This document shows, piece after piece, positions 1-64,000 of a DNA stretch of 64,000 bases. Both the position numbers and the translations under genes were made by a program. Positions within the stretch are counted from its first letter, which is position 1; each line of letters starts with the position of its first letter. This DNA is from Pirellulales bacterium (GTDB lineage: Bacteria; Planctomycetota; Planctomycetia; Pirellulales; JALHPA01): assembly GCA_033762255.1 (NCBI GenBank), contig JANRLT010000044.1, positions 1-64,000 on the forward strand, in the 5' to 3' direction. The notes under the pieces are model-generated. The model did not search any database. It was given only the letters and a program-made list of their open reading frames with translations, and was not told the origin of the DNA.

Positions 1-34
1 CAGGATCGAACTTTCCAGCAAGGAACCGGAATAA

Positions 35-1408
35 ATGGCCAGTCTAAGTAAAACCGCCAAAGCGTATCGGATCGTTTTCATTCACCCAGGCGACCGACGC
101 CGACGCGCGATCTACTTACCCCTCACCAGCAAAGCCGGGGAACTGGATAAGTGGAAAAGCCATATCGAACATCTAGTTGTTTGTGCTGGCGATAAAAGCC
201 AAGTCCCCCATGCCGCGACGGTCCGATGGTTAGGAGGACTCAGCGATGCACAGCATGGCAAGCTGGTGAAGGCGGATTTGGTGGAGGCGCGGGAGGCACA
301 GCGGGTTTACACGCTGCGGGAACACCTGGACGATTACGTCCGCCGACAATCGACATTATCTAACTGGACGGAAAGCACGCATTGGCGGTTTGGCCAGACC
401 GTGAACATTGTCATACGGTATTTTGGAGCGGATCGGCCCCTGCGATCCATAGCCCACAGCGACGCCGTAGATTTTAATGTTTGGCTACGGACGCCAGCGG
501 CACGAATGTTAAAGCACGGTGACGCCGAAAAGACCGACCGGCTATCCGAAAACACGATCCTTAAACGGATGAAGGACGTCCGCGCGATATTTGCCGACGC
601 CCTCACGCTAAAACGAATAAATACCGATCCCTTTGACCAAAAGAAATTCAAGAAAACCGATGGCGCGGCGGAAGATTACGTAACGGTGACGCCGGAAATG
701 TTTCAAGCTTTACTTGCGCGGTGTCCTGACCAAGAATGGAAAGCAATCATGGCGTTTGCCCGTTACGCGCCAGCACGAATTGCCAGTGAGATTGCAGAAT
801 TGACATGGGATTGTATTTTGTGGGACTTAAACCAAGTCCGCATGGCCACACCAAAAACACGCCGGTATAAAGGAAAAACTGAAAAGATTATTCCTCTCTG
901 GCCGGAACTGCGCCGGGAACTGGAACCGCTTTTTGAGGAACCGGGCAGGCCACAGAAATTATCCCACGAAAAAATATTCACAATCCACCTAACCCAGGGG
1001 GAGCACACAAATCTTCGCACAGACTTAGCGCGATTTATTAAACGGGCAGGATTGCCTAACTTCACATATAAGGATATGCGAAAAACACGCGCCACAGAAC
1101 TAGCGGAACGGCTACCGGCCCACCAAGCCGCCTATTACGGCGGACACGATGAAAAGATTGCCCGCAAGCATTACTGGAAGATCAAAGGCGACAGTCACGC
1201 CCAGGCCCTGGCGGCTATGGCTACCCCCCCGGAATTGGTAGCGCAAAAAGTAGCGCACTCCGAGGCGATCCAAGGCAGTCTACCACAATTACAAGTTGAA
1301 AATTCCCCGCAATTAGCATCCCTGGCAATCAGTGAATGTACGTACAGTGACCCCAACGGGACTCGAACCCGTGTTACCGGCGTGAAAGGCCGATGTCCTA
1401 ACCGCTAG
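35..1408 (+). CDS. Tyrosine recombinase (phage-type integrase)
   Basis: Site-specific recombinase of the tyrosine integrase family, 457 residues. An N-terminal arm and core-binding region (about 90-210) precede the catalytic domain (about 215-390). Visible catalytic positions are Arg248 (in PARIASEI), Arg349 in the K-D-M-R box, His371 (GGHDEK) and the nucleophile Tyr380 (RKHYWK). The usual His of the HxxR box is Lys346, a tolerated variation. The C-terminal tail (about 400-457) looks non-globular, and its last 20 or so residues are translated through the antisense of a tRNA-Glu gene, so the true protein may have acquired this end by insertion at the tRNA. The gene sits at the tRNA edge, the usual place for an integrase at one end of an integrated element; the rest of that element would lie left of the window. 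No excisionase is visible. The family is certain; the element type is unknown. Confidence 0.93.
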   Translation: MASLSKTAKAYRIVFIHPGDRRRRAIYLPLTSKAGELDKWKSHIEHLVVCAGDKSQVPHAATVRWLGGLSDAQHGKLVKADLVEAREAQRVYTLREHLDDYVRRQSTLSNWTESTHWRFGQTVNIVIRYFGADRPLRSIAHSDAVDFNVWLRTPAARMLKHGDAEKTDRLSENTILKRMKDVRAIFADALTLKRINTDPFDQKKFKKTDGAAEDYVTVTPEMFQALLARCPDQEWKAIMAFARYAPARIASEIAELTWDCILWDLNQVRMATPKTRRYKGKTEKIIPLWPELRRELEPLFEEPGRPQKLSHEKIFTIHLTQGEHTNLRTDLARFIKRAGLPNFTYKDMRKTRATELAERLPAHQAAYYGGHDEKIARKHYWKIKGDSHAQALAAMATPPELVAQKVAHSEAIQGSLPQLQVENSPQLASLAISECTYSDPNGTRTRVTGVKGRCPNR

Positions 1409-1419
1409 ACGATGGGGCC
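1348..1419 (-). tRNA. tRNA-Glu (anticodon TTC)
   Basis: Reading the minus strand from 1419, a complete 72-nt cloverleaf is visible: a 7-bp acceptor stem (GGCCCCA with TGGGGTC, one G-U pair), a D arm, an anticodon loop CTTTCAC with anticodon TTC, and a T arm with GTTCGAGTC. No CCA is encoded. The tRNA overlaps the 3' end of the integrase gene on the opposite strand, which marks the 3' half of the tRNA as the probable attachment site of an integrated element. Confidence 0.95.
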
Positions 1420-1908
1420 TAAAAGTGGCTCAACTCTGGCTAAAAATACTTTCTGTAACAGGGATATGCAATTCCGCATCAGGGTTCGCATCCGATCCGC
1501 GAATGAACTGACCCACATAACCAAAAACTGAGCGGGCGATTAACCAAATAGGCTAAAATGGCTGGGAAAATTTCCGAGGGAAACAGCCACGGGCCTAAAT
1601 TAAGCCGATTCAATATGACATTTTGTGTCCAAGATGGCAAGCCCGCATCATTTAAGCTTTGAAGCAGCCGAGTTTACAAACCCAGTTGCTGGCATGCATC
1701 GTAGAAATGGGCACGCAGCCAACGCCTTGTGTAGGGTAGAGTCGTAGGGGACTAGCGCGCGGTTAGAGCTGAAAAAGCCGTAGACTGCCAGCAGCTACTC
1801 ATCTACCCAATAGAAATTTATCTCTTGGACAAGTTAATCATCCCGTCGCAGGGATTATTGGCGGGCCACTGGGTTCGCTTTCGTACTATAAAGTACAGGC
1901 GTAACAAA
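1420..1908. other. Intergenic, no gene recognised
   Basis: About 490 bases between the tRNA-Glu and csrA. No convincing open reading frame, RNA family or long repeat is seen. The only local structure noted is a short inverted repeat GTACTATAAAGTAC near 1882. This may be the chromosomal flank beyond the attachment site. Confidence 0.5.
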
Positions 1909-1921
1909 CTAGGGCTGGGAA

Positions 1922-2140
1922 TTACTGTTCATTCGGCGTCGATGTCGCCGGCGAATCATCAGTATTAACCTGGTTGTTTCCGCGACAAATGGCGTCGTAA
2001 ACCTCACGCCGATGGACAGGCACTTCCTTGGGAGCCTCAACACCCAGGCGCACCTTGTCGCCGCGGATTTCCACGACAACAATGGTAATGTCATTGTTAA
2101 TGACAATACTCTCGTTCTTTTTCCTTGAGAGTACAAGCAT
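1922..2140 (-). CDS. csrA: Carbon storage regulator CsrA
   Basis: Small RNA-binding post-transcriptional regulator, 72 residues, the normal length. The protein starts MLVLSRKKNESI, the signature N-terminus of CsrA, followed by the IRGDKVRLGVEAPKEVPVHRREVY block whose arginine forms the GGA-binding surface of the homodimer. In many bacteria it represses flagellin, glycogen and motility mRNAs by covering their ribosome-binding sites. A strong Shine-Dalgarno (AGGAAGGGA) lies just upstream of the ATG at 2140. The gene stands alone here; the flagellar gene fliD is about 56 kb away, so no local operon ties it to motility. Confidence 0.95.
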   Translation of the reverse strand: MLVLSRKKNESIVINNDITIVVVEIRGDKVRLGVEAPKEVPVHRREVYDAICRGNNQVNTDDSPATSTPNEQ

Positions 2141-2947
2141 GATCCGTTCCCTTCCTGATTACTGTGCCTGATACCAGCTACATAACAATAAGCGATACCG
2201 GGGAGCAAAAAATCGCAACCGACACCCGCTAGCGTCCTAAAATGCCGCAGCGTAGCGTTAAGTCCAGACACTTCCTTAATTTCACTGTACGAGCAAGAAT
2301 ACGATAGTCAAGCAAATCGAAAGATTTTCACAAGAATTTTGCAAATTTGGCATAAAATTCGTATAGAGCAAAAACGATTCTTACGACATTCAACTTGCCA
2401 TTCCCTCTGAATTACAGAACGCAAACACATGCCTGCAAACAACTTGTGAAACTTTTTGACCTACTCATCGGCCTCCGGAGTCAATTTTCGGTGTATCAAA
2501 AAGACAAATACAAGGCATTAGCAAAACTGTACAATTAATTGAATAATACTTGACAGAATTTTAAGGAATTAGGATTTCTTTTAGTAAAAGGCTGTTTTGG
2601 CTAAGTTTTTTAATCTTTGTGCTTTCTCTCCTACTGTTCCTGAGGATGCTGACCCTGCATTTCGCAAATAGCCGTAAACAGTAAGTGGCATGGCGAGCAA
2701 AAACACCATGCCAAGATAGAATGCGCATGGGGTGTGCGGATTTGGCAGCGGGAATAGTCCCCTGGCCAAAGCGGAACCAGCTTGGCACAGTAGCACACGC
2801 GTTAGGGACTTATTGTGGAAATTTGCTTTGGCGAGCGCGGCGCAAAGTGTGGGGAAATCGTCGCTTGCGAACTTGCATCGCTTTTCTATAATTCTAGTGT
2901 GTGCGGGAATTTGCCGGAAAATCACTCGTTTATGGTGAGCGCGTTCC
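2141..2947. other. Intergenic, AT-rich leader region of csrA and nuoI
   Basis: About 800 bases between divergent csrA and nuoI, AT-rich from 2280 to 2600, probably holding both promoters. A perfect 7-bp hairpin (GGCATGG / CCATGCC) lies at 2687-2712. Reading frames here are short and lack a recognisable family; a minus-strand frame encodes one hydrophobic stretch near 2640-2750 but has no good start signal. No RNA gene was recognised. Confidence 0.45.
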
Positions 2948-3475
2948 ATGCTCCAATGGTTTAAAAATGTCCGAGACGCGGTCTTCACGGTTTTGCAGGG
3001 CCTGTGGATCACGATGCGTTATTGGATCATCACTTATGACAAAAAACGCCGCACATTTACCGAACATTTTGAGTATCCCGAGCTTCCCGTACCGGTCACT
3101 TCGCGTTATCGCGGCTTCCACCGTTATGATCTGACGACCTGCATTGCCTGCGACCAATGCGCCAAAGCCTGCCCCGTGGATTGCATTTATATTGGTAAAG
3201 AACGGGTGACGAACGGCAAGGGCTTTCGGATCACCGGCTTTACCATCGATTACTCTAAATGCATGTTTTGCGCCCTTTGTGTCGAGCCTTGCCCCGTGGA
3301 TTGCATTTTTATGGGCTCGGTGCATGATCTCAGTTGTTACAGCCGCGATGGATGCATTGTTGATTTCTCCAAGATGCCGGTGGAAATTGCTTGGGGACGG
3401 ACCACGCTTAATCCCACGGCCGTGGCCATGTCCAAGGTTATCACCCAACCGGTTCATGGCGGTCCCAACCAATAA
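2948..3475 (+). CDS. nuoI: NADH-quinone oxidoreductase subunit I
   Basis: Peripheral-arm subunit of respiratory complex I that carries iron-sulfur clusters N6a and N6b and passes electrons toward the quinone site. The 175-residue protein has two complete ferredoxin motifs, CIACDQCAKACP (about 68-79) and CMFCALCVEPCP (about 105-116), each a CxxCxxCxxxCP. The N-terminal stretch LQGLWITMRYWIITYDKKRRTF matches the membrane-associated helix of NuoI. It is first in a co-directional run with DUF2203, nuoA, nuoC and nuoD, an unusual order because nuoI normally follows nuoH. The Shine-Dalgarno before the ATG is weak. Confidence 0.95.
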   Translation: MLQWFKNVRDAVFTVLQGLWITMRYWIITYDKKRRTFTEHFEYPELPVPVTSRYRGFHRYDLTTCIACDQCAKACPVDCIYIGKERVTNGKGFRITGFTIDYSKCMFCALCVEPCPVDCIFMGSVHDLSCYSRDGCIVDFSKMPVEIAWGRTTLNPTAVAMSKVITQPVHGGPNQ

Positions 3476-3582
3476 CCGCTTCTTTTTTCAAACGGCAAAT
3501 TTTGAAAGAAGACGTTAAAAAAGCAACTAAAGAAATTACAACCCCATGGAATGAATGGCATCTCAGAGAGGGCATTTTTTAT

Positions 3583-4050
3583 ATGAGTGAACAAACAGAA
3601 TCCGATATCCAGCATAAGCTTTTCACCCTAGAGCAGGCGAACGCCATGCTGCCGCTGGTGCGGGCTATTGTCCAGGATTTGTCCGTGCTTTCCCAGGATG
3701 TGATTGATCGCCGGGAACGCCTGGCCGGTTTAAAAGCCAAGCGTGCTAAACCACGTGACGATCTGTATCAGCAAGAAGTCCAGCAAATTGAACAAGAGTT
3801 ACAACAAGACACCTTGCGACTCCGCGAGTTTGTCGAAGAACTTCAGGATCTAGGCGTCGAACCAAAAAACGGTCCCGAAGGGATCGTGGATTTTCGCTGC
3901 CTCTTGGATGGCCGGGTGGTTTATCTTTGTTGGAAATTAGGCGAAAACCGCATTACCCATTGGCATGAGCTAGAGGCGGGTTTTGCCGGTCGCCAAACTC
4001 TGCCGGTCGAGTTTTTATCAGGAAACACCGCACTTTCCAGCGAGAGTTAG
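3583..4050 (+). CDS. DUF2203 family protein
   Basis: Small soluble protein of about 155 residues matching the DUF2203 family: an N-terminal FTLEQANAMLPLVRAIVQDL helix, a long charged coiled-coil segment (about 40-95, rich in Q, E, R and L), and the C-terminal block VDFRCLLDGRVVYLCWKLGENRITHWHELEAGF (written here as one visible region, residues about 105-137). A TTG start at 3502 would add 27 residues, but the ATG at 3583 is preceded by a purine-rich AGAGAG and begins at the family N-terminus. Function is unknown. Its position between nuoI and nuoA raises the possibility of a role in complex I assembly or iron-sulfur handling, which is inference. Confidence 0.85.
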   Translation: MSEQTESDIQHKLFTLEQANAMLPLVRAIVQDLSVLSQDVIDRRERLAGLKAKRAKPRDDLYQQEVQQIEQELQQDTLRLREFVEELQDLGVEPKNGPEGIVDFRCLLDGRVVYLCWKLGENRITHWHELEAGFAGRQTLPVEFLSGNTALSSES

Positions 4051-4110
4051 TCTTTCGGCCGGATGTTTCATTTTTTTGTCCGAAGTGGTTGCCTTTTTTA
4101 AAGTTTTTTT

Positions 4111-4758
4111 ATGCTTACGCCCGTTTCCATCGCCGGTTACATCCTCCTGTTTTTTGGCTTGGGCGTGGTTTTTTTAGCTGTAAATTTGAAAATTGGCGAA
4201 TTTCTGCGCCCCAGTCTGCCTAGCCGGGAAAAACAGGAAATTTATGAATGCGGCGAACCGGCAATTGGATCGAGCTTTGTCCAATTTGACTTGCGGTTTT
4301 ATGTGGTGGCTTTGCTCTTCATTATTTTTGATGTGGAAGTGGCCTTCTTTTTTCCCTGGGCCACCGTGTTTGGCAAAGCGTCCAATCTCGCCAATCCTCA
4401 ACTGCCAGTCGTCATGCAAAGCGGCGATACGTTATCGCTGACTCCCGCCGCCCAGGGTATTTTAACAGAACTGGGTGCCAACCGCTTTTCCTTGACGCCC
4501 CCCCTTGGCGGAAATTTGGCTGCCGCGACCGCGCAGATAAAGCAGTCCGCCAGCCAACTTTCGTTTTTGTCATTGTGTGATATTCTGGTCTTTTTTGCGG
4601 TTTTGATGGTGGGATTTGCCTATGTCTGGCGACTGGGCGATCTCGATTGGGTGCGGGCGGTCAGCCAAGCCCGCAAAGAGGCGGCAACCGAGCTTAGTCT
4701 AGGCAGCCGCGGGAGCGCGCGATCCATTTTGGACCGCGAGCCTGCCATTAGCCCCTAA
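4111..4758 (+). CDS. nuoA: NADH-quinone oxidoreductase subunit A with loop insertion
   Basis: Membrane subunit of complex I that helps frame the quinone cavity. Three transmembrane helices are visible: about 7-27, 66-86 and 152-172. Conserved NuoA blocks are YECGEPAIGSSFVQFDLRFY and the acidic helix FIIFDVEVAFFFPW. The protein is 215 residues, against roughly 120-150 for the family. The excess is a serine, alanine and threonine-rich loop of about 65 residues between helices 2 and 3 (about 91-151) plus a basic C-terminal tail after WRLGDLDW. The following gene is nuoC; nuoB, the usual neighbour, is absent. Confidence 0.93.
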   Translation: MLTPVSIAGYILLFFGLGVVFLAVNLKIGEFLRPSLPSREKQEIYECGEPAIGSSFVQFDLRFYVVALLFIIFDVEVAFFFPWATVFGKASNLANPQLPVVMQSGDTLSLTPAAQGILTELGANRFSLTPPLGGNLAAATAQIKQSASQLSFLSLCDILVFFAVLMVGFAYVWRLGDLDWVRAVSQARKEAATELSLGSRGSARSILDREPAISP

Positions 4759-4906
4759 CCTTATGTTATCTTGAGGTTTGCTAGTTTTGCTGGCCGCGTC
4801 CAGAGTCCTTCGGCACCTTCCAGTTTTACCATTCCCCCGGGCCGCGCGGGAATCATTTGCGGATTCACCATCCGCCCTTAGTTTTTAACTTTGACATTGT
4901 GACTTT

Positions 4907-5437
4907 ATGCGTGGCACAACTTTTTTTGACCGACTAAAGAATCGCTTTGGGGAGGCAATCACCGGGGCTAATTTGGACGCCATTGATCCCTGGATCGAAG
5001 TCTCCCCCGCTGGCTTGGTCCCTCTATGCCTATACCTCAAGTCCGAGCCGGATTTGCGATTTGACATGCTTAGCTGTATCACAGGAGTGGATTACTTTGA
5101 GCCCGATCCTAAAAAAGCAGCAAAAGTTACCTGGCAACCTCATCTCGAAGTGGTCTACCACCTTTGGAGCGTGCCCAATCGAGTCAGCCTGGTATTAAAG
5201 GTCATGCTGCCCCGCTGGAAGAATGACATCCCGGGAGAATTGCCAGAGTGCCCCTCGGTCAGCGGAGTTTGGGCGACCGCCGATTGGCACGAACGGGAGG
5301 TTTACGACCTGAGCGGGGTCCAATTTACCGATCATCCGAATTTGCGGCGGATTTTATGCCCCGAGGACTGGGAGGGTTACCCACTCCGTAAGGATTACGA
5401 AATGCCACTGGAGTATCATGGAATTCGGGGACGGTGA
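4907..5437 (+). CDS. nuoC: NADH-quinone oxidoreductase subunit C
   Basis: Hydrophilic 30-kDa-type subunit of complex I that contacts NuoD and NuoI at the base of the peripheral arm. The 176-residue protein has the family hallmarks LEVVYHLWSVPN, the signature PSVSGVWATADWHEREVYDLSGVQFTDHPNLRRIL (about 118-152) and the C-terminal EGYPLRKDYE. It is a stand-alone NuoC, not fused to NuoD. It follows nuoA after about 150 bases and precedes nuoD after about 90 bases of low-complexity repeat. Confidence 0.94.
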   Translation: MRGTTFFDRLKNRFGEAITGANLDAIDPWIEVSPAGLVPLCLYLKSEPDLRFDMLSCITGVDYFEPDPKKAAKVTWQPHLEVVYHLWSVPNRVSLVLKVMLPRWKNDIPGELPECPSVSGVWATADWHEREVYDLSGVQFTDHPNLRRILCPEDWEGYPLRKDYEMPLEYHGIRGR

Positions 5438-5440
5438 TGT

Positions 5441-5527
5441 GCAATGAAGAATTAAAAATGAAGAATGAAGAATGTAATGCAGTCATTCCCTGTTCCCTGA
5501 CCCCTTGCCCCTATCACCTGACCCCAT
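5441..5527. repeat. Low-complexity degenerate 7-8-nt repeat between nuoC and nuoD
   Basis: The gap holds AATGAAGAATTAAAAATGAA-type heptamers followed by a pyrimidine-rich string of CCCTG and CCTGACCCC words that runs up to the nuoD start. The same word families occur in at least nine other gaps of this window. Confidence 0.7.
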
Positions 5528-5530
5528 CCC

Positions 5531-6739
5531 ATGCCACTCGCCATCGAAGACGATCCGCGGATTATCGAATTTGACGTCCGCACCGATGAAATGCTCGTCA
5601 ACATGGGACCGCAACATCCCAGCACGCATGGCGTGCTCCGGCTGGTGTTACGGACCGATGGCGAAGTGGTCAGCGAGGTCACCCCTCACTTTGGTTATTT
5701 GCACCGCTGCGCCGAAAAAATCGGCGAAAACCTGACCCCGCGACAGTGGATTCCCTATACCGACCGGATGGATTATCTGGCGGCAATGAATATGAACCTG
5801 GGTTGGGCTCTGTGCGTGGAAAAGCTGATGAAGCTGGAGTTGCCCGAAAAAGCCAAACATTTGCGGGTGATCATCGCCGAACTGAATCGAATTGCCAGCC
5901 ACCTGGTCGGCATGGGGACCTATGGGCTGGACTTAGGGACATTTAGCCCTTTTTTATACGCCTTTCGCGAACGCGAATTAATTTTGAATCTATTTGAAGA
6001 AGTCTGCGGCGCGCGGCTGACCTATAGCTATATCACGGTGGGGGGGGCGACCGCCGACCTGCCCAAGGGTTGGCTGCAAAAGTGCGAAAAGTTTTTGGAC
6101 CAGTTTTTGCCAATCATCACGGAATACCACGCCCTGCTGACCACGAACGCGATTTTTGTGCGCCGTACCGCGGGAATTGGGATATTGACAGCGGAAAAGG
6201 CGATTGATTACGGGTGTTCCGGTCCGGTGCTGCGGGGGAGTGGTGTTGATCAAGATTTGCGCCGCGATGGCGAAGAACGCTACACCGAGATGTATGATGG
6301 CTACGCGTTTGAAGTGATCGTCCAAAAGAACGGCCATTACCCCAACGACCACGCTTACCCTCCCGTCCCCGAAAGCGCTGTGCTGGGGGATTGTTGGCAT
6401 CGCTTTTATGTGCGGATGCTGGAAGTGATGCAATCGATCGACTTGATTCGGCAGGCGATCGACCGTTATAGCACGGCCGCCGGTTCCTGGGGTGAACCGG
6501 TTAAGCTGACCGAAAAGCTCCCCAAAGGAGAGGTCTATCTGGAGACCGAATGTCCCCGCGGCCAGATGGGTTTTTATTTGGTTAGTGATGGGACGTCCAT
6601 TCCCTGGCGGGCCCGGGCCCGCAGCAGTTGCTTTTGTAATCTTTCCCCCACGGCGGAGCTTTGCCGGGGCTGCCTGATCGCGGATGTTCCGGCGATCGTG
6701 GGTTCGCTGGATATCGTGATGGGTGAGATTGATCGGTAG
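5531..6739 (+). CDS. nuoD: NADH-quinone oxidoreductase subunit D
   Basis: The 49-kDa subunit of complex I, related to the large subunit of NiFe hydrogenases; with NuoB it forms the quinone-reduction site. The 402-residue protein, a normal length, shows NMGPQHPSTHGVLRL (about 24-38), PHFGYLHRCAEKIGE with the conserved His and Tyr, YTDRMDY, and the C-terminal ETECPRGQMGFYLVSDG block. The NiFe-binding cysteines are absent, as in true NuoD. It is the last gene of the cluster; a hairpin about 60 bases downstream may end the transcript. Confidence 0.95.
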   Translation: MPLAIEDDPRIIEFDVRTDEMLVNMGPQHPSTHGVLRLVLRTDGEVVSEVTPHFGYLHRCAEKIGENLTPRQWIPYTDRMDYLAAMNMNLGWALCVEKLMKLELPEKAKHLRVIIAELNRIASHLVGMGTYGLDLGTFSPFLYAFRERELILNLFEEVCGARLTYSYITVGGATADLPKGWLQKCEKFLDQFLPIITEYHALLTTNAIFVRRTAGIGILTAEKAIDYGCSGPVLRGSGVDQDLRRDGEERYTEMYDGYAFEVIVQKNGHYPNDHAYPPVPESAVLGDCWHRFYVRMLEVMQSIDLIRQAIDRYSTAAGSWGEPVKLTEKLPKGEVYLETECPRGQMGFYLVSDGTSIPWRARARSSCFCNLSPTAELCRGCLIADVPAIVGSLDIVMGEIDR

Positions 6740-7178
6740 TTCCTCGGACCCAGGGTAGTTCTTGCGATTGAACCCATTGGGCTATCATCCAGAAACACTT
6801 TGTGGTAGCCATTTACCACAAGGTTATTGAATTGAATATCCTAAATTTATCGCTCAGATCATCCTGGATGCGCAGCCTTTTCTGATCCGGTAAACCGCGT
6901 CGCGTTTTATAAGAATCAAGACGATGGCGAGTTGGTGCCTGAAATTACCTTAGAGAATAGTTTTTTCAGGCCGCTGCGCCAGCAGCAGCGATAGTTCGTC
7001 TTTAGCCTGGCAACGGCCACATGATTTTAGCTTGGGATGCCAGCCCCTGGATCGCTGGGTAGTTTTCGTGAATGCCCGCGTAGCAACCAAAAAAAATCAA
7101 GCAAGTGTTGCAACCTGGGTGAAGCTAAAGTTCAATATTAGTGATCCAACCCTCCTTCCCGCCAGAACAACGATCAGC
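6740..7178. other. Intergenic gap after nuoD
   Basis: About 440 bases between nuoD and the large esterase gene. Apart from the hairpin at 6800-6821 I see no gene or repeat. A reading frame continuous with the next gene opens at 7032, but it lacks a signal peptide at its start, so I treat 7032-7178 as leader. Confidence 0.5.
6800..6821 (+). terminator. Stem-loop downstream of nuoD
   Basis: Perfect 8-bp stem TTGTGGTA / TACCACAA with a 6-base loop, 60 bases past the nuoD stop. No thymine run follows, so intrinsic termination is plausible but unproven. Confidence 0.5.
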
Positions 7179-10100
7179 ATGAAAACCCGACTAATTCTGC
7201 TTACACTAACGATCTTTTTCGCGGCGCACGGCTTGTGCCTTGCCGTAGGAAATACTCGAAAGTCGGCTGCCCCCGATTTTACCAAAGGCGAAAAGATACC
7301 GCAAAACGCGAACCACGACTGGAATCTCGGCGCCACGGGTCTCCGCGGTTGGATTTATTGCGACAAATTGGTCACCTCCGATGCCCGTCAGATCGCGATC
7401 ACCAAGGTGGACCGGGGGTCTCCCGCCGACGGGATTTTTGCGATTGGCGACGTGATTTTGGGCGTCGGCGGCAAACCATTTTCCCATGACCCGCGCACCG
7501 AAATGGGCAAGGCCCTGACCCTGGCTGAAACGGAAGCGGGCCAAGGCCAGCTCACCCTGACCCGTTGGCGCGCAGGCAACTCGGAAGAGGTCGTAGTGCG
7601 GCTTCCCGTGCTGGGAACTTATAGTGCCACCGCTCCCTACAACTGCCCCAAGTCCGCACGCATTTTAGAACTAGGTTGCCGGGATCTTGCCAGGCGCATG
7701 GCTGATCCCAACTATGCCCAGCGGCTGGATCCCATCCCCCGCTCACTGAATGCCCTTGCCTTATTAGCCAGCGGCGATCCCAGCTACCTCCCGCTGATCA
7801 AAAAGGAAGCTGAATGGGCCGCGAACTTCTCCGATACAGGAATGGCAACCTGGTATTACGGGTACGTCATGATTTTCCTTTCGGAATACAAGATGGCGAC
7901 GGGTGATGCTTCGGTCATGCCGGGCTTAGAGCGGCTTGCGCTCGAAGCCGCGCATGGTCAAAGCGCGGTCGGTTCGTGGGGGCACCGGTTCGCTCGGCCC
8001 GACGGACGACTTCACGGTTACGGAATGATGAATTCTCCGGGGTTGCCCCTCACAATCTCGTTGGTGCTGGCTCGTGAGGCGGGCGTCCAAGATCCGGCCT
8101 TGGACCTGGCGATCGCACGGAGTGCCAAGCTACTCCGTTTTTACGTCGGCAAAGGAGCGATTCCCTACGGTGATCATCATCCCTGGATTGAAAATCACGA
8201 GGACAACGGCAAGTGCGGAATGGCCGCCGTGCTTTTCAACCTTATGGGTGAAACGAACAGCGCGGAATTCTTCTCTCGCATGAGCGTTGCTTCCCACGGA
8301 TCGGAACGGGACACGGGGCACACCGGCAATTATTTTAACATGCTGTGGGCGATGCCGGGTGTCGCACAGTCCGGCCCAAATGCCACCGGAGCCTGGATGA
8401 AGGAGTTTGGAAGTTGGTACTTTGACCTCGCCCGGCGTTGGGATCATAGCTACCTGCATCAAGGCCCCCCCGAAGCAGAAGAAGACAGCTACGCTGGCTG
8501 GGATAGCACCGGCGGCTATTTGCTGGCCTACGCCATGCCGCTGAAAAAGCTTTATCTCACGGGTAAGCAGGCAAGTGGCGCGCCGCAGTTGGATGCCGCC
8601 GCCGCCCAATCGCTTATTGTCGATGGGAGTGGCTGGAACAACAAAGACCGCCATGGTTTCTACGATAAGCTCAGCAATGAACAACTCCTCGAGCGCCTGC
8701 GTAGTTGGTCGCCCGTCGTGCGGGAGCGCGCGGCGATGGCGCTGGGCCGCCGCCAGGACGCTCCCGTGAGCCCTTTGGTCGAGATGCTCGATTCTCCAAG
8801 CATTGAGGCCCGTTATGGCGCCTGTCAAGGTTTGATCTTTCTTCGCGGACGGGGAGCGCTCGCCGTGGACGCCCTGCAAAAGACCTTGGCGCATCCCGAT
8901 CTTTGGCTTCGTATCAAAGCGGCCGAGGCACTCGCTGCCATCGGTAAACCGGCGACAAAAGCTGTGCCGCAACTGCTGGAACTGCTGGCCCACGTGGATG
9001 AAATGAATGATCCGCGCGGGATGCAGCAGCGCTATTTAACCTTTACTCTATTTGGCAGTGACGGGATGCTCGCCCAATCTTTGGAAGGCGTGGACCGCCC
9101 CGCGCTCTACAAGGCCGTTCGGGCGGGGCTAAAGAATGAGGACGGGCGAGCTCGCGGCAGCATTGGTTCCGTCTATCGCCATCTCTCATTCGAAGAAATT
9201 AAACCTTTGCTACCTGCCATTCACCAGGCGATCGTTCAGCCCGCGCCTAGCGGCGAGATGTTCGCCGATGCGATTCGCGTGGAAGGCCTGCGTCTCCTGG
9301 CGGAGCACCGCATCGAGGAAGGCATCAACGCCCTCGTGACCTACACCCGCGATCAAAATCCTTGGGAAAGCCAAATTCGCACTCCAGAGCTGATGGAAAT
9401 CCTCCTTACCTACGGCGCGCACGCCAAGGTGGCTATTCCTGAACTGGCCAAGATCGCAAATTACTTTGAGAAGGATGAAAAAGACTTTCCACCTCATCTG
9501 ATGAGGTTGAAGGCCAAGAGCGTCCGCGATACGATCAGCGCGATAAAAGCCGCGACGGACTCGCCAAAACTCATTCGAATCAACCAGGTAGAGCCGGAAG
9601 CGAAGAAAACAATAGCGAAGGAGCCGGGGAGTGATTCCGCAAAAGCCCCACTCAAGGTATTCATCTTGGCTGGCCAATCGAACATGGAAGGCCATGCAGA
9701 AATCCGCACCTTTGACTACATCGGCAAAGATCCAGCCACGGCCCCCTTGCTCAAGGAGATGCGTAATCCTGACGGAACGCCGCGCGTCTGTGAAAAGGTC
9801 TGGATGTCCTATTTAACCGGGCCTTATGATGGTAGTGCGAATGGCGAGGGGTTGGGAAAATTGACCGCAGGTTTTGGCGCTCGCGGAGACCAGCCCACCC
9901 AGGATGGGGGAAAGATTGGGCCTGAGTTCACCTTTGGTATCTATATGGAGAAAGAGCTGAAGGAGCCCATCCTGATTATCAAGACTGCCTGGGGCGGCAG
10001 GTCGCTGAACACCGAATTTCGTCCACCGAGTGCCGGGTCATACAAGCTGCCCAAGCAGATTCAAGCAGAGTGGGACAAACATCCGCAAGGTGCCCACGGC

Positions 10101-11363
10101 ATTCCCAAACTTGAGGATCGAAAGAAATGGCAGGAAGACAAAGATGCCGCCTCAGGCGTGTTTTACCGCATGATGGTTGAACATGTGAAAAAAGTGCTGG
10201 CCGATCCCGCTCGAGTATGTCCCGAGTATGATCCCGAGCAGGGCTACGAGTTGGCCGGTTTTGTCTGGCTTCAGGGTTTCAATGATTTGGTTGATGGCCA
10301 AACCTACCCAAATGGCAACTATGAGGAATATACGCGACTCTTGGCACACTTCATCCGCGACGTGCGCAAAGATCTTGACGCTCCAAAGATGCCCTTTGTC
10401 ATTGGCGTGCTAGGGGTCGAAGGCGAAAAGAATGTCAATTTCCGCAATGCCATGGCCGCACCGGCCGCCATGCCCGAGTTCCAAGGCAACGTGGTTGCTG
10501 TAGATACCGCGCCTTTTTGGGATCGTGATATCGAAGCCGCCGAACCCAAGCAGGGTGAGTATAACAACATTCTCGATACGGCTCACGTATTGAAAGCCGA
10601 TGGCACGCTCGATATGGAACGGAAATGGGACAAGTTCTGGAAGCCGATCGGCAAACCTTTGCCCGCAGCGCGTGACTGGCGGTTCATCACCATCGATGCC
10701 ACCGAAACGAAGGATAAACTAGAAGAATTCACCGATAGGAGATTCCGGGATATCACACTGCCCTCCGCAATGAAGAATTGGTATATGCCGGACTTCGATG
10801 ACAGCAAGTGGTCCGTGGGCAAGGCGCCCATTGGCAAGGGGGTGTGGAACCACAGCGGAATCATGTTGGACAAATATTCCTCAGAATGGGGCAAAGAAGA
10901 ATTCCTGCTCATGCGTACCACATTTGACGTGGAGAACCTCGACTACGATTCCTACCGCATCGCGATTTTGGCGCGACAAGGTTTTCATGTTTATTTGAAC
11001 GGCCACAAGATTCACACCTACATCTGGTGGCAGGATCAGCCGCAATACAGATCGATCGTCCTCGATAAAGAACAGACTCAATATTTAAAGAAAGGAAAGA
11101 ACGTCTTGGCCGTATATGCCAATGATCAATACTCCCCAGGCTCCACGGAACATTACGCCGCGCTGGATGCATGGATTGAAGGAATCACTAAAGGGGATCA
11201 AGAGAAGCTCGAACTTGCTTTGGAGGAAGTCCTTTCCCCCAAAGACCGAGAGGCACTTAAGGGCGCTTCCAATGGCGGCTACCATTACTTTGGCAGCGCA
11301 AAAATCTTTGCTCAGATGGGTAAGGCGTTTGCCGAAGCAAACCTCAAACTTATCAATAAGTAA
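7179..11363 (+). CDS. Secreted PDZ / DUF6288-like / HEAT / SASA esterase with inserted jelly-roll
   Basis: Exported giant of about 1394 residues, probably a carbohydrate esterase. The ATG at 7179 gives a clean signal peptide (hydrophobic core LILLTLTIFFAAHGLCLA). A PDZ-like domain follows (about 50-145, with GSPADGIFAIGDVILGVGGK), then a DUF6288-like alpha-helical region (about 150-490), HEAT-type repeats (about 500-800), and a SASA (sialate O-acetylesterase-like, SGNH) domain. The nucleophile block ILAGQSNMEGH puts Ser at about 834. The terminal SASA block GGYHYFGSAKIFAQMG with the catalytic His (about 1369) comes only at the extreme C-terminus, because a beta-galactosidase-type jelly-roll carbohydrate-binding domain (about 1160-1335) interrupts the fold. 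The ATG at 7179 lies 49 residues inside a longer frame opening at 7032. Substrate is unknown; polysaccharide deacetylation is the likely role. Confidence 0.82.
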   Translation: MKTRLILLTLTIFFAAHGLCLAVGNTRKSAAPDFTKGEKIPQNANHDWNLGATGLRGWIYCDKLVTSDARQIAITKVDRGSPADGIFAIGDVILGVGGKPFSHDPRTEMGKALTLAETEAGQGQLTLTRWRAGNSEEVVVRLPVLGTYSATAPYNCPKSARILELGCRDLARRMADPNYAQRLDPIPRSLNALALLASGDPSYLPLIKKEAEWAANFSDTGMATWYYGYVMIFLSEYKMATGDASVMPGLERLALEAAHGQSAVGSWGHRFARPDGRLHGYGMMNSPGLPLTISLVLAREAGVQDPALDLAIARSAKLLRFYVGKGAIPYGDHHPWIENHEDNGKCGMAAVLFNLMGETNSAEFFSRMSVASHGSERDTGHTGNYFNMLWAMPGVAQSGPNATGAWMKEFGSWYFDLARRWDHSYLHQGPPEAEEDSYAGWDSTGGYLLAYAMPLKKLYLTGKQASGAPQLDAAAAQSLIVDGSGWNNKDRHGFYDKLSNEQLLERLRSWSPVVRERAAMALGRRQDAPVSPLVEMLDSPSIEARYGACQGLIFLRGRGALAVDALQKTLAHPDLWLRIKAAEALAAIGKPATKAVPQLLELLAHVDEMNDPRGMQQRYLTFTLFGSDGMLAQSLEGVDRPALYKAVRAGLKNEDGRARGSIGSVYRHLSFEEIKPLLPAIHQAIVQPAPSGEMFADAIRVEGLRLLAEHRIEEGINALVTYTRDQNPWESQIRTPELMEILLTYGAHAKVAIPELAKIANYFEKDEKDFPPHLMRLKAKSVRDTISAIKAATDSPKLIRINQVEPEAKKTIAKEPGSDSAKAPLKVFILAGQSNMEGHAEIRTFDYIGKDPATAPLLKEMRNPDGTPRVCEKVWMSYLTGPYDGSANGEGLGKLTAGFGARGDQPTQDGGKIGPEFTFGIYMEKELKEPILIIKTAWGGRSLNTEFRPPSAGSYKLPKQIQAEWDKHPQGAHGIPKLEDRKKWQEDKDAASGVFYRMMVEHVKKVLADPARVCPEYDPEQGYELAGFVWLQGFNDLVDGQTYPNGNYEEYTRLLAHFIRDVRKDLDAPKMPFVIGVLGVEGEKNVNFRNAMAAPAAMPEFQGNVVAVDTAPFWDRDIEAAEPKQGEYNNILDTAHVLKADGTLDMERKWDKFWKPIGKPLPAARDWRFITIDATETKDKLEEFTDRRFRDITLPSAMKNWYMPDFDDSKWSVGKAPIGKGVWNHSGIMLDKYSSEWGKEEFLLMRTTFDVENLDYDSYRIAILARQGFHVYLNGHKIHTYIWWQDQPQYRSIVLDKEQTQYLKKGKNVLAVYANDQYSPGSTEHYAALDAWIEGITKGDQEKLELALEEVLSPKDREALKGASNGGYHYFGSAKIFAQMGKAFAEANLKLINK

Positions 11364-11506
11364 AACGGATGTGGATTGCCGCGGCATTCGCCTTTACCTA
11401 GAGCGGAAAACGAAACCGCTCGAGAAAGCTACAAGCGCCCTGGTTTCAGCGAAACGGGAATTCTGGTTTTCGAGCATTTGTTTTCCCGAATGGATGAAAC
11501 CTGATC

Positions 11507-12367
11507 GTGAATTCGAAACATCTACTACTCGATGGCGCTACCGGCACTGAACTCAACCGCCGTGGCGTGGACACCGGCTTGCCAATGTGGTCGGCGAACG
11601 CGCTCACCTCCGATACTGGATTGAATGTGTTGCGCCAGATTCATCTGGATTATTTAAAGGCGGGCGCGGACATCCTCACCACCAACACGTTTCGGACCCA
11701 TCGCCGCGCGCTGGCTGGTAAGGGGGACATCGCCCGCGAATTGACCATACGAGCGGTGGCGACCGCCCAAGAGGCTGTCGTAGAGCATGGCCAACCTGCG
11801 CAGGTGGCGGGCTCGCTGGCCCCGCTGGAAGATTGCTATCGACCGGACTTGGTGCCGTCCGAGGACGAATGCCGCGCCGAGCACTCCGAGCGCGTCCAGC
11901 ATCTTGTGGACGCGGGTGTTGACCTGTTGTTGATCGAGACGATGAACTCAATTCGGGAAGCTGTCATCGCCGCCAAGTTGGCAACCATCACCGGCAGACC
12001 CACCTGGGTCAGTTTTGTGTGCGACCGTGACGGGCGAATCCTGTCTGGCGAACTGCTGACGGTTGCCGCCGAGCTATTGTTACCGCTGGGCGTGAAGGCC
12101 CTGGGCGTGAACTGCGCTCCGGCGCATACACTGGCAAAACCACTGGCCAAGTTGCGGGGGATCTGCGGCCCCGATTTTCCGCTCATTGCCTATGGAAACA
12201 TTGGCTACGCCGACCAGTCGCAAGGCTGGATCAACACGGACGCCGTAAACCCGGATAGTTACTGGCAATATGCCCAGACTTGGCCGGCGCAAATCGTGGG
12301 GGGCTGTTGTGGCACCACGCCGGAACATATTCGCCAGCTAAGAGCTAAAAGAACCCCTGCCACATGA
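11507..12367 (+). CDS. Homocysteine S-methyltransferase family protein
   Basis: Transfers a methyl group, probably from S-methylmethionine, S-adenosylmethionine or a betaine-type donor, to homocysteine to give methionine. The 286-residue protein begins with LLLDGATGTELNRRG, the family N-terminus, has TTNTFRTH, GVNCAP (first zinc-ligand Cys) and VGGCCGTTPEHIRQL (the paired zinc-binding cysteines). It lacks the cobalamin and folate modules of MetH, so it is a stand-alone MmuM or BHMT-like enzyme. The start is GTG at 11507. It stands alone between the large esterase and a peptidase; methyl donor specificity cannot be read from sequence. Confidence 0.9.
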   Translation: MNSKHLLLDGATGTELNRRGVDTGLPMWSANALTSDTGLNVLRQIHLDYLKAGADILTTNTFRTHRRALAGKGDIARELTIRAVATAQEAVVEHGQPAQVAGSLAPLEDCYRPDLVPSEDECRAEHSERVQHLVDAGVDLLLIETMNSIREAVIAAKLATITGRPTWVSFVCDRDGRILSGELLTVAAELLLPLGVKALGVNCAPAHTLAKPLAKLRGICGPDFPLIAYGNIGYADQSQGWINTDAVNPDSYWQYAQTWPAQIVGGCCGTTPEHIRQLRAKRTPAT

Positions 12368-12588
12368 ATTCGCCCCCTATGATGCAAAAATCTTTTGCTC
12401 GATTCGCCATCCCCTTCGCGTCTATCGCCACCGTATTATGACTGCGTGTGAATACATTCACGCCGCTGGTGTCGCAGGGGAGATTGTAACCCCATACGGG
12501 CATTGTTCCAGTTTTGCCATTGAGTCCCTATAATAACAGTCCGCTAAGCCGCATACCCCGCGACCAACTCTTCAACTTGGACGAGACC

Positions 12589-14808
12589 ATGTTCGCTCGA
12601 ATATCTCTTGACGGTATTTGTCAAGATCTGATTATTGTGTGTTCTTTCGCCTGTATCTTTTTGATATCTGAAAGCAGCCTCATGGCCGAACATCCTCCCG
12701 TCGCACCAATTCACAATGTCGTCGAAAATCACCATGGCACAACGATTATCGATCCCTATCGATACATGGAGGATTTTAAAAGTCCGCTGGTTCAAGATTG
12801 GGTGAGGGCGCAAGCGGAATTTACCGACAAAACCATCCATGCGCTGCATGGACGGGACGCTTTACTCGCGCGAATTATCGAACTGGATGCGGGGACGCCT
12901 TACACGATCTCCAACATTACTTGCCGGCCCAACGGGGATTTATTTTACTTTAAGCAGTTAGCCTCGGAGAATGTGGCAAAGGTTTATTTGCGCGACGGAA
13001 AAACCAACCAGGAACGGCTGCTGATCGATCCCGAAACATTCCCTAAAACGAATGCTGCCGATCATTATACGATCAGCTTTATTCGCGTCTCGCCCAACGG
13101 ATCGCAACTGCTTTACGGTTTCGCGGCTTCGGGTAGCGAAGAAACCACGCTAAAAGTTTTCGATTTGCCCACGAATCAAGATCTGCCTATCGCCATCGAT
13201 CGATTGGAGGCCGAATACGCCTTGCCTTCTTGGTTCTCGGATGGAAAATCATTCGCATACAGTCGACGACGAAAAGTCGCGGCGGACGCGCCCCCAACCG
13301 AGGGTTATAAATTTACCCAAGCGTACCGTTACCCAATTGGCGATTCAATCGATCAAGCGACGATGATTTTCGCGGACAGGGCTGCCGGTTCGCCCGCCAT
13401 GGGGGAAATGGACTTTCCCGCCGTTATTATTCCCGCGGGCTCGACATGGGCGATTGGTCAAATCAGGCATGGCGACGAAACCGACATTTCGCTTTACGTT
13501 ACGCCACAATCCGCTTTAGGTTCTCCTGACACGCAATGGGTGAAAATTTGCGACCGAACCGATCAAGTCACCAGTTTTGCCGTTCGCGGCGATGATATCT
13601 ACCTGCTGAGCGCCCACAATGCCCCGCGCTTTAAAGTCATGCGCACTTCGCTGCGCGAGCCCAACTTAGCAAAGGCTGCAACGATTGTTCCCGCCGGGGA
13701 ATATGTGGTGGATTCGTTGGCGGTCGCCCAGGACGCGCTGTATGTGGACGTGCTTAAGGGAGTCGCCAACCAGGTGCTGCGCATCCCTTTTGAAAACAAC
13801 GCCGCCCCCGAATTTATCACCTTGCCCGCCGACGAGCCTTCCGGCACCGTCGCGGTTTCGCATCCAGAAATGCCCGGCGTGATGATTCGCACTAGCTCAT
13901 GGACAAAATCCAGTCGTTTATATCGATATGATCCCCTGTCGGGATCACTAGCGGAAACAGGGTTGCAACCCCCGGGAAAATATGACTCGCCCGATTTTCT
14001 CACTTCCGTCGAAGTCATGGTGACGAGTCATGATGGCGTCCAGGTCCCGCTATCGATCATTCATCGCAAAGATATTCGCCAGGATGGATCCAACCCGACA
14101 TTGCTGTCGGGCTACGGCGCTTATGGATTCACCATGCCTATGCGTTACGACCCCATTTCGCTCGCTTGGCTGGAACGGGGCGGAGTGCTGGCGTTCGCGC
14201 ACGTTCGCGGTGGCGGAGCTTTTGGTAAAGAATGGCATCACGCGGGACGAAAGCACACCAAGCCAAATACTTGGAAGGATTTTATCGCGTGTGGCGAGTA
14301 TTTAGTGCAAAAGGGCTATACTTCGCCCGCCAAACTGGCGGGTAAAGGGGGCAGCGCCGGAGGAATCTTAATTGGGCGGTCAATCACCGAACGGCCCGAT
14401 TTATTCGCCGCCGCCCAAATCTCGGTCGGCTGCACCGACATGATGCGATTTGAATCCACCATGAATGGACCGCCCAATATTCCGGAATTTGGCACTATCA
14501 CAAAAGCCGATGAATTTCGCGGTTTGCTGGCGATGAGCACTTTTCATCATATTCAAGACGGCGTCAAGTATCCCGCCGTCATCTTGACGCACGGCATCAA
14601 CGACCCGCGCGTGGAACCTTGGATTTCAGCCAAGGCCACTGCCCGCCTGCAAGCCGCCACCGCTAGCGGAAAACCAGTTTTATTTCGCGTCGATTACCAT
14701 TCCGGCCATGGCATCGGCTCGACGAAAAAACAACGCCAGGTAGAACTCGCTGATGTCTATTCATTCTTGCTCTGGCAATTTGGCGATCCGTCATTTCAAG
14801 CTGATTGA
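12589..14808 (+). CDS. Prolyl oligopeptidase family serine peptidase (S9A)
   Basis: Serine peptidase that cleaves proline-containing peptides. The likely start is ATG 12589 (739 residues); an in-frame TTG at 12514 would add 25. The N-terminus has a hydrophobic stretch (DLIIVCSFACIFLISESS) suggesting export or a signal anchor. After the typical NVVENHHGTTIIDPYRYMED segment comes the seven-bladed propeller (about 90-440), then the alpha/beta hydrolase domain. Catalytic triad: Ser589 in GKGGSAGG, Asp672 in INDPRVEPW and His707 in HSGHGIGS. The FAHVRGGGAFGKEWH block is typical of S9A. It is convergent with the Rrf2 gene downstream. Confidence 0.93.
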   Translation: MFARISLDGICQDLIIVCSFACIFLISESSLMAEHPPVAPIHNVVENHHGTTIIDPYRYMEDFKSPLVQDWVRAQAEFTDKTIHALHGRDALLARIIELDAGTPYTISNITCRPNGDLFYFKQLASENVAKVYLRDGKTNQERLLIDPETFPKTNAADHYTISFIRVSPNGSQLLYGFAASGSEETTLKVFDLPTNQDLPIAIDRLEAEYALPSWFSDGKSFAYSRRRKVAADAPPTEGYKFTQAYRYPIGDSIDQATMIFADRAAGSPAMGEMDFPAVIIPAGSTWAIGQIRHGDETDISLYVTPQSALGSPDTQWVKICDRTDQVTSFAVRGDDIYLLSAHNAPRFKVMRTSLREPNLAKAATIVPAGEYVVDSLAVAQDALYVDVLKGVANQVLRIPFENNAAPEFITLPADEPSGTVAVSHPEMPGVMIRTSSWTKSSRLYRYDPLSGSLAETGLQPPGKYDSPDFLTSVEVMVTSHDGVQVPLSIIHRKDIRQDGSNPTLLSGYGAYGFTMPMRYDPISLAWLERGGVLAFAHVRGGGAFGKEWHHAGRKHTKPNTWKDFIACGEYLVQKGYTSPAKLAGKGGSAGGILIGRSITERPDLFAAAQISVGCTDMMRFESTMNGPPNIPEFGTITKADEFRGLLAMSTFHHIQDGVKYPAVILTHGINDPRVEPWISAKATARLQAATASGKPVLFRVDYHSGHGIGSTKKQRQVELADVYSFLLWQFGDPSFQAD

Positions 14809-14946
14809 ATGTATTTGCTAGAGTTCGTTATTAGAACTGGGGGAGAAAGTAACTCGCGTTACCCTCTGAAAAAAATCAAGTCAGCCGGGAATGACACAGG
14901 GGGTGCGACACCATGTTTTTAAAACGGGAATCGCTATCACCCCCCC

Positions 14947-15432
14947 CTACTTCCCATTCATACCCACCAAAACCTCCAGATGTGCTGTGCCATTCACCTC
15001 CCCCTTAGCGGGTATCTCGCATAATGGCCGGCTGGAGTTAGGTTCCGCCAATATCTCGGCCAAGGTCGTCTGCTGAAACGCCGATTCCACCTGGGCCAGC
15101 GCATTGTCAATCCGTCGATGGAGGGGGCAAAGCCGCGCGCCGTGTCCCGCCAAACCCAAGGGACATGTGCGAATCCGCGCAATCGGTTCAACCGCATTAA
15201 CTACTTCTAAAATCGTCAATTCCGCCGGCGTTTTAACTAGTACCACCCCTCCTCCTATTCCCCGCTTGGAATGCAGGACATTCGCTCGACTTAGTCCCTG
15301 GATTACCTTGGAAAGATACGGCTTAGGTACAAGTGTCGCTTGGGAAATGTCTTCCGTGGTTTTGGCCTGCGGGGCTTGTGATGCTAAATAAACCACGGCT
15401 CTTAAGGCGTACTCAACTGTTTGTGATAACAT
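14947..15432 (-). CDS. Rrf2 family transcriptional regulator
   Basis: Winged-helix regulator, 161 residues from ATG 15432; an upstream extension to 15513 is poorly supported because MLSQTVEYALRAVVYLA is the family N-terminus. The recognition helix region is about 28-58 with the wing HSKRGIGGGVVL. Three cysteines, Cys90, Cys102 and Cys138, are candidates for binding an iron-sulfur cluster, but their spacing differs from the C-x7-C-x5-C of NsrR and IscR. The gene is divergent from a protoglobin gene, separated by about 150 bases containing an inverted repeat. That pairing suggests nitric oxide or oxygen sensing with the globin as target (inference). Confidence 0.9.
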   Translation of the reverse strand: MLSQTVEYALRAVVYLASQAPQAKTTEDISQATLVPKPYLSKVIQGLSRANVLHSKRGIGGGVVLVKTPAELTILEVVNAVEPIARIRTCPLGLAGHGARLCPLHRRIDNALAQVESAFQQTTLAEILAEPNSSRPLCEIPAKGEVNGTAHLEVLVGMNGK

Positions 15433-15454
15433 GAAATTTCCTAAAATTTCAAAA

Positions 15455-15472
15455 TTGGATATTGCAATCCAA
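15455..15472. promoter_or_regulatory. Candidate Rrf2 operator (inverted repeat)
   Basis: TTGGATATTGCAATCCAA, with outer arms TTGGAT / ATCCAA and an inner ATTGCAAT palindrome, lies 22 bases upstream of the Rrf2 start and about 110 bases upstream of the divergent protoglobin gene. Position and symmetry fit an operator for the divergent regulator; this is inference. Confidence 0.5.
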
Positions 15473-15581
15473 AATAAAAGGGTAAAAAATCTAATGCGGA
15501 CAAATAAATCCAATTTACTGCCTCAGTAGCTTTAAGTGCAAGTTTTATTCCAGATCACATTATCTATTTTGGAGCTTTTCC

Positions 15582-16165
15582 ATGCAAGCCATTCAAGAAT
15601 CTCGTTTGGAGTATGATCTTGGGTATCGATTTCAGATTTATGCGATTTTATCGAATTTGGAACGCCCGAAATTGACACCATCCACGCAGCGGCACCCCTT
15701 TTGGCTCCCCTCGTTCCCCACTTGGTGGATGCCGTCTACCACAAATTGCGTCAATACGACGCCACTTGGCGGCATTTTTTGCCTCGGCAATCGGGCTATG
15801 AAGGGGAACTATCCAAGAATCTAGCGGATTTGGATGTTCAGCACGCTCAAATTCAGTTTCGCAAAAGCCATTTGGCTCGTTACTTAACTAGACTGGTAAC
15901 CATGCCTTACGATCAAAAGATGCTCCACTACCTGGACACAGTGGGCAAAATCCACACACTGCATGCCGGTTCGCCAGAGTTGAATGTCCCCTTGGTACAA
16001 ATGAACGCCCTTTTAGGTTATGTGGCAGACGCGCTCACCTCGACAATCGTGGGATTCAAACTTCCCCACGAGCAAGAAACCCGAACGGTACGGGCATTTC
16101 AAAAGCTGTTATGGCTGCAAAATGATCTAATTAATCGGCATTACAGGGCGGCCCTGGCGGTCTAG
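15582..16165 (+). pseudogene. Protoglobin gene interrupted by a one-base frameshift
   Basis: Haem protein of the protoglobin / globin-coupled-sensor fold. The first frame from ATG 15582 reads MQAIQESRLEYDLGYRFQ, then runs out of homology. From about 15636 the frame one base back continues as DLCDFIEFGTPEIDTIHAAA and on through 16165, with DAVYHKLRQYDATWRHFLPR and the proximal-His block DTVGKIHT. Joined, the two halves give a full-length protein of about 194 residues, so one base appears to be missing near 15636. Either the gene is broken or the base is a sequencing error; the rest of the downstream frame is intact. A start at 15701 would lose the N-terminal helices. It is divergent from an Rrf2 regulator and followed by a strong terminator. 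Confidence 0.85.
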
Positions 16166-16195
16166 TCGACTTTGAACCACTGTTGTCATTTATTC

Positions 16196-16230
16196 GGCAG
16201 CTTTGCAGTCACCTCGACTGCAAAGCTGCC
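16196..16230 (+). terminator. Strong stem-loop after the protoglobin gene
   Basis: Perfect 14-bp stem (GGCAGCTTTGCAGT at 16196-16209 with its complement at 16217-16230) and a 7-base loop, 31 bases past the protoglobin stop. The following bases are AT-rich (ATATAATG) without a pure T run. Confidence 0.75.
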
Positions 16231-16292
16231 ATATAATGTAAGAAAGAACGCAATATGCACAATTTCAATACACATTAGAAGACCGGGTAATA

Positions 16293-16676
16293 CTAAGTGC
16301 CCGGTTCTTTCCACCATAGCAGTGCCGCCGCTCCCAGAGCCAACACCCATTCGCTCATCGCAAAGCCAATCGTCATCGTGGGAATGCCGCTAAAGGCAAA
16401 AAATCCGATCGTGCGAAAAACCACAATCGAGGCATGAACTAAAAAACAACACCAAAGCGCTGGCTGGGTGAAAGAATTTTGTACCAGCGGCCACAAAAAA
16501 ATTGCCCCTAGCCCAATTTGCAATCCGCCATACACGGCCAAATATTCCGACTGGCCATTCCCGGGCTGCAGCGTAAAGCCTAACGAACGGGAGGTTTGCT
16601 GGGGACTAAACGCGCACCACAAGGCCAATCCCCAATAAATCAAGCCCACAATCGCTAAAATCGAGCGTGTCACCAT
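16293..16676 (-). CDS. Small integral membrane protein, unknown function
   Basis: About 127 residues from the ATG at 16676; an earlier start at 16712 adds 12 polar residues. Four hydrophobic helices are visible: SILAIVGLIYWGLALWCAF, YLAVYGGLQIGLGAIFLWPL, PALWCCFLVHASIVVFRTIG and SEWVLALGAAALLWW. The layout resembles small DUF4345-type membrane proteins, but I cannot assign a family with certainty. It stands alone, convergent with the protoglobin gene. Confidence 0.65.
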   Translation of the reverse strand: MVTRSILAIVGLIYWGLALWCAFSPQQTSRSLGFTLQPGNGQSEYLAVYGGLQIGLGAIFLWPLVQNSFTQPALWCCFLVHASIVVFRTIGFFAFSGIPTMTIGFAMSEWVLALGAAALLWWKEPGT

Positions 16677-16872
16677 AAGTAATTTTCCGTTGTCTGGGCT
16701 GTAAGCGGACAATTAATCATTGCTTGGATTTTAGCCTGCAAGGAAAATTGCAACAGTGGTGCCGCGACCGAATAACGGGGGGTAGTTTGCAAAGAACTGA
16801 GGCGAATGATAAACCACCGAGCGCAGGGAGTGAAGGGAGGCAAGTGGTGGAACCCGTTCCGGCAAAAATGCT

Positions 16873-16890
16873 GGCGGAACCAGTTCCGCC
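16873..16890. repeat. Short palindrome downstream of glcF
   Basis: GGCGGAAC / GTTCCGCC, 8-bp arms separated by two bases, just past the glcF stop on the minus strand. A weaker GGAACCCGTTCC lies 25 bases further away. It may act as a terminator for the glcDEF transcript or be one of the dispersed palindromes of this genome. Confidence 0.5.
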
Positions 16891-16898
16891 CTACATTG

Positions 16899-18278
16899 CT
16901 AATACCGTTTTTCCCAGGGGATTTGGCGATAGCTCAGGTCTAAAAGCTCGATGGGGTGGATCACGGTCAATTTGTTGCCATCCAATCGGGCTTCGCGAGC
17001 AATTTGCAGCAAGCACCCCGCATTGGCCGTGGCGACAATCCTGGCTCCCGTGCCCAGGATATTGCCCAGTTTGCGGCGACTGAGTTGGGCGGACATTTCC
17101 GGCTGGGTCAGGTTGTATGTTCCCGCGGCGCCGCAGCAAAGTTCTGATTCGGGCAAATCCACCAGCGTTAATCCCGGGATCAGCCGTAGCAATCGCCGGG
17201 GTGCCTCGCGGATTTTTTGCGCGTGAACTAGATGGCAGGCGTCATGGTAAGTCACCGTCAGCGGCAGTTCGCCTTCCGGTTGATACGGCCCCAACTGATC
17301 CAAAAATTCCTGCACGTCGCGGACCTTTTCCGCAAACGCCGCCCGGGTCTGATCATGGGCGTCATGCCAGTGATGGGGATAATCTTTTAACATAGCGCCG
17401 CAACCCGCGACATTCACGATAACGGCATCGACATCGGCGGGTTGAAAAATCGCGGCGTTGGCATTGGCAAAGTGGCGCGCTGGCTCGCTTTCTCCCGCAT
17501 GCAGAGCAATCGCGCCACAACAGACCTGCTCCCGTGGAATGAGCACATCGCAACCGTTCTGCTGCAGCACCCGCGCTGTCGCCCAATTCGTCTGGGCAAA
17601 GAGGGCTTCATTAACACAACCTGTAAACAAGGCCACCCGCGCGCGGCGCTTGCCGATGGCGGGTAAAACCTCGGGCAGGCGGGGCAACTTGCGGCCTCGC
17701 GGCGGCAGGGACTGGGTCAATTGCCGTAAATTGTGGGGAAGCAACCGCAGCAGGCCGAGTTTTTCAGCCATCCAAAGCAATCCCAATCGCTGCGCTATCC
17801 TGGCCGGCCACAACGCCCAGGCCAAACGCCGCGGATAGGGTAACAAACCCATCAGCACGTAGCGATGAAACCAATCTGGCGATTTTGCCTGTGCGTTGGC
17901 TAACTCGTGCATGCCCACGCGGAAGGGCTCGATCAAGCGGCCATATTGTACACCCGAGGGGCATGCCGTTTCGCACGCGCGGCAATCCAGGCATAAATCG
18001 AGATGTTTACGCACCTCATCGTTAAGGGGTATCCGCTGGTCCGTGACGGCCCGCATTAAGTAGATGCGCCCGCGGGGTCCGTCATTTTCATTGCCGGTCA
18101 GGACATACGTTGGGCAGGCGGAAGTACACAAGCCGCAGTGAATACAGTCCAAAAAGTCCGCGTAATCGACCCGCGCGCCGGGATTCGCTTTTCCGTTGCC
18201 CGACAATAGAGCATCCGTCCGGGTGGCCGTCGCGGAGCTATCATCAGTCACAACAGTGGAAGGAATGACGTCTGGCAT
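16899..18278 (-). CDS. glcF: Glycolate oxidase iron-sulfur subunit GlcF
   Basis: Electron-transfer subunit of membrane-associated glycolate oxidase, which oxidises glycolate to glyoxylate. Two ferredoxin motifs, CIHCGLCTSACP and CLDCRACETACP, are followed by two cysteine-rich CCG domains ending in LFTGCVNE, VCCGAIALHAGE, YHDACHLVHAQ and SELCCGAAGTYNLTQPEMS. The ATG at 18278 gives 459 residues, close to the family; a TTG at 18398 would add 40 hydrophobic residues and I consider it less likely. It is third in glcD-glcE-glcF on the minus strand. With GlcD and GlcE it feeds electrons to the quinone pool and supplies glyoxylate for glycine formation, linking it to the gcv operon nearby. Confidence 0.93.
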   Translation of the reverse strand: MPDVIPSTVVTDDSSATATRTDALLSGNGKANPGARVDYADFLDCIHCGLCTSACPTYVLTGNENDGPRGRIYLMRAVTDQRIPLNDEVRKHLDLCLDCRACETACPSGVQYGRLIEPFRVGMHELANAQAKSPDWFHRYVLMGLLPYPRRLAWALWPARIAQRLGLLWMAEKLGLLRLLPHNLRQLTQSLPPRGRKLPRLPEVLPAIGKRRARVALFTGCVNEALFAQTNWATARVLQQNGCDVLIPREQVCCGAIALHAGESEPARHFANANAAIFQPADVDAVIVNVAGCGAMLKDYPHHWHDAHDQTRAAFAEKVRDVQEFLDQLGPYQPEGELPLTVTYHDACHLVHAQKIREAPRRLLRLIPGLTLVDLPESELCCGAAGTYNLTQPEMSAQLSRRKLGNILGTGARIVATANAGCLLQIAREARLDGNKLTVIHPIELLDLSYRQIPWEKRY

Positions 18279-18407
18279 AGGGCGAGCTGCCAAAAAAACC
18301 ACCAGCGGGCTATGATTTGCGACCGGGACGTGAATTTTGCTCGGGGACAAGGAGAGCAACACGGTCGCGGTCCGATCGGCGAAAACCAACCATGGCAAAC
18401 GGCATTT

Positions 18408-19709
18408 TTACCAAAAACGACCCGAGTTCAACCGGCCACGGGGGTCAAACTGCGCGCGCATGCGACCTTCAATCAATTGACCGTCGCCGCGCGGTCCCCA
18501 AGCACTCGCTTGGGTGAGTTCCATTCCCGGCGACCATCGCCAGACCCGTAGGCGTCCACCCAGTTGGCCTAAATGCGGGTGCCCTTGCTGCAACAGCCAT
18601 TTGGACCACCCGCCGCTAGGCAATGCCGAAAACCGCACATATAAAATACCATTCGCCGCATGCAATTGCCAATGAGCCGCGGGATCAACCCCTTGTATCC
18701 AACGAACCAATTCCGCCGCCTGGCTGGGTCGTACGCAAAATTTTAAGATTGGCTGCGTTAGCATGGGCAGGTCCGTGGGTAAATTGCCAGGCGCCATTCC
18801 GGGGGAAATCCCTCCCGCAAAATCCCGCAACGCATGCAAACAACGCACCCAGGATTCTTTTTCCGGCGTATGGGGCGCGCCCAGCAGTTCATACAATTGC
18901 TGGGTGATGGTGGTCAATTGCCAATTGACTTCGGGTATTGTCCCCTCAAAACCGCAAATCAACCATGGCTCTTCGCCAGCGGAGGTCGTTGCAACGGAGT
19001 GGCCCGCATGGCCGAGACTTTGCAAAAAACCGCTCCACGCGTTTCCTCCCACCACATCCAACACCGCCGGTCGCGTAGGGCTGGCATGCAGCAGATTGAA
19101 AATCGCGGCCAAATCGACGCCAGGCGGCAACTTCCACAGACAAGCTCCGCTGGCTTGCGGCAGGGGCTGCACCTTGAGCGTGACCTGGGTGATGATCCCC
19201 AAGAGACCAACCGAGCCTACAAGCAACCGGCAAAAGTCATAGCCCGCCACATTTTTTACCACCCGTCCTCCGCCATGATAGATCCGCCCCGCCCCATCGA
19301 CCGCCTCGATGCCAATGACATAATCCCGCAGCGTGCCATACAGCACTCTTCGCGGCCCGGCGGTATTGGTGGCAATGGCCCCCCCCAACGTCGCCAGATG
19401 CGGTAACGAAATATCGACTGGCAGCGTTTGCCCCTCGGTGGCTAAAACGTCCAGCAGTTCGCTAATCGTGATCCCCGCCCCGACGGTAATCGTCAGGTCC
19501 CGCGCCGGATAATCGACCACCGCCGCGAGCTTCTTTGTGGAAATACCAACACCCGCCACACGGGGAACCAGCGCGTCAGCTAGCGCAGTCTCTCCCCCCA
19601 GCGGATAGACGGCCAGGTTATCCGCGTCCGCGGCGCGTATGGCCTGCGCCACGGCGTCCACCGTATCGGGTGAATAGACTTCGCGAATGTTGGGCCAGGG
19701 AAGATTCAC
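18408..19709 (-). CDS. glcE: Glycolate oxidase FAD-binding subunit GlcE
   Basis: FAD-binding PCMH-type subunit of glycolate oxidase, 433 residues. The FAD segment is visible as LTITVGAGITISELLDVLA, LPHLATLGGAIATNTAGPRR, YGTLRDYVIG and GRVVKNVAGYDFCRLLVGSVGLLGIITQV. The C-terminal half is more divergent, as is usual in GlcE compared with GlcD. It begins 38 bases after glcD and is followed by glcF, so the three are one operon. Confidence 0.93.
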   Translation of the reverse strand: MNLPWPNIREVYSPDTVDAVAQAIRAADADNLAVYPLGGETALADALVPRVAGVGISTKKLAAVVDYPARDLTITVGAGITISELLDVLATEGQTLPVDISLPHLATLGGAIATNTAGPRRVLYGTLRDYVIGIEAVDGAGRIYHGGGRVVKNVAGYDFCRLLVGSVGLLGIITQVTLKVQPLPQASGACLWKLPPGVDLAAIFNLLHASPTRPAVLDVVGGNAWSGFLQSLGHAGHSVATTSAGEEPWLICGFEGTIPEVNWQLTTITQQLYELLGAPHTPEKESWVRCLHALRDFAGGISPGMAPGNLPTDLPMLTQPILKFCVRPSQAAELVRWIQGVDPAAHWQLHAANGILYVRFSALPSGGWSKWLLQQGHPHLGQLGGRLRVWRWSPGMELTQASAWGPRGDGQLIEGRMRAQFDPRGRLNSGRFW

Positions 19710-19747
19710 GATTCGACCAAAAACAAACTAGCAACAGTGCTTTACAT

Positions 19748-21265
19748 TTATAACGCCGCGCGGCGACCGGGATGCGTTTGTTTCAAATGGATTTGTTCCG
19801 GATGGATGTGCTCCATGCCGCAGCCCCCCGCCGTGGGGAGCAATTTTTGCGGGCTGAGGAGTTGCCGGGGATTCCAGGCCGCGCGGTATCGTTCCATCGC
19901 CCGTAAGTCTTCCGGCGTGAACATTTCGTGCATAAGGCTTAGCTTTTCCACGCCAATGCCGTGCTCGCCGGTCACGCTGCCGCCACAGGCCAGGCACGCG
20001 CGCAAAATTTCCATCCCGGCGGCCAGTACCCGTTGGACCTGATCGGGATCACGCTCGTCAAAGCACAAAATAGGATGGATATTGCCATCGCCCGCGTGAA
20101 AAACATTCACAATCGTCAGGTTATAACGTTGGCCGATCTCTTGGATTTGGCGCAAAATCCAGGGCAGCTTGGTCCGGGGAACCACGCCATCCTGCGTGCA
20201 AAAACAAGGGGACAGCCTGCCCACCGCGCCAAACGCCTGCTTGCGGGCCTTCCACAATTTAGCGCGTTCGGCGTCACTGGCAGCGAGCCGCACCTCGCGC
20301 GCGCCGCATTGTAGACAGATCTGATGAATGCGGGTCCGCTGCTCGTCCAGGCCGGCCTCTAGTCCATCGACCTCAATCAGCAAGAGCGCCCCCGCGTCCG
20401 TGGGAAAGCCAAACCCAAACGCGGCCTCCAGCGGCACGATGATCCCCTGATCCAGCATCTCGAGCGCGGCGGGAATGATCCCCTGGCCAATGATTTCGCT
20501 AATGGTCGTCGTCGCCTGGTCCACCGATTCAAAAATCGCCAACAGCGTCCGCCATCCGGCGGGATTGGGCGTCAGCCGCACCCAAATTTTGGTAATGATC
20601 GCCAACGTCCCCTCGCCGCCGACCAATCCCCCGACCAAATCACAGCCCAGTTCGTCCGGGACTGGCCCCCCCAACTGCACAATCTGGCCATCGGGCAGGA
20701 CAGCCTCGAGGCCCAAGACATGATTGACCGTAACTCCATATTTCAGCGTGTGGGGTCCACCGGCATTGGTGGCGACATTTCCGCCGATCGTGCAGGCCCC
20801 CTGGCTGCTGGGGTCGGGGGCGTAATGCCAACCGCTCCCTTTGAGCGCGGTGTTCAGTTGCGAATTAACGACACCTGGTTGCACCACGGCGTAACGGTCG
20901 CGGGTGTTTAGCTCTTCGATCCGATTGAGCCGGGTCAGTACGATCATGATCCCGCCGCCGACCGGCAGGCACCCTCCGGCCAGGCTGGTTCCCGCCCCGC
21001 GCGGGACAAACGGCACTCCAAACTGATTCGCCAGCTTGACGATTTCGGCCACCTGCGCGGTGGAACGTGGAAAGACCACGATGTCGGGCGAATTTTTTTC
21101 CAGAACGTAGCCATCGCACTCATAAACGAGCAGCTCGGTCCGATTGGAAAGCACGGCCTCCGCCCCGACAATTTGCCGCAGCCGACCGCACAGTTCGGCT
21201 AGCCCCCCGGAGGGGATTATTCCCCGCGCGGCTGAAGATGTTGGCGATTGTGGGCTAGTGGTCAT
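19748..21265 (-). CDS. glcD: Glycolate oxidase subunit GlcD
   Basis: Catalytic flavoprotein subunit of glycolate oxidase (FAD-linked oxidase, 505 residues). The PCMH domain shows PDIVVFPRSTAQVAEIVKLANQ, VPRGAGTSLAGGCLP, DPSSQGACTIGGNVATNAGGPHTLKYG (the FAD-pyrophosphate loop) and LVGGEGTLAIIT. The C-terminal FAD-oxidase domain ends NVFHAGDGNIHPILCFD and GEHGIGVEKL, with the conserved histidines. It is first gene of glcDEF; its upstream region (21266 onward) contains G-rich low-complexity repeat and presumably the promoter. Confidence 0.95.
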   Translation of the reverse strand: MTTSPQSPTSSAARGIIPSGGLAELCGRLRQIVGAEAVLSNRTELLVYECDGYVLEKNSPDIVVFPRSTAQVAEIVKLANQFGVPFVPRGAGTSLAGGCLPVGGGIMIVLTRLNRIEELNTRDRYAVVQPGVVNSQLNTALKGSGWHYAPDPSSQGACTIGGNVATNAGGPHTLKYGVTVNHVLGLEAVLPDGQIVQLGGPVPDELGCDLVGGLVGGEGTLAIITKIWVRLTPNPAGWRTLLAIFESVDQATTTISEIIGQGIIPAALEMLDQGIIVPLEAAFGFGFPTDAGALLLIEVDGLEAGLDEQRTRIHQICLQCGAREVRLAASDAERAKLWKARKQAFGAVGRLSPCFCTQDGVVPRTKLPWILRQIQEIGQRYNLTIVNVFHAGDGNIHPILCFDERDPDQVQRVLAAGMEILRACLACGGSVTGEHGIGVEKLSLMHEMFTPEDLRAMERYRAAWNPRQLLSPQKLLPTAGGCGMEHIHPEQIHLKQTHPGRRAAL

Positions 21266-21354
21266 GACGCCTGGGTGTGCAGTGGGGATTTGCCGGGCGG
21301 GAACGTAACGGAGATTTCCAGGAAAGCACGTATTCTAAACCAGATTGGACAGAG

Positions 21355-21460
21355 GCAGAATAGGGGAGAGGGACGCGGGTCGCGGGACGCGGGACGCGGG
21401 AGATGGGAGGTGGGAGGTGGGAGGTGGGAGGCGAGAGACGGGGGACGAGCCTTAGAGAGG
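21355..21460. repeat. Purine-rich low-complexity string upstream of glcD
   Basis: A run of degenerate heptamers and octamers such as GACGCGG and GGGAGATGGGAGGTGGGAGG covers about 105 bases, with nearly all pyrimidines on the other strand. The words GGGAGATGGGAGG and GAGAGACGGG recur at 26.1 kb and 31.0 kb. The rest of the 21266-21700 gap shows no gene. Confidence 0.7.
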
Positions 21461-21647
21461 ACCCCTTGGGAAAACTTTCGAAGTTAGTGATACCACGAGA
21501 CAGCCCACAACTTAGTAACCCCATAAACTCGCTCAAAAAATTTCCCTCATCCCCACGAACCGGCGTTCCCTTCGCCCCGTAGTTTCCCCCAGGAGCGTGA
21601 TTTGTCGTTTAAATGACATTTCATCGGAAATTGTTCTTGTATTCTAA

Positions 21648-21667
21648 TACTTTGCAGTGTAAAGTTA
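21648..21667. promoter_or_regulatory. Operator-like inverted repeat, copy 1
   Basis: TACTTTGCAGTGTAAAGTTA, an imperfect palindrome 33 bases upstream of the membrane-protein gene at 21701. A better copy precedes the ferritin-like gene at 22721, which makes both likely binding sites of the winged-helix regulator encoded between them. Confidence 0.65.
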
Positions 21668-21700
21668 TTCGGGGTACTAGCTCATGTCACGGGAATTGCC

Positions 21701-22294
21701 ATGAATGTCCATCAAGCTTTGGCCGATGTGCGGGCGTTACGGGCCACCTTGGCTCGCAGTCGCGACTTTCCGCTGCTCAGCCCTAACTATGTCCTCTTCA
21801 CCGGATTGGCCGGTGGCGCGGCGGCGATATACCAGTTTGCCCTGGGTACCGCCGATCCCCCCATCGACCGGGACTTTGTCCGCTATTGGAGTATACAGGG
21901 GGCCGTGTTGGCCGGGATCTGTCTGATTTCCGTCGCGGGGCGGTATCTACGCGAACCGTCCGAGTGGTCCTGGGGCATCCTCCGCGATACTTGCCTGCTC
22001 TTTGTCCCTCCCCTGTTGGTCGGCGGGTTGCTAACCTGGTTAGTTATGTTGCGCGCGCCTGCGGCGATGGCAATTCTGCCCGCTAGCTGGGCGTTGCTCT
22101 TTGGCTGCGCGGTCTGGTCCGCCGCGGCAAAATTTCCGCCAGGCATGGGCGGGGTGGCCATCTACTACTTTTTAGCGGGAATTGGCCTGATTTTTACACC
22201 CGATGCCTACCTTTCCGCGGGGATGGGCGTGGCCTTTGGCGGGGGGCAACTCATCATGGGGGGATTCTTGTCCTATGTGCGCCAAACGAGCTAA
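21701..22294 (+). CDS. Integral membrane protein preceding winged-helix regulator
   Basis: A 197-residue protein with about six hydrophobic segments (near 29-47, 66-81, 94-115, 122-140, 148-163 and 170-190) and no charged catalytic motif that I can recognise. Its 3' end overlaps the start of the following winged-helix regulator by 20 bases, indicating translational coupling. Small membrane proteins paired with PF13601-type regulators occur in several phyla; function unknown. An inverted repeat at 21648-21667 probably controls the pair. Confidence 0.75.
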   Translation: MNVHQALADVRALRATLARSRDFPLLSPNYVLFTGLAGGAAAIYQFALGTADPPIDRDFVRYWSIQGAVLAGICLISVAGRYLREPSEWSWGILRDTCLLFVPPLLVGGLLTWLVMLRAPAAMAILPASWALLFGCAVWSAAAKFPPGMGGVAIYYFLAGIGLIFTPDAYLSAGMGVAFGGGQLIMGGFLSYVRQTS

Positions 22295-22697
22295 ACCCAC
22301 GCCCGGTTCCGCCATGCCCCCCAGTCCCCAGGACGCAGGAGCCGACTATGACTTTGCGGGCCTTGACCGGACTTTGCACGAAAAAGCCCGACTGGGCATC
22401 GTGTTGGCCCTGGCCAAGGCACCCGCGGGATTGGTCTTTGGAGATCTTAAGCGACTGTGCGGGCTGACCGATGGCAACCTCAGCCGACATTTAAAGACGC
22501 TGACCGATGCCCAGTTTGTCGAGGCCTGGAAAGGGTATCGCGACAACTACCCCCAGACGCTGCTGCGCTTGACCCCCCTGGGGAATAGCCGCTTTCAACA
22601 ATATCTGGCCGAACTGGAACGCGTGCTGCAGACCGCCACGCAGACCCAGGCCGTGGTCGCCCCCGCCCCCCTTCCCCATCGTCCCCGCCTGGCCTAA
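22275..22697 (+). CDS. Winged-helix transcriptional regulator
   Basis: A 140-residue DNA-binding protein. The segment LDRTLHEKARLGIVLALAKA, GLVFGDLKRLCGLTDGNLSRHLKTLTDAQFVEAWKGY and PQTLLRLTPLGNSRFQQYLAELE matches the winged-helix DNA-binding domain PF13601 (ArsR/MarR-like). The ATG at 22275 lies inside the end of the membrane-protein gene; a longer frame from 22203 is in the wrong context. It probably represses its own pair and the downstream ferritin-like gene through the shared TACTTTG...CAAAGTA inverted repeats (inference). The C-terminal 20 residues are proline- and alanine-rich and probably disordered. Confidence 0.85.
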   Translation: MCAKRAKPTPGSAMPPSPQDAGADYDFAGLDRTLHEKARLGIVLALAKAPAGLVFGDLKRLCGLTDGNLSRHLKTLTDAQFVEAWKGYRDNYPQTLLRLTPLGNSRFQQYLAELERVLQTATQTQAVVAPAPLPHRPRLA

Positions 22698-22720
22698 GGC
22701 TCTCCCTTTTTTTAGCCTTT

Positions 22721-22739
22721 TACTTTGCATTACAAAGTA
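22721..22739. promoter_or_regulatory. Operator-like inverted repeat, copy 2
   Basis: TACTTTGCATTACAAAGTA, with perfect 7-bp arms TACTTTG / CAAAGTA and a 5-base spacer, directly followed by another half-site (CTTTGC). It sits 55 bases before the ferritin-like gene and 24 bases after the regulator gene. Confidence 0.75.
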
Positions 22740-22793
22740 CTTTGCTTTCCAGTGTTTATCTGCCCATTGTGTCATTTTTTTCCAGGTGAATCC

Positions 22794-23648
22794 ATGTTCC
22801 TGACTAAATTCTTTGGCACACCAAAGCCCACCCCGCCAAAATTGCTCCCTCCGCCGCGCGAGGCTCACGCCTGGTGCCAGTACTTTCATCAGCAGGCGCG
22901 GATCGTGGGTGATGTTTTGCGCGGGGTGGACACCAATGTGACGCCAGCCGAATTGCAGGCCGTTGGCCGCTCGGTGCAAATTTTTCAATTGGGCGAAAGC
23001 GGCCAGGGCAAACACTTTCTCGCCTGCGCGGAACGATACGCTCAACAGTCGGGCGATGAGGATTATTTATTGGCTCTACCGCTGTTTCTGGCGGAGGAAC
23101 ACCGCCACGCCCGTGATTTGGGACGATTGCTCACGGCCTGGAAGTTACCACTACTGCAAAAAAACTGGACTAACGGCATCTTCCGCTGGCTGCGGCACCG
23201 GGCGGGATTAAAACTCACGATTAGCGTCTTGCTTTCGGCGGAAGTGATCGCCCAGGTGTATTATGCCGCGCTGCGCGAGGCGACCGCGTGCCCGGCGCTA
23301 CAGCGGCTTTGTCGCCAAATTTTACGCGACGAGGCGCAGCATGTCCGCTTTCAGGCGGAGCGGCTGGCCATCCTGCGGGCGGGGCATTCCCGCTGGTGGG
23401 TGGCGGTGACGCAATGGGGAGAGCGAATGCTGTTCCTGGGGACGCGCTGGGTGGTGTGGCGGACGCATCATCCGGTGTTTCGCGCGGCGGGCATGAACTG
23501 GCGGGAATACCGCCGCAGGGTGCGTCGATGCTTTGCACGGGCCCAAACGCTGGCCAATCCGGCCAATTACGCCCCTATGCCCGATCGTCATGCCAGTATC
23601 ACGGAACAACTTCGCTGGCAACTCGCTGGCCAAAAATGGCTGGATTAA
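22794..23648 (+). CDS. Ferritin-like domain protein
   Basis: A 284-residue protein from ATG 22794, which follows CCAGGTGAA as ribosome-binding site. A long helical core carries the carboxylate and histidine pattern of ferritin-like diiron proteins: LFLAEEHRHARDLGRLL (about 98-114), SAEVIAQVYYAAL and ILRDEAQHVRFQAERL (about 181-196). The two E-x-x-H-type pairs (EEHRH and DEAQH) suggest a diiron site. The protein is basic toward its C-terminus. It could be an oxidase or hydroxylase or an iron-binding stress protein; substrate unknown. Copy 2 of the operator-like repeat precedes it. Confidence 0.78.
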   Translation: MFLTKFFGTPKPTPPKLLPPPREAHAWCQYFHQQARIVGDVLRGVDTNVTPAELQAVGRSVQIFQLGESGQGKHFLACAERYAQQSGDEDYLLALPLFLAEEHRHARDLGRLLTAWKLPLLQKNWTNGIFRWLRHRAGLKLTISVLLSAEVIAQVYYAALREATACPALQRLCRQILRDEAQHVRFQAERLAILRAGHSRWWVAVTQWGERMLFLGTRWVVWRTHHPVFRAAGMNWREYRRRVRRCFARAQTLANPANYAPMPDRHASITEQLRWQLAGQKWLD

Positions 23649-23776
23649 CGGGAGAAAGCGCGGCGGCGGGACTTGCGAAACGACCCGTGGGGAACGCATA
23701 ATCCACTCAGTTTTGTTGATCAGCGGTTGTACTTGTATCAATGATAGCGGAAAACGCGGCACACGCGGATATTGGC

Positions 23777-25108
23777 ATGAATCCCTACGCCGCGCCTCAA
23801 GCCGTCGACACACAAACCCCGCGGCGGTTTCCGCCGATTGATCCCGCCAGCGGCCTCTGGACGTATGCCTGGCTGGTCGTGCTGGTTTTATGGCCCGTAG
23901 CGCTTCTCAATTATCTGGACCGGCAGATGCTGGCCGCCATGAAATCCTCCGTCATGGCGGATATTCCCGATATCGCCCGCGAAGCCAACTGGGGCTACAT
24001 GCTGGGCCAGTTCAAATGGGTGTATGCGTTTTTTAGTCCGCTGGGGGGGTATCTGGCCGACCGGTTTAGTCGCCGCTGGACCATCTGCGGCAGCCTGTTT
24101 GTCTGGTCGGGGGTCACCTGGGCGACAGGACAAGTCACCACGTATGACGGCCTGTTGTGGACGCGCACCTGGATGGGAATCAGCGAGGCGTTTTATATAC
24201 CCGCGGCGCTCGCGCTCATCGCCGATTATCACAGCGGAGGGACGCGCTCGCGCGCGATTGGCCTGCACCAGACGGCCATTTATTGCGGAATTATCCTGGG
24301 GGGCTTTGGCGGCTACGTGGCGGACGCGCCCGACTGGGGCTGGCGCAGCGCGTTTGATATTTGCGGCATGGCGGGACTACTGTATGCGGTGCCGCTGTGG
24401 CTAATGTTGCGCGATAAACCGCGCAGCCCATCCGCCGCAACGACCGAAAGTGCACTATCCAGCGGGTCCGGCGCCCCCTCCATCGGTCAAACGCTACGCG
24501 AATTATTAGGCAACGGGTCATTCTTGTTGCTTGTCGCGTGTTTTACGCTCCCCGCGCTGGCCGGTTGGGTGGTTAAGGACTGGATGCCCGCGATCCTCAA
24601 GGACAAATTCATGATTGGGCAGGGTTTGGCCGGAGTTTCGGCCACGCTGTACGTCAATTTGGCCGCGCTGGTGGGCGTGTTTGCCGGAGGCTGGCTGGCC
24701 GATGGCTGGATGCGCCAAAACATTCGCGGACGAATTTATGTGAGCGCCCTGGGAATGACGCTGTTGATTCCGGCGCTGTTTGGCGTGGGAAATGCCGACA
24801 CTCTGTTGCTGGCAATACTGTTCTTGGTGGTCTTTGGGGTCGGTTGGGGCTTTTTTGACTGTAATAACATGCCCATCTTGACGCAGATTGTCCGTCCGGG
24901 ACTACGGGCCAGCGGGTATGGTATCATGAATTTGGTAAGTATCAGTTGTGGCGGGCTGGCTGATTGGGGCTTTGGCGAACTGCGCGATCGGCAAGTGCCA
25001 TTGAATCTGATTTTTGGCGTGTTTGGCGCCGTGGCCCTCTTGTCCGTGGGATTGGTCCTGCTCATTAAGCCCCAACCCGAACAATCCGCCGGGCCACCGG
25101 AACACTAA
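23777..25108 (+). CDS. Major facilitator superfamily transporter
   Basis: Twelve-helix secondary transporter, about 443 residues from ATG 23777 (MNPYAAP, a common planctomycete start); an ATG at 23741 would add 12. The loop 2-3 signature GGYLADRFSRRWTI is visible, with ALLNYLDRQMLA in helix 1 typical of organic-anion (ACS-type) members such as hexuronate and sialic acid carriers. It precedes a dihydrodipicolinate-synthase-family enzyme by 33 bases, so the pair probably imports and cleaves a sugar acid; sialic acid is one candidate. Substrate cannot be read from the sequence. Confidence 0.88.
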   Translation: MNPYAAPQAVDTQTPRRFPPIDPASGLWTYAWLVVLVLWPVALLNYLDRQMLAAMKSSVMADIPDIAREANWGYMLGQFKWVYAFFSPLGGYLADRFSRRWTICGSLFVWSGVTWATGQVTTYDGLLWTRTWMGISEAFYIPAALALIADYHSGGTRSRAIGLHQTAIYCGIILGGFGGYVADAPDWGWRSAFDICGMAGLLYAVPLWLMLRDKPRSPSAATTESALSSGSGAPSIGQTLRELLGNGSFLLLVACFTLPALAGWVVKDWMPAILKDKFMIGQGLAGVSATLYVNLAALVGVFAGGWLADGWMRQNIRGRIYVSALGMTLLIPALFGVGNADTLLLAILFLVVFGVGWGFFDCNNMPILTQIVRPGLRASGYGIMNLVSISCGGLADWGFGELRDRQVPLNLIFGVFGAVALLSVGLVLLIKPQPEQSAGPPEH

Positions 25109-25141
25109 CTTCGTCACCCCTTTTTGCAGAAAGTCGCTTGC

Positions 25142-26071
25142 ATGTCCCTCCGCCTTACCGGTTTAACCGCCGCCGCGCATACACCTTTCTTGGACGATGG
25201 CAGCCTGCATTTGGCGGCAATTGACCGCGCCGCCGAGCATTTCTTGTCCGTGGGCGTGGAGCGGGTGTTTATCTGCGGAACCACCGGCGAGAGCCATTCT
25301 TTGACCGTGGCCGAGCGGCAGGCGATCGCCGAGCGCTGGCTGACGGTCGCCCGCGGCACAAAGTTGCAGGTGGTAGTCCACGTGGGGAGCAACTGCCTGG
25401 CTGATAGCGCCGAACTGGCCCGGCACGCCCAGCGACAAGGGGCGTTGGCGATCGCGGCGGTCGCGCCGTCGTATTTTAAGCCGCCGCACATCCCGGCGCT
25501 GATCGCTTGCCTGCGGCAGATTAGTTCCGCCGCGCCGGATTTACCCTTTTATGCCTATGATATTCCCGTCATGACCGGACTAAGTTTATCCATGGCGGAA
25601 TTGCTGGAGCAGGGACAGGCCGATTTACCCCGCTTGAACGGGCTAAAATTTACCAACCCCGACCAAAAGACGTTTCAATTTTGCCTGCAATACCAGGGGG
25701 GGCGGTATGACATCTTGTGGGGATTGGACGAGGCGCTGCTGGGGGCGTTGGCATTGGGCGCCACGGGGGCGATAGGCAGCAGTTATAACTTTGCCGCCCC
25801 GATTTATCTGCGGATGTGGCGGGCGTTTAGGGAACATGATCTGCCGCTCGCCCGCCAAGAACAATTTCGCGCCGCACGGGTCATTGCCGCGCTGGTCCAG
25901 GCGGGATACCTGCCAGCGACAAAACAGGTGATGTGCTGGCTGGGCATTCCCGTAGGCCCCCCGCGCCTGCCACTGGTCGCGCTGACCACCGCCCAAGCGT
26001 CAACATTGCGTAAGCAACTGGATGAGATGGAATTTTGGAGCTGGATCGACCAAGAGCCGGTTGGGGAGTAG
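25142..26071 (+). CDS. DapA/NanA-family lyase, N-acetylneuraminate-lyase-like
   Basis: Class I aldolase of the dihydrodipicolinate synthase family, 309 residues from ATG 25142. The barrel shows FICGTTGESHSLTVAERQ (the G-T-T-G-E site), YAYDIPVMTGLSL (the Tyr of the active site) and LNGLKFTNPD with the Schiff-base Lys. The YDIPVMTG motif (Tyr-x-x-Pro) and neighbouring MFS transporter favour sialic acid or a related keto acid over lysine biosynthesis. Two SASA-type esterases lie elsewhere in the window, consistent with acetylated sugars as substrates, but the link is inference. Confidence 0.83.
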   Translation: MSLRLTGLTAAAHTPFLDDGSLHLAAIDRAAEHFLSVGVERVFICGTTGESHSLTVAERQAIAERWLTVARGTKLQVVVHVGSNCLADSAELARHAQRQGALAIAAVAPSYFKPPHIPALIACLRQISSAAPDLPFYAYDIPVMTGLSLSMAELLEQGQADLPRLNGLKFTNPDQKTFQFCLQYQGGRYDILWGLDEALLGALALGATGAIGSSYNFAAPIYLRMWRAFREHDLPLARQEQFRAARVIAALVQAGYLPATKQVMCWLGIPVGPPRLPLVALTTAQASTLRKQLDEMEFWSWIDQEPVGE

Positions 26072-26155
26072 GAGGGGAGATGAGAGGCAAGGGATGAGAG
26101 GCGGGAGATGGGAGGCGAGTGACGAGAGACAGAAGACGGGAGAAGCGAGTGGCGG
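26066..26155. repeat. Purine-rich low-complexity string after the lyase gene
   Basis: GGAGATGAGAGGCAAGGGAT-type degenerate heptamers directly after the lyase stop. Words such as GGGAGATGGGAGG are shared with 21.4 kb. The following gap to the PEP-CTERM gene is AT-rich and without other features. Confidence 0.7.
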
Positions 26156-26480
26156 AATTCAGCTCCGGAGGAGCGTCATCTTTATAGTAACCGACAACAC
26201 ACCACAAATATAATTATTTATTTATTCTTTTAATTGACATGTCCGCCGGGCATCGGCCAGCCCCCTAGCCCAATATTTTGATTACAATAGGTTCATGCGC
26301 GAATTTCGTATATTTCAATTTTTCGGAACCAAATCCTTGACGGGGCTGAGGGGAATGCATCTTATGGGAATAGCATTGAACGGCATCATAGCGGTTTTGA
26401 ACAGCGGAACGCGACTGAGAGGCAATATTTTGGTGTATTGGAGCAAAAATATGCCTGCAGGTGTTTTTCAAATGGCGGGG

Positions 26481-27893
26481 ATGCCATACCTTGATGGGTG
26501 TCCCCAGCGGGGTTCCGTTTCCCGCCCGATTCACCAATATGTGATGTTCTGTCTGGCGTTGCTCGCCTGTTTTACTGCTAATACTCCGGCCCAGGCGGTT
26601 GAAGCGCGGCTTTTGTACAAGTTGACCGCGCCTGACGGGCAGCCAAGCGAGGGTTTTGGCAGTCTATTAACTATAATCGATGGCGATTTATTGGTAACCG
26701 CACCTGCGGTTACAGAACATCTTCCTTCAGTGGATGTGCAAAATTTTGCAAATGGTAAAGCGTATCTGTTTGACGGAGCGACGGGTGCATACAAGTTCGC
26801 TTTAAGCAATCCCGAGCCGATGAACCTGGATCGATTCGCCGAAGCTGCGACGGGCGGCGATGGACAGGTGTTTCTATCGGCTATAGGGCTGCAGGAGCGC
26901 GTTTATGCGTTTAGCGCGGTCACGGGCAATTACCTGGGAAAAATTCAGAATCCAGAGCCTGTATCCGCGAAATTTGGCGGCAGCATAGCCTACGGATCGG
27001 GGAGTTTGCTGGTGGCGGCTCCTTCGTACAGTGATCCAGCGAACGATTACCAAAATGATCGCCTATATATCGGCCAAGTGTATCTATACAACGCGAATAC
27101 GAGGGAGTTAGAGCTAACCATACCCAATCCGGAGCCAAGCTGGGGCGACCTTTTTGGATATAGTGGCATGGTAGTTAATCGGGATTCAATTTTAATCAGT
27201 TGCGTTGCCGATGGTCCGTTAAATGAGCCAAGTAATTTTGCGGGGCGTGTGTGGGAATTAGATCGTCAGTCGGGTCAAGTGTTGGGTACACTGGAAAATC
27301 CCAACCATACAATGGAATTTTTAGAATGGGATTGGTTTGGCTATAACGTAGCTGCAAATGAGCAATTGATAGTTGTTAGTGCCGATGAAGAAGACACTAA
27401 TGGAATATACGGATCCGGGATGGTTTATATTTTTGATGCATTATCCGGAAATTTGTTGCACGCGCTCCACAGCCCTTTTCCTCGAGAAAATGCAGAGTTT
27501 GGTCAAACATTGGCGATTAATGCCGCTGGCCAAGTCCTGATTGGAGAAAGCAACTATTTGCAAAACGGTTTAAGTGGCACTTCTCAAGTCTATCTCTATG
27601 ACGGACACAGTGGGCAATTATTGGCAACGATAATAAACCCTGATTCATCTATCAGCTACACAGGGTCTGTCACGACTTTTGAAAACCGCATTTATATTAG
27701 TGCTCTCGGGACTGGAGCGAGTGACCTCCCCTACACAAGCTCGGTTTACGTCTATGAGATCATTCCCGAGCCGTCGTTTTGGATGCTGGCTGTGTTGGCA
27801 ATATCATATTTTGGAATAAGACACATTTTATGGAACGGGCCAAAGAGATTGAGCACTTGTGCGCCTCGTATTGCTCTAACGTCCCAAACTTAG
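26481..27893 (+). CDS. PEP-CTERM protein with beta-propeller-like repeats
   Basis: Exported protein sorted by an exosortase. A signal peptide (VMFCLALLACFTANTPAQA) is followed by about seven degenerate repeats of the form VYLYDGxTGxLLxTIxNPEP, a propeller-like FG-GAP-type architecture (about 45-410). The C-terminus IIPEPSFWMLAVLAISYFGIRHILW is a PEP-CTERM anchor, but a 20-residue basic tail follows it, longer than usual. The start is uncertain: the frame opens at 26295, and 26355, 26364, 26481 and 26544 are alternatives. I chose 26481 because it gives a signal peptide of about 40 residues. Likely a surface or extracellular-matrix protein. Confidence 0.8.
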   Translation: MPYLDGCPQRGSVSRPIHQYVMFCLALLACFTANTPAQAVEARLLYKLTAPDGQPSEGFGSLLTIIDGDLLVTAPAVTEHLPSVDVQNFANGKAYLFDGATGAYKFALSNPEPMNLDRFAEAATGGDGQVFLSAIGLQERVYAFSAVTGNYLGKIQNPEPVSAKFGGSIAYGSGSLLVAAPSYSDPANDYQNDRLYIGQVYLYNANTRELELTIPNPEPSWGDLFGYSGMVVNRDSILISCVADGPLNEPSNFAGRVWELDRQSGQVLGTLENPNHTMEFLEWDWFGYNVAANEQLIVVSADEEDTNGIYGSGMVYIFDALSGNLLHALHSPFPRENAEFGQTLAINAAGQVLIGESNYLQNGLSGTSQVYLYDGHSGQLLATIINPDSSISYTGSVTTFENRIYISALGTGASDLPYTSSVYVYEIIPEPSFWMLAVLAISYFGIRHILWNGPKRLSTCAPRIALTSQT

Positions 27894-27979
27894 GATACCC
27901 TTCTTAACCAGTCCTTGCCACGCTCTTGCCGGTTCCATTTCCTTGCACCGCGAATCATCCATTATAAAAAACCAAGTGG

Positions 27980-27998
27980 CACTGGCGTTCCGCCAGTG
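27980..27998. repeat. Triloop hairpin after the PEP-CTERM gene
   Basis: CACTGGCGTTCCGCCAGTG: a perfect 8-bp stem around the triloop TTC (GAA on the other strand). It lies between two convergent genes and may terminate one or both. Confidence 0.6.
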
Positions 27999-28043
27999 GA
28001 GGGCCAATTACAATTCGGTTTACAGCTAAATAGTATGTTAAGT

Positions 28044-29510
28044 TCAATGCCCCATGCCCTCCCCACCCCAGCTCATCACGGGTTTTCTCGCCGCGGCCAC
28101 TTCGTCCGGGCGGCTGGTCGCGGTGGAGTGCGGCGCGCTGTGCAGGTAATCGGCGGATTCCTCGGTGATGCGAAACAGCGTCTCGGCAAAGGCGTCCAGC
28201 GTTTCCCGGCTTTCGGTCTCGGTCGGTTCGATCATCAGGGCCTCGCGCACGGTCAGGGGAAAATAAACCGTCGGCGCGTGAAAGCCGTAATCCAACAGCC
28301 GCTTGGCGATGTCCATCGCGCTGATCCCTTTCTCGGTCTTCAGCTTTTGGCCGCTCGCCACGAATTCGTGCAGGCAGCGGTCGCCATGCGGCACCGGGAA
28401 AATGTGTTTCACCTTAGCCAATAGATAATTGGCGTTGAGCACCGCGTTTTCGGAGACGCTTTTTAGCCCGTCCGGTCCATAGCTGCGAATGTAACAGTAC
28501 GCCCGCACCAGCACGCCCACCTGGCCAAAAAAGCTGCGGACCCGGCCGATGGAATGGGGATGGTCATGATCCAAAAAGTAACGGTCGCCGTCGCGGCCCA
28601 CGCGCGGCACGGGCAAAAACGGGGCCAGCATGCCCCTCACGGCGATCGGTCCCGCCCCCGGACCGCCCCCCCCATGCGGGCCGCTAAACGTCTTGTGCGG
28701 GTTATAGTGCATCATATCCGCCCCAAAGTCGCCGGGGCGGGCCTTGCCCAGGATGGCGTTCATGTTCGCCCCATCCAGGTAAATCAGCCCCCCCCGCGCG
28801 TGAATCAGGTCGGCGATCGCCTTCACCTGCGGCTCAAACAGGCCCAGCGTGTTGGGATTGGTGATCATAAAGACCGCGACGTCGTCGGTCAGCTTGGCCC
28901 GCAAATCGTCCAGGTCCACAAACCCCTGGACGTTACTTTTGACCGTGATGGCGTCAAATCCGGCCATGGCGGCGCTGGCGGGATTGGTACCGTGGGCGCT
29001 ATCCGGGGCCAGGACCTTGGTCCGGTGTTCTCCCCGCGAGCGAAAGTAGGCCGCCGCCACCATGAGCGCGGTCAATTCACCATGCGCCCCCGCCGCCGGT
29101 TGCAGGGAAACCGCGTCCAACCCGGCGATCTCCGCCAGATAGTGCTGCATCTCAAAGAGGAGCTGCAATAAACCCTGTAGCGTTTCTTCCGGCTGGTAGG
29201 GGTGCAAATCGACAATGCCGGGCAAGTTGGCCGCCTGTTCATTGCGCTTGGGGTTGTACTTCATCGTACAGGAACCTAACGGATAAAAGTGCGTGTCCAC
29301 GGACATATTCAGCGTGGAGAGATTCAGGAAATGCCGGACGATCTGTGGTTCGGTCACTTCGGGCAACGGGGGGACATCGCGCGCGAGCGCATCCGCGGGC
29401 AGCAGATCCGTCAGCGGTTGCTCCGGCACATCACACACCGGCACCCGCGTGGCCCGGCGGCCAGGAAGGGACTGTTCAAAAAGTAACGCCGTGGCACGGG
29501 TGTTGCGCAT
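28044..29510 (-). CDS. gcvPB: Glycine dehydrogenase (decarboxylating) subunit 2
   Basis: C-terminal half of the split P protein; with GcvPA it decarboxylates glycine and passes the aminomethyl group to lipoylated GcvH. It carries the pyridoxal phosphate lysine in NPHKTFSGPHGGGGPG and has SVDTHFYPLGSCTMKYNPKRNE and the C-terminal PTETESRETLDAF. The ATG at 29510 (MRNTRATALLFEQS) gives 488 residues, the normal size; upstream residues to 29609 are a read-through of low-complexity repeat. It is last of gcvT-gcvH-gcvPA-gcvPB on the minus strand. Confidence 0.95.
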   Translation of the reverse strand: MRNTRATALLFEQSLPGRRATRVPVCDVPEQPLTDLLPADALARDVPPLPEVTEPQIVRHFLNLSTLNMSVDTHFYPLGSCTMKYNPKRNEQAANLPGIVDLHPYQPEETLQGLLQLLFEMQHYLAEIAGLDAVSLQPAAGAHGELTALMVAAAYFRSRGEHRTKVLAPDSAHGTNPASAAMAGFDAITVKSNVQGFVDLDDLRAKLTDDVAVFMITNPNTLGLFEPQVKAIADLIHARGGLIYLDGANMNAILGKARPGDFGADMMHYNPHKTFSGPHGGGGPGAGPIAVRGMLAPFLPVPRVGRDGDRYFLDHDHPHSIGRVRSFFGQVGVLVRAYCYIRSYGPDGLKSVSENAVLNANYLLAKVKHIFPVPHGDRCLHEFVASGQKLKTEKGISAMDIAKRLLDYGFHAPTVYFPLTVREALMIEPTETESRETLDAFAETLFRITEESADYLHSAPHSTATSRPDEVAAARKPVMSWGGEGMGH

Positions 29511-29622
29511 AGGGGAGTAGTGGAGGAGTGGAGGAGTGGAGTTTTGAGGAATGGAGGAGTGAAGCAAAATAGAGTCTCTAGTCTCTAAACTCCAGACTCC
29601 AAAAACCAAATACCAAAAACCA
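29511..29622. repeat. Low-complexity string between gcvPA and gcvPB
   Basis: AGTGGAGGAGTGGAGGAGTG-type heptamers on the plus strand, followed by CTAGTCTCTAAACTCCAGAC and AAAACCAAATACCAAAAACC words. It separates two genes of one operon by 112 bases. Confidence 0.7.
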
Positions 29623-30996
29623 TTAAGATCCCGCGAGTAGGACTTGTCGGCGGGGGGCTGATGCCAATGCCCGGACCAAGCCGTCGATTTCGCTCTTGGT
29701 ACGCTTTTCGGTCACGGTTACTAACAAGCAATCCGCCATGTCGTGGTACCACTGACCAAGGGGAATACCGGCAAAGTAGCCCGCATTTCCGGCGGTTTCC
29801 AGCAGTTCCATGACTGCCCCGTCGTAATCGCGGATCACAAATTCCTGGTAAAACGGCCGATCAAACGCCGCGCCAAACCGGTTGAGCCGCACCAACTGTT
29901 GCTGGGCGTAATGGGCTTTTTGCAGGCACAGATTGGCGGTCTCGCGTAGGCCCTGGGGACCCAACGACGCTAGATACACTGTCGCCCGCAGGGCAAACAA
30001 CCCCTGATTGGTGCAAATGTTGCTAGTCGCTTTTTCCCGGCGAATGTGCTGTTCGCGGGTTTGCAGGGTCAGCACCCAACAGCGCTGGCCGCGACGGTCG
30101 ACTGTTTGTCCCACGATGCGACCGGGCATCCGGCGGACAAATTCCTCGCGGCAGGCCATGATGCCCAGGTAGGGACCGCCATACTGCAGCGGCGTCCCTA
30201 GGGATTGTCCCTCCGCAATGGCAATGTCCGCCCCGTAATCCCCCGGTCGCTGCAACAGTCCCAGGCTGATCGGATCGAACGAGACGATGTACATTGCCCC
30301 CCGGGCATGGGCGATCTGGCCCAATTGTTGGACTTGCTCTAGATTGCCAAAAAAGTTGGGATGTTGAATAAGGACGGCCGCGGTCTGGTCATCGACGACG
30401 GCGGCCAAATCCTCGGGAGTGACCACGCCATCCGGCGTCCCCACGGTGACCAGTTCGGTATCCAAATCCGCAAAGTAAGTTTCGATAATGGCGCGGTATT
30501 CGGGGTGGACGCTGGCCGCGGTGACCACTTTTTTATGCCGCTGGGTAGCGCTGATGCTCATGAGGACCGCCTCCGCCGCGGCGCTTCCCCCGTCATACAA
30601 ACTGGCGTTGCTGATCGGCAGGCCGGTCAGCTCGGTGATCATGGTTTGATATTCAAAGAAGACCTGCACATTCCCTTGGCTAACTTCCGGCTGATAGGGG
30701 GTGTAGCTGGTGTAAAACTCTCCCCGTCCCGCCACGTAATCGACCACGCTGGGGATAAAGTGGTCATAAGCCCCCCCGCCCAAGAAGCAGACGCGCTGCG
30801 CCGGGGAGACATTTTTTGCGGCTAATTCCCCCATGTGGGCCATTAACTCTTGCTCGGTCAGGGCGGGAGGGAGGTTCAGGGGGCGATTGAACCGCAATTC
30901 CGGCGGAATCATCGTAAACAGTTCGTCAATGGACTGCACGCCGATCGTGGCCAGCATGGTTTCGACATCGTGCGGAGTATTAAGCAGGTAAGCCAT
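29623..30996 (-). CDS. gcvPA: Glycine dehydrogenase (decarboxylating) subunit 1
   Basis: N-terminal half of the split glycine cleavage P protein, 457 residues, matching the usual GcvPA. Visible blocks are FLGGGAYDHFIPSVVDYVAGRGEFYTSYTPYQPEVSQG (about 70-107) and GQTVDRRGQRCWVLTLQTREQHIRREKATSNICTNQ. The lysine cofactor site is on GcvPB, as expected for the two-subunit enzyme. It acts with GcvT, GcvH and lipoamide dehydrogenase to convert glycine to CO2, ammonia and methylene-tetrahydrofolate. Confidence 0.95.
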   Translation of the reverse strand: MAYLLNTPHDVETMLATIGVQSIDELFTMIPPELRFNRPLNLPPALTEQELMAHMGELAAKNVSPAQRVCFLGGGAYDHFIPSVVDYVAGRGEFYTSYTPYQPEVSQGNVQVFFEYQTMITELTGLPISNASLYDGGSAAAEAVLMSISATQRHKKVVTAASVHPEYRAIIETYFADLDTELVTVGTPDGVVTPEDLAAVVDDQTAAVLIQHPNFFGNLEQVQQLGQIAHARGAMYIVSFDPISLGLLQRPGDYGADIAIAEGQSLGTPLQYGGPYLGIMACREEFVRRMPGRIVGQTVDRRGQRCWVLTLQTREQHIRREKATSNICTNQGLFALRATVYLASLGPQGLRETANLCLQKAHYAQQQLVRLNRFGAAFDRPFYQEFVIRDYDGAVMELLETAGNAGYFAGIPLGQWYHDMADCLLVTVTEKRTKSEIDGLVRALASAPRRQVLLAGS

Positions 30997-31112
30997 GCGG
31001 GAGGAGAGTGGTTAGTGGGTAGTGGATAGTGAGTTGGGAGGTGAGAGGCGGGAGACGGGAAGTGGATAACTGGTATCTCATTCTGCATTCATCATTCTGA
31101 ATTCTGCCTTCC
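30997..31112. repeat. Low-complexity string between gcvH and gcvPA
   Basis: GGTTAGTGGGTAGTGGATAG words, then GAGAGGCGGGAGACGGGAAG, then TTCTGCATTCATCATTCTGA. All three word families recur elsewhere in the window (21.4, 36.0 and 46.2 kb). Confidence 0.7.
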
Positions 31113-31505
31113 TCAATGGTTGTGGCATTCTTTTTCATAAGTTGCATGATCCAGCAGATGTCCCGTTCCCGCGCCGGAATCGAGCTTGATTTTCACTAGC
31201 CATCCAGCGTTGTAGGGATCCGTATTGAGCGTTTCTAGTCGATTGGCCAAGTCGGTATTGGCGGCGATGATCTCTCCCGCCACCGGACTATACAAATCAC
31301 TAACCGCTTTTACCGATTCGATTTCACCAAATACGTCTCCCACATTGACATGTTTTCCCACGGGGGAAAGCTGCATATGAACCAGGTCCGTCAGGGCCTC
31401 GACGGCAAAGGCCGATATTCCCACCACGGCCACTTGCTGTTCGCCCGAGGTTTCTAAACGGACCCATTCGTGGGTTTTGGCATAGTGCAGATTGGTCTGT
31501 GACAT
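31113..31505 (-). CDS. gcvH: Glycine cleavage system H protein
   Basis: Lipoyl carrier of the glycine cleavage system, 130 residues. The lipoylation Lys lies in VFGEIESVKAVSDLYSPVAGE (about 56-76), and the flanking YAKTHEWVRLE and NPYNAGWLVKI-like segments are typical (here DPYNAGWLVKIKL). It shuttles the aminomethyl group between GcvP and GcvT. Second gene of the gcv operon. Confidence 0.96.
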   Translation of the reverse strand: MSQTNLHYAKTHEWVRLETSGEQQVAVVGISAFAVEALTDLVHMQLSPVGKHVNVGDVFGEIESVKAVSDLYSPVAGEIIAANTDLANRLETLNTDPYNAGWLVKIKLDSGAGTGHLLDHATYEKECHNH

Positions 31506-31604
31506 GGCGGGTGGTGGGGAAAGAAAGTGGTTAGTGGATGGTGGGAAGACTATTCAACCGGACGCTAGGGCGTGGCGGCTGATGTGGTGGTTTGTGTGTT
31601 AAAG
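31506..31604. repeat. Low-complexity string between gcvT and gcvH
   Basis: GGCGGGTGGTGGGGAAAGAA followed by GTGGTTAGTGGATGGTGGG; same word family as at 31.0 and 36.0 kb. The remainder of the gap shows no feature. Confidence 0.6.
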
Positions 31605-32855
31605 TTACTTACGCTTGTAAAATGGCAGCGGCACAACCGTGACCGGGACCAAAGTCCCCCGCAGATTGATCTGTAGTTCTGTCCCGGGCGCGGAAACACC
31701 CGGCGGAACGTACGCCATGGCGATGCCCCGCTCTAGCGTGGGCGAGTAGGTGCCGCTGGTCACCACGCCAATTTGCGGTGCGGGGTCAGGACTATTTGCT
31801 CCATTGGTAACCGCCGCGTGCACGGGATATTGCTCGCGCGGGGCGCGTTTGCCCTCTACCGTCAGGCCGACCCGCGTCTTGGCTACGCCAGATTCCTTTT
31901 GGCTTTGTAATAGAGCATGACCGGGAAACGATCTCTCCCCTAAAGTCACGGCAAAGCCCAAGCCCGCCTCTAGCGGCGTGGTCGATTCATCCAGTTCATG
32001 CCCATACAGCGGCATCGCGGCTTCCAGCCGCAGGGTATCGCGCGCACCCAGGCCGCAAGCCATAACGCCATGAGTCTGGCCTGCTTGCAGCAATTTTTGC
32101 CAAACATCCACCGCCGCTCCGGCGGGAATAATCAGCTCGCAGCCATCTTCCCCGGTGTAGCCGGTCCGGCTAATCAGCGCCGGTACCCCGCCCACCTGCC
32201 CTCGGCCGCAGTGATAGTATTTCAATGTTGCGGGTGAGAAATCCGCAAATCGCGCAACCAGCCCCAGCGCGTCCGGTCCCTGTACGGCGATCATCGCCGT
32301 GCTAGCGGTCAAATCATGCACAGTTATTGCCCGAGGCAATCGCGACCGCAGCCACGCGATCACTTTTTGCCGGTTGCTGGCGTTGACCACCATGCCCACC
32401 TGCGGACCAGGGGGTATTTCACCTGCGGGAGTATCTGCAACTGTAGCGGCAATTTCCCCTGATATGCCCGCGGGAACATGATAGACCAGCACATCATCCA
32501 GAATCCCCGCCGCATCGTTGGTGAGCAGACTGTAGCGAATCTGCCCAGGAGCCAAATCGCTGACGCGCCGCGTGGTTAAACCGTCCACGGCCGCCAGCAC
32601 CTGGGTGACAGAATCACCCGCGCTCGAGGAAAACAGCAGCCGGCCCATGTGGCTGACATCAAACAGCCCGGCGACGGTACGGACGGCGGTATGCTCGGCC
32701 ACGATAGAGCTGTACTGAACCGGCATGGACCAGCCGCCAAATTCCACCATGCGACCGCCAGCGGCGGCATGCCAGGCATGCAGCGGTGTCTGCAAAAGCG
32801 GCAAAGATAGATTGGGCTGGGTCACGTGCGGCAAATCTTTATATTTTTTGGTCAA
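31605..32855 (-). CDS. gcvT: Glycine cleavage system T protein (aminomethyltransferase)
   Basis: Tetrahydrofolate-dependent aminomethyltransferase, 416 residues. Family blocks: MVEFGGWSMPVQYSSIVAEHTAVRT, GLFDVSHMGRLLFSS, ISRTGYTGEDGCELIIP and the C-terminal ERGIAMAYVPPG. It releases ammonia and methylene-THF from the aminomethyl-lipoyl GcvH. First gene of the gcv operon; the leader upstream (32856 onward) shows hairpins but no glycine riboswitch consensus that I recognise. Confidence 0.96.
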   Translation of the reverse strand: MTKKYKDLPHVTQPNLSLPLLQTPLHAWHAAAGGRMVEFGGWSMPVQYSSIVAEHTAVRTVAGLFDVSHMGRLLFSSSAGDSVTQVLAAVDGLTTRRVSDLAPGQIRYSLLTNDAAGILDDVLVYHVPAGISGEIAATVADTPAGEIPPGPQVGMVVNASNRQKVIAWLRSRLPRAITVHDLTASTAMIAVQGPDALGLVARFADFSPATLKYYHCGRGQVGGVPALISRTGYTGEDGCELIIPAGAAVDVWQKLLQAGQTHGVMACGLGARDTLRLEAAMPLYGHELDESTTPLEAGLGFAVTLGERSFPGHALLQSQKESGVAKTRVGLTVEGKRAPREQYPVHAAVTNGANSPDPAPQIGVVTSGTYSPTLERGIAMAYVPPGVSAPGTELQINLRGTLVPVTVVPLPFYKRK

Positions 32856-33863
32856 AAATGGGCCAATCCGCTTTATTTTGGATTCACCGTGCTAATGTGG
32901 TCCTACCGGTGCCAGGAACGGAACATGCCCCGAAGGCAGTGTTGAGAGCACATCCGTGGCTACAATAATTTTGACCACGGCCAGCGTCAGCAATGCTGAC
33001 CAGGCCGGGGATTACCGCGCGAGCATGGGAGCCTGACCCCCGGTAAGGTGACCTGCACACATAATGTGTGTCATTCACCGAACCAAGTCGGGCTTCTTCC
33101 ACGGAGCGCCAAATTGCCAAAGGACACTGGGATTTTAGTCCTTTGACCAGAGTCTGTACAGTAGCGAGATTTCGACAGTTTTTCTTACGCGAAAAAATTT
33201 GCATCGTCGCCAGCATTCTTCCCTGGTCTAGCCAGCCTGCCTTGTCCGCGGGAATGTGCCTTTAGCGTATATTTAACTATACATACTGGCGGCTTGGCAA
33301 ACCTTGACGAATAGCCAGCCTTTAGCGGTTAAGTTGTTGCTAGCAGGGGATTTAGGAAAACGCCCCGACACCTTCGGCCAGTCCGGGCAAAAACTTGAAA
33401 AAATATTTTTTTGTCCTAAGTCGTTATCGGCTGTGTAGTTGAGTCAGGACTAGCCGCGCGGGGCAAAAAATAGCATTTGCCAAGGTCCAATTTTGCGCCC
33501 ACATTGCAATGATGGAGTCCACTGTCCGCACAGTCGCGAGGCTGGCATGATCGGTCATGCTAGCAGTCACGGTTGCCATGTTCCCTAAAAAAATTCGGGA
33601 CTGCGGTAAACCGACATCGAGACTGTCACGTAATACATTTGTTCAGTGGCCCAAGGATCGGGGGTCCGTCTGTTACAGGAAGTGCGCGTCGCCGCGCGCT
33701 TCTTTCAACAGGGGGACCCCTGTTTTATTGTCATACCGCGGTGGAGAAAACATTTGCCCGCAACTGACCCTTGTCAGGCAAATTTATTACCTACCGCGGA
33801 TGGGATAAATGTTGACCCCGGACAGCACCAAGTTGATCGCAAATTGTTCGTGAGATCGCCGTT
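32856..33863. other. 1-kb gap between gcvT and the 16-residue-repeat protein
   Basis: No credible gene. On the gcvT (minus) side there is a CCGTGG / CCACGG pairing (about 32957-32982), and a perfect 15-base palindrome CACACATAATGTGTG at 33056-33070 that could be an operator. On the plus side a hairpin GCATGA-TCGG-TCATGC lies at 33544-33559. The region from about 33260 to 33500 is unremarkable. I searched for a glycine riboswitch by eye and found none. Confidence 0.45.
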
Positions 33864-35447
33864 ATGAATCGCCAATTCAAGTTAGCCGCTTTATCCACCA
33901 CCCTGGCCGCCGCCATTGGCCTGCCGGTGGGAACCGCATTCTGGACTCAGGATAGCTGGGGCCAAAATGTCGGGGCATCCTGCAATGATTGCTGGACCAC
34001 TCCAGCTGTGGTTGCCACGCCCGCCTTTCGCCTGGAAAGCCGGACCGTCTTTGACCAGCGAGCGGTCACTTCGTACAAGATCGACTGCGAAACCGTCTAT
34101 GATGAATCGACCATCACCGTCTTTAAGCCTGTGTGGCAAACGGAAATGCGCGAACGGCGATTTACCGTGCAAAAGCCCGTCACCGAAACCAGTGAGCGCG
34201 AAGAACGGTTTGTCACCTACAAACCCGTGTGGGAAACCACCATGCGGGATTGCAGTTATGACCGCGTCCGCGAAGTGGTGGAAACCAGCGAGCGCGAAGA
34301 ACGCGTGATTGTCAGCAAGCCCGTCACCGAGACCTGCGAGAGGTTGGACCGCTATCTGGTCACCAAGCCCGTCACCGAAACCAGCGAACGGGAAGAACGC
34401 TATCTCGTCGCCCGACCCGTTACCGAGACGTGCGAGCGCGAAGACCGCTTTTTAGTCCGGCGCCCCGTTACCGAGACATTTGAACGGGAGCAGTTTCACA
34501 CGGTCTTTGATCCCGTCACCACCTTTCAAACCAATGTCGTTGACCAGGGATTTATGTCCCAGGCCACCGTCTGCGTTCCCGGCCCCACCCGCACACGGCT
34601 GATGTTCCGGCCTAATGGCTGCGTGGTTGATCCCGTCACTGGCATGACCCAATTCCAAAGGGGCGGCCTGGGCTGGGGCACGGTCGCCGGTCCCTCCCAA
34701 CCGGCCACGGTCAACGTGTGGAACTCTAACCCCGTCGCGGTGCAAACACCTGTGACCACCATGCAGCCCCGCACCGTCGCGACCAAGGTGCCGGTCTCGG
34801 TCACGCGGATGGTCGAACAAGAAGTCGTCCAAAAAGTCCCCGTGCAAACCACCCGCATGGTTCAGGAAGAAATGGTCCGCAAGGTCCCCGTCCAAACCGT
34901 ACGCATGGTCCAGGAAGAAATTGTTCGCAAGGTCCCTGTCCAAACCACCCGCATGGTCCAAGAGGAAATCGTCCGCAAGGTCCCCGTCCAAACCGTGCGC
35001 AAAGTGACCGAACGGGTCGAAAACATGGTCCCCGTGCAGGTCTGCCGCTATGTCCCCGAAGAGATCGTCCGCAAGGTTCCCGTCCACACCACCCGCATGG
35101 TCACCGAGGAACGCGTCGAGGAAATTCCCGTCCAAGTCTGCAAAATGGTGGCCGAGGAACGAGTCGTCCGCACCCCGCGCATCGTCGAACGCCGCACCCC
35201 CATCGAACGAACAATTTTGGTCCCCCGCACGGAAACTTTCAAAATTCCCGTCGATGCCTGTGGGCGTGACATATTAACTTCCACCAGTTCCACATCATCC
35301 GCATTGGACCGAACTGGCAACAGCGGGAACGGCAGTGGCGCAAGCGGTGAAAGCGCGACCGGCAAACCGACATTGGCGGATCCCCCTAGCGTGATGACAT
35401 CTAAGAAAGTGACCGAAGACGCGCTGCCAGGACCGGAACCATTTTAA
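33864..35447 (+). CDS. Exported 16-residue-repeat protein, YTV-like
   Basis: Exported protein of 527 residues with a signal peptide (about 1-34). Two repeat blocks share a 16-residue period. Block I (about 90-215) has units like KPVTETSEREERYLVA and RPVTETCEREDRFLVR. Block II (about 310-440) has about eight units like VQTTRMVQEEIVRKVP, several nearly identical at DNA level (48-bp period, about 34795-35180). Cysteines alternate with T or S at fixed repeat positions (TETCER, VQVCR). This resembles the planctomycete YTV-domain, cysteine-containing cell-wall-type proteins, but the exact motif differs. The C-terminal 70 residues are low-complexity S/T/G. A structural surface protein is the best guess. 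Confidence 0.72.
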   Translation: MNRQFKLAALSTTLAAAIGLPVGTAFWTQDSWGQNVGASCNDCWTTPAVVATPAFRLESRTVFDQRAVTSYKIDCETVYDESTITVFKPVWQTEMRERRFTVQKPVTETSEREERFVTYKPVWETTMRDCSYDRVREVVETSEREERVIVSKPVTETCERLDRYLVTKPVTETSEREERYLVARPVTETCEREDRFLVRRPVTETFEREQFHTVFDPVTTFQTNVVDQGFMSQATVCVPGPTRTRLMFRPNGCVVDPVTGMTQFQRGGLGWGTVAGPSQPATVNVWNSNPVAVQTPVTTMQPRTVATKVPVSVTRMVEQEVVQKVPVQTTRMVQEEMVRKVPVQTVRMVQEEIVRKVPVQTTRMVQEEIVRKVPVQTVRKVTERVENMVPVQVCRYVPEEIVRKVPVHTTRMVTEERVEEIPVQVCKMVAEERVVRTPRIVERRTPIERTILVPRTETFKIPVDACGRDILTSTSSTSSALDRTGNSGNGSGASGESATGKPTLADPPSVMTSKKVTEDALPGPEPF

Positions 35448-35556
35448 GCCCGGGCCAGGGCGTGACGCCCATATAAGCCAGCGCGTAACGATGCGCTTTT
35501 GGCAGGCATGTCATTTTGCCTTCTGCATTGATCAATCTAAAATTCCCCCGCCTCCC

Positions 35557-35952
35557 ATGCCCGCTTGGCTGTTAAATCTTTTGTGCGTGGCCGGGGGTGG
35601 AGCCAGCGGTTCCCTGCTACGGTGGTGGACGGCGTTGGGCGTAAAGTCCCTGCTGGGAAACGCCTGGCCCTGGGGGACGCTGACGGTGAATATCCTCGGC
35701 TGCTTTTTGTTCGGCTTCGGCTTTCAATGGTCCCTAGCGCGCGGCGTCCCCGACGACCACCCCCTCCGGCTACTCTTCTTTACCGGCTTTTTAGGGGCTT
35801 ACACGACTTACAGCACTTTTGCCTTTGATTCGCACGAGTTGCAGCTATCGCGCGGCTGGCACTGGGCCATGGTAAATGTCCTGGCCCAAGTGCTATTAGG
35901 CTGGTTGGCCGTGTGGGGAGGAATCGCGGCGGCGGGTGCATATAAAAATTAA
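35557..35952 (+). CDS. crcB: Fluoride exporter CrcB/Fluc
   Basis: Dual-topology fluoride channel of the CrcB/Fluc family, 131 residues from ATG 35557 (MPAWLLNLLCVAGGGASGSLLRWW). The family motifs GTLTVNILGCFLFGF and the TGFLGAYTTYSTFAFD segment (with the conserved Thr-Phe-Ser-type track) are visible, with four membrane helices. No fluoride riboswitch consensus is apparent in the 100 bases upstream. Confidence 0.92.
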   Translation: MPAWLLNLLCVAGGGASGSLLRWWTALGVKSLLGNAWPWGTLTVNILGCFLFGFGFQWSLARGVPDDHPLRLLFFTGFLGAYTTYSTFAFDSHELQLSRGWHWAMVNVLAQVLLGWLAVWGGIAAAGAYKN

Positions 35953-36031
35953 GAATTAAAAATTAAGAATTAAGAATTTACACTCTCCACTCCCCACCAT
36001 CCACTCTCCACTCTCCACATCCCACCATCCA
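35949..36031. repeat. Low-complexity string between crcB and the UvrD-type helicase
   Basis: AAGAATTAAAAATTAAGAAT heptamers, then a pyrimidine string of CTCTCCACTC and CCACCATCCA words that is the complement of the AGTGG family seen at 29.5 and 31.0 kb. Confidence 0.75.
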
Positions 36032-38431
36032 CTACTCCTTCGCCGGGCGCAGCGGCGCGTGGGCGAGTAAAAACTTCTTTTCCCCCGCCCCGGTCGCAAA
36101 CTTGACCGTTGCCGTGCGGCGGATCCCCCGACCGCTCAGCGCGGTGATCTTTCCCAGGCCATATTCGGGATGCAGCACCACCATGCCATGGGCGAATGCC
36201 TCGGGCGGGACGCGCGGAGGGGGTGTTTCCCGCGCGGGGGAGTCCGGAGCGGTCACCGCAGACCCCTCGGCACCACTTTCTCCGGACAGATGATGCCCTC
36301 CATTGCCACCAGGGCCATTCTCCGCGACCGCCAGTTCCGCCGCCGTTTGCAATTTATACTGGGCGATGCGCTCCAGCTTACTTTCCAAAATGGTTTGCAA
36401 ATCCGCCCGCACGGGAATCACCCGTTCCTCAAAATCTTCGTGAATATGATCCGCGTGGCCGTCGTCCTGTTCCAGCCACGTCAGTTCGCGGACGTGAATC
36501 TCGCCGCTGGGCAGCTCCAGCAAAAACATGCTGGGGATGGTCATCCGCGTCTGCCCGCGAAACGTGCGCATCTGCGCCGTGCTCAGGTGCAATTCTGCCT
36601 GGGCGCGGGTCATGCCCACGAATAGCAAGCGACGTTCCTCCTCGAGTTCGTCGGCGGCGTGGCGACTGCGCTCATGTGGCAACAAGCCCTCCTCGACGGC
36701 GATCAAATAGACCACGGGAAATTCCAGCCCCTTGGCCGCGTGCAACGTCATTAGCGACACGCGGTCAACCTCGGTCTCCCAGCCATCGATATCGTTGGTC
36801 AGGCAGGCCTGTTCCAAAAACTGCTCCAACCCGCCGTCATCGGGATGCTGGGCGTCAAATTCGGCCGCCGCCGAGAGTAGTTCTTGAATATTGGCCAGGC
36901 GTTCCTCATCCTCGGGGTCGGCTGCGGCGTACAGCTTGTCATAACCGGTGAGGGACAGCACCTGCCCCAAGACCTCTTCCACGGGGGCTTCCCGCGCGAG
37001 TTGCAACTGGTCAAAGAGCGCCATGAATTTGGCCGTCGAGGCCATCGCCCGTTTGTTCAGCTCCGCGATTAATCCTGCTTGCCGGGCGGCGTCGGTAATG
37101 CCCAGGCCGTGCAAGTTGGCATATTGTTCGATGGCGTCCACCGTGGTTTTGCTAATCCCCCGCGCGGGAAGATTCACAATCCGGCGAAATGCCACCAGAT
37201 CGCGCGGGTTATTTAGCAACTGCAAATAGGCCAGCAGGTCCTTGACCTCTTTGCGCTGGTAAAATTCCACGCCGCGGACCAACTGATATGGCACCCCTTG
37301 TTCGCGCAGGGCATGTTCCAGCGTGCGCGACAGGGCGTTCATCCGGTAAAAAATGGCAAAGTCCCGCGCGCGGCGGCCCGACTTTTGAATGGCTTGCGCG
37401 ATCGCCACCGCGATGGCGTCCGCCTCGTGCTGCTGGTTGGAGTAGCGCGTCAGTGTGACGGCGGCCCCCTCGTCATTGTCGGTAAACAGCGACTTGGCCT
37501 TGCGCTTTTTGTTATGGCTAATCAGCGCGTCCGCCGCCCGCAAGATCGCCTTGGTGCTGCGGTAATTTTGCTCCAGCCGCACAATCGCCACCTGCGGATA
37601 ATCCTGTTCAAAGTCCAAGATATTGTTCAGATTCGCCCCGCGCCAGCCATAGATCGACTGGTCGGGGTCCCCTGTCACGGCCAGATTGGGATAATCGATC
37701 GACATCCCCCGCACGATCATGTACTGCGCAAGATTGGTGTCCTGGTATTCGTCCACCATGATATAGCGATAACGCTCGTCCAGCGCCGCCCGCAGCTCCG
37801 ATTGCTCGCGTAGTAGCTGCGCCACATGCAGCAGCATATCGTCAAAGTCCACCGCGTTGGCCGACAGCAGGGCTTTTTGATACGCGGGATAAATCTGCTT
37901 GACCAAGTTGCCGATCGGGTGGCCGGGGCGGGACTCGTATTGCTCGGGCAAAATCAGGCTGTTCTTGGCCCAACTGATCGCCTGCTGGATCCGCTCCGGC
38001 GTGACATGCGTCAGTTGCACCGGGAGCGCGCGGATTGTTTCCTTCAGCAGTTGCAGGCTGTCGCCGGTGTCATAAATGGTAAAGTTCGACCCCAGGCCCA
38101 CGAATTCGCCGTAGCGGCGTAGTAGGCTGCCGCAAAAGCGGTGAAACGTGCTGACCCAGACGTTTTGGCCGGGGGCGAGCAGTTCGAGCCGGCGTTTCAT
38201 TTCGTCGGCGGCTTTGTTGGTAAAGGTCATCGCCAGGACCTGCCGCCCCGGCACCCCCTGGCGGAGGATGTACGCCACGCGATGGGTGACGACGCGGGTT
38301 TTGCCGCTGCCGGGCCCGGCCAGGATCAGCACCGGCCCGGCAATGGTGGTCACCGCCGCCCGCTGCGCGGGGGTCAGCATGGACAACAGGTCGTGATGGT
38401 CGGGGTTGTGCTGATCCGTAATGTCTGACAT
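36032..38431 (-). CDS. UvrD/PcrA-type ATP-dependent DNA helicase
   Basis: Superfamily 1A 3'-5' helicase of 799 residues. Motifs in order: Q motif LTPAQRAAV, Walker A ILAGPGSGKTRV, AMTFTNKAADEMKRR, VDEYQDTN (motif II), TGDPDQSIYGWRGA (motif III), RLEQNYRSTKAIL, VSLMTLHAAKGLEFPVVYLIAVEEGLLPHERS and RRLLFVGMTRA (motif VI). A C-terminal segment VVLHPEYGLGKITAL is typical of PcrA/UvrD. It would act in repair or in replication restart. Minus strand, alone, with crcB downstream. Confidence 0.94.
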   Translation of the reverse strand: MSDITDQHNPDHHDLLSMLTPAQRAAVTTIAGPVLILAGPGSGKTRVVTHRVAYILRQGVPGRQVLAMTFTNKAADEMKRRLELLAPGQNVWVSTFHRFCGSLLRRYGEFVGLGSNFTIYDTGDSLQLLKETIRALPVQLTHVTPERIQQAISWAKNSLILPEQYESRPGHPIGNLVKQIYPAYQKALLSANAVDFDDMLLHVAQLLREQSELRAALDERYRYIMVDEYQDTNLAQYMIVRGMSIDYPNLAVTGDPDQSIYGWRGANLNNILDFEQDYPQVAIVRLEQNYRSTKAILRAADALISHNKKRKAKSLFTDNDEGAAVTLTRYSNQQHEADAIAVAIAQAIQKSGRRARDFAIFYRMNALSRTLEHALREQGVPYQLVRGVEFYQRKEVKDLLAYLQLLNNPRDLVAFRRIVNLPARGISKTTVDAIEQYANLHGLGITDAARQAGLIAELNKRAMASTAKFMALFDQLQLAREAPVEEVLGQVLSLTGYDKLYAAADPEDEERLANIQELLSAAAEFDAQHPDDGGLEQFLEQACLTNDIDGWETEVDRVSLMTLHAAKGLEFPVVYLIAVEEGLLPHERSRHAADELEEERRLLFVGMTRAQAELHLSTAQMRTFRGQTRMTIPSMFLLELPSGEIHVRELTWLEQDDGHADHIHEDFEERVIPVRADLQTILESKLERIAQYKLQTAAELAVAENGPGGNGGHHLSGESGAEGSAVTAPDSPARETPPPRVPPEAFAHGMVVLHPEYGLGKITALSGRGIRRTATVKFATGAGEKKFLLAHAPLRPAKE

Positions 38432-38536
38432 GGTTCCTCCGTGAGGGGGCGGCCTCCTAACTAGCCTGGAATGCCCACAGGCTTAGCTCCATTATACAGG
38501 AGAAAGTGGCTGAATATGCAAGGCTACGCGATACAT

Positions 38537-38603
38537 CCTAGATAAAGTTCTTAGTCGCTTCGCTAAACGCTAAATTTTGCGTATGCCTAACTTTATATCT
38601 AGG
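38537..38603. repeat. Imperfect inverted repeat at left edge of accessory block
   Basis: CCTAGATAAAGTT (38537-38549) pairs with AACTTTATATCTAGG (38589-38603), apart from a two-base bulge, around a 39-base loop. It lies just past the stop of the helicase-protease gene, so it may be its terminator or mark the island edge. Confidence 0.55.
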
Positions 38604-38609
38604 GAACTT

Positions 38610-40931
38610 CTACATTACCCAGTTAGCTTGAAACGTGTCCAGAAAACTATTGGCACGTGCCCGCCATACCCCGTTAGACGTGGCTGGTTTAATTCCTCGC
38701 TCAAAAGCCTCTTTAATTGCCCCAGACGAGGGAAGAAACAGTCTCTCTCTAGCTTTAAAGTCAGGGTTATGGCCTGCATAGGGCATGTCCGCATGCAGCA
38801 ATTCGTGGTACAAGAGAAACTCCATCACAAATTGAGGTACATCCGGTGAATTCAGAATTGGATTGATGCTGATACTGCAATCAGATTGTCGGTAAAAGCC
38901 AAACAAGCCCTTGCTGACTCGATTCATCCAACGCAGATCGCCCAGCTTTGGAGTTCCATTCGGAAAATGAGCTTTGGCTGCAAGCACAATGTCACGAATT
39001 TTCACGAGGTTATAACCTGCATCCTGGTTACCCCAGGAATTAGGTTTCGCGGTGGGAACAAGACTTAAAGTTTCAGGCTCCAATGGAAATGGAGGGGGAG
39101 TGATTAAGGTAGTTAATTCCCGAGAAACATCTTCTGCAAAGGCGTGAAAATTGTCGCGGTAAACAAAGCTACACGCTGGCAATCGATTCCAGATTTCTTG
39201 CATGCGCTCTTGCATCAGTTTTGGTGTCATTTGCTGTTCAAAGATTTGTTTTGCAAGCGCGGATGGGTCAAAATTCCTTTTATCATCAAAAGTGTATTGA
39301 TGGATCTCGATGTTATTACGCTTAGCCTCCAGTAACGATTGGATATCCAACCAAGATGGCAAAGGATCTGGAGCATCAACAAAATATTTTTGAATCAAGT
39401 TTCTAGCATAGTCCTCGGAGACATCCTCGGGAATATTTTTAGAAGCATTAAGGTGGGCCAATAGGGTATCATAACCTTCGCGTTGGTTTTCAAAAACCAT
39501 GACCGTCCGCTGATTCTGGTCGTCTTCGGATGTGTCCCACCAAATCAACCAGCCATGCGGCAGACATTGAAAGACGCCTTCTAAATGCGCCGCGCAGCTA
39601 TTTGAAACCAAGCGATAGGCTTCTCGAACCAATTCAATAGGAATCGGCAATGTGGAAATTGGCTTATATTTGTTGGGCGCGATGTCGTTGTCTTGGGCAT
39701 CTCCCAGCACATATTTGGGATCAAGTACATCAAATTGCTTCCAAGAATCAAGGAATGTAACAAGGTATGCCATGTCATTTCCGTTGGATTTCTTGCCCCG
39801 CAAGGCTCGTCCAACCATTTGTGTCATAAGAGTTTCGGACTTAGTGGGGCGCGCAATGAATACCGTGCGAGTATGAGGCGCATCAAACCCTTCGGTCAGC
39901 ATCTCGACATTGACAATCACATCCAGCTTCTTCTTTGCTTGATAGTGACTCATCACCTCCTGGGCATCGTTCCGGTTGTGGGTCACATAGTCGGCACGAA
40001 CCCCCGCCTTTTGAAATTCTTCCGCCAACGTGACACAATGCAGCGCATCCGCGGCAAAAACGATAGTTGGCCCATAACGGTCTTTATTCATGAGGTATTG
40101 ATTGACTATGAGTTTGTTCCGAGGTGCATTCTTCGCTAGGCGACCTAATACGCCGGGAGCGATTTCGCCCCAACGTGCTAAATGACGGTAATCTTCGGGC
40201 GTGAAATCTTTTTCGGCTTCAACCCGCGTATCGACAGTTTCAAAGCAAGGTACTGCCAGGACGTTTGCATCTATTAACTTTTGTCGATTGATTTGGTACA
40301 CAATCGACTCGTCGAATAAATTTGCCAATCGCTGCTGATCTTTGATATCGCCACGCACCGGCGTGGCAGTTAACCCCAGCACTTTGCAGTGTCGTTTCTT
40401 GAGACGACGCAACAGTCGAGCATAACTGGCAGCACTGGCGTGATGGGCTTCATCGACGACTACAAATGTTCCTTGGTCTGAATCATCGATAAATAAATCG
40501 ACATAATCGAGGTTGTCTTGTCGAACCGCGCTTTGCATCGACGAAAATACCACATCGTGCTTTTGCGTGACCATGGACCAAGTAGAATCACTGGAAGAAA
40601 TGGCAATTAATCCTAATTTTTGCTTCGGATACACTGAGTTGCCCCACTGGTAGAAAGTGTCTAATGCCTGGCGAAGCAAACTACGACGATGGGATAGCCA
40701 TAGCACCCGCCCGCCCATCCGAACATGATGTTCGAGCAGCCAATTGGCCGCAACCACAGTCTTGCCAGCACCAGTTGGCATCACGATCATGCCAGTCTGA
40801 TGTTCTTGGTCAAGAAAGTGTTTCGTCATGGCTTGCCAAGCAGCAACCTGATGATCTCGAGGTTTGTTCGGGTACTGCGTATTCGCCGGATTTAGCAAAA
40901 CTTCGGATTCCCAAGTTTTCATCGTCGACAT
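38610..40931 (-). CDS. SF2 helicase fused to a C-terminal HELLH zinc-peptidase domain
   Basis: A 773-residue fusion. N-terminal DEAD/DEAH (ResIII-type) helicase: Walker A MPTGAGKT (about 51), VVDEAHHAS (motif II), GLTATPVRG (motif III), IVFAADALHCVTLA and LMTQMVGRALRGKK (motif VI). After a 250-residue linker comes a metal-binding block HELLHADMPYAGHNPDF (from residue 709), an HExxH motif with a third His eight residues on, as in SprT/WSS1- and YgjP-like metallopeptidases. The ATG at 40931 follows TTGGAGC; an earlier start at 40991 is weaker. It may remove DNA-bound proteins or act in defence. The 115-residue gene upstream is probably co-transcribed. The region is AT-richer than its flanks, suggesting transfer. 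Confidence 0.82.
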   Translation of the reverse strand: MSTMKTWESEVLLNPANTQYPNKPRDHQVAAWQAMTKHFLDQEHQTGMIVMPTGAGKTVVAANWLLEHHVRMGGRVLWLSHRRSLLRQALDTFYQWGNSVYPKQKLGLIAISSSDSTWSMVTQKHDVVFSSMQSAVRQDNLDYVDLFIDDSDQGTFVVVDEAHHASAASYARLLRRLKKRHCKVLGLTATPVRGDIKDQQRLANLFDESIVYQINRQKLIDANVLAVPCFETVDTRVEAEKDFTPEDYRHLARWGEIAPGVLGRLAKNAPRNKLIVNQYLMNKDRYGPTIVFAADALHCVTLAEEFQKAGVRADYVTHNRNDAQEVMSHYQAKKKLDVIVNVEMLTEGFDAPHTRTVFIARPTKSETLMTQMVGRALRGKKSNGNDMAYLVTFLDSWKQFDVLDPKYVLGDAQDNDIAPNKYKPISTLPIPIELVREAYRLVSNSCAAHLEGVFQCLPHGWLIWWDTSEDDQNQRTVMVFENQREGYDTLLAHLNASKNIPEDVSEDYARNLIQKYFVDAPDPLPSWLDIQSLLEAKRNNIEIHQYTFDDKRNFDPSALAKQIFEQQMTPKLMQERMQEIWNRLPACSFVYRDNFHAFAEDVSRELTTLITPPPFPLEPETLSLVPTAKPNSWGNQDAGYNLVKIRDIVLAAKAHFPNGTPKLGDLRWMNRVSKGLFGFYRQSDCSISINPILNSPDVPQFVMEFLLYHELLHADMPYAGHNPDFKARERLFLPSSGAIKEAFERGIKPATSNGVWRARANSFLDTFQANWVM

Positions 40932-41025
40932 CGTTTGCTCCAAAAGAATTCTAGGGCAGTGAAATGAAATCTGTGTACTGTGACTAAACAAGCGAATTCA
41001 TGCTGCAGCTTTGAGTTAGGTCAAT

Positions 41026-41373
41026 TTAGACGCCTTTCGAGGGTCTTGTGATCGGTGAATTGGCTGGCAGATGAAAACAGCCATGTCCATCGAAGCGGAC
41101 GCTGACAAGTCCTGTCTGGTAGGTCGAATCAATTGAAATACGGACTTTTTCGGGTTGCAGCATAGCTACACGTTGGATAGCCCTAAGTTTCAACTGCGAA
41201 AAGCTTTGCGCTGCGCGTAAATGGCCTTGTTTGGCTGAAATCCGACGCAATTCGGAAGCAACACGGGCACGTTCCCAGGCGGCAACCGCAGCATTGTTCC
41301 GGGTGGCTTGGATGGCGTCACGGAATGTTTGGGGGGGATTTTTCATCAGAATTGTTGGGTTTTTTAATTCCAT
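41026..41373 (-). CDS. Hypothetical protein upstream of the helicase-protease
   Basis: A 115-residue basic protein, unrecognised. The N-terminal two-thirds (about 15-70) looks helical, with many A, R and Q (VAAWERARVASELRRISAKQ), and the C-terminal third contains a beta-like VRISIDSTYQTGLVSVRFDG. It ends 95 bases before the helicase start on the same strand, so an operon is likely. The start at 41373 (MELKNPTIL) is chosen over an internal Met at residue 10. It could be an antitoxin-like or adaptor protein; no evidence distinguishes these. Confidence 0.6.
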   Translation of the reverse strand: MELKNPTILMKNPPQTFRDAIQATRNNAAVAAWERARVASELRRISAKQGHLRAAQSFSQLKLRAIQRVAMLQPEKVRISIDSTYQTGLVSVRFDGHGCFHLPANSPITRPSKGV

Positions 41374-41677
41374 CTTGGGTTATGCGTCAGACCGACAATT
41401 AACCTAAACGAAGAAAAATCGGAAGCGGTCCGTTTTGTTGTTAAAATCCATTTCAGATTCCTCACAATCACTAAAATCTCGAAGGATACGCCTTTATCCT
41501 AATCCATAAAAAAATCTTGGCATCGGCAACTTAGCAGTAAACCGTCTAGGCTGAATTGCGCGACCTGCAAGGCCGCCTATGGTTTTTTCCTAGACTGATA
41601 CTAGGCATTTTGCGTTTGGAGGATTAAAATATTAACCATATTCCAATACGTAGCCAGTTGAACCGGAGCCAAAGGCG
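41374..41677. promoter_or_regulatory. Divergent promoter region of the accessory block
   Basis: About 300 AT-rich bases between the two divergent operons. A palindrome CCTAG-ACTGATA-CTAGG lies at 41589-41605, about 75 bases before the sigma gene, with a TCTAGG half-site near 41547. Its CCTAG arms echo the CCTAG-containing repeat at 38537. An unused-looking GGAGG (41617) precedes no start in a good position. Confidence 0.45.
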
Positions 41678-42283
41678 ATGCAACGCAAATATGGCGATAC
41701 TACCCGAATGCAATTGTGCATTGATCGCTTGCAGAAAGGGGATGAATCTGCGCGTAAAGACCTTTTGGAACGCGCCCAAAAGCGACTCAAGGCATATGCC
41801 ACTAAAATGCTTAAAAGTTTTCCATTAGTAAAAGGCAGATATGATATTGATGCTCTTGTTAGCGATGTGAATGCACGCCTCCTTGTATCATTCAAGAATC
41901 AACGAAAAATTAATGATGTTGAGCATTTCATGTATACCGTTGCCAAGACTATCCGATGTCAGCTTATCGATTTACACAGAAAGCTAAAGAAACAAAGCGA
42001 GAAGGTCCAGGTACAAAACGACTCATCTGCTCTAAGTAAAGCAAAGGCAAAAACAATGGGACCTGTCAAACGCGCTGAAACCACAGAAGCGGCTAGTTTG
42101 ATGCATTCGATCATTGGCACGTTGAAAATAGATCATCGTCAATTACTGGAAATGCGGTTCTATGGTGGTCTATCACTCTCAGAGATTGCTTCCACTCTCG
42201 GAATTCCGATAAGCACGATTAAGCGTCGATATGAAGATGCAAAGAAAGAAGCATCGAGGAGGTTAAATGGAAACCAAAACTAA
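41678..42283 (+). CDS. ECF-type RNA polymerase sigma factor
   Basis: A 201-residue extracytoplasmic-function-like sigma factor. Region 2 is about 12-95 (DALVSDVNARLLVSFKNQRKINDVEHFMYTVAKTIRCQLIDLHRK), and region 4 is about 140-195 (LLEMRFYGGLSLSEIASTLGIPISTIKRRYEDAKKEASRRL), an HTH for the -35 element. It lacks a C-terminal sensory extension. Its last 17 bases overlap the kinase gene that follows, so it is translationally coupled to a probable regulator kinase; ECF-kinase pairs are known in planctomycetes. No anti-sigma factor is adjacent. Confidence 0.88.
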   Translation: MQRKYGDTTRMQLCIDRLQKGDESARKDLLERAQKRLKAYATKMLKSFPLVKGRYDIDALVSDVNARLLVSFKNQRKINDVEHFMYTVAKTIRCQLIDLHRKLKKQSEKVQVQNDSSALSKAKAKTMGPVKRAETTEAASLMHSIIGTLKIDHRQLLEMRFYGGLSLSEIASTLGIPISTIKRRYEDAKKEASRRLNGNQN

Positions 42284-43820
42284 CACTAGCCAACTCGATA
42301 TCGAGAAAGCCTTTCATGAATGGAATTCAAATGGTGGTCAACTAAAGCCTCTAAAACTTCTACGTAACCGGCCAGACATTCAAGAACAGCTTGACCAACA
42401 GATTCAAGCTGTCAATACGGTCAGCGGTCTGCTTAGGTTAACTTTTTTTGATCAACAAATAACGGAACAGTTATCAAGTGCTACCAAAGAACTTGATAAG
42501 GTCAAAGATAATATCAAAACACTTCTTGGGGGTAACTATAAATTAGTTATGGTGCTTGGGAGCGGTGGTTTTGCCCATGTGTTTCTTGCACAGCAACTAA
42601 AACCTACGCTGCGTCAAGTGGCCATTAAAGTCATTTGCAATCAACTTCGCGAACGTATCGAACGCGAAGCAAAGGCAATGCAGAAAATTCAGTCACCCTA
42701 TGTCGTGAAAATTTACGATGACCCAATAATTTTCAATCACTTATCATTTCTTATAATGGAATTTGTTGAGGGCGGCTCACTTGAACAATACATTTTAAGA
42801 GCGGATAGACACGTTGACAAAGAAAAAGTTGCTGAATGGATGATCCAAGTCGCGCGGGGCATGCATGAAGCTGAGAAACTGCAAATTACGCATCGTGATC
42901 TTAAGCCTTCAAATATCCTGATTGATAAACTTGGAAATGCAAAAATAGCTGATTTTGGAATAGCTATTGGTAATTCCACTTCACTAGCAACTTCTTACCA
43001 AGGGGTTGCGGGTACATATGCGTTCATGGCCCCGGAGCAGTTTAGAAAATCAAGTGCAGTTGATACTCGAGCGGACATCTACAGCTACGGCGCTACTTTC
43101 TATTATGTATTGAAAGGCGAGCCCCCAGGTCTCGCAAGTTTCATTAAGGCACCAGATGTGCGCAGCCCTTTGCTTAATGACATATTTGAGATTTTGCAAA
43201 AATGTCTCAAAAGGAATCCAAGAGAGCGGTATCAGTCTTTTGAAGAAATCATTAACGCTTTGAATAAACTCCCTGCTTCCAAACAGCCAACGAAGGTGGC
43301 TTCGATTCGCAGTCCAGTTTCACAAAATGCGCGGACTAAGAAATCAAAGCTTACAGATTCACTGCCGCCCCTCTGGGTCTACAAATGCAATGCAAAATCA
43401 GAGGCCGCAGGTGATTGGAAAAAACATGTTTTTAACAAAAACAGCAAAGTAATTTCTTGGGGTCACGTACACGATGATATCAAAGAAGGCTCAATCCAAA
43501 GTCATGCGAGTCGAAAACTTGTACTTGAGCAGATGCAAGTTGGTGATTTGGTCCTTGCGTGGCAAAGTGATCGAAAGCAAGCCATTGGTCTTTGTCGCGT
43601 TTATGATTTAAATGTCAAAGGAAAAGTTACAAGAATCGTCTTGGAAAAAGTGTTCAAATTCGCTCATCCTGTCAACTTGTTGGAATATAAAAATAGTGAA
43701 CCTGTTTTGATGAATTGTTCTGCATTTAAGCAAGGTGCTGGCTCAATATTCGAGACAACTCCGGATGAGGCCAAAAAAATCCTAGAAATCTGTGGTATCG
43801 ATTGGCGGGATGTTTGCTAA
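42267..43820 (+). CDS. Soluble Ser/Thr kinase with C-terminal EVE/PUA-like domain
   Basis: A 517-residue fusion. Residues about 1-88 are helical and unassigned. The kinase domain (about 90-335) has LGSGGFAHVFLA (P-loop), Lys121 in VAIKVI, HRDLKPSN (209-216), DFG (229-231) and FMAPEQF. No membrane segment follows, unlike PASTA-type kinases. After a 30-residue basic linker, residues about 368-512 read as an EVE-like (PUA superfamily) domain: PPLWVYKCNAKSE, WKKHVFNK, MQVGDLVLAWQSDRKQAIGLCRVYDL, then FKQGAGSIFETTPDEAKKIL. EVE domains recognise modified bases or RNA. The start ATG follows a strong GAGGAGG inside the overlapping sigma gene. The family assignment of the kinase is firm; the EVE assignment is good but by eye. 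Confidence 0.8.
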   Translation: METKTNTSQLDIEKAFHEWNSNGGQLKPLKLLRNRPDIQEQLDQQIQAVNTVSGLLRLTFFDQQITEQLSSATKELDKVKDNIKTLLGGNYKLVMVLGSGGFAHVFLAQQLKPTLRQVAIKVICNQLRERIEREAKAMQKIQSPYVVKIYDDPIIFNHLSFLIMEFVEGGSLEQYILRADRHVDKEKVAEWMIQVARGMHEAEKLQITHRDLKPSNILIDKLGNAKIADFGIAIGNSTSLATSYQGVAGTYAFMAPEQFRKSSAVDTRADIYSYGATFYYVLKGEPPGLASFIKAPDVRSPLLNDIFEILQKCLKRNPRERYQSFEEIINALNKLPASKQPTKVASIRSPVSQNARTKKSKLTDSLPPLWVYKCNAKSEAAGDWKKHVFNKNSKVISWGHVHDDIKEGSIQSHASRKLVLEQMQVGDLVLAWQSDRKQAIGLCRVYDLNVKGKVTRIVLEKVFKFAHPVNLLEYKNSEPVLMNCSAFKQGAGSIFETTPDEAKKILEICGIDWRDVC

Positions 43821-43861
43821 TCGCCTTTATGAGGCGGATATTCCAGTTCTATCGCCAAGTG

Positions 43862-44121
43862 GCTACCACTGGAACTTGTTCCAAGGCGGCACAGCCATAG
43901 AAAGCATTATTCGTGTAACGCATGGCAAACCATACCCGACCTAATTCCATATCAGGAGAGTTGGTAGCCCCAGTATCTCACCTCTTACCTGCCACCGTAA
44001 CTTGTTCCGGTATGCACAGCAAGAGAATCACACGGCGCAAATAGTCTCCATGTTGGTGTGGTAAAAAGCAAAAGCATGCTTCTTACCGCTGCACGGCCTA
44101 AAAACAAGTTCCTTGGTTACT
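43862..44121. repeat. Three copies of a 35-45-nt repeat downstream of the kinase
   Basis: Copy A (about 43863-43907) centres on CTACCACTGGAACTTGTTCC; copy B (about 43989-44024) on CTGCCACCGTAACTTGTTCC, direct; copy C (about 44074-44118) is inverted, its minus strand holding AACCAAGGAACTTGTTTTTA. A and C also share a downstream CAGC...AAGCAT segment. The gap has no open reading frame of note. It may be part of a structured RNA or a recombination site. Confidence 0.55.
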
Positions 44122-44129
44122 CGCAATGG

Positions 44130-44390
44130 CTATGGAGCAAATAAATTGATTTCAAAGTCATTACTCAAAAGAAACGCCTCCAAATCACTGAAACGTTCAA
44201 ATAGATGGCGTTCATCACGTGTGTAAGCTGATTCATCATATTGCTTTCCTTTTGGACATTCTTCCCATGTTAAGATAAGTAACTCTTCGTGTTTCCAAAC
44301 TGTAACTAACCCATCGTTGCCATCTCTTGAATATGTGAGGTTATTTGACTTGCCCTCTTCTAAACGTTTTACAAAGGTATAGGAATTCAT
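44130..44390 (-). CDS. Hypothetical protein, 86 residues
   Basis: Small acidic protein starting MNSYTFVKRLEEGKSNNLTY at 44390; upstream residues in the same frame are antisense read-through of the esterase gene. It contains DGLVTVWKHEELLILTWEEC and a FERFSDLEAFLLSNDFEINLF C-terminus. I do not recognise a family. It begins 20 bases after the SASA esterase stop on the same strand, so it may be a passenger of that transcript. Confidence 0.55.
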   Translation of the reverse strand: MNSYTFVKRLEEGKSNNLTYSRDGNDGLVTVWKHEELLILTWEECPKGKQYDESAYTRDERHLFERFSDLEAFLLSNDFEINLFAP

Positions 44391-44410
44391 AACTAGCGCC
44401 CCACCCTCAC

Positions 44411-45499
44411 TTACTTCCTCTCCCCACCCTTTTCTTGCTCTAAAAGCTGGGTCATTGCCTCGCCCAGGCGCAGGCCCACCTCTAAATAAGTCTCGGCGTT
44501 CCGATTGTAATGGTAACCCTGGTTCTTGGGGGAGACGGCGACTTCCCGCCACAGGTCGCGGGCCTCCACCGTCCGCACGTTGCCCGCGAAGTTTGGGTGT
44601 TTGTTGGGATCGCTGACCGCCAGTTGGGCATTGGCGATGGTCAAGCCATTTCCCGCCAGTTTCCACCCGTCAAAACCGATGGTCGCCAGGACAAACTTGG
44701 CACGCGGGGCGTCGTAATCCCGGCGCAAACTCTCAATCAAGCGAACCAAGTTTTCCTCGTACTTGCTCGCGTGGGCCTTGTTGCCGGTGTCCTTGTGCCC
44801 TTGCCACCACACAAAACCGGCGATCTCATACCCCTGGTCCCGATAGCCAGGATAAATCGTGGCAAGTTGCTGGAGTGCCGCTTTGGCGTTTGCCTGATCA
44901 TCGTCGTATTGCTTGCCAGCGTACCAATCGACCTCTTTTTTAGGCTGCCCCTCGATCCACGAATCGGGGGTCTCCTTGTATCCCGCATAGGTCCGCCCCT
45001 CATAGGTGTACGGCTCGCTCCCCGGCGGCAATAAATCCCAGCCCAGGCTGCGGTTGCCAATACACGACTTGAGAATTAGCACCGGCTCGGCAAAGTAGTG
45101 CCCCATGACATAGCCAAACCCGAGTTCAGGACCGATGGCCTTGCCATTATTGGCGGTGGGGCTGAGGGGAGCCCCCTTTTTTACCCGCGCGTCGTAGTAA
45201 TAAACATCGCTCCGCGCGGTCCAGGTGTCGCCATCGACCAACCAGGGGTACTTTTTTTCAGTTTTGGTGAGAAAACCGAGTGTTCCCTTGCTCGTTTCGG
45301 GGCCAAGGTCCCCCATGCCGACCATGTTCGATTGCCCCATCAAGATAAAGACCTTGATCGGCTTATCCGCCGCGCCGGGCTGCTTGTCGGGTGTTAGGTG
45401 GTCGTCCGAAATGCGCTGCCCCATGGCCACCCCGCCGGAAAGCGCGACAAAAATCATCGCCCAACAGATGCTCGAGCGGATCAGCGGAAAAGTTGTCAT
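44411..45499 (-). CDS. Secreted SASA-domain carbohydrate esterase
   Basis: Sialate O-acetylesterase-like (SGNH) enzyme, 362 residues, with signal peptide (ICWAMIFVALSGGVAMG). The nucleophile block KVFILMGQSNMVGMGD puts Ser57; GPELGFGYVMGHYF and FVWWQGHKDTGN (the conserved W-Q-G-x-x-D block) follow; the terminal catalytic His330 lies in GYHYNRNAETYLEVG. It is a single uninterrupted domain, in contrast with the large SASA protein at 7.2 kb. It probably removes acetyl groups from polysaccharide or sialic acid in the periplasm or outside. Confidence 0.88.
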   Translation of the reverse strand: MTTFPLIRSSICWAMIFVALSGGVAMGQRISDDHLTPDKQPGAADKPIKVFILMGQSNMVGMGDLGPETSKGTLGFLTKTEKKYPWLVDGDTWTARSDVYYYDARVKKGAPLSPTANNGKAIGPELGFGYVMGHYFAEPVLILKSCIGNRSLGWDLLPPGSEPYTYEGRTYAGYKETPDSWIEGQPKKEVDWYAGKQYDDDQANAKAALQQLATIYPGYRDQGYEIAGFVWWQGHKDTGNKAHASKYEENLVRLIESLRRDYDAPRAKFVLATIGFDGWKLAGNGLTIANAQLAVSDPNKHPNFAGNVRTVEARDLWREVAVSPKNQGYHYNRNAETYLEVGLRLGEAMTQLLEQEKGGERK

Positions 45500-45555
45500 A
45501 TTTCACGTCCAGAGTGTTAGGGAACCAGAGTCAGCGCACAGACCGTCTCGCCCAG

Positions 45556-45591
45556 ATAAATCCCGGGATTCAAGTAAATCCCGGGATTCAA
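45556..45591. repeat. Two tandem 18-bp units upstream of the esterase gene
   Basis: AAATCCCGGGATTCAAGT-type unit repeated twice in direct order with a central CCCGGG palindrome in each, just before the start of the SASA esterase (45499). They could be paired operator sites. Confidence 0.55.
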
Positions 45592-45659
45592 CCCTTGCGG
45601 GGATAATTGGCTATTATAGCAACTCCCTCCCGCACCGTCATAAGGGGGGGTGGGTGAGC

Positions 45660-46287
45660 GGGTGCCAATTAAGAATTATGAATGAAAAATGAAGAATTGG
45701 TTTCGGCATTCTGCATTCATCAATCTAAATTCATCATTCGTACTTCTCACTTTGCTCCACGGGGGGCTCGCTGAGACTCGACCCCCAATTAAATGCAGAA
45801 TTATGAATGAAGAATGAAGAAAGGAAACAATTTATGCAGATTGATCCTGGGCGAGAAATAGTACGCTCCTCCGGAGGTAGGCATGGCGGCTAACCAAAAA
45901 CCAGTCCAGCGACGGACCGTCGCTGCTACGGCCTGATCGGCGAGTGAAACTCGCCACTACGGGGAACCACGCTCCGCTACGCGTCGCGGCTAAGCTCCCT
46001 GCATCTCCGCGCGGCGTTATTCGGCGACGGAGTCGCCGCTACGGCCTGATAGGCGAGTGAAACTCGCCACTACCGGGAATCGCGCTCCAATATGCGTCGC
46101 GGCTAAGCTCTCCTGCATCTCCGCATAGCGTTATTCGGCGACGGAGTCGCCTCCTACATTTTTTACTGCGTCTCCCGCCTCGCGACCCCCAATTAAATGC
46201 AGAATTATGAATGAAGAATGCAGAATGGAATACCGGTGAATCTGCGCTCTGCATTCTTACTTCATCATTCATACTTCTCACTTTGCC
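45660..46287. repeat. Repeat-rich gap before thrS: low-complexity strings and hairpin tandem units
   Basis: The gap contains two low-complexity AGAATTATGAATGAAGAATG strings (45667-45840 and 46190-46285). Between them is a tandem array of two units and a partial third with a 113-114 base period (45911-46155). Each unit holds GGCGAGTGAAACTCGCC (45939-45955, 46052-46068) and GGCGACGGAGTCGCC (46023-46037, 46137-46151), followed by GTCGCGGCTAAGCT. No gene is present. Confidence 0.75.
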
Positions 46288-48480
46288 CTAATACTCATTC
46301 GCGCTGCCGCTGGCGGCGAGTTTTGCGCCCGGTTTGACCGCTTGGCGGACCACTTTTTCCCGGACTTCGATTTGCAGTTTCTCGATCGCCTCGGACAGGG
46401 GCAAGCTACCCAGATCGCCGGTGATCCGGTCCCGCACCGCCACGCTGCCGGTCTCTTGCTCGCGCCCGCCGACCACAAACATGTACGGGATCAGCTCTAG
46501 CTGCGCGGCGCGAATCTTGGCATTAATTTTCTCCGGGCGGTAATCCCCCACCACGCGAAAACCCGCCTCGCGCAACTGCTGTTCCACGCTTTGGGCGTAT
46601 TCCGCAAACTTTTCGCTGACGGAGAGCACCCGCACTTGCTCGGGCGCTAGCCACAAGGGAAACGCCCCGGCAAAATGCTCAATCAGCACGCCCATGAATC
46701 GCTCGAACGAGCCTAACGGCGCGCGGTGGATCATGACGGGCATGTGGGGCTGGTTGTCCGCTCCGACGTACTGCAGGAAAAAGCGGCTTTCGCTGGGCAA
46801 TTGATAATCGAGCTGCACGGTCCCCAGTTGCCACTCGCGGCCGATGGCGTCCGAGACGACAAAGTCCGCCTTGGGCCCATAAAACGCGGCTTCGCCCGCT
46901 TCCTCGGTAAAGGGTAACTCCATCTCCCGGGCCACTTTGCGAATGGCGTCCTGGGCCTTGGTCCAGGCCTCCGCCGAGCCGACATATTTGCTGCTGGCCG
47001 GATCGCGAAAGCCCAGCCGCACGCGAAAGTCGTCCAGGCCCAGCGATTTGAGGACGGTCAGGGTAAAGTCGATGCACGAGCGGAATTCCCCCTCGACCTG
47101 TTCCTCGGTGCAAAAGATATGCGCATCATCCTGGGTAAAGCCCCGAACGCGGGTCAGGCCCCCCAATTCGCCCGATTGCTCATAACGATAAACGGTACCA
47201 AATTCGGCCAACCGGATCGGCAACTCGCGATAGCTGCGGGGCTTGGACTTGTAAATCATCACATGGTGCGGACAGTTCATCGGTTTGAGCAGATACCGCT
47301 CGTGCTTGCGGGACCAGTCCTTTAGGCAGTGGCAGCGGTCGGCGTCGCTGTCGGTGGGGCGATATTCGCCGTCAAAGCCCAGTTCGCGGGCGGTGGCGAT
47401 GAGCCGGCTTTCCTGGTCGGGGGTCAGGTCTTTGGCCATTTCGCGGTCGGCGGGGTCGAGCTTGCGAATGACATAATCGACCACCTGCCCCGCGTCATGG
47501 TGAAAGATGGGAGTGAACTGCGCTTCGCGATAGTAGGGAAAGTGGCCGCTGGTTTCGTACAATTCCACCCGGCCAATGTTGGGCGTGTGGACCGGAGTGT
47601 AACCGCGCTTGAGCAACTCGCTTTTGACAAAATCCTCTAACAAACCGCGCACAGTGGCCCCTTTGGGCAGCCAGAGGATCAACCCCTGCCCCACGAGCTG
47701 GCTGGTGGTAAAGAGTTCCAACTGGCGGCCCAACACGCGGTGATCGCGGCGTTTGGCTTCTTCCACCGCTTGCAGGTATTGCTCTAGCTCTTCCTTGCTG
47801 AACCAGGCGGTGCCGTACAGCCGCTGCAGTTGGGCGTTTTTGGCGTCCCCTTTCCAGTAGGCGCCGGCGATGCTGAGGAGCTTGAACGCGCCGATCGCGC
47901 CGGTGGCGGGAATATGCCGTCCGCGGCAAAGGTCAACAAATTCACCCTGGCGATAGAATGATAGTTCTGTCTCGTTGGCCAGGCCGGTCTCGATATGTTC
48001 GACCTTGAACTGTTGCCGCAGGTCGGCGCACAGTTCGAGTGCCTTGGCGCGGGGCAGGTCGATCCGCTCGAAGGCTTGGTTTTCCTTGATAATTTTGGCC
48101 ATTTCGGCCTCGATCTTGGGAAAATCCTCTTCGCTGAGGGAGCGCGGCGACTGCATGTCATAGTAAAAGCCATGCTCGGTCGTCGGGCCAAACGCCAACT
48201 GCACGCCAGGGAATAGCCGCATGACCGCCTGGGCCATGACATGCGCGCAGGAATGCCGCATGACGCGGAGCGCGGCGGGGTCTTTTTTTGTCAAAAATTT
48301 GAGCTGGACGGTCCCTTCGGCGGGGAGCCATTCGGAAAGATCACGCTCGGCGCCGTCCACCTCGGCCACAAGGGCCGCCTTGGCCAGGCCGGGGCCGATG
48401 GCCGCCGCGACATCGCTGGCGCGGACGCGCTGTGCAAAGCTTTTGGTACTGCCATCCGGCAACGCAACGATCAAAGTCAT
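46288..48480 (-). CDS. thrS: Threonyl-tRNA synthetase
   Basis: Class II aminoacyl-tRNA synthetase charging tRNA-Thr, 730 residues. Order: TGS domain (about 1-65), SAD editing domain with [24 protein letters not shown] and GRHIP, then the catalytic core and C-terminal anticodon-binding domain. The core carries [16 protein letters not shown] (with zinc-ligand Cys) and [17 protein letters not shown]. It is 80 to 90 residues longer than typical (about 640), owing largely to an insertion of about 65 residues ahead of the KPMNCP block, between [12 protein letters not shown] and [15 protein letters not shown]. Minus strand, alone. Confidence 0.96.
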
Positions 48481-48984
48481 CGGGGGGTCCGCCTGAAAAT
48501 AAAGAGGATTAAAAGAAACGCCGTCGGTACAAAGGACCAGCGCGGGCCAAACGTTTTCCGGCGGCGGTTGCTAGCAACCGCGCCGCGATAATCGGGCCAT
48601 CATTCACAACCGCCGCCAGTGGTTACCGCCACAACGCGATCTCCACCGCACACTACCCGCCACCCAGCAGAGCCATTTAGCCCAAAATGGGTTCAGGATG
48701 CCGAATTGGCCGGGAATTTTTACGCGGGGTGAAAACTACGTCGTAAAATATAGCCTTAACCGGGTTTTCTGAATAGCCGACCAGGGATCGCATCGGCGGA
48801 TAGCCGTTAAAATTGGCAAAACCACCCAAATTCCCGAAATTGCCCCGTTCGAAACGATGCCAATTGCTTGCTCTGGAATTCCTGGTTGGTTAAGGTCAAC
48901 TGTAGGGGCACGCTGGGATATGTTAAAATGTGGTGTCCCCGTATTGTTGTATTGCAAAATCCGTCCCAACGCCGCTTGTCCGCT
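48481..48984. other. Intergenic between divergent thrS and clpP-like gene
   Basis: About 500 bases. I see no gene, no T-box and no convincing hairpin leader for thrS (its ORF opens at 48480). A short A/T-rich stretch (about 48720-48760) could hold the promoter of the clpP-like gene. Confidence 0.4.
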
Positions 48985-49635
48985 ATGAAACCAGTGGAAA
49001 CCGAACCATCCGAAGAATCCCCCGTGGAAATCGCCCTGACCGGCGATTTGACCGATCACGAGGGGGAGCTTACCGAAAAGCTGCTCAGTGTCCCTTTTGG
49101 CGGGGAATGCGTGCTGTATATCGATTCGCCCGGGGGTAGCCCGTACTGCGCCATGTCGCTGGCGACGATTATTCTCTTGCGCAAGCTGCGCGGGACGGCC
49201 TTTGTCACGGGGGAATGTTCCTCGGCGGCGCTTTGGCCCTTTGCCGCCTGCGCGCGGCGGTTTGTCACGCCCTATAGCGTACTGCTATTTCATGCCATGA
49301 AATGGCAAAGCGAGGACCATGTCGAACTGCGGGAAGCGGCCGAATGGGCCAGACACTTTGGCAAGCTGGAAAAAGACATGGATGTGCTGTTGTGCGATCT
49401 GTTTCAAAATTCGCGCGAGCAGGTGCTGGACTGGATCCGGCTGGGCAGGTATGTCTCAGGGCCAGAACTAGTTGCGGCGGACCTGGCGGAAATGGTGGAC
49501 CTGGGCAAGTTGGCCCAAACGGTCCGCGGGGGAACTTCCGCCCCGAATGCCAGCGAATCAAAACCCTCTGTCCAAGCAAATGGGCATGCGACCGACTCCG
49601 CCCGTACAAAGAAGCCAGCGGCGGTAAAAGGCTAA
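48985..49635 (+). CDS. ClpP-like peptidase, degenerate
   Basis: Protein of 216 residues from ATG 48985 with the ClpP/crotonase fold. The segment VLYIDSPGGSPYCAMSLATII matches the ClpP N-terminal signature YINSPGG. The catalytic Ser block is GECSSAALWPFAACA in place of the usual GMAASMG, with the second Ser in register; the catalytic His is in VLLFHAMKW (usually MIHQP). The C-terminal 40 residues are a low-complexity tail. It is probably a divergent ClpP homologue or an inactive one, without an adjacent ClpX. An upstream start at 48868 is less likely. Confidence 0.78.
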   Translation: MKPVETEPSEESPVEIALTGDLTDHEGELTEKLLSVPFGGECVLYIDSPGGSPYCAMSLATIILLRKLRGTAFVTGECSSAALWPFAACARRFVTPYSVLLFHAMKWQSEDHVELREAAEWARHFGKLEKDMDVLLCDLFQNSREQVLDWIRLGRYVSGPELVAADLAEMVDLGKLAQTVRGGTSAPNASESKPSVQANGHATDSARTKKPAAVKG

Positions 49636-49639
49636 GAGT

Positions 49640-49770
49640 GGCGAGGGGGCAGGGGCGTGAGGGGGCAGGGGCGTGAGTCGTGGGTCGTGGTAACAGATTC
49701 TGCCCGCAGCGTCAGCAAGGGAACTCCACTCAGCCCGTAGCGTCAGCCAAGAACTCCACCTGCTGGCGCG
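49640..49770. repeat. G-rich string and paired 31-base repeat downstream of the clpP-like gene
   Basis: GTGAGGGGGCAGGGGC repeats at a 16-base period (about 49650-49680), followed by two 31-base units beginning GCCCGCAGCGTCAGC (49702) and GCCCGTAGCGTCAGC (49733), each ending in AACTCCAC. No gene is present. Confidence 0.65.
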
Positions 49771-49788
49771 TCTCGTTACGCGTTGAGC

Positions 49789-50697
49789 TTATCGATCAAA
49801 GATCCGCTTGATGGCGTGCACGGTCAACGCGCGCCCCGCCTTGGCAATGGATTCGGTCAAGGGGATGCTCTTGGGACAGACCGCCACGCAGTTTTGGGCA
49901 AGGCCACAAATCTGCAGCCCTCCTTCGGCCATCAATGAATCCCAGCGGTCCCCTTCGATCATTTTTCCAGTGGGGTGGCTATTAAACAGCACCGCCTGGC
50001 TAATGGCATGCGGCCCGACAAAGCCCTGGTCATAGGCCGCGGCCTTGCGATGTTCGTATTCGGCGGTGGTTTCTCCCGCGCGGGGCGACACCTCGATCTT
50101 GCCATATTGGGGGCAGGCCTCAAGACAGCAGCCGCAACTCATGCACTCGCTGAGGGGATAAGCGGTTTCCTGGCTGGCGGGAGAAATCTTGGCCGGAGCC
50201 CCGGCGTCATAGTAGCCATCCACCGGCACCCAGGCCTGGACACGCTTGAGCCCATGGAATAACCGCCCACGATCCACCATCAGATCCCGGATCACGGGAA
50301 ATTTGCTCATGGGGCGAAGCTCGATCTCGCCCGGGTTGTCCGTCAGCAGCTTATCCACCAGGGCGGAGCAAGCCTGCCGCACCTGGCCATTGATCACCAT
50401 GGTGCAGGCCCCGCAGACTTCCTCCAGGCAATTGCAATCCCAGACCACGGGGGGGACGGTGCGGCCATCCGCCGCCTGGGCCTGTGCCGCCACCCGCTGC
50501 AACACGCTAATGACGTTCATGTCGGCTTCGCGGGGAATCTGATGGCGTTCCCAGTAACTGGGTTCACCCGGTCCATCCTGCCGCAAGATGCGCACTTCCA
50601 AATATTCCCCTCCCACGCGCTCCTGGCTGGAGGTGGAGTGGTCCTTGGTCGAATGAGAACCCGGGGTTGGCTGTGTTAAGGTTGAGGTAGCGGCCAT
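49789..50697 (-). CDS. sdhB: Succinate dehydrogenase iron-sulfur subunit
   Basis: Electron-transfer subunit of complex II, 302 residues from ATG 50697 (a TTG at 50709 would add four). The 2Fe-2S site is WDCNCLEEVCGACTMVINGQVRQAC, and the C-terminal 4Fe-4S and 3Fe-4S sites are ECMSCGCCLEACPQYG and QICGLAQNCVAVCPKSIPL. It resembles the non-classical (B-type) enzymes. It is last of sdhC-sdhA-sdhB and begins 40 bases after sdhA. Confidence 0.95.
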   Translation of the reverse strand: MAATSTLTQPTPGSHSTKDHSTSSQERVGGEYLEVRILRQDGPGEPSYWERHQIPREADMNVISVLQRVAAQAQAADGRTVPPVVWDCNCLEEVCGACTMVINGQVRQACSALVDKLLTDNPGEIELRPMSKFPVIRDLMVDRGRLFHGLKRVQAWVPVDGYYDAGAPAKISPASQETAYPLSECMSCGCCLEACPQYGKIEVSPRAGETTAEYEHRKAAAYDQGFVGPHAISQAVLFNSHPTGKMIEGDRWDSLMAEGGLQICGLAQNCVAVCPKSIPLTESIAKAGRALTVHAIKRIFDR

Positions 50698-50737
50698 GAT
50701 CAAATCCAAAAATGAAATACGGTGCTGTTATTGAATT

Positions 50738-52777
50738 CTAGGTCGCCACCAGCTTGGCGGGGACCGGGTTACCCGCCATTTGTGACGGGGAATGCCCATT
50801 CGCGCCTCCCAGGGGACGACTCGCCCGCTGTTCCTGGCGTTTTTTCCAGACTTGTTCGATCGTGTCCGCCCCCACCAGGCCGTACAACCGGGGGCGGGGG
50901 GTGTCCAGGCTCGTGTCCACATCCTCATAAGTGATGACGGGATCATTGTTTGGCCCGCAGGTGGCAATGGTGCTCTTGAGCCAGCGGCGGGTGTTTTCCT
51001 CAAAGCGGTCGCACCAAGTCTCGGCCTGGGCCAGCTTTTCGGCCGAATCGGTGGCTGTCAGTCCGGGAAATTCAAATTCCGGCTTATAATGAGCGCCCCG
51101 ACATTCGTCCCGCTGCAACGCCCCCCGCAGGATCAATTTGGCAAGGGGAAACATATCCAAAAGCGCCTTGGTAAAGACGACATTTTGGTTGGTCCACGCC
51201 CCCGTGTCGGACAGGGAACATTGCTTTGCCCGTTCCTCCATTTCAGCCACTTGATCGATCGCCGCGGCCAGGAGCTTGTTTTCACGCACGACCGTGGCGA
51301 CCTTGGTCATGAGCAGGCCCAACTCTTGATGCAAAAGGTAGGGATTTTCGCGTCCGGCGGGCCGGGTGAGCAACTGGTTGTGCCGTTCCTGATGATACCG
51401 CACCGCCTGGCTGAATAGCCCCGCGGGTTGATCGGCGGCGGCTTTACCAGGGATATTTTTCAGATTGGTCCGAATGGTCCCCGCGACGATTAAACCGCTA
51501 AAAATGCAGCTCAATAATGAATTTGCCCCCAGGCGGTTCGCCCCGTGGTACTGATAGTCGCATTCGCCTATGGCGTAAATCCCCGGCACATTGGTCTGCT
51601 GATTACGCGGCGAATTTAGGACCAAGCCCCCCGTCTGGGCGTGCTTTTCAAAGTCCACCCACAGTCCCCCCATGCTGTAATGCACGGCGGGAAAGATTTT
51701 CATGGGTTCATCGCGGGGATCGACTCCTTGGAATTTTTCGTAAATTTCCAAGATCCCCTTGAGCTTGGCATCGAGGGTGGCGCGGGGAATATGCGTCAGA
51801 TCTAAATAGACGCATAGCCGCGTGGCGTCAATGCTAAGCCCCTCCTTGGTGCAGACGCTAAAGATCTCGCGGGTGGCGATATCGCGCGGAACCAGATTGC
51901 CGTATTTGGGATAGCGTTCTTCCAAAAAGTAGTAACGCTCCGCTTCGGGAATTTGCCGCGGCGGGCGCGGGTCCTGGGGTTTACGCGGCACCCAAACGCG
52001 GCCCCCTTCCCCCCGTGCGCTTTCGCTCATCAGGCGCAGCTTGTCGGCGCCTGGGACCGCCGTGGGATGGACCTGGATAAATTCGCCGTTGCCATACTTT
52101 ACCCCCGCCTGATAAGCCCGACTGACCGCGCTCCCCGTGCAGGCCATCGACATGGTCGAACGGCCATAAATCAATCCGCAGCCGCCGGTCGCCAAGACCA
52201 CGGCATCCGCCGGAAAGTCGCGGATTTCCATGCTCACCAGATCCTGGGCCACGCCTCCCCGGCAGACGCCTTGTTCGTCAAGGATGGGACCTAAGAAGTC
52301 CCAAAACTCGTATTTTTTGATTCGGCCGGCGGTCTCCCAGCGGCGAACTTGTTCGTCCAGGGCGTACAGCAGTTGCTGCCCGGTAGTGGCCCCCGCAAAG
52401 GCGGTTCTTTTATATAATGTCCCGCCAAACCGGCGCTGGTCGCGATTTCCCTCGGCCGTGCGGTTAAAGGGGACGCCCAGGCGATCCATCAGGTCGATAA
52501 TGCGGGGAGCCCAATCGGCCATTTCCTTGACGGGGGGCTGATGCTGCAAAAAGTCGCCGCCGTAGACGGTGTCCTTAAAGTGCTCCCATTCGCTATCCCC
52601 CTGCTGGCGGGTGTAATTGTTGACGCTGTTGATGCCCCCTTGCGCGCAGACGCTGTGCGAACGCTTAACGGGGGTCAAGCTCATGAGATCAACGGCAATT
52701 TCGGACTCGGCCAATTGCATGGCCGCGGCTAAACCCGCCAACCCGCCACCAATCACCAACACGCGCTGCTGTGCCAT
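50738..52777 (-). CDS. sdhA: Succinate dehydrogenase flavoprotein subunit
   Basis: Catalytic FAD subunit of complex II, 679 residues from ATG 52777; the frame opens further upstream but the FAD-binding N-terminus VLVIGGGLAGLAAAM begins six residues in. It has SHSVCAQGGINSV (the His forms the covalent FAD link), VVLATGGCGLIYGRSTMSM, the active-site region VHPTAVPGADKL and SESARGEGGRVWVP, VHYSMGGLWVDF and GANRLGANSLLSC. It oxidises succinate to fumarate and passes electrons through SdhB to SdhC. The upstream leader holds three triloop hairpins. Confidence 0.95.
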   Translation of the reverse strand: MAQQRVLVIGGGLAGLAAAMQLAESEIAVDLMSLTPVKRSHSVCAQGGINSVNNYTRQQGDSEWEHFKDTVYGGDFLQHQPPVKEMADWAPRIIDLMDRLGVPFNRTAEGNRDQRRFGGTLYKRTAFAGATTGQQLLYALDEQVRRWETAGRIKKYEFWDFLGPILDEQGVCRGGVAQDLVSMEIRDFPADAVVLATGGCGLIYGRSTMSMACTGSAVSRAYQAGVKYGNGEFIQVHPTAVPGADKLRLMSESARGEGGRVWVPRKPQDPRPPRQIPEAERYYFLEERYPKYGNLVPRDIATREIFSVCTKEGLSIDATRLCVYLDLTHIPRATLDAKLKGILEIYEKFQGVDPRDEPMKIFPAVHYSMGGLWVDFEKHAQTGGLVLNSPRNQQTNVPGIYAIGECDYQYHGANRLGANSLLSCIFSGLIVAGTIRTNLKNIPGKAAADQPAGLFSQAVRYHQERHNQLLTRPAGRENPYLLHQELGLLMTKVATVVRENKLLAAAIDQVAEMEERAKQCSLSDTGAWTNQNVVFTKALLDMFPLAKLILRGALQRDECRGAHYKPEFEFPGLTATDSAEKLAQAETWCDRFEENTRRWLKSTIATCGPNNDPVITYEDVDTSLDTPRPRLYGLVGADTIEQVWKKRQEQRASRPLGGANGHSPSQMAGNPVPAKLVAT

Positions 52778-52809
52778 AACAATTGGTTCCCGAAATAGTT
52801 GTACTGATC

Positions 52810-52939
52810 TCACTTTGTGAGAGGTTAATGTACTCCTCTCACTCCGTGAGAGGGACCTTTTTGACATCATCACGCTTAACTCGATAACCTGCTTCTCACG
52901 CCCAAATTCGCTATGCATTCATCACACGGAGTGTGATGA
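52810..52939. repeat. Triloop hairpins between sdhC and sdhA
   Basis: CTCAC-TTT-GTGAG (52810-52822), CCTCTCAC-TCC-GTGAGAGG (52836-52854) and a 9-bp-stem hairpin (arms TCATCACAC, loop GGA, 52919-52939). They lie in the sdhC-sdhA gap and could set differential mRNA stability, or be mobile repeats. Confidence 0.65.
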
Positions 52940-52963
52940 CGACGTCATTACCCACCTTATAAA

Positions 52964-53848
52964 TTATTTATCGATGGTCCCCTCGGGAACAGAATTTACA
53001 CCGCTGGATTTTACCGCCGAAGAGTGGCCTCCAGACTGCAAATCCTTACCCTGAATATAGTTGCGCTGATCGTAAATCCGCTGTTCGATCTGCCGGGCGG
53101 TGGCGGGGTCGGTCGAACTGACCCCATAAATGGCCGCCAGCCCAATCGCCGTGATCCCTAGACCCAGGACTAGCACGGCATACGTGGCCCGTTGCATCGC
53201 CGCTTCGCTGGTCCAGATCCCCCAGCGGCACCCGAACGTCCAAATACCGTTTGCCAGGTGGTAACTTACCGCGATCACGCCAATGGCGTACAAAATGCGA
53301 TAAAACGCGGGGTGCAACGCCTCCGCCGCGCTCGAGGCCGCAAAATGCGGGTCAAACTCGCCAAATCCCTTCCCCAGGGGCGCGCCATAGGCGTGCATGT
53401 GCAGCACATGCCAAATGATAAAGAAAAACGCGATCACGCCCGTCACCCGCTGCAAAGTGTAGCGGATATTCCCCACAAAAGGGTAGGAGCCGACATTCAC
53501 CACCGCCCCGCTGATGACTAAAAAGCCAACCAAAGCGTGAAAAATCATCGGCCCAAAGATAAACAGCCACTCGACCAGGGGCAAAATCGGCCCCAGGCCG
53601 TGGATGAGATTCACATTGTTTTGAAACGCGGCCGGCCCACTGAGCGTGGAGGCATTGGTGCTCAGGTGAACGACCACAAACCCGCCAATGGGCACAATCC
53701 CCGATAGGGAAAACAGGCGATAAAGCAAAAATTGCCACGGGGCGGGGGGGGCCTTACCAGACGACTGGGACAAGGAAGTCACCTCTGTCAAAGATGGGCA
53801 AAAATCCGCACAAAAACTCAAAAAATCATGGGCGTGCGGGATGATCAA
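52964..53848 (-). CDS. sdhC: Succinate dehydrogenase cytochrome b subunit
   Basis: Membrane anchor of complex II with about five helices and histidines at haem-ligand positions (GFVVVHLST, IFHALVG, WHVLHMHAYG, SYHLANGIWTF). It is a B. subtilis / Wolinella-type single SdhC, without SdhD. The start is uncertain: TTG 53848 gives 294 residues, and a GTG at 53782 (the TEVTSLSQ segment) is an alternative. A glycine- and serine-rich C-terminal tail follows the last helix. First gene of the sdh operon. Confidence 0.88.
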   Translation of the reverse strand: MIIPHAHDFLSFCADFCPSLTEVTSLSQSSGKAPPAPWQFLLYRLFSLSGIVPIGGFVVVHLSTNASTLSGPAAFQNNVNLIHGLGPILPLVEWLFIFGPMIFHALVGFLVISGAVVNVGSYPFVGNIRYTLQRVTGVIAFFFIIWHVLHMHAYGAPLGKGFGEFDPHFAASSAAEALHPAFYRILYAIGVIAVSYHLANGIWTFGCRWGIWTSEAAMQRATYAVLVLGLGITAIGLAAIYGVSSTDPATARQIEQRIYDQRNYIQGKDLQSGGHSSAVKSSGVNSVPEGTIDK

Positions 53849-53973
53849 CGCAACCCACTTGCTTCATTCTAGCGAGTTCGCGTCAATTGAGAAACTGGAC
53901 AATTTATCCAGCAATTAACGCAATCATTTCGGCGGTTTTGCATTAAAAAATGTAATGCGAGGCAATTTATGAC

Positions 53974-54133
53974 CCGTAGCTGCGAGTTTTACTCGCCCAA
54001 GAATTATCCGTAGCGGCGAGTTTCACTCGCCCAAGAATTACCCGTACCGGCGAGTTTTACTCGCCCAAGAATTACCCGTACCGGCGAGTTTTACTCGCAA
54101 AGAATTATCCGTAACTGCGAGTTTTACTCGCCA
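53974..54133. repeat. Five tandem 34-base hairpin units
   Basis: Units begin CCGTAG or CCGTAC at 53974, 54008, 54042, 54076 and 54109, each with a hairpin (G)GCGAGT-TTT-ACTCGC(C) (TTC in one) and ending CAAGAATTAT or CAAGAATTAC. The same hairpin with a GAA loop occurs at 45.94 and 46.05 kb. Absence of unique spacers excludes CRISPR. The wider 53849-54411 gap shows no gene. Confidence 0.85.
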
Positions 54134-54411
54134 CCATAAAGTACCCGTTGTTGCAAATTCCAATCGCCCGGTGAATGAGGCATTTCACTCGCCAAATGAC
54201 CCATAAACAAAGCCGCCGATGGCATCGGCGGAAGTGGCAAAGCGGCGGAAATAACAAAGGTGCCGACTTATAAAAGCCTACGCCAGGGTTGCAAATCATA
54301 TACAGCAGCGACAACACCAAAAAACCAAGGCAACCCGTGAAGTAACTAAAAACCGGCGAGGGAGAGCAATCTTGTGTTTAGGGAAGTAAGTTCCCGTCGT
54401 ACTGGTCCGAC

Positions 54412-55395
54412 TTAGACCACATGCCTGCGCAGCCCATAACCGGCCCAGCCCAGGAGCGCGCAGGCTGCCAGCGCGACGAGCGATGGTTCGGGAATTTGCG
54501 GGGCGATAAATTCCACGCCGGTGAACGAGTTGGGCAGAAAGGGGGTATTTATGCCTCCCGGATTCAAACCAGCAGTGAGAACTCCATCCTGTCCATAGTT
54601 CATGCCGGCAGCAGGTGAGGGTGCTATGGAGCTTGCACGATTGCGATGATAAGAGAACGGGGTGAATGTGGTTTTGTCTTGATTGGTGCCAAAATTCACG
54701 CTATTGATGGTGATCGTAAATTGGCCAATGAGGACTTCCCAGGAATTGGGGCGCAAGTTGGATGAGCGGCCAATGGCATATCCCGGAATGACCTCAATGG
54801 CAAAGCGCCAATTGTAAGCCCGTGTCGGAGCGGAATTCGGATATAGCGGAGTATTTCCGGAATAAAAAGTAGCCATGAGCGGATTTGTGGCTGTTGCGCC
54901 TGCGGCTGATCGGATATAGCGTTCATCCGCTCCCCAGTCCAAAATACCGTCGGGGTTTCCTGTACTCCCTTCCCCCCCTCGATCAGTTGTCGTCAAGGGA
55001 TTCCCATCCAAATCGCGCCACAAATCGCCCGGTTGATCCGTAGTCGTGCCCAATTGCAAATAAAGCGTGTCGAGTGTCGTGGGGTTGAGAACCGTACTAG
55101 GGGGAACACGGCTCGTCACACCGCTAAAGGTGCCGGGCGTGATTGCCCCGCCATTCAGTTGCTTGCTAAATAGGGTTACGAGTCCGCCACGGATATATTC
55201 ATCATCATAGGTATGATTTCCCCGATCAATGACAGCGTACAATTCCACCGGATATGTCCCCACGGCGGCGGTTTTGGACCGGCTGCCATCGGCAAACCGC
55301 AAGTCATATGTCATAACAGCAAAAGCGCTTGTCGAAGATAACAGCAAGCCCAGCGCGGCGAGCGCAAGAGAAATTCCACGAAAAAAACGGTTCAC
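54412..55395 (-). CDS. PEP-CTERM sorting-signal protein
   Basis: Exported protein of 327 residues: signal peptide (ISLALAALGLLLSSTSAFA), a mainly beta, Thr/Asn-rich body (about 28-295) without recognised catalytic motif, and a C-terminal PEP-CTERM anchor IPEPSLVALAACALLGWAGYGLRRHVV. Exosortase would cleave it to release it to the surface or matrix. The gene is alone, with the promoter in the gap 55396 onward. Confidence 0.88.
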   Translation of the reverse strand: MNRFFRGISLALAALGLLLSSTSAFAVMTYDLRFADGSRSKTAAVGTYPVELYAVIDRGNHTYDDEYIRGGLVTLFSKQLNGGAITPGTFSGVTSRVPPSTVLNPTTLDTLYLQLGTTTDQPGDLWRDLDGNPLTTTDRGGEGSTGNPDGILDWGADERYIRSAAGATATNPLMATFYSGNTPLYPNSAPTRAYNWRFAIEVIPGYAIGRSSNLRPNSWEVLIGQFTITINSVNFGTNQDKTTFTPFSYHRNRASSIAPSPAAGMNYGQDGVLTAGLNPGGINTPFLPNSFTGVEFIAPQIPEPSLVALAACALLGWAGYGLRRHVV

Positions 55396-55727
55396 GAGCG
55401 TCCTCCCCAGGTGAAAAAGCAGAAAAGAGAAGATTAGTGCAGTTGCATCTCAAATAAATGAGAATTATATTATCTCACAATATTATTTGGCGTCAATAAT
55501 TTGGGCCAATTCCTCAATGTTTAGAATAGATGAGGGAGCGGTGGTATAAGTCGGTTATTAAAATTTTGGTCATGCTACCTGAATTGCGTGGCTAAGTCGC
55601 GGATACTTTTTTTTCTACCCCGCCTCGCCTTCACGCAGATGATTGACTTGGCCATGCCACCAGTCACATTCGGCGACGGAGTCGCCTCCTACAGCCGCGC
55701 GTTGCGGCTAAGCATCGTTCATCCCCG
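55396..55727. other. Intergenic gap with one triloop hairpin
   Basis: About 330 bases between the PEP-CTERM gene and the lipoprotein gene, both on the minus strand. GGCGACGGAGTCGCC lies at 55672-55686 (6-bp stem, GGA loop), followed by TCCTACAGCCGCGCGTTGCG, a shared flank of the 46-kb repeat. No gene is seen. Confidence 0.6.
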
Positions 55728-56150
55728 TTAGGGCTTTAACTCGATCACCAGTTCTTGCCCGTCGGCCAAGATATCCTTGACAATGGTTGTTTTTTCCGGC
55801 GTGTAGGCTCCTTGCAGTTTGTCCTTGCCGCTTTCGTCCGCCACGACCGAAATCTTGTATTTGCCCGGCTTGATCCCCCCCTGGCCGTTACCAATCCCCG
55901 CATTGATTAAAAAAGTGCCGTCGGCCGCTACATCGGTCTGGACCGGCTCCACGCCAGCATCCACGGGAATAAACCGCAAAATCACCCGACCAATTCCGAC
56001 CTGCCGCCCCGCCACCTCGATCGGCTTACCCTGGAGAAGCAGCTTGCCGCGCAGCTCACTCGATCCATCCGCCGGCTTGCCGCCGCATCCCGACAAACCG
56101 ATCAACAAACAGACGCAAACCAGTGCCCATACGGATCGCAGCGCAGCCAT
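55728..56150 (-). CDS. Small lipoprotein, transthyretin / carboxypeptidase-regulatory-like
   Basis: A 140-residue exported lipoprotein from ATG 56150. The signal peptide ends with the lipobox LIGLSGCGG (Cys modified). The body reads as a beta-sandwich of the carboxypeptidase-regulatory type: GKLLLQGKPIEVAGRQVG, ILRFIPVDAG, DVAADGTFLI and KPGKYKISVVADES. Such small lipoproteins are commonly paired with DUF1559 proteins in planctomycetes, as here with the next gene (upstream, on the same strand). Role unknown. Confidence 0.85.
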   Translation of the reverse strand: MAALRSVWALVCVCLLIGLSGCGGKPADGSSELRGKLLLQGKPIEVAGRQVGIGRVILRFIPVDAGVEPVQTDVAADGTFLINAGIGNGQGGIKPGKYKISVVADESGKDKLQGAYTPEKTTIVKDILADGQELVIELKP

Positions 56151-56236
56151 CAGGGTTTCTTTCTGTGTAAATAGAATGAAGGGATTTGCCAGCGTAGGGC
56201 CATGCAATCAAGAGAATTACGGAGGGATGCGGCCAA

Positions 56237-57199
56237 TTACGGCAGGAGGTATTGTTTGCCATCGGCCCGGTCGGCCATCCGCCGAAAGACTTCCGCCGTC
56301 ACATCCCAGGGCATAAAATGAATCGAGCTATCCGCCATGGCAATGGTCATGCCCGTGGTATGCGAACTGCCAAAGCGGTCATCCCCCGGATCGGTGGGGT
56401 GGCGAAAATCGGGCTGCGGCACAATATTGGTGTAACGGCTGGTATCGTGATTCCACCCGCAGGTGTACCCTTCGTTGTCATTTGCCTGATATTCGCCCAA
56501 TACTTGCACATTCATCCGCTTTTCCCCCAAAATCAGCGTCTTGGAAATGCCGTCGCTGATTTCCCGTACGCCCAGCCCTTTTTGGCGGTCGTTGCCATTG
56601 GCGCGGGGATCGCGGGCGATCGACCAGGGATTGACATTGATCACTACGCCGATACCTTCTGACCGATGGCGGTCGGTGTCCAGCGACGAAGCGGCATAAT
56701 CATTTTTAGCATGGGCGTAGGTTTTTCCAGAATTGGGATGATGGTACCAGTCGCCCGTGGGTGGAGAGACCTCCGGTTGGCGGCGGGTGGGGCAAAACAT
56801 CACGTTGATTGGCGTTTTGATGGCGAAGATTGATTTATCGATGTCCTTCACGGCCCCGCCACCCTTCCAGGTATAAGTTTCCTCGATAAAGGGCAAAATT
56901 TGAAATCCCCAGCCCCCGTGCTGCAACGGAGCGGCCACGGGAAGCCCCCCCTTGTACGTCATGTGGTGGTTCCATTCGGGTCCACCCGCCGAGGGGTAAA
57001 TCCTGTGCGAACTCAGGTGCGTGTTAAAGCCCACCGCCAGTTGGCGCAAATTATTTTTGCATGTGGTGCGGCGGGCGGCCTCGCGGGCCATTTGCACCGC
57101 GGGCAACAGCAGCGCGACCAGAATGCCAATAATCGCAATTACGACCAAAAGTTCCACCAGGGTAAAGGCACGCCGGGAATCATAGCAGGACGCACCCAT
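56237..57199 (-). CDS. DUF1559 (SBP_bac_10) prepilin-like protein
   Basis: Planctomycete-specific family of 320 residues from ATG 57199. The N-terminus carries a type IV pilin-like methylation motif [20 protein letters not shown] followed by the alpha-helical spine, and the globular DUF1559 domain has [30 protein letters not shown] and a C-terminal [21 protein letters not shown]. The N-terminal extension to 57322 is likely a false upstream start. Paired with a lipoprotein in an operon. Confidence 0.93.
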
Positions 57200-57901
57200 A
57201 CAGTCCCTCCTTAAAATTCCATGAGTCACTCTATAAAGGCAAACAGCCGCGCGTCGCTTGCGTGAATCCTGGCACATGCAATTTCCCCTCTTACAAGTGA
57301 GCAAAGATCGTTTCCCAGCCAAGAGATAAGCCTCTCACCCAGCAGGGCGCAAATCCAGCCGACAGAATTGCGACTGAAAGCCCAGCTGTCATCCCCTGCC
57401 CTCTCCGGGTTGAGTTTCCCCCAAATTAGTTTACTCGGTTATTCGCCGAAGTGAAAGCGAATGGTACACAGCAGGGGAACTTATTTGCCGCGTAAATTTC
57501 TTACAGGCCGGGTTATGTGCGGCTTTTTCCGCTGTTCGCCGTAAATCCAGGTTGTTAGACCCTTTACCAGGTATCAGAAAGGCGCGTCCATTGGCCCGCA
57601 GACCGTCTCGATGTCAAAAGTTGAAACAATTGTTTTAATCAAGAGATTTGAGAACACGAATCCTCGCTAAATTAAACTAATCAAAAATGCCATAGCCGCA
57701 GCAGTTCATCTATTCGCTCTGCACAGTTGGGAAAGTAGCAAAAACCGTGGGCTAGCGCCCAGCGGCTGATTGGCCTAACTCGAATCTTTAGCTGTGACAC
57801 AGCACTAGCCTTTGATATTTGGGCTAAGTAAATCGTATCGTAACGGATTACTTTAATTAACAAGTCCCTGGAAAACGGGATATTACGGCTGCGCCAAAGT
57901 A
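57200..57901. other. Intergenic, no gene recognised
   Basis: About 700 bases downstream of fliD (minus strand) and upstream of the DUF1559 gene. No convincing open reading frame, RNA or repeat is seen. A promoter for the DUF1559-lipoprotein pair should lie near 57200-57350. Confidence 0.45.
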
Positions 57902-60900
57902 TTATGTGGTGTTGATATTTGCGGCCAGGTTGGAGAGCGTATTCAAATACGTCTGATTCGCTTTCAGCTTGGAAATTACCAGTTCGGATCGTTGAAACTG
58001 CAGGGTCAGTCGTTCTTTATAGCGGTCCAGGCGGGCATTGAGAAATTCCACCCGCGTCTGGTTGCTGTCAAATTTGCGGGTCAAAGCCCCCGCGCGATTA
58101 ATCAAGAGCGAGGTCCCCACGCCGGCCAATTGTTCGATCAATTTGTCAAATTTGGCCGCAAAGCCATTTTCCGTCGATTTGAGAAATTTTTGCACGTCCC
58201 CGGGTTGGGAATCCAGCTTGGCCTGCAGGACGGATTCATCCAGGCGCAATTGTCCCTGATCATTCAGCGAGACACCAATTTCCTGTAGCGACTGAATCGG
58301 CCCCGCTCCAAAAAACCGCCCACTGACCAGCCGCGAAACTTCATTTTCCAGCCTTAGGGTCGTGCCGTCCCCCTGGAGCACGGCGGAGGTATTGGTTTCA
58401 GCGTTATAGGCTGTTAGTTTGGTCAGATTATCGCGCAGTCGGTTGTAACTATCAACCAGTTCCTTAACCGTTCCCACGATTCCAGATGTCGTATTACTGA
58501 CCGTGACGGTCACGGGGTTAGCGCTGGTCCCCGTCAGGGTCAAGTTCACATCGGGCAGCAAATTGCTAAAAGTGTTACTGGCGGAGCTGGCCAGCGTCCC
58601 TCCCGACCCGCCGCCAATCTGTAACAAGGCGTCCTGCGCGGCGATCGATTCCGTCAGCGAAAAATTGACCCCGCTGGTATCGATCAGCAATTCACCACGT
58701 TTACCGGAAACTTGATTGAACAAGTTGAGCTGAAACGGTTTGACGGTGGCTCCGTCATTGGAAATGGTTGCCCGCACGCGGCCATTCAGCGCGTTAATTT
58801 TTGTCCCCAGGTCTTGGAGGGTGTCGGTGGAGCTAAGCTCCACGCTATAGTACTGGGAACCGTCGATGATCTTTTTGGATTGGCCGTCGATGGTGGCGGT
58901 TTTGACCGCACCCAACAAATGCAAATCCCGGCCGGTCCCCCCTCCGCCGTCCGTCACCTTGAGCAGCGACGCGCCGTTGTTGGTGGAGTCAATCAGCACG
59001 ATACCGTCCCCCGCGTCATTAATTCGGGCCTGCAGGGAGAGGCCCAGGGATTCGATCGCGACCAGCAGATCACCCACGGTTTCCAGGCTGGCGTCAACCT
59101 GCAGCGAACGGGAGGCGCCGTTATTATCCGTGATGGTCAGGCTGCCCGCCGCCACGCCAGCACCGCCGTTCAGGTCGGACAGGCGGGTCGCTTCGCTCAC
59201 GATTTGCAGCTTGAGATCGCCGCTGGATTTGCTGGTCTGCGCGGCGTTGACAGTCAGGCCCAGCTTATCCGCGGTGTTGGTGGCGTCGTTATTGGCAATA
59301 ATCAGATTACTGGACGTCAGGCCGGTGGTGTCGGTCAAGACAATGCCGTTGCGCGCGGTATTATAACCGGCCAGAATCCCCAATCCGGCGTTGTTGATCT
59401 GTTGGATCACATCATCGGTTGTGTCCGCCGCAGCCAGATTGACAACAGCCGTTGTCCCACCCCGATCGGTCAAACTGATCGTCCCCAACGTTCCCAGCCC
59501 CGCCCCGCCGTTCAGGCTCTCCAAGAGCGTGGACTTTAACCCGCCCCCCAATCGCTTACCCGTGATCGTGCCCCCGCTGGCGGTGGTATCCAGGCCCAGA
59601 TCACGGGCCGCGGTCGAAAGGTTCAGTTGTTCCACGCTAAAGGAGTAGCCGCCATCGGCGGTCAAGTCCGTCAATTGCAGACGGTTGTTGTTGATCGTGG
59701 CCTGCAGCCTGGTCGGCGCCGCGGCGTTAAGCAGATCGACGACATTTTGCAGGGTGAGCTGCTCCGCGGCGGGGCTAGCCGCCTGCAGCGTCCCGCCACT
59801 GGTGTAGGCGCTATCGGCGGGGACGACTTTTCCCAGGCCGGTGCTGCCCGCGACATTGGCCGCTGTAAAATACTGGCTGGCGGTGGGGTCGTTGGTGAGC
59901 GCGTCAATGATATCGTTGGCGTTAGTGTTTCCCTGGTCGATGCGAAACGTCAGTTTTTTTTGCAGGGGGTTGCTTTGGTCAAAGGTGACGGTTTCGTTGC
60001 CGCCGGTGATGAGGGCATCGTCAATAAACTCGATCCGCACGTCATCCAGTCCCGCGCCAGGGGTAACCGCCTTGAAGAGTAATTTGGCGTTGGGGCTGTC
60101 CGTCCCCAGGGTGGTGGCCGTGGCTTGGGGACCGGTGGTCGTGGCGGTATCCGTGGCGGTCACCAGGCCCGACCCATCCGAACCAGCCGCGCGGGCGGCG
60201 GTGATGACGGCGGTGACGCTGGAATTTGCGCTGACCGCGGCGATGACCTGGTCCGCCGTGCTATTACCCTCGTCAATATTGATCGTCAGGACCTTGGTCC
60301 CGGAATTATAACTGGCGGTTTCCGCTCCCGCGGTGATGCCGGGATTATCCACAAACTGCACCTGAATGCCCCCCGAATCCGGCCCGGCGACCGCCGCGGT
60401 GAACGTAATTTTGGCGTTGACGCCATTGGCCGCGGTGGTGGTGGCGGAGGCCTTGGTCCCCGTCGTCGCCAGTTTTTCAAAGTCGATCAACTGGCTGCTA
60501 CCATCGCGAAAGCGAATGCGCAAATCGGCCAGCGCCCCGTCAAACCGGACTCCCCTTCCGTCGCGCAACCGGCTCAAACGCAGATCGCCAAACAGTCCAT
60601 AAATGTCGTTCCCGCTGGCTGTGGACGAGGCGACATTGATTCCAGCCAACCCCAGGCTGGCAGCGGTGCTCCCGCCATTGACTTCCTCCACCCGCAAATT
60701 GGAACTACTTCCCCCCGATTGATCCACCAGCCGCAGCGTGTCATTGGACACATCGGCCTTGATCTTGAGCGTGGTTTGGGCGTTGATCGCGGCTAACACA
60801 TCGTCGATCGTGCGGGCATACGCTAAATCGACTTCGGCGGAAACACCCGCGCGGTTAGTGATTTTGATTTTTCCCGGAGTGAATCCCGCGCCAAAGTTCA

Positions 60901-61330
60901 ATTCATCCAACGCGACCCCGTTATTGATAAATCCCCCCGCCCGAAACTTAAATGTCCCGGCCCCCACGGCCGTCGTCGCGCTGGTAAAACGGCCGCTTTG
61001 CAACTGCTGCGCGCGGGCTTGCCGAATGGCCGTATATTGATACGAGCCTAGTTCCGGCGTCCCCGTGCTGGTCGCTTGAATCACCGCGGTGTCGCTACTG
61101 GCCACCGCCCGCTGGTCGTACAAAGAGTTATTCGTAAATTTTTTGACGGAGATTTGCACGGCCAACAATTGCGCCGTGAGCTGCGCGATGGCGTTACGCT
61201 GGTTGTCAACTTGCTTATTTTTAGCAACCAACAAATCGCGCGTGCGCCCCTGGATGGCGACTAACTGATTCACCGTCTCGGTGATGTTAATTCCGGTAAC
61301 TAAACCGACGCTGGATTGAACGCGCGCCAT
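57902..61330 (-). CDS. fliD: Flagellar filament cap protein FliD, enlarged
   Basis: Filament-capping protein that directs flagellin polymerisation at the filament tip. The N-terminal FliD block SVGLVTGINITETVNQLVAIQ (about 6-26) and the C-terminal coiled region (about 960-1140, with DRYKERLTLQFQRSELVISKL) are intact. The middle (about 100-950) is expanded to give 1142 residues against about 450-700 in most FliD. It contains several hook-IN-like motifs (LNGGAGLGTLGTISLTDRGG, LNGGAGVAAGSLTITDNNGA, LNFGAGFTPGKIKITNRAGV) and two copies of a Ca-binding-like or cadherin-like segment (about 280-500), rich in D, N, T and A. The gene stands alone with a TPR glycosyltransferase upstream. Confidence 0.9.
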   Translation of the reverse strand: MARVQSSVGLVTGINITETVNQLVAIQGRTRDLLVAKNKQVDNQRNAIAQLTAQLLAVQISVKKFTNNSLYDQRAVASSDTAVIQATSTGTPELGSYQYTAIRQARAQQLQSGRFTSATTAVGAGTFKFRAGGFINNGVALDELNFGAGFTPGKIKITNRAGVSAEVDLAYARTIDDVLAAINAQTTLKIKADVSNDTLRLVDQSGGSSSNLRVEEVNGGSTAASLGLAGINVASSTASGNDIYGLFGDLRLSRLRDGRGVRFDGALADLRIRFRDGSSQLIDFEKLATTGTKASATTTAANGVNAKITFTAAVAGPDSGGIQVQFVDNPGITAGAETASYNSGTKVLTINIDEGNSTADQVIAAVSANSSVTAVITAARAAGSDGSGLVTATDTATTTGPQATATTLGTDSPNAKLLFKAVTPGAGLDDVRIEFIDDALITGGNETVTFDQSNPLQKKLTFRIDQGNTNANDIIDALTNDPTASQYFTAANVAGSTGLGKVVPADSAYTSGGTLQAASPAAEQLTLQNVVDLLNAAAPTRLQATINNNRLQLTDLTADGGYSFSVEQLNLSTAARDLGLDTTASGGTITGKRLGGGLKSTLLESLNGGAGLGTLGTISLTDRGGTTAVVNLAAADTTDDVIQQINNAGLGILAGYNTARNGIVLTDTTGLTSSNLIIANNDATNTADKLGLTVNAAQTSKSSGDLKLQIVSEATRLSDLNGGAGVAAGSLTITDNNGASRSLQVDASLETVGDLLVAIESLGLSLQARINDAGDGIVLIDSTNNGASLLKVTDGGGGTGRDLHLLGAVKTATIDGQSKKIIDGSQYYSVELSSTDTLQDLGTKINALNGRVRATISNDGATVKPFQLNLFNQVSGKRGELLIDTSGVNFSLTESIAAQDALLQIGGGSGGTLASSASNTFSNLLPDVNLTLTGTSANPVTVTVSNTTSGIVGTVKELVDSYNRLRDNLTKLTAYNAETNTSAVLQGDGTTLRLENEVSRLVSGRFFGAGPIQSLQEIGVSLNDQGQLRLDESVLQAKLDSQPGDVQKFLKSTENGFAAKFDKLIEQLAGVGTSLLINRAGALTRKFDSNQTRVEFLNARLDRYKERLTLQFQRSELVISKLKANQTYLNTLSNLAANINTT

Positions 61331-61578
61331 GACCGTTGCCTATTTGTAAAAGCCCTTTCCTTGACCTGATTTCTAATCCTTGCGCCTTGGCCAAAAATTT
61401 CCCCGCCGACAGACGATATCCCCACCTTTGGCCTTTCAGCACAATTCTAGCTTTGGCTTCCCGAACAAATCCCAAAAGCAGCGCTGATTTTTCGTTTACC
61501 ATCGATCAGCTTTTTTCAAAAACTGCTCATTTTTTGCTCAAGTTTCCCACGGACAGGACCGAGCCATAGAGAAACCCG

Positions 61579-63990
61579 TTAACCCAACTTGTGCTGTTCC
61601 CGCGGAATATGCGAGGTATGCTCCGCCTCCCCTTGTCGCAGAAAATGCGGCGCAGCCACGGTTTGACGCCGCGCGGGGATCGTCATGGCTGCCAGCTCTC
61701 CCGCGACCCGTTCCAGAACGTCCTGCCATTCCCCCGTCCGCGTCCCCCGCATCACCCGCACGCTGCCATACCATGGCGTGTTGTGGCCCGTGGGACCCCA
61801 TCGCCATCCCTGAAACGCGGGAAGCAGGCACCAGGTCCGCACACCCAACGCTCCGGCTAGATGCACGGTGGCATTTCCCACCGCGATGACGGCATCGCAG
61901 GCGGCAATTCGCGCTAACGTCTCCTCCAGGTCATTTTTTAAATCACTTCCAGGCCAATCATGCACGGTGATCCCGGTTTGATTAAGGAGGTCGTGAATTT
62001 CCCCCTCAACCGCTCCATGCTGCAAATTCACCCAATGCGCCCGGGGCGTGGCCAGTAAACTTTCCCACTGGGCCAGCGGCAAACCACGAATTTGGCGGTC
62101 CAGCGGCTTCGCTCCCGCCAACCAAGAGAGACCAATTTTTGGCCCAGGCCCCAACTGCGACAGTCGGGCCTGCCATTCACCTAAACGCCGGGGGTCGGGG
62201 GACAACAGTTGGGTTTGAGCGGGAAAATCCTGGATCCGGTTGCGTAAAATTCCGGGCAGGCTACCAGCGGCAATTTGAAAATCCAACCGTAACTCGGCGG
62301 GGCTGCGCCAATTTGCCTCTGTCCCCCGTGGGCAGGGGATAATCCTGGCCCGCGGGAAGGCCCGCTTCCAACAGGCCAGCAGGCGCGGGTCGCACAATAT
62401 GGACACTTCCGCCGCTTGGCGCAAAACATCGGGATAACATGTGGCAAACATCACCTCGTCCCCCAGGCCTTGCTCGGCATGGATCAAGATTCGCTTGCCA
62501 GCCAAGGATTCCCCCCGCCACTCGGGTATTCCAACGTCGCGGCACTGCGTGGCGGAATCCGGACACTGCCAACGCCATTCGTAGGCCCGCCAGCCCGCCT
62601 GGTAGTTTCCTTGATATAGCCGTGCAAAAGCCAAACTAGCCTGGGCCAACGGATAAGCCCGCGCGCCGCTACAATCCAACGCGCGTTCATAGCAAGCGAT
62701 CGCGTCGTCCAATGCCCCTTGTTGGGCCAGCATCATCCCTAACGAATGATGCAGTTCGCGTTGATCGGGCCGAATCCGCAGCGCTCGGCGATAACATTCT
62801 TCCGCCTGCGATGCCTCTCCCGCCTGGGCGTAAATTGTTCCCAGCCGCACCACCGCTTCATAACAATCCGCGTCGTGGGACAATGCCGCTTGGTAAGCGC
62901 GCTTCGCCTCGGCGAAATTTGTCAGTTTTTCACATATCGTTCCCAAGCGAACGTATGCCGCGGAAGTTGGCTGCGCGATGCATATTTTCTCTAATTGTAT
63001 TTTAGCCGTCGCCCAATCTTGATCCTGGCAGCAAATCTCCGCCAGGAGCGAGCGCGCCTGCAGATTTTCCGCTTTGGCACGCAGCAGTTGTTCCAAAATT
63101 CCCCTTGCGGGGTCGAATTGACACCGGGATATCAACTCCTGGGCCTGCTGCAATAACGTTTGCTGGTTGGCGGGGGTGTTTTGGGTGGCTGCTGTGTCCT
63201 GGGTGGCGGGAGAAAATGGAACTTTTACCCCCGACTGTGAGAGAGCGTTCCTGGCGTCAAGAGCGGGAATGGGGTTGATTGGGTTACTGGAGTTGGAACC
63301 ATGGGGGGGGATGCTGGATTTATCGTTGGTCATCTCACGGGGGGAGATGTTGGTATTTTCGTTGTTTATCTCACGGGGTGGGGTGAGGACATTTTCGTTG
63401 GTCATCTCACGGAGTGAGATGAGGACATTGTGGTCCGACGCGGGGGGTGGGCTGAGAAGCTGTTTTTCCAATTTAGCTAATTCCACGGTTGCGCGTTCAT
63501 AGCCCGGCAAGAGCTCCAAAGCGCGGCGGTAACAGGCGATCGCTTCGTCCGTGCGGCCCGCGCCGGCGTAGGCCACCGCCAGATCACAGCGGCGCTGGGG
63601 GACCATTTCCGCCGTGGCCAAGGCCCGCTGCAGACAGCGTATCGCCAGGTCATAGCGCTCCTGCTTGATTGCCACCAGGCCCAGACAATGCAGCGCGGAG
63701 GGAAATTTGGGGGCGATGGTCAAAATTTGCCGTAACAGCCGTTCGGCTTCGGTGTAATCGGTCCGTTCATATGCTTGTTTGGCCTGTTCCAAAATTTGCG
63801 GAAAACTCTCGATCGTGGCGGCGGCGGAAAATTGCGTATGATCCAGCCAGACATGTTGGGCCAGCGGCGGCAGGGAGGGTTCGTTGATTCGCTCGATAGG
63901 GGGGCAGGGGATTGTTTTCAATAGGTCCGCTTGTGCCACGGCGGGAGCGGCCAAGACTCCGGCCAGCATCCGCCGCATCGCCGCCAGCAC
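61579..63990 (-). CDS. TPR protein with GT9-like glycosyltransferase domain
   Basis: At least 803 residues; it may extend past the window's right end. N-terminal TPRs (about 60-190, with AERLLRQILTIAPKFPSALHCLGLVA), a repeat linker (about 195-240), a second TPR block (about 280-480), and a C-terminal GT-B glycosyltransferase-like domain (about 500-770) with KIGLSWLAGAKPLDRQIRGL, AHWVNLQHG, and ACDAVIAVGNATVHLAGALGVRTWCLLP (the nucleotide-sugar site). Its proximity to fliD suggests flagellin glycosylation, by analogy with flagellar TPR glycosyltransferases; this is inference. The linker contains a 12-residue tandem repeat (PREMTNE-like). Confidence 0.85.
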   Translation of the reverse strand: MLAAMRRMLAGVLAAPAVAQADLLKTIPCPPIERINEPSLPPLAQHVWLDHTQFSAAATIESFPQILEQAKQAYERTDYTEAERLLRQILTIAPKFPSALHCLGLVAIKQERYDLAIRCLQRALATAEMVPQRRCDLAVAYAGAGRTDEAIACYRRALELLPGYERATVELAKLEKQLLSPPPASDHNVLISLREMTNENVLTPPREINNENTNISPREMTNDKSSIPPHGSNSSNPINPIPALDARNALSQSGVKVPFSPATQDTAATQNTPANQQTLLQQAQELISRCQFDPARGILEQLLRAKAENLQARSLLAEICCQDQDWATAKIQLEKICIAQPTSAAYVRLGTICEKLTNFAEAKRAYQAALSHDADCYEAVVRLGTIYAQAGEASQAEECYRRALRIRPDQRELHHSLGMMLAQQGALDDAIACYERALDCSGARAYPLAQASLAFARLYQGNYQAGWRAYEWRWQCPDSATQCRDVGIPEWRGESLAGKRILIHAEQGLGDEVMFATCYPDVLRQAAEVSILCDPRLLACWKRAFPRARIIPCPRGTEANWRSPAELRLDFQIAAGSLPGILRNRIQDFPAQTQLLSPDPRRLGEWQARLSQLGPGPKIGLSWLAGAKPLDRQIRGLPLAQWESLLATPRAHWVNLQHGAVEGEIHDLLNQTGITVHDWPGSDLKNDLEETLARIAACDAVIAVGNATVHLAGALGVRTWCLLPAFQGWRWGPTGHNTPWYGSVRVMRGTRTGEWQDVLERVAGELAAMTIPARRQTVAAPHFLRQGEAEHTSHIPREQHKLG
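63323..63430. repeat. 36-base in-frame tandem repeat with triloop hairpin inside TPR gene
   Basis: Three units starting 63323, 63359 and 63395 (36 bases, 12 codons), encoding NVLISLREMTNE, NVLTPPREINNE and NTNISPREMTND on the minus strand. The most intact unit contains a perfect hairpin (arms CATCTCAC and GTGAGATG, loop GGA, 63402-63422), the same design as intergenic hairpins at 52.9 kb. Confidence 0.75.
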
Positions 63991-64000
63991 GCCGGGCCAC

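Follow-up and report, generated by a model that had tools for sequence, protein, structure and literature searches.

Organization and composition of the island

Two divergent operons in a planctomycete genome place a helicase with a protease motif beside a sigma factor and a kinase ending in a domain of the EVE family, probably a reader of modified bases. An earlier note on this DNA proposed that all four form one antiphage system, controlled through the reader, the kinase and the sigma factor. The features below are numbered along the window, that is, the whole stretch of 64,000 nucleotides that was analysed. The two operons lie in one AT-rich block, flanked on one side by a UvrD/PcrA-type helicase gene and on the other by a SASA-type esterase gene and a threonyl-tRNA synthetase-like gene. 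The closest genomes and the ECF content of the host also suggest a planctomycete.

38610..40991, minus strand: SF2 (ResIII/RadD-like) helicase with predicted C-terminal minigluzincin protease (P0001)
38613..39017, minus strand: predicted minigluzincin domain, residues 659-793 (PDB profile matches and invariant motif)
38793-38807, minus strand: HELLH, helicase residues 729-733
39777..40865, minus strand: two RecA-like helicase domains with intact Walker A and DEAH motifs
41026..41373, minus strand: 115-aa ORF (P0002), upstream of the helicase gene
41374..41677, no strand: divergent intergenic region
41678..42283, plus strand: ECF sigma factor (P0003), 201 aa (Sigma70_ECF, 52.3 bits)
42267..43820, plus strand: Ser/Thr kinase with C-terminal EVE domain (P0004), 517 aa
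42537..43235, plus strand: Hanks-type kinase domain, residues 91-323 (Pkinase, 140.8 bits)
43431..43787, plus strand: EVE domain, kinase residues ~389-507
43958..44125, no strand: decayed copy of a palindromic repeat that is dispersed in the host genome, flanking the island

The description of an AT-richer block with two divergent operons is borne out: the four ORFs lie at the positions the earlier note gave, and the GC content of the block is 0.41-0.49, against about 0.55-0.62 in its surroundings. GC3 is mostly 0.65-0.77 in the neighbouring genes and 0.36-0.47 in the island genes. With foreign composition in all four genes, the island is best read as horizontally acquired. GC3 is also unequal across the operons, at 0.47 in both the helicase gene and the small ORF and 0.36-0.39 in the other operon (kinase 0.36, sigma factor 0.39). 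The divergent region contains no ECF/sigma-70 promoter patterns beyond chance and no textbook ECF pattern, and no promoter common to both operons was found in it. P0002 had no family in the domain search, with weak partial matches only, and this orphan may or may not be a real gene.

Elsewhere in the window, positions 26295-27893 hold a further AT-richer ORF of 532 aa with a GC3 of 0.47. The palindromic intergenic element near the island is roughly 160 bp long, with inverted ends TAGCGGGTAGCC / GGCTACCCGCTA and the unit GGAACTTGTTCC; used as a query, it gave 39 partial matches in the host genome (G000; contigs C60, C6, C33 and C1).

A predicted minigluzincin at the C-terminus of an SF2 helicase

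The helicase ORF is 793 aa long from a TTG start. An ATG at 40931 preceded by GGAG is the likelier true start and would give 773 aa, the length in the earlier note. Pfam recognizes ResIII (89.8 bits) and Helicase_C (40.4) in this protein; the other domain calls of that note (HELLH protease, ECF sigma factor, Ser/Thr kinase and EVE) likewise held up in the Pfam and PDB profile searches. Searched as a single sequence, the C-terminus gave a sub-threshold YgjP-like match only. A profile of eight aligned homologues, used in an hmmsearch of the PDB, matched MJ1213 (4qhj) with an E of 2.3e-6 and projannalysin (4jix) with an E of 7.5e-4. Residues H729, E730, L732, H733, H741 and E749 are invariant across nine helicase homologues, as are W688 and N710. 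Because the zinc-site residues are invariant in the homologues and the profile matches solved minigluzincins, HELLH is not a chance motif. The domain has the HExxH zinc site, the further ligand residues and the homology to solved members by which minigluzincins are recognized, and we predict from its sequence that it is a minigluzincin metallopeptidase.

The known minigluzincins (MJ1213, projannalysin and proabylysin, with their relatives Wss1 and Spartan) have the same HExxH and further invariant H and E, but that of the island is attached C-terminally to an SF2 helicase. We found no description of such a fusion in the literature searched, whose coverage is incomplete. The RadD/ResIII-type SF2 helicases with a C-terminal HNH (from Deinococcus, Nostoc, Clostridia and others) resemble the island protein in layout and are about 30% identical to it in the core, and differ in carrying a nuclease where the island protein has the predicted protease.

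Distribution and phylogeny of the helicase family

Most relatives of the helicase core end in HNH, among them those on Deinococcus plasmids, those in the planctomycetes G198 and G510 and those at most of 80 genome loci. The predicted helicase-minigluzincin proteins are a rare family across several phyla. They occur in Myxococcota (L234, and L043 and L044 in one MAG), Sandaracinaceae (L045), Acidimicrobiia (L047), a genome drawn from a clostridial phylum (L219), Bacillota (L046 and L048-L050) and a contig of the viral collection (L123). The closest homologues are the myxococcotal L043, L044 and L234, with up to about 55% identity to the island helicase; L043 and L044 are 54% identical to it over the alignment. 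In a quick tree built from 87 helicase cores, the twelve helicase-minigluzincins fall in a few adjacent clades with two label changes and cluster near HNH-type relatives; the island helicase shares a group, with a support of 100, with L234, L043 and L044. No close helicase-protease was found in the other planctomycetes searched, genome and viral contigs scanned with the helicase as a single protein gave no relatives, and neither a minigluzincin nor a reader domain was present at 157 viral loci with related helicases. Myxococcota also have proteins of ~300-390 aa (L222-L226, L231 and L232) in which an unknown N-terminal region is followed by a C-terminal minigluzincin.

Gene neighbourhoods of the closest homologues

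The proposal of one new four-gene system is not supported by the closest homologues: L043, L044 and L234 have no sigma factor, EVE kinase or small-protein homologue nearby. Near L043 and L044 lie instead genes for a DUF4145-like protein and for another helicase, of the DEAD type. The two loci are paralogous cassettes in their MAG, in which one more large gene accompanies those for the helicase-minigluzincin, the DUF4145-like protein and the DEAD-type helicase. A kinase beside L044 was rejected as a conserved partner and is taken as a coincidence, since it has no EVE or adjoining sigma factor and the paralogous L043 has no kinase. By the earlier note's own account its proposal would fail if homologues of the two operons never co-occurred; no second case was found in the phylum and order samples or in the homologue neighbourhoods, and by that measure the four-gene unit fails. 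One antiphage system comprising all four genes is a rather unlikely reading. It is favoured by the layout and composition of the island, and by a functional analogue in Firmicutes that consists of an HTH-like gene, a reader and a helicase-protease, but it also has to account for the lack of a shared promoter motif and for a sigma factor without the presumed phosphosite.

The same neighbourhoods bear on a simpler possibility, that two unrelated acquisitions happen to be neighbours, one a stand-alone helicase-protease and the other an independent ECF sigma-kinase pair with its own regulon. The absence of the second operon near the closest helicase homologues would be expected in that case, ECF-kinase pairs are routine in planctomycetes (PMC8999054), and GC3 differs between the operons. 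The divergent layout inside one AT-rich block argues against it, as does the repeated finding of reader-type genes next to the helicase-minigluzincins of other lineages. We consider it only a little short of an even chance.

Association with putative base readers and restriction genes

Neighbours of other kinds were seen as well. By eye, L234 has a PLD-like ORF downstream and L219 has HNH and DUF262-like genes; L047 lies near Hsp70 and a DrmD-like gene. In L046 and L123 a reader gene abuts the helicase start, with an HTH-like gene upstream, while in L048-L050 a reader of the same type lies directly downstream of the helicase, and in L049 the HTH-like part sits on the helicase ORF. The L045 neighbour is an EVE-like gene whose Pfam score of 15.1 bits, below the cut-off, makes it a weak match. 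Adjoining the L045 helicase-minigluzincin is also a gene for a Ser/Thr kinase with a fused NERD domain (L045:7194-8696). At L220:6924-8141 a minigluzincin (E 1.6e-15) is fused to the Firmicutes-type reader (E 1.6e-5) and adjoins HsdS-/HsdR-like type I restriction genes. At L069:6289-9151 an HNH-type SF2 helicase has a Firmicutes-type reader gene 37 nt upstream, and this locus is the nuclease counterpart of the pair formed by a reader and a helicase-protease.

A reader-type gene stands beside six of the 11 other helicase-minigluzincins and one of 72 other helicases (Fisher p 8e-6, rising to 0.003 when near copies are collapsed), figures that are suggestive and no proof, as the flanks are unequal and the rows related. 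Five of the six cases have a YTH/EVE-like domain according to a structural model and the sixth is the weak EVE match of L045. The count is not blind: the L045 gene is part of the EVE profile, so that its support is its Pfam score, and the five Firmicutes and viral reader genes come from the family that built the reader profile. The associations span about three lineages besides the island. Adjacency and the one fusion speak for base readers being linked to helicase-minigluzincins in general, and lend unexpected support to the idea that the helicase-protease may work with a reader of modified bases.

The Firmicutes reader, which lies outside the window, is also the N-terminal part of HNH proteins and DUF3883 proteins encoded on plasmids and viral contigs, and in L251 it is joined, by eye, to an EVE-like N-terminus. 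Its AlphaFold model has a pLDDT of 89.7 and a pTM of 0.90. Foldseek returned nothing significant with this model; in VIA-align the top rows were almost only YTH, EVE and McrB-N, at Z of 4.6-6.1, below the level called safe. Profile comparison gave no sequence match between this reader and EVE. From the model we regard the fold of the reader, with moderate confidence, as probably YTH/EVE-like; YTH is the PUA-like domain closest to EVE according to the EVE/YTH/DCD survey (PMC7641849).

These contexts also bear on a role in repair, in which the protein would clear DNA-protein crosslinks like Spartan or Wss1 and be induced by damage through the sigma factor and kinase. The minigluzincin fold is common to Wss1 and Spartan (PMC4559962) and the helicase core is RadD-like, but identity with the RadD repair helicase was rejected at a score of 117.4 against an NCBIfam equivalog cut-off of 720. 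The sporadic, horizontally spread distribution, the restriction-gene contexts and the HNH in place of the protease in relatives also argue against a repair role, which we regard as distinctly unlikely. Defence against foreign nucleic acid is the most likely role, because relatives of the family swap the protease for HNH and often adjoin EVE/YTH-like readers or restriction genes. For the island itself such a role is plausible from context.

The ECF sigma factor and the EVE kinase

The kinase ORF overlaps that of the sigma factor by 17 nt. Its catalytic motifs (GSGGFAHV, VAIK, HRDLKPSN, DFG and APE) are all present and no membrane segment is evident. Of the earlier assignment of an EVE/PUA-like C-terminus the domain stands, and its span is corrected to residues ~389-507, within the 365-512 that the note marked for checking. 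EVE (Pfam PF01878) scores 24.2 and 26.3 bits, above the gathering cut-off of 23, and the canonical EVE motif NYQARN is SHASRK in the island kinase. The EVE domain of the kinase had no counterpart in the 293 other genomes of the phylum sample or the 47 others of the order sample (about 340 planctomycetes searched), it had no sequence match in plasmids or the PDB, and a single-protein scan of viral contigs gave no relatives of the kinase. The literature searched, again with incomplete coverage, held no description of a Ser/Thr kinase-EVE fusion, and a term search of the EVE/YTH/DCD survey (PMC7641849) did not find this combination.

Sigma-kinase pairs are routine in planctomycetes. A kinase gene lies close downstream in the same direction in ~12 of the 20 short loci of planctomycete sigma relatives. 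The EcfP-PknT type sigma factors and planctomycete groups ECF59, ECF61, ECF62 and ECF217 (PMC8999054) overlap or adjoin a Ser/Thr kinase gene as in the island, but have STTA or xTDD, with a Thr, where the island has DIDA and a soluble kinase with an EVE sensor. In EcfP the second Thr of STTA is phosphorylated (PMC8999054). The sigma2.2 motif of the island protein, equivalent to DAED, has no Thr; its relatives have xTDD, and the Thr before the acidic pair is kept in 20 planctomycete relatives. Of the features of a phosphorylation-activated sigma factor of the EcfP type, the island thus has the adjacent Ser/Thr kinase gene and lacks the motif Thr/Ser. The island sigma factor may therefore be independent of this phosphorylation, or controlled elsewhere.

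Two known defence systems were considered. The kinase resembles the MAD6 model of the MADS antiphage system (PADLOC, 221.8 bits), but membership was rejected, with a MAD6 NCBIfam score of 141.8 against a cut-off of 460 and neither a methyltransferase nor any other MADS gene among the four. In EVE/YTH/DCD modification-dependent restriction, as set out in the survey (PMC7641849), an EVE-family reader stands beside a nucleic-acid motor as in the island, where the reader is on a Ser/Thr kinase. The nuclease domain expected of modification-dependent (type IV-like) restriction is missing from the island: the domain search found no nuclease family in its four proteins.

A proposed two-module island

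As the best explanation we propose, with chances that we see as evenly poised, a horizontally acquired island of two modules, a helicase-minigluzincin effector and a reader-kinase-sigma regulator. In the first module, for which we infer motor and protease activity, the SF2 motor would translocate on nucleic acid carrying the tethered minigluzincin, which would cleave proteins met there, such as a regulator or the replication or packaging proteins of foreign elements. The second would be a planctomycete-style ECF sigma-kinase pair with EVE in place of the usual sensor; a modified base, the presumed ligand, would be bound by EVE and switch the kinase, which would act through the sigma factor on transcription. 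The two operons may function together, and control of the first module by the second is the least certain part.

The two-module reading draws on the zinc-site residues and minigluzincin matches, the clustering near HNH-type relatives in the tree, the restriction or defence genes next to L047, L219 and L220 and the PLD-like gene beside L234, the reader adjacency, the L220 fusion and the fold of the Firmicutes reader, the above-threshold EVE of the kinase, the kinases downstream of sigma relatives and the foreign composition. Against it count the closest helicase homologues, which have no reader, sigma factor or EVE kinase nearby; the few reader lineages, with a weak EVE in L045 and a Firmicutes reader of low Z and no EVE profile match; and the GC3 difference between the operons, the sigma factor without Thr and the lack of a shared promoter.

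A bolder extension is modification-dependent defence with a protease effector, in which an EVE/YTH-family reader would recognize modified foreign nucleic acid and work with the SF2 motor-minigluzincin to destroy bound proteins, the reader being built, in this planctomycete, into a kinase acting through an ECF sigma factor. We consider it unlikely as a whole, although the island may be a rare variant of the link between readers and helicase-minigluzincins with the reader on a kinase. If true, restriction-like defence would have a branch directed at the proteins bound to marked nucleic acid, which cuts these and not the nucleic acid itself, nuclease and protease effectors would swap on one type of motor, and base-modification sensing would be tied to transcription via a kinase and sigma factor. 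Both ideas are testable with small heterologous constructs.
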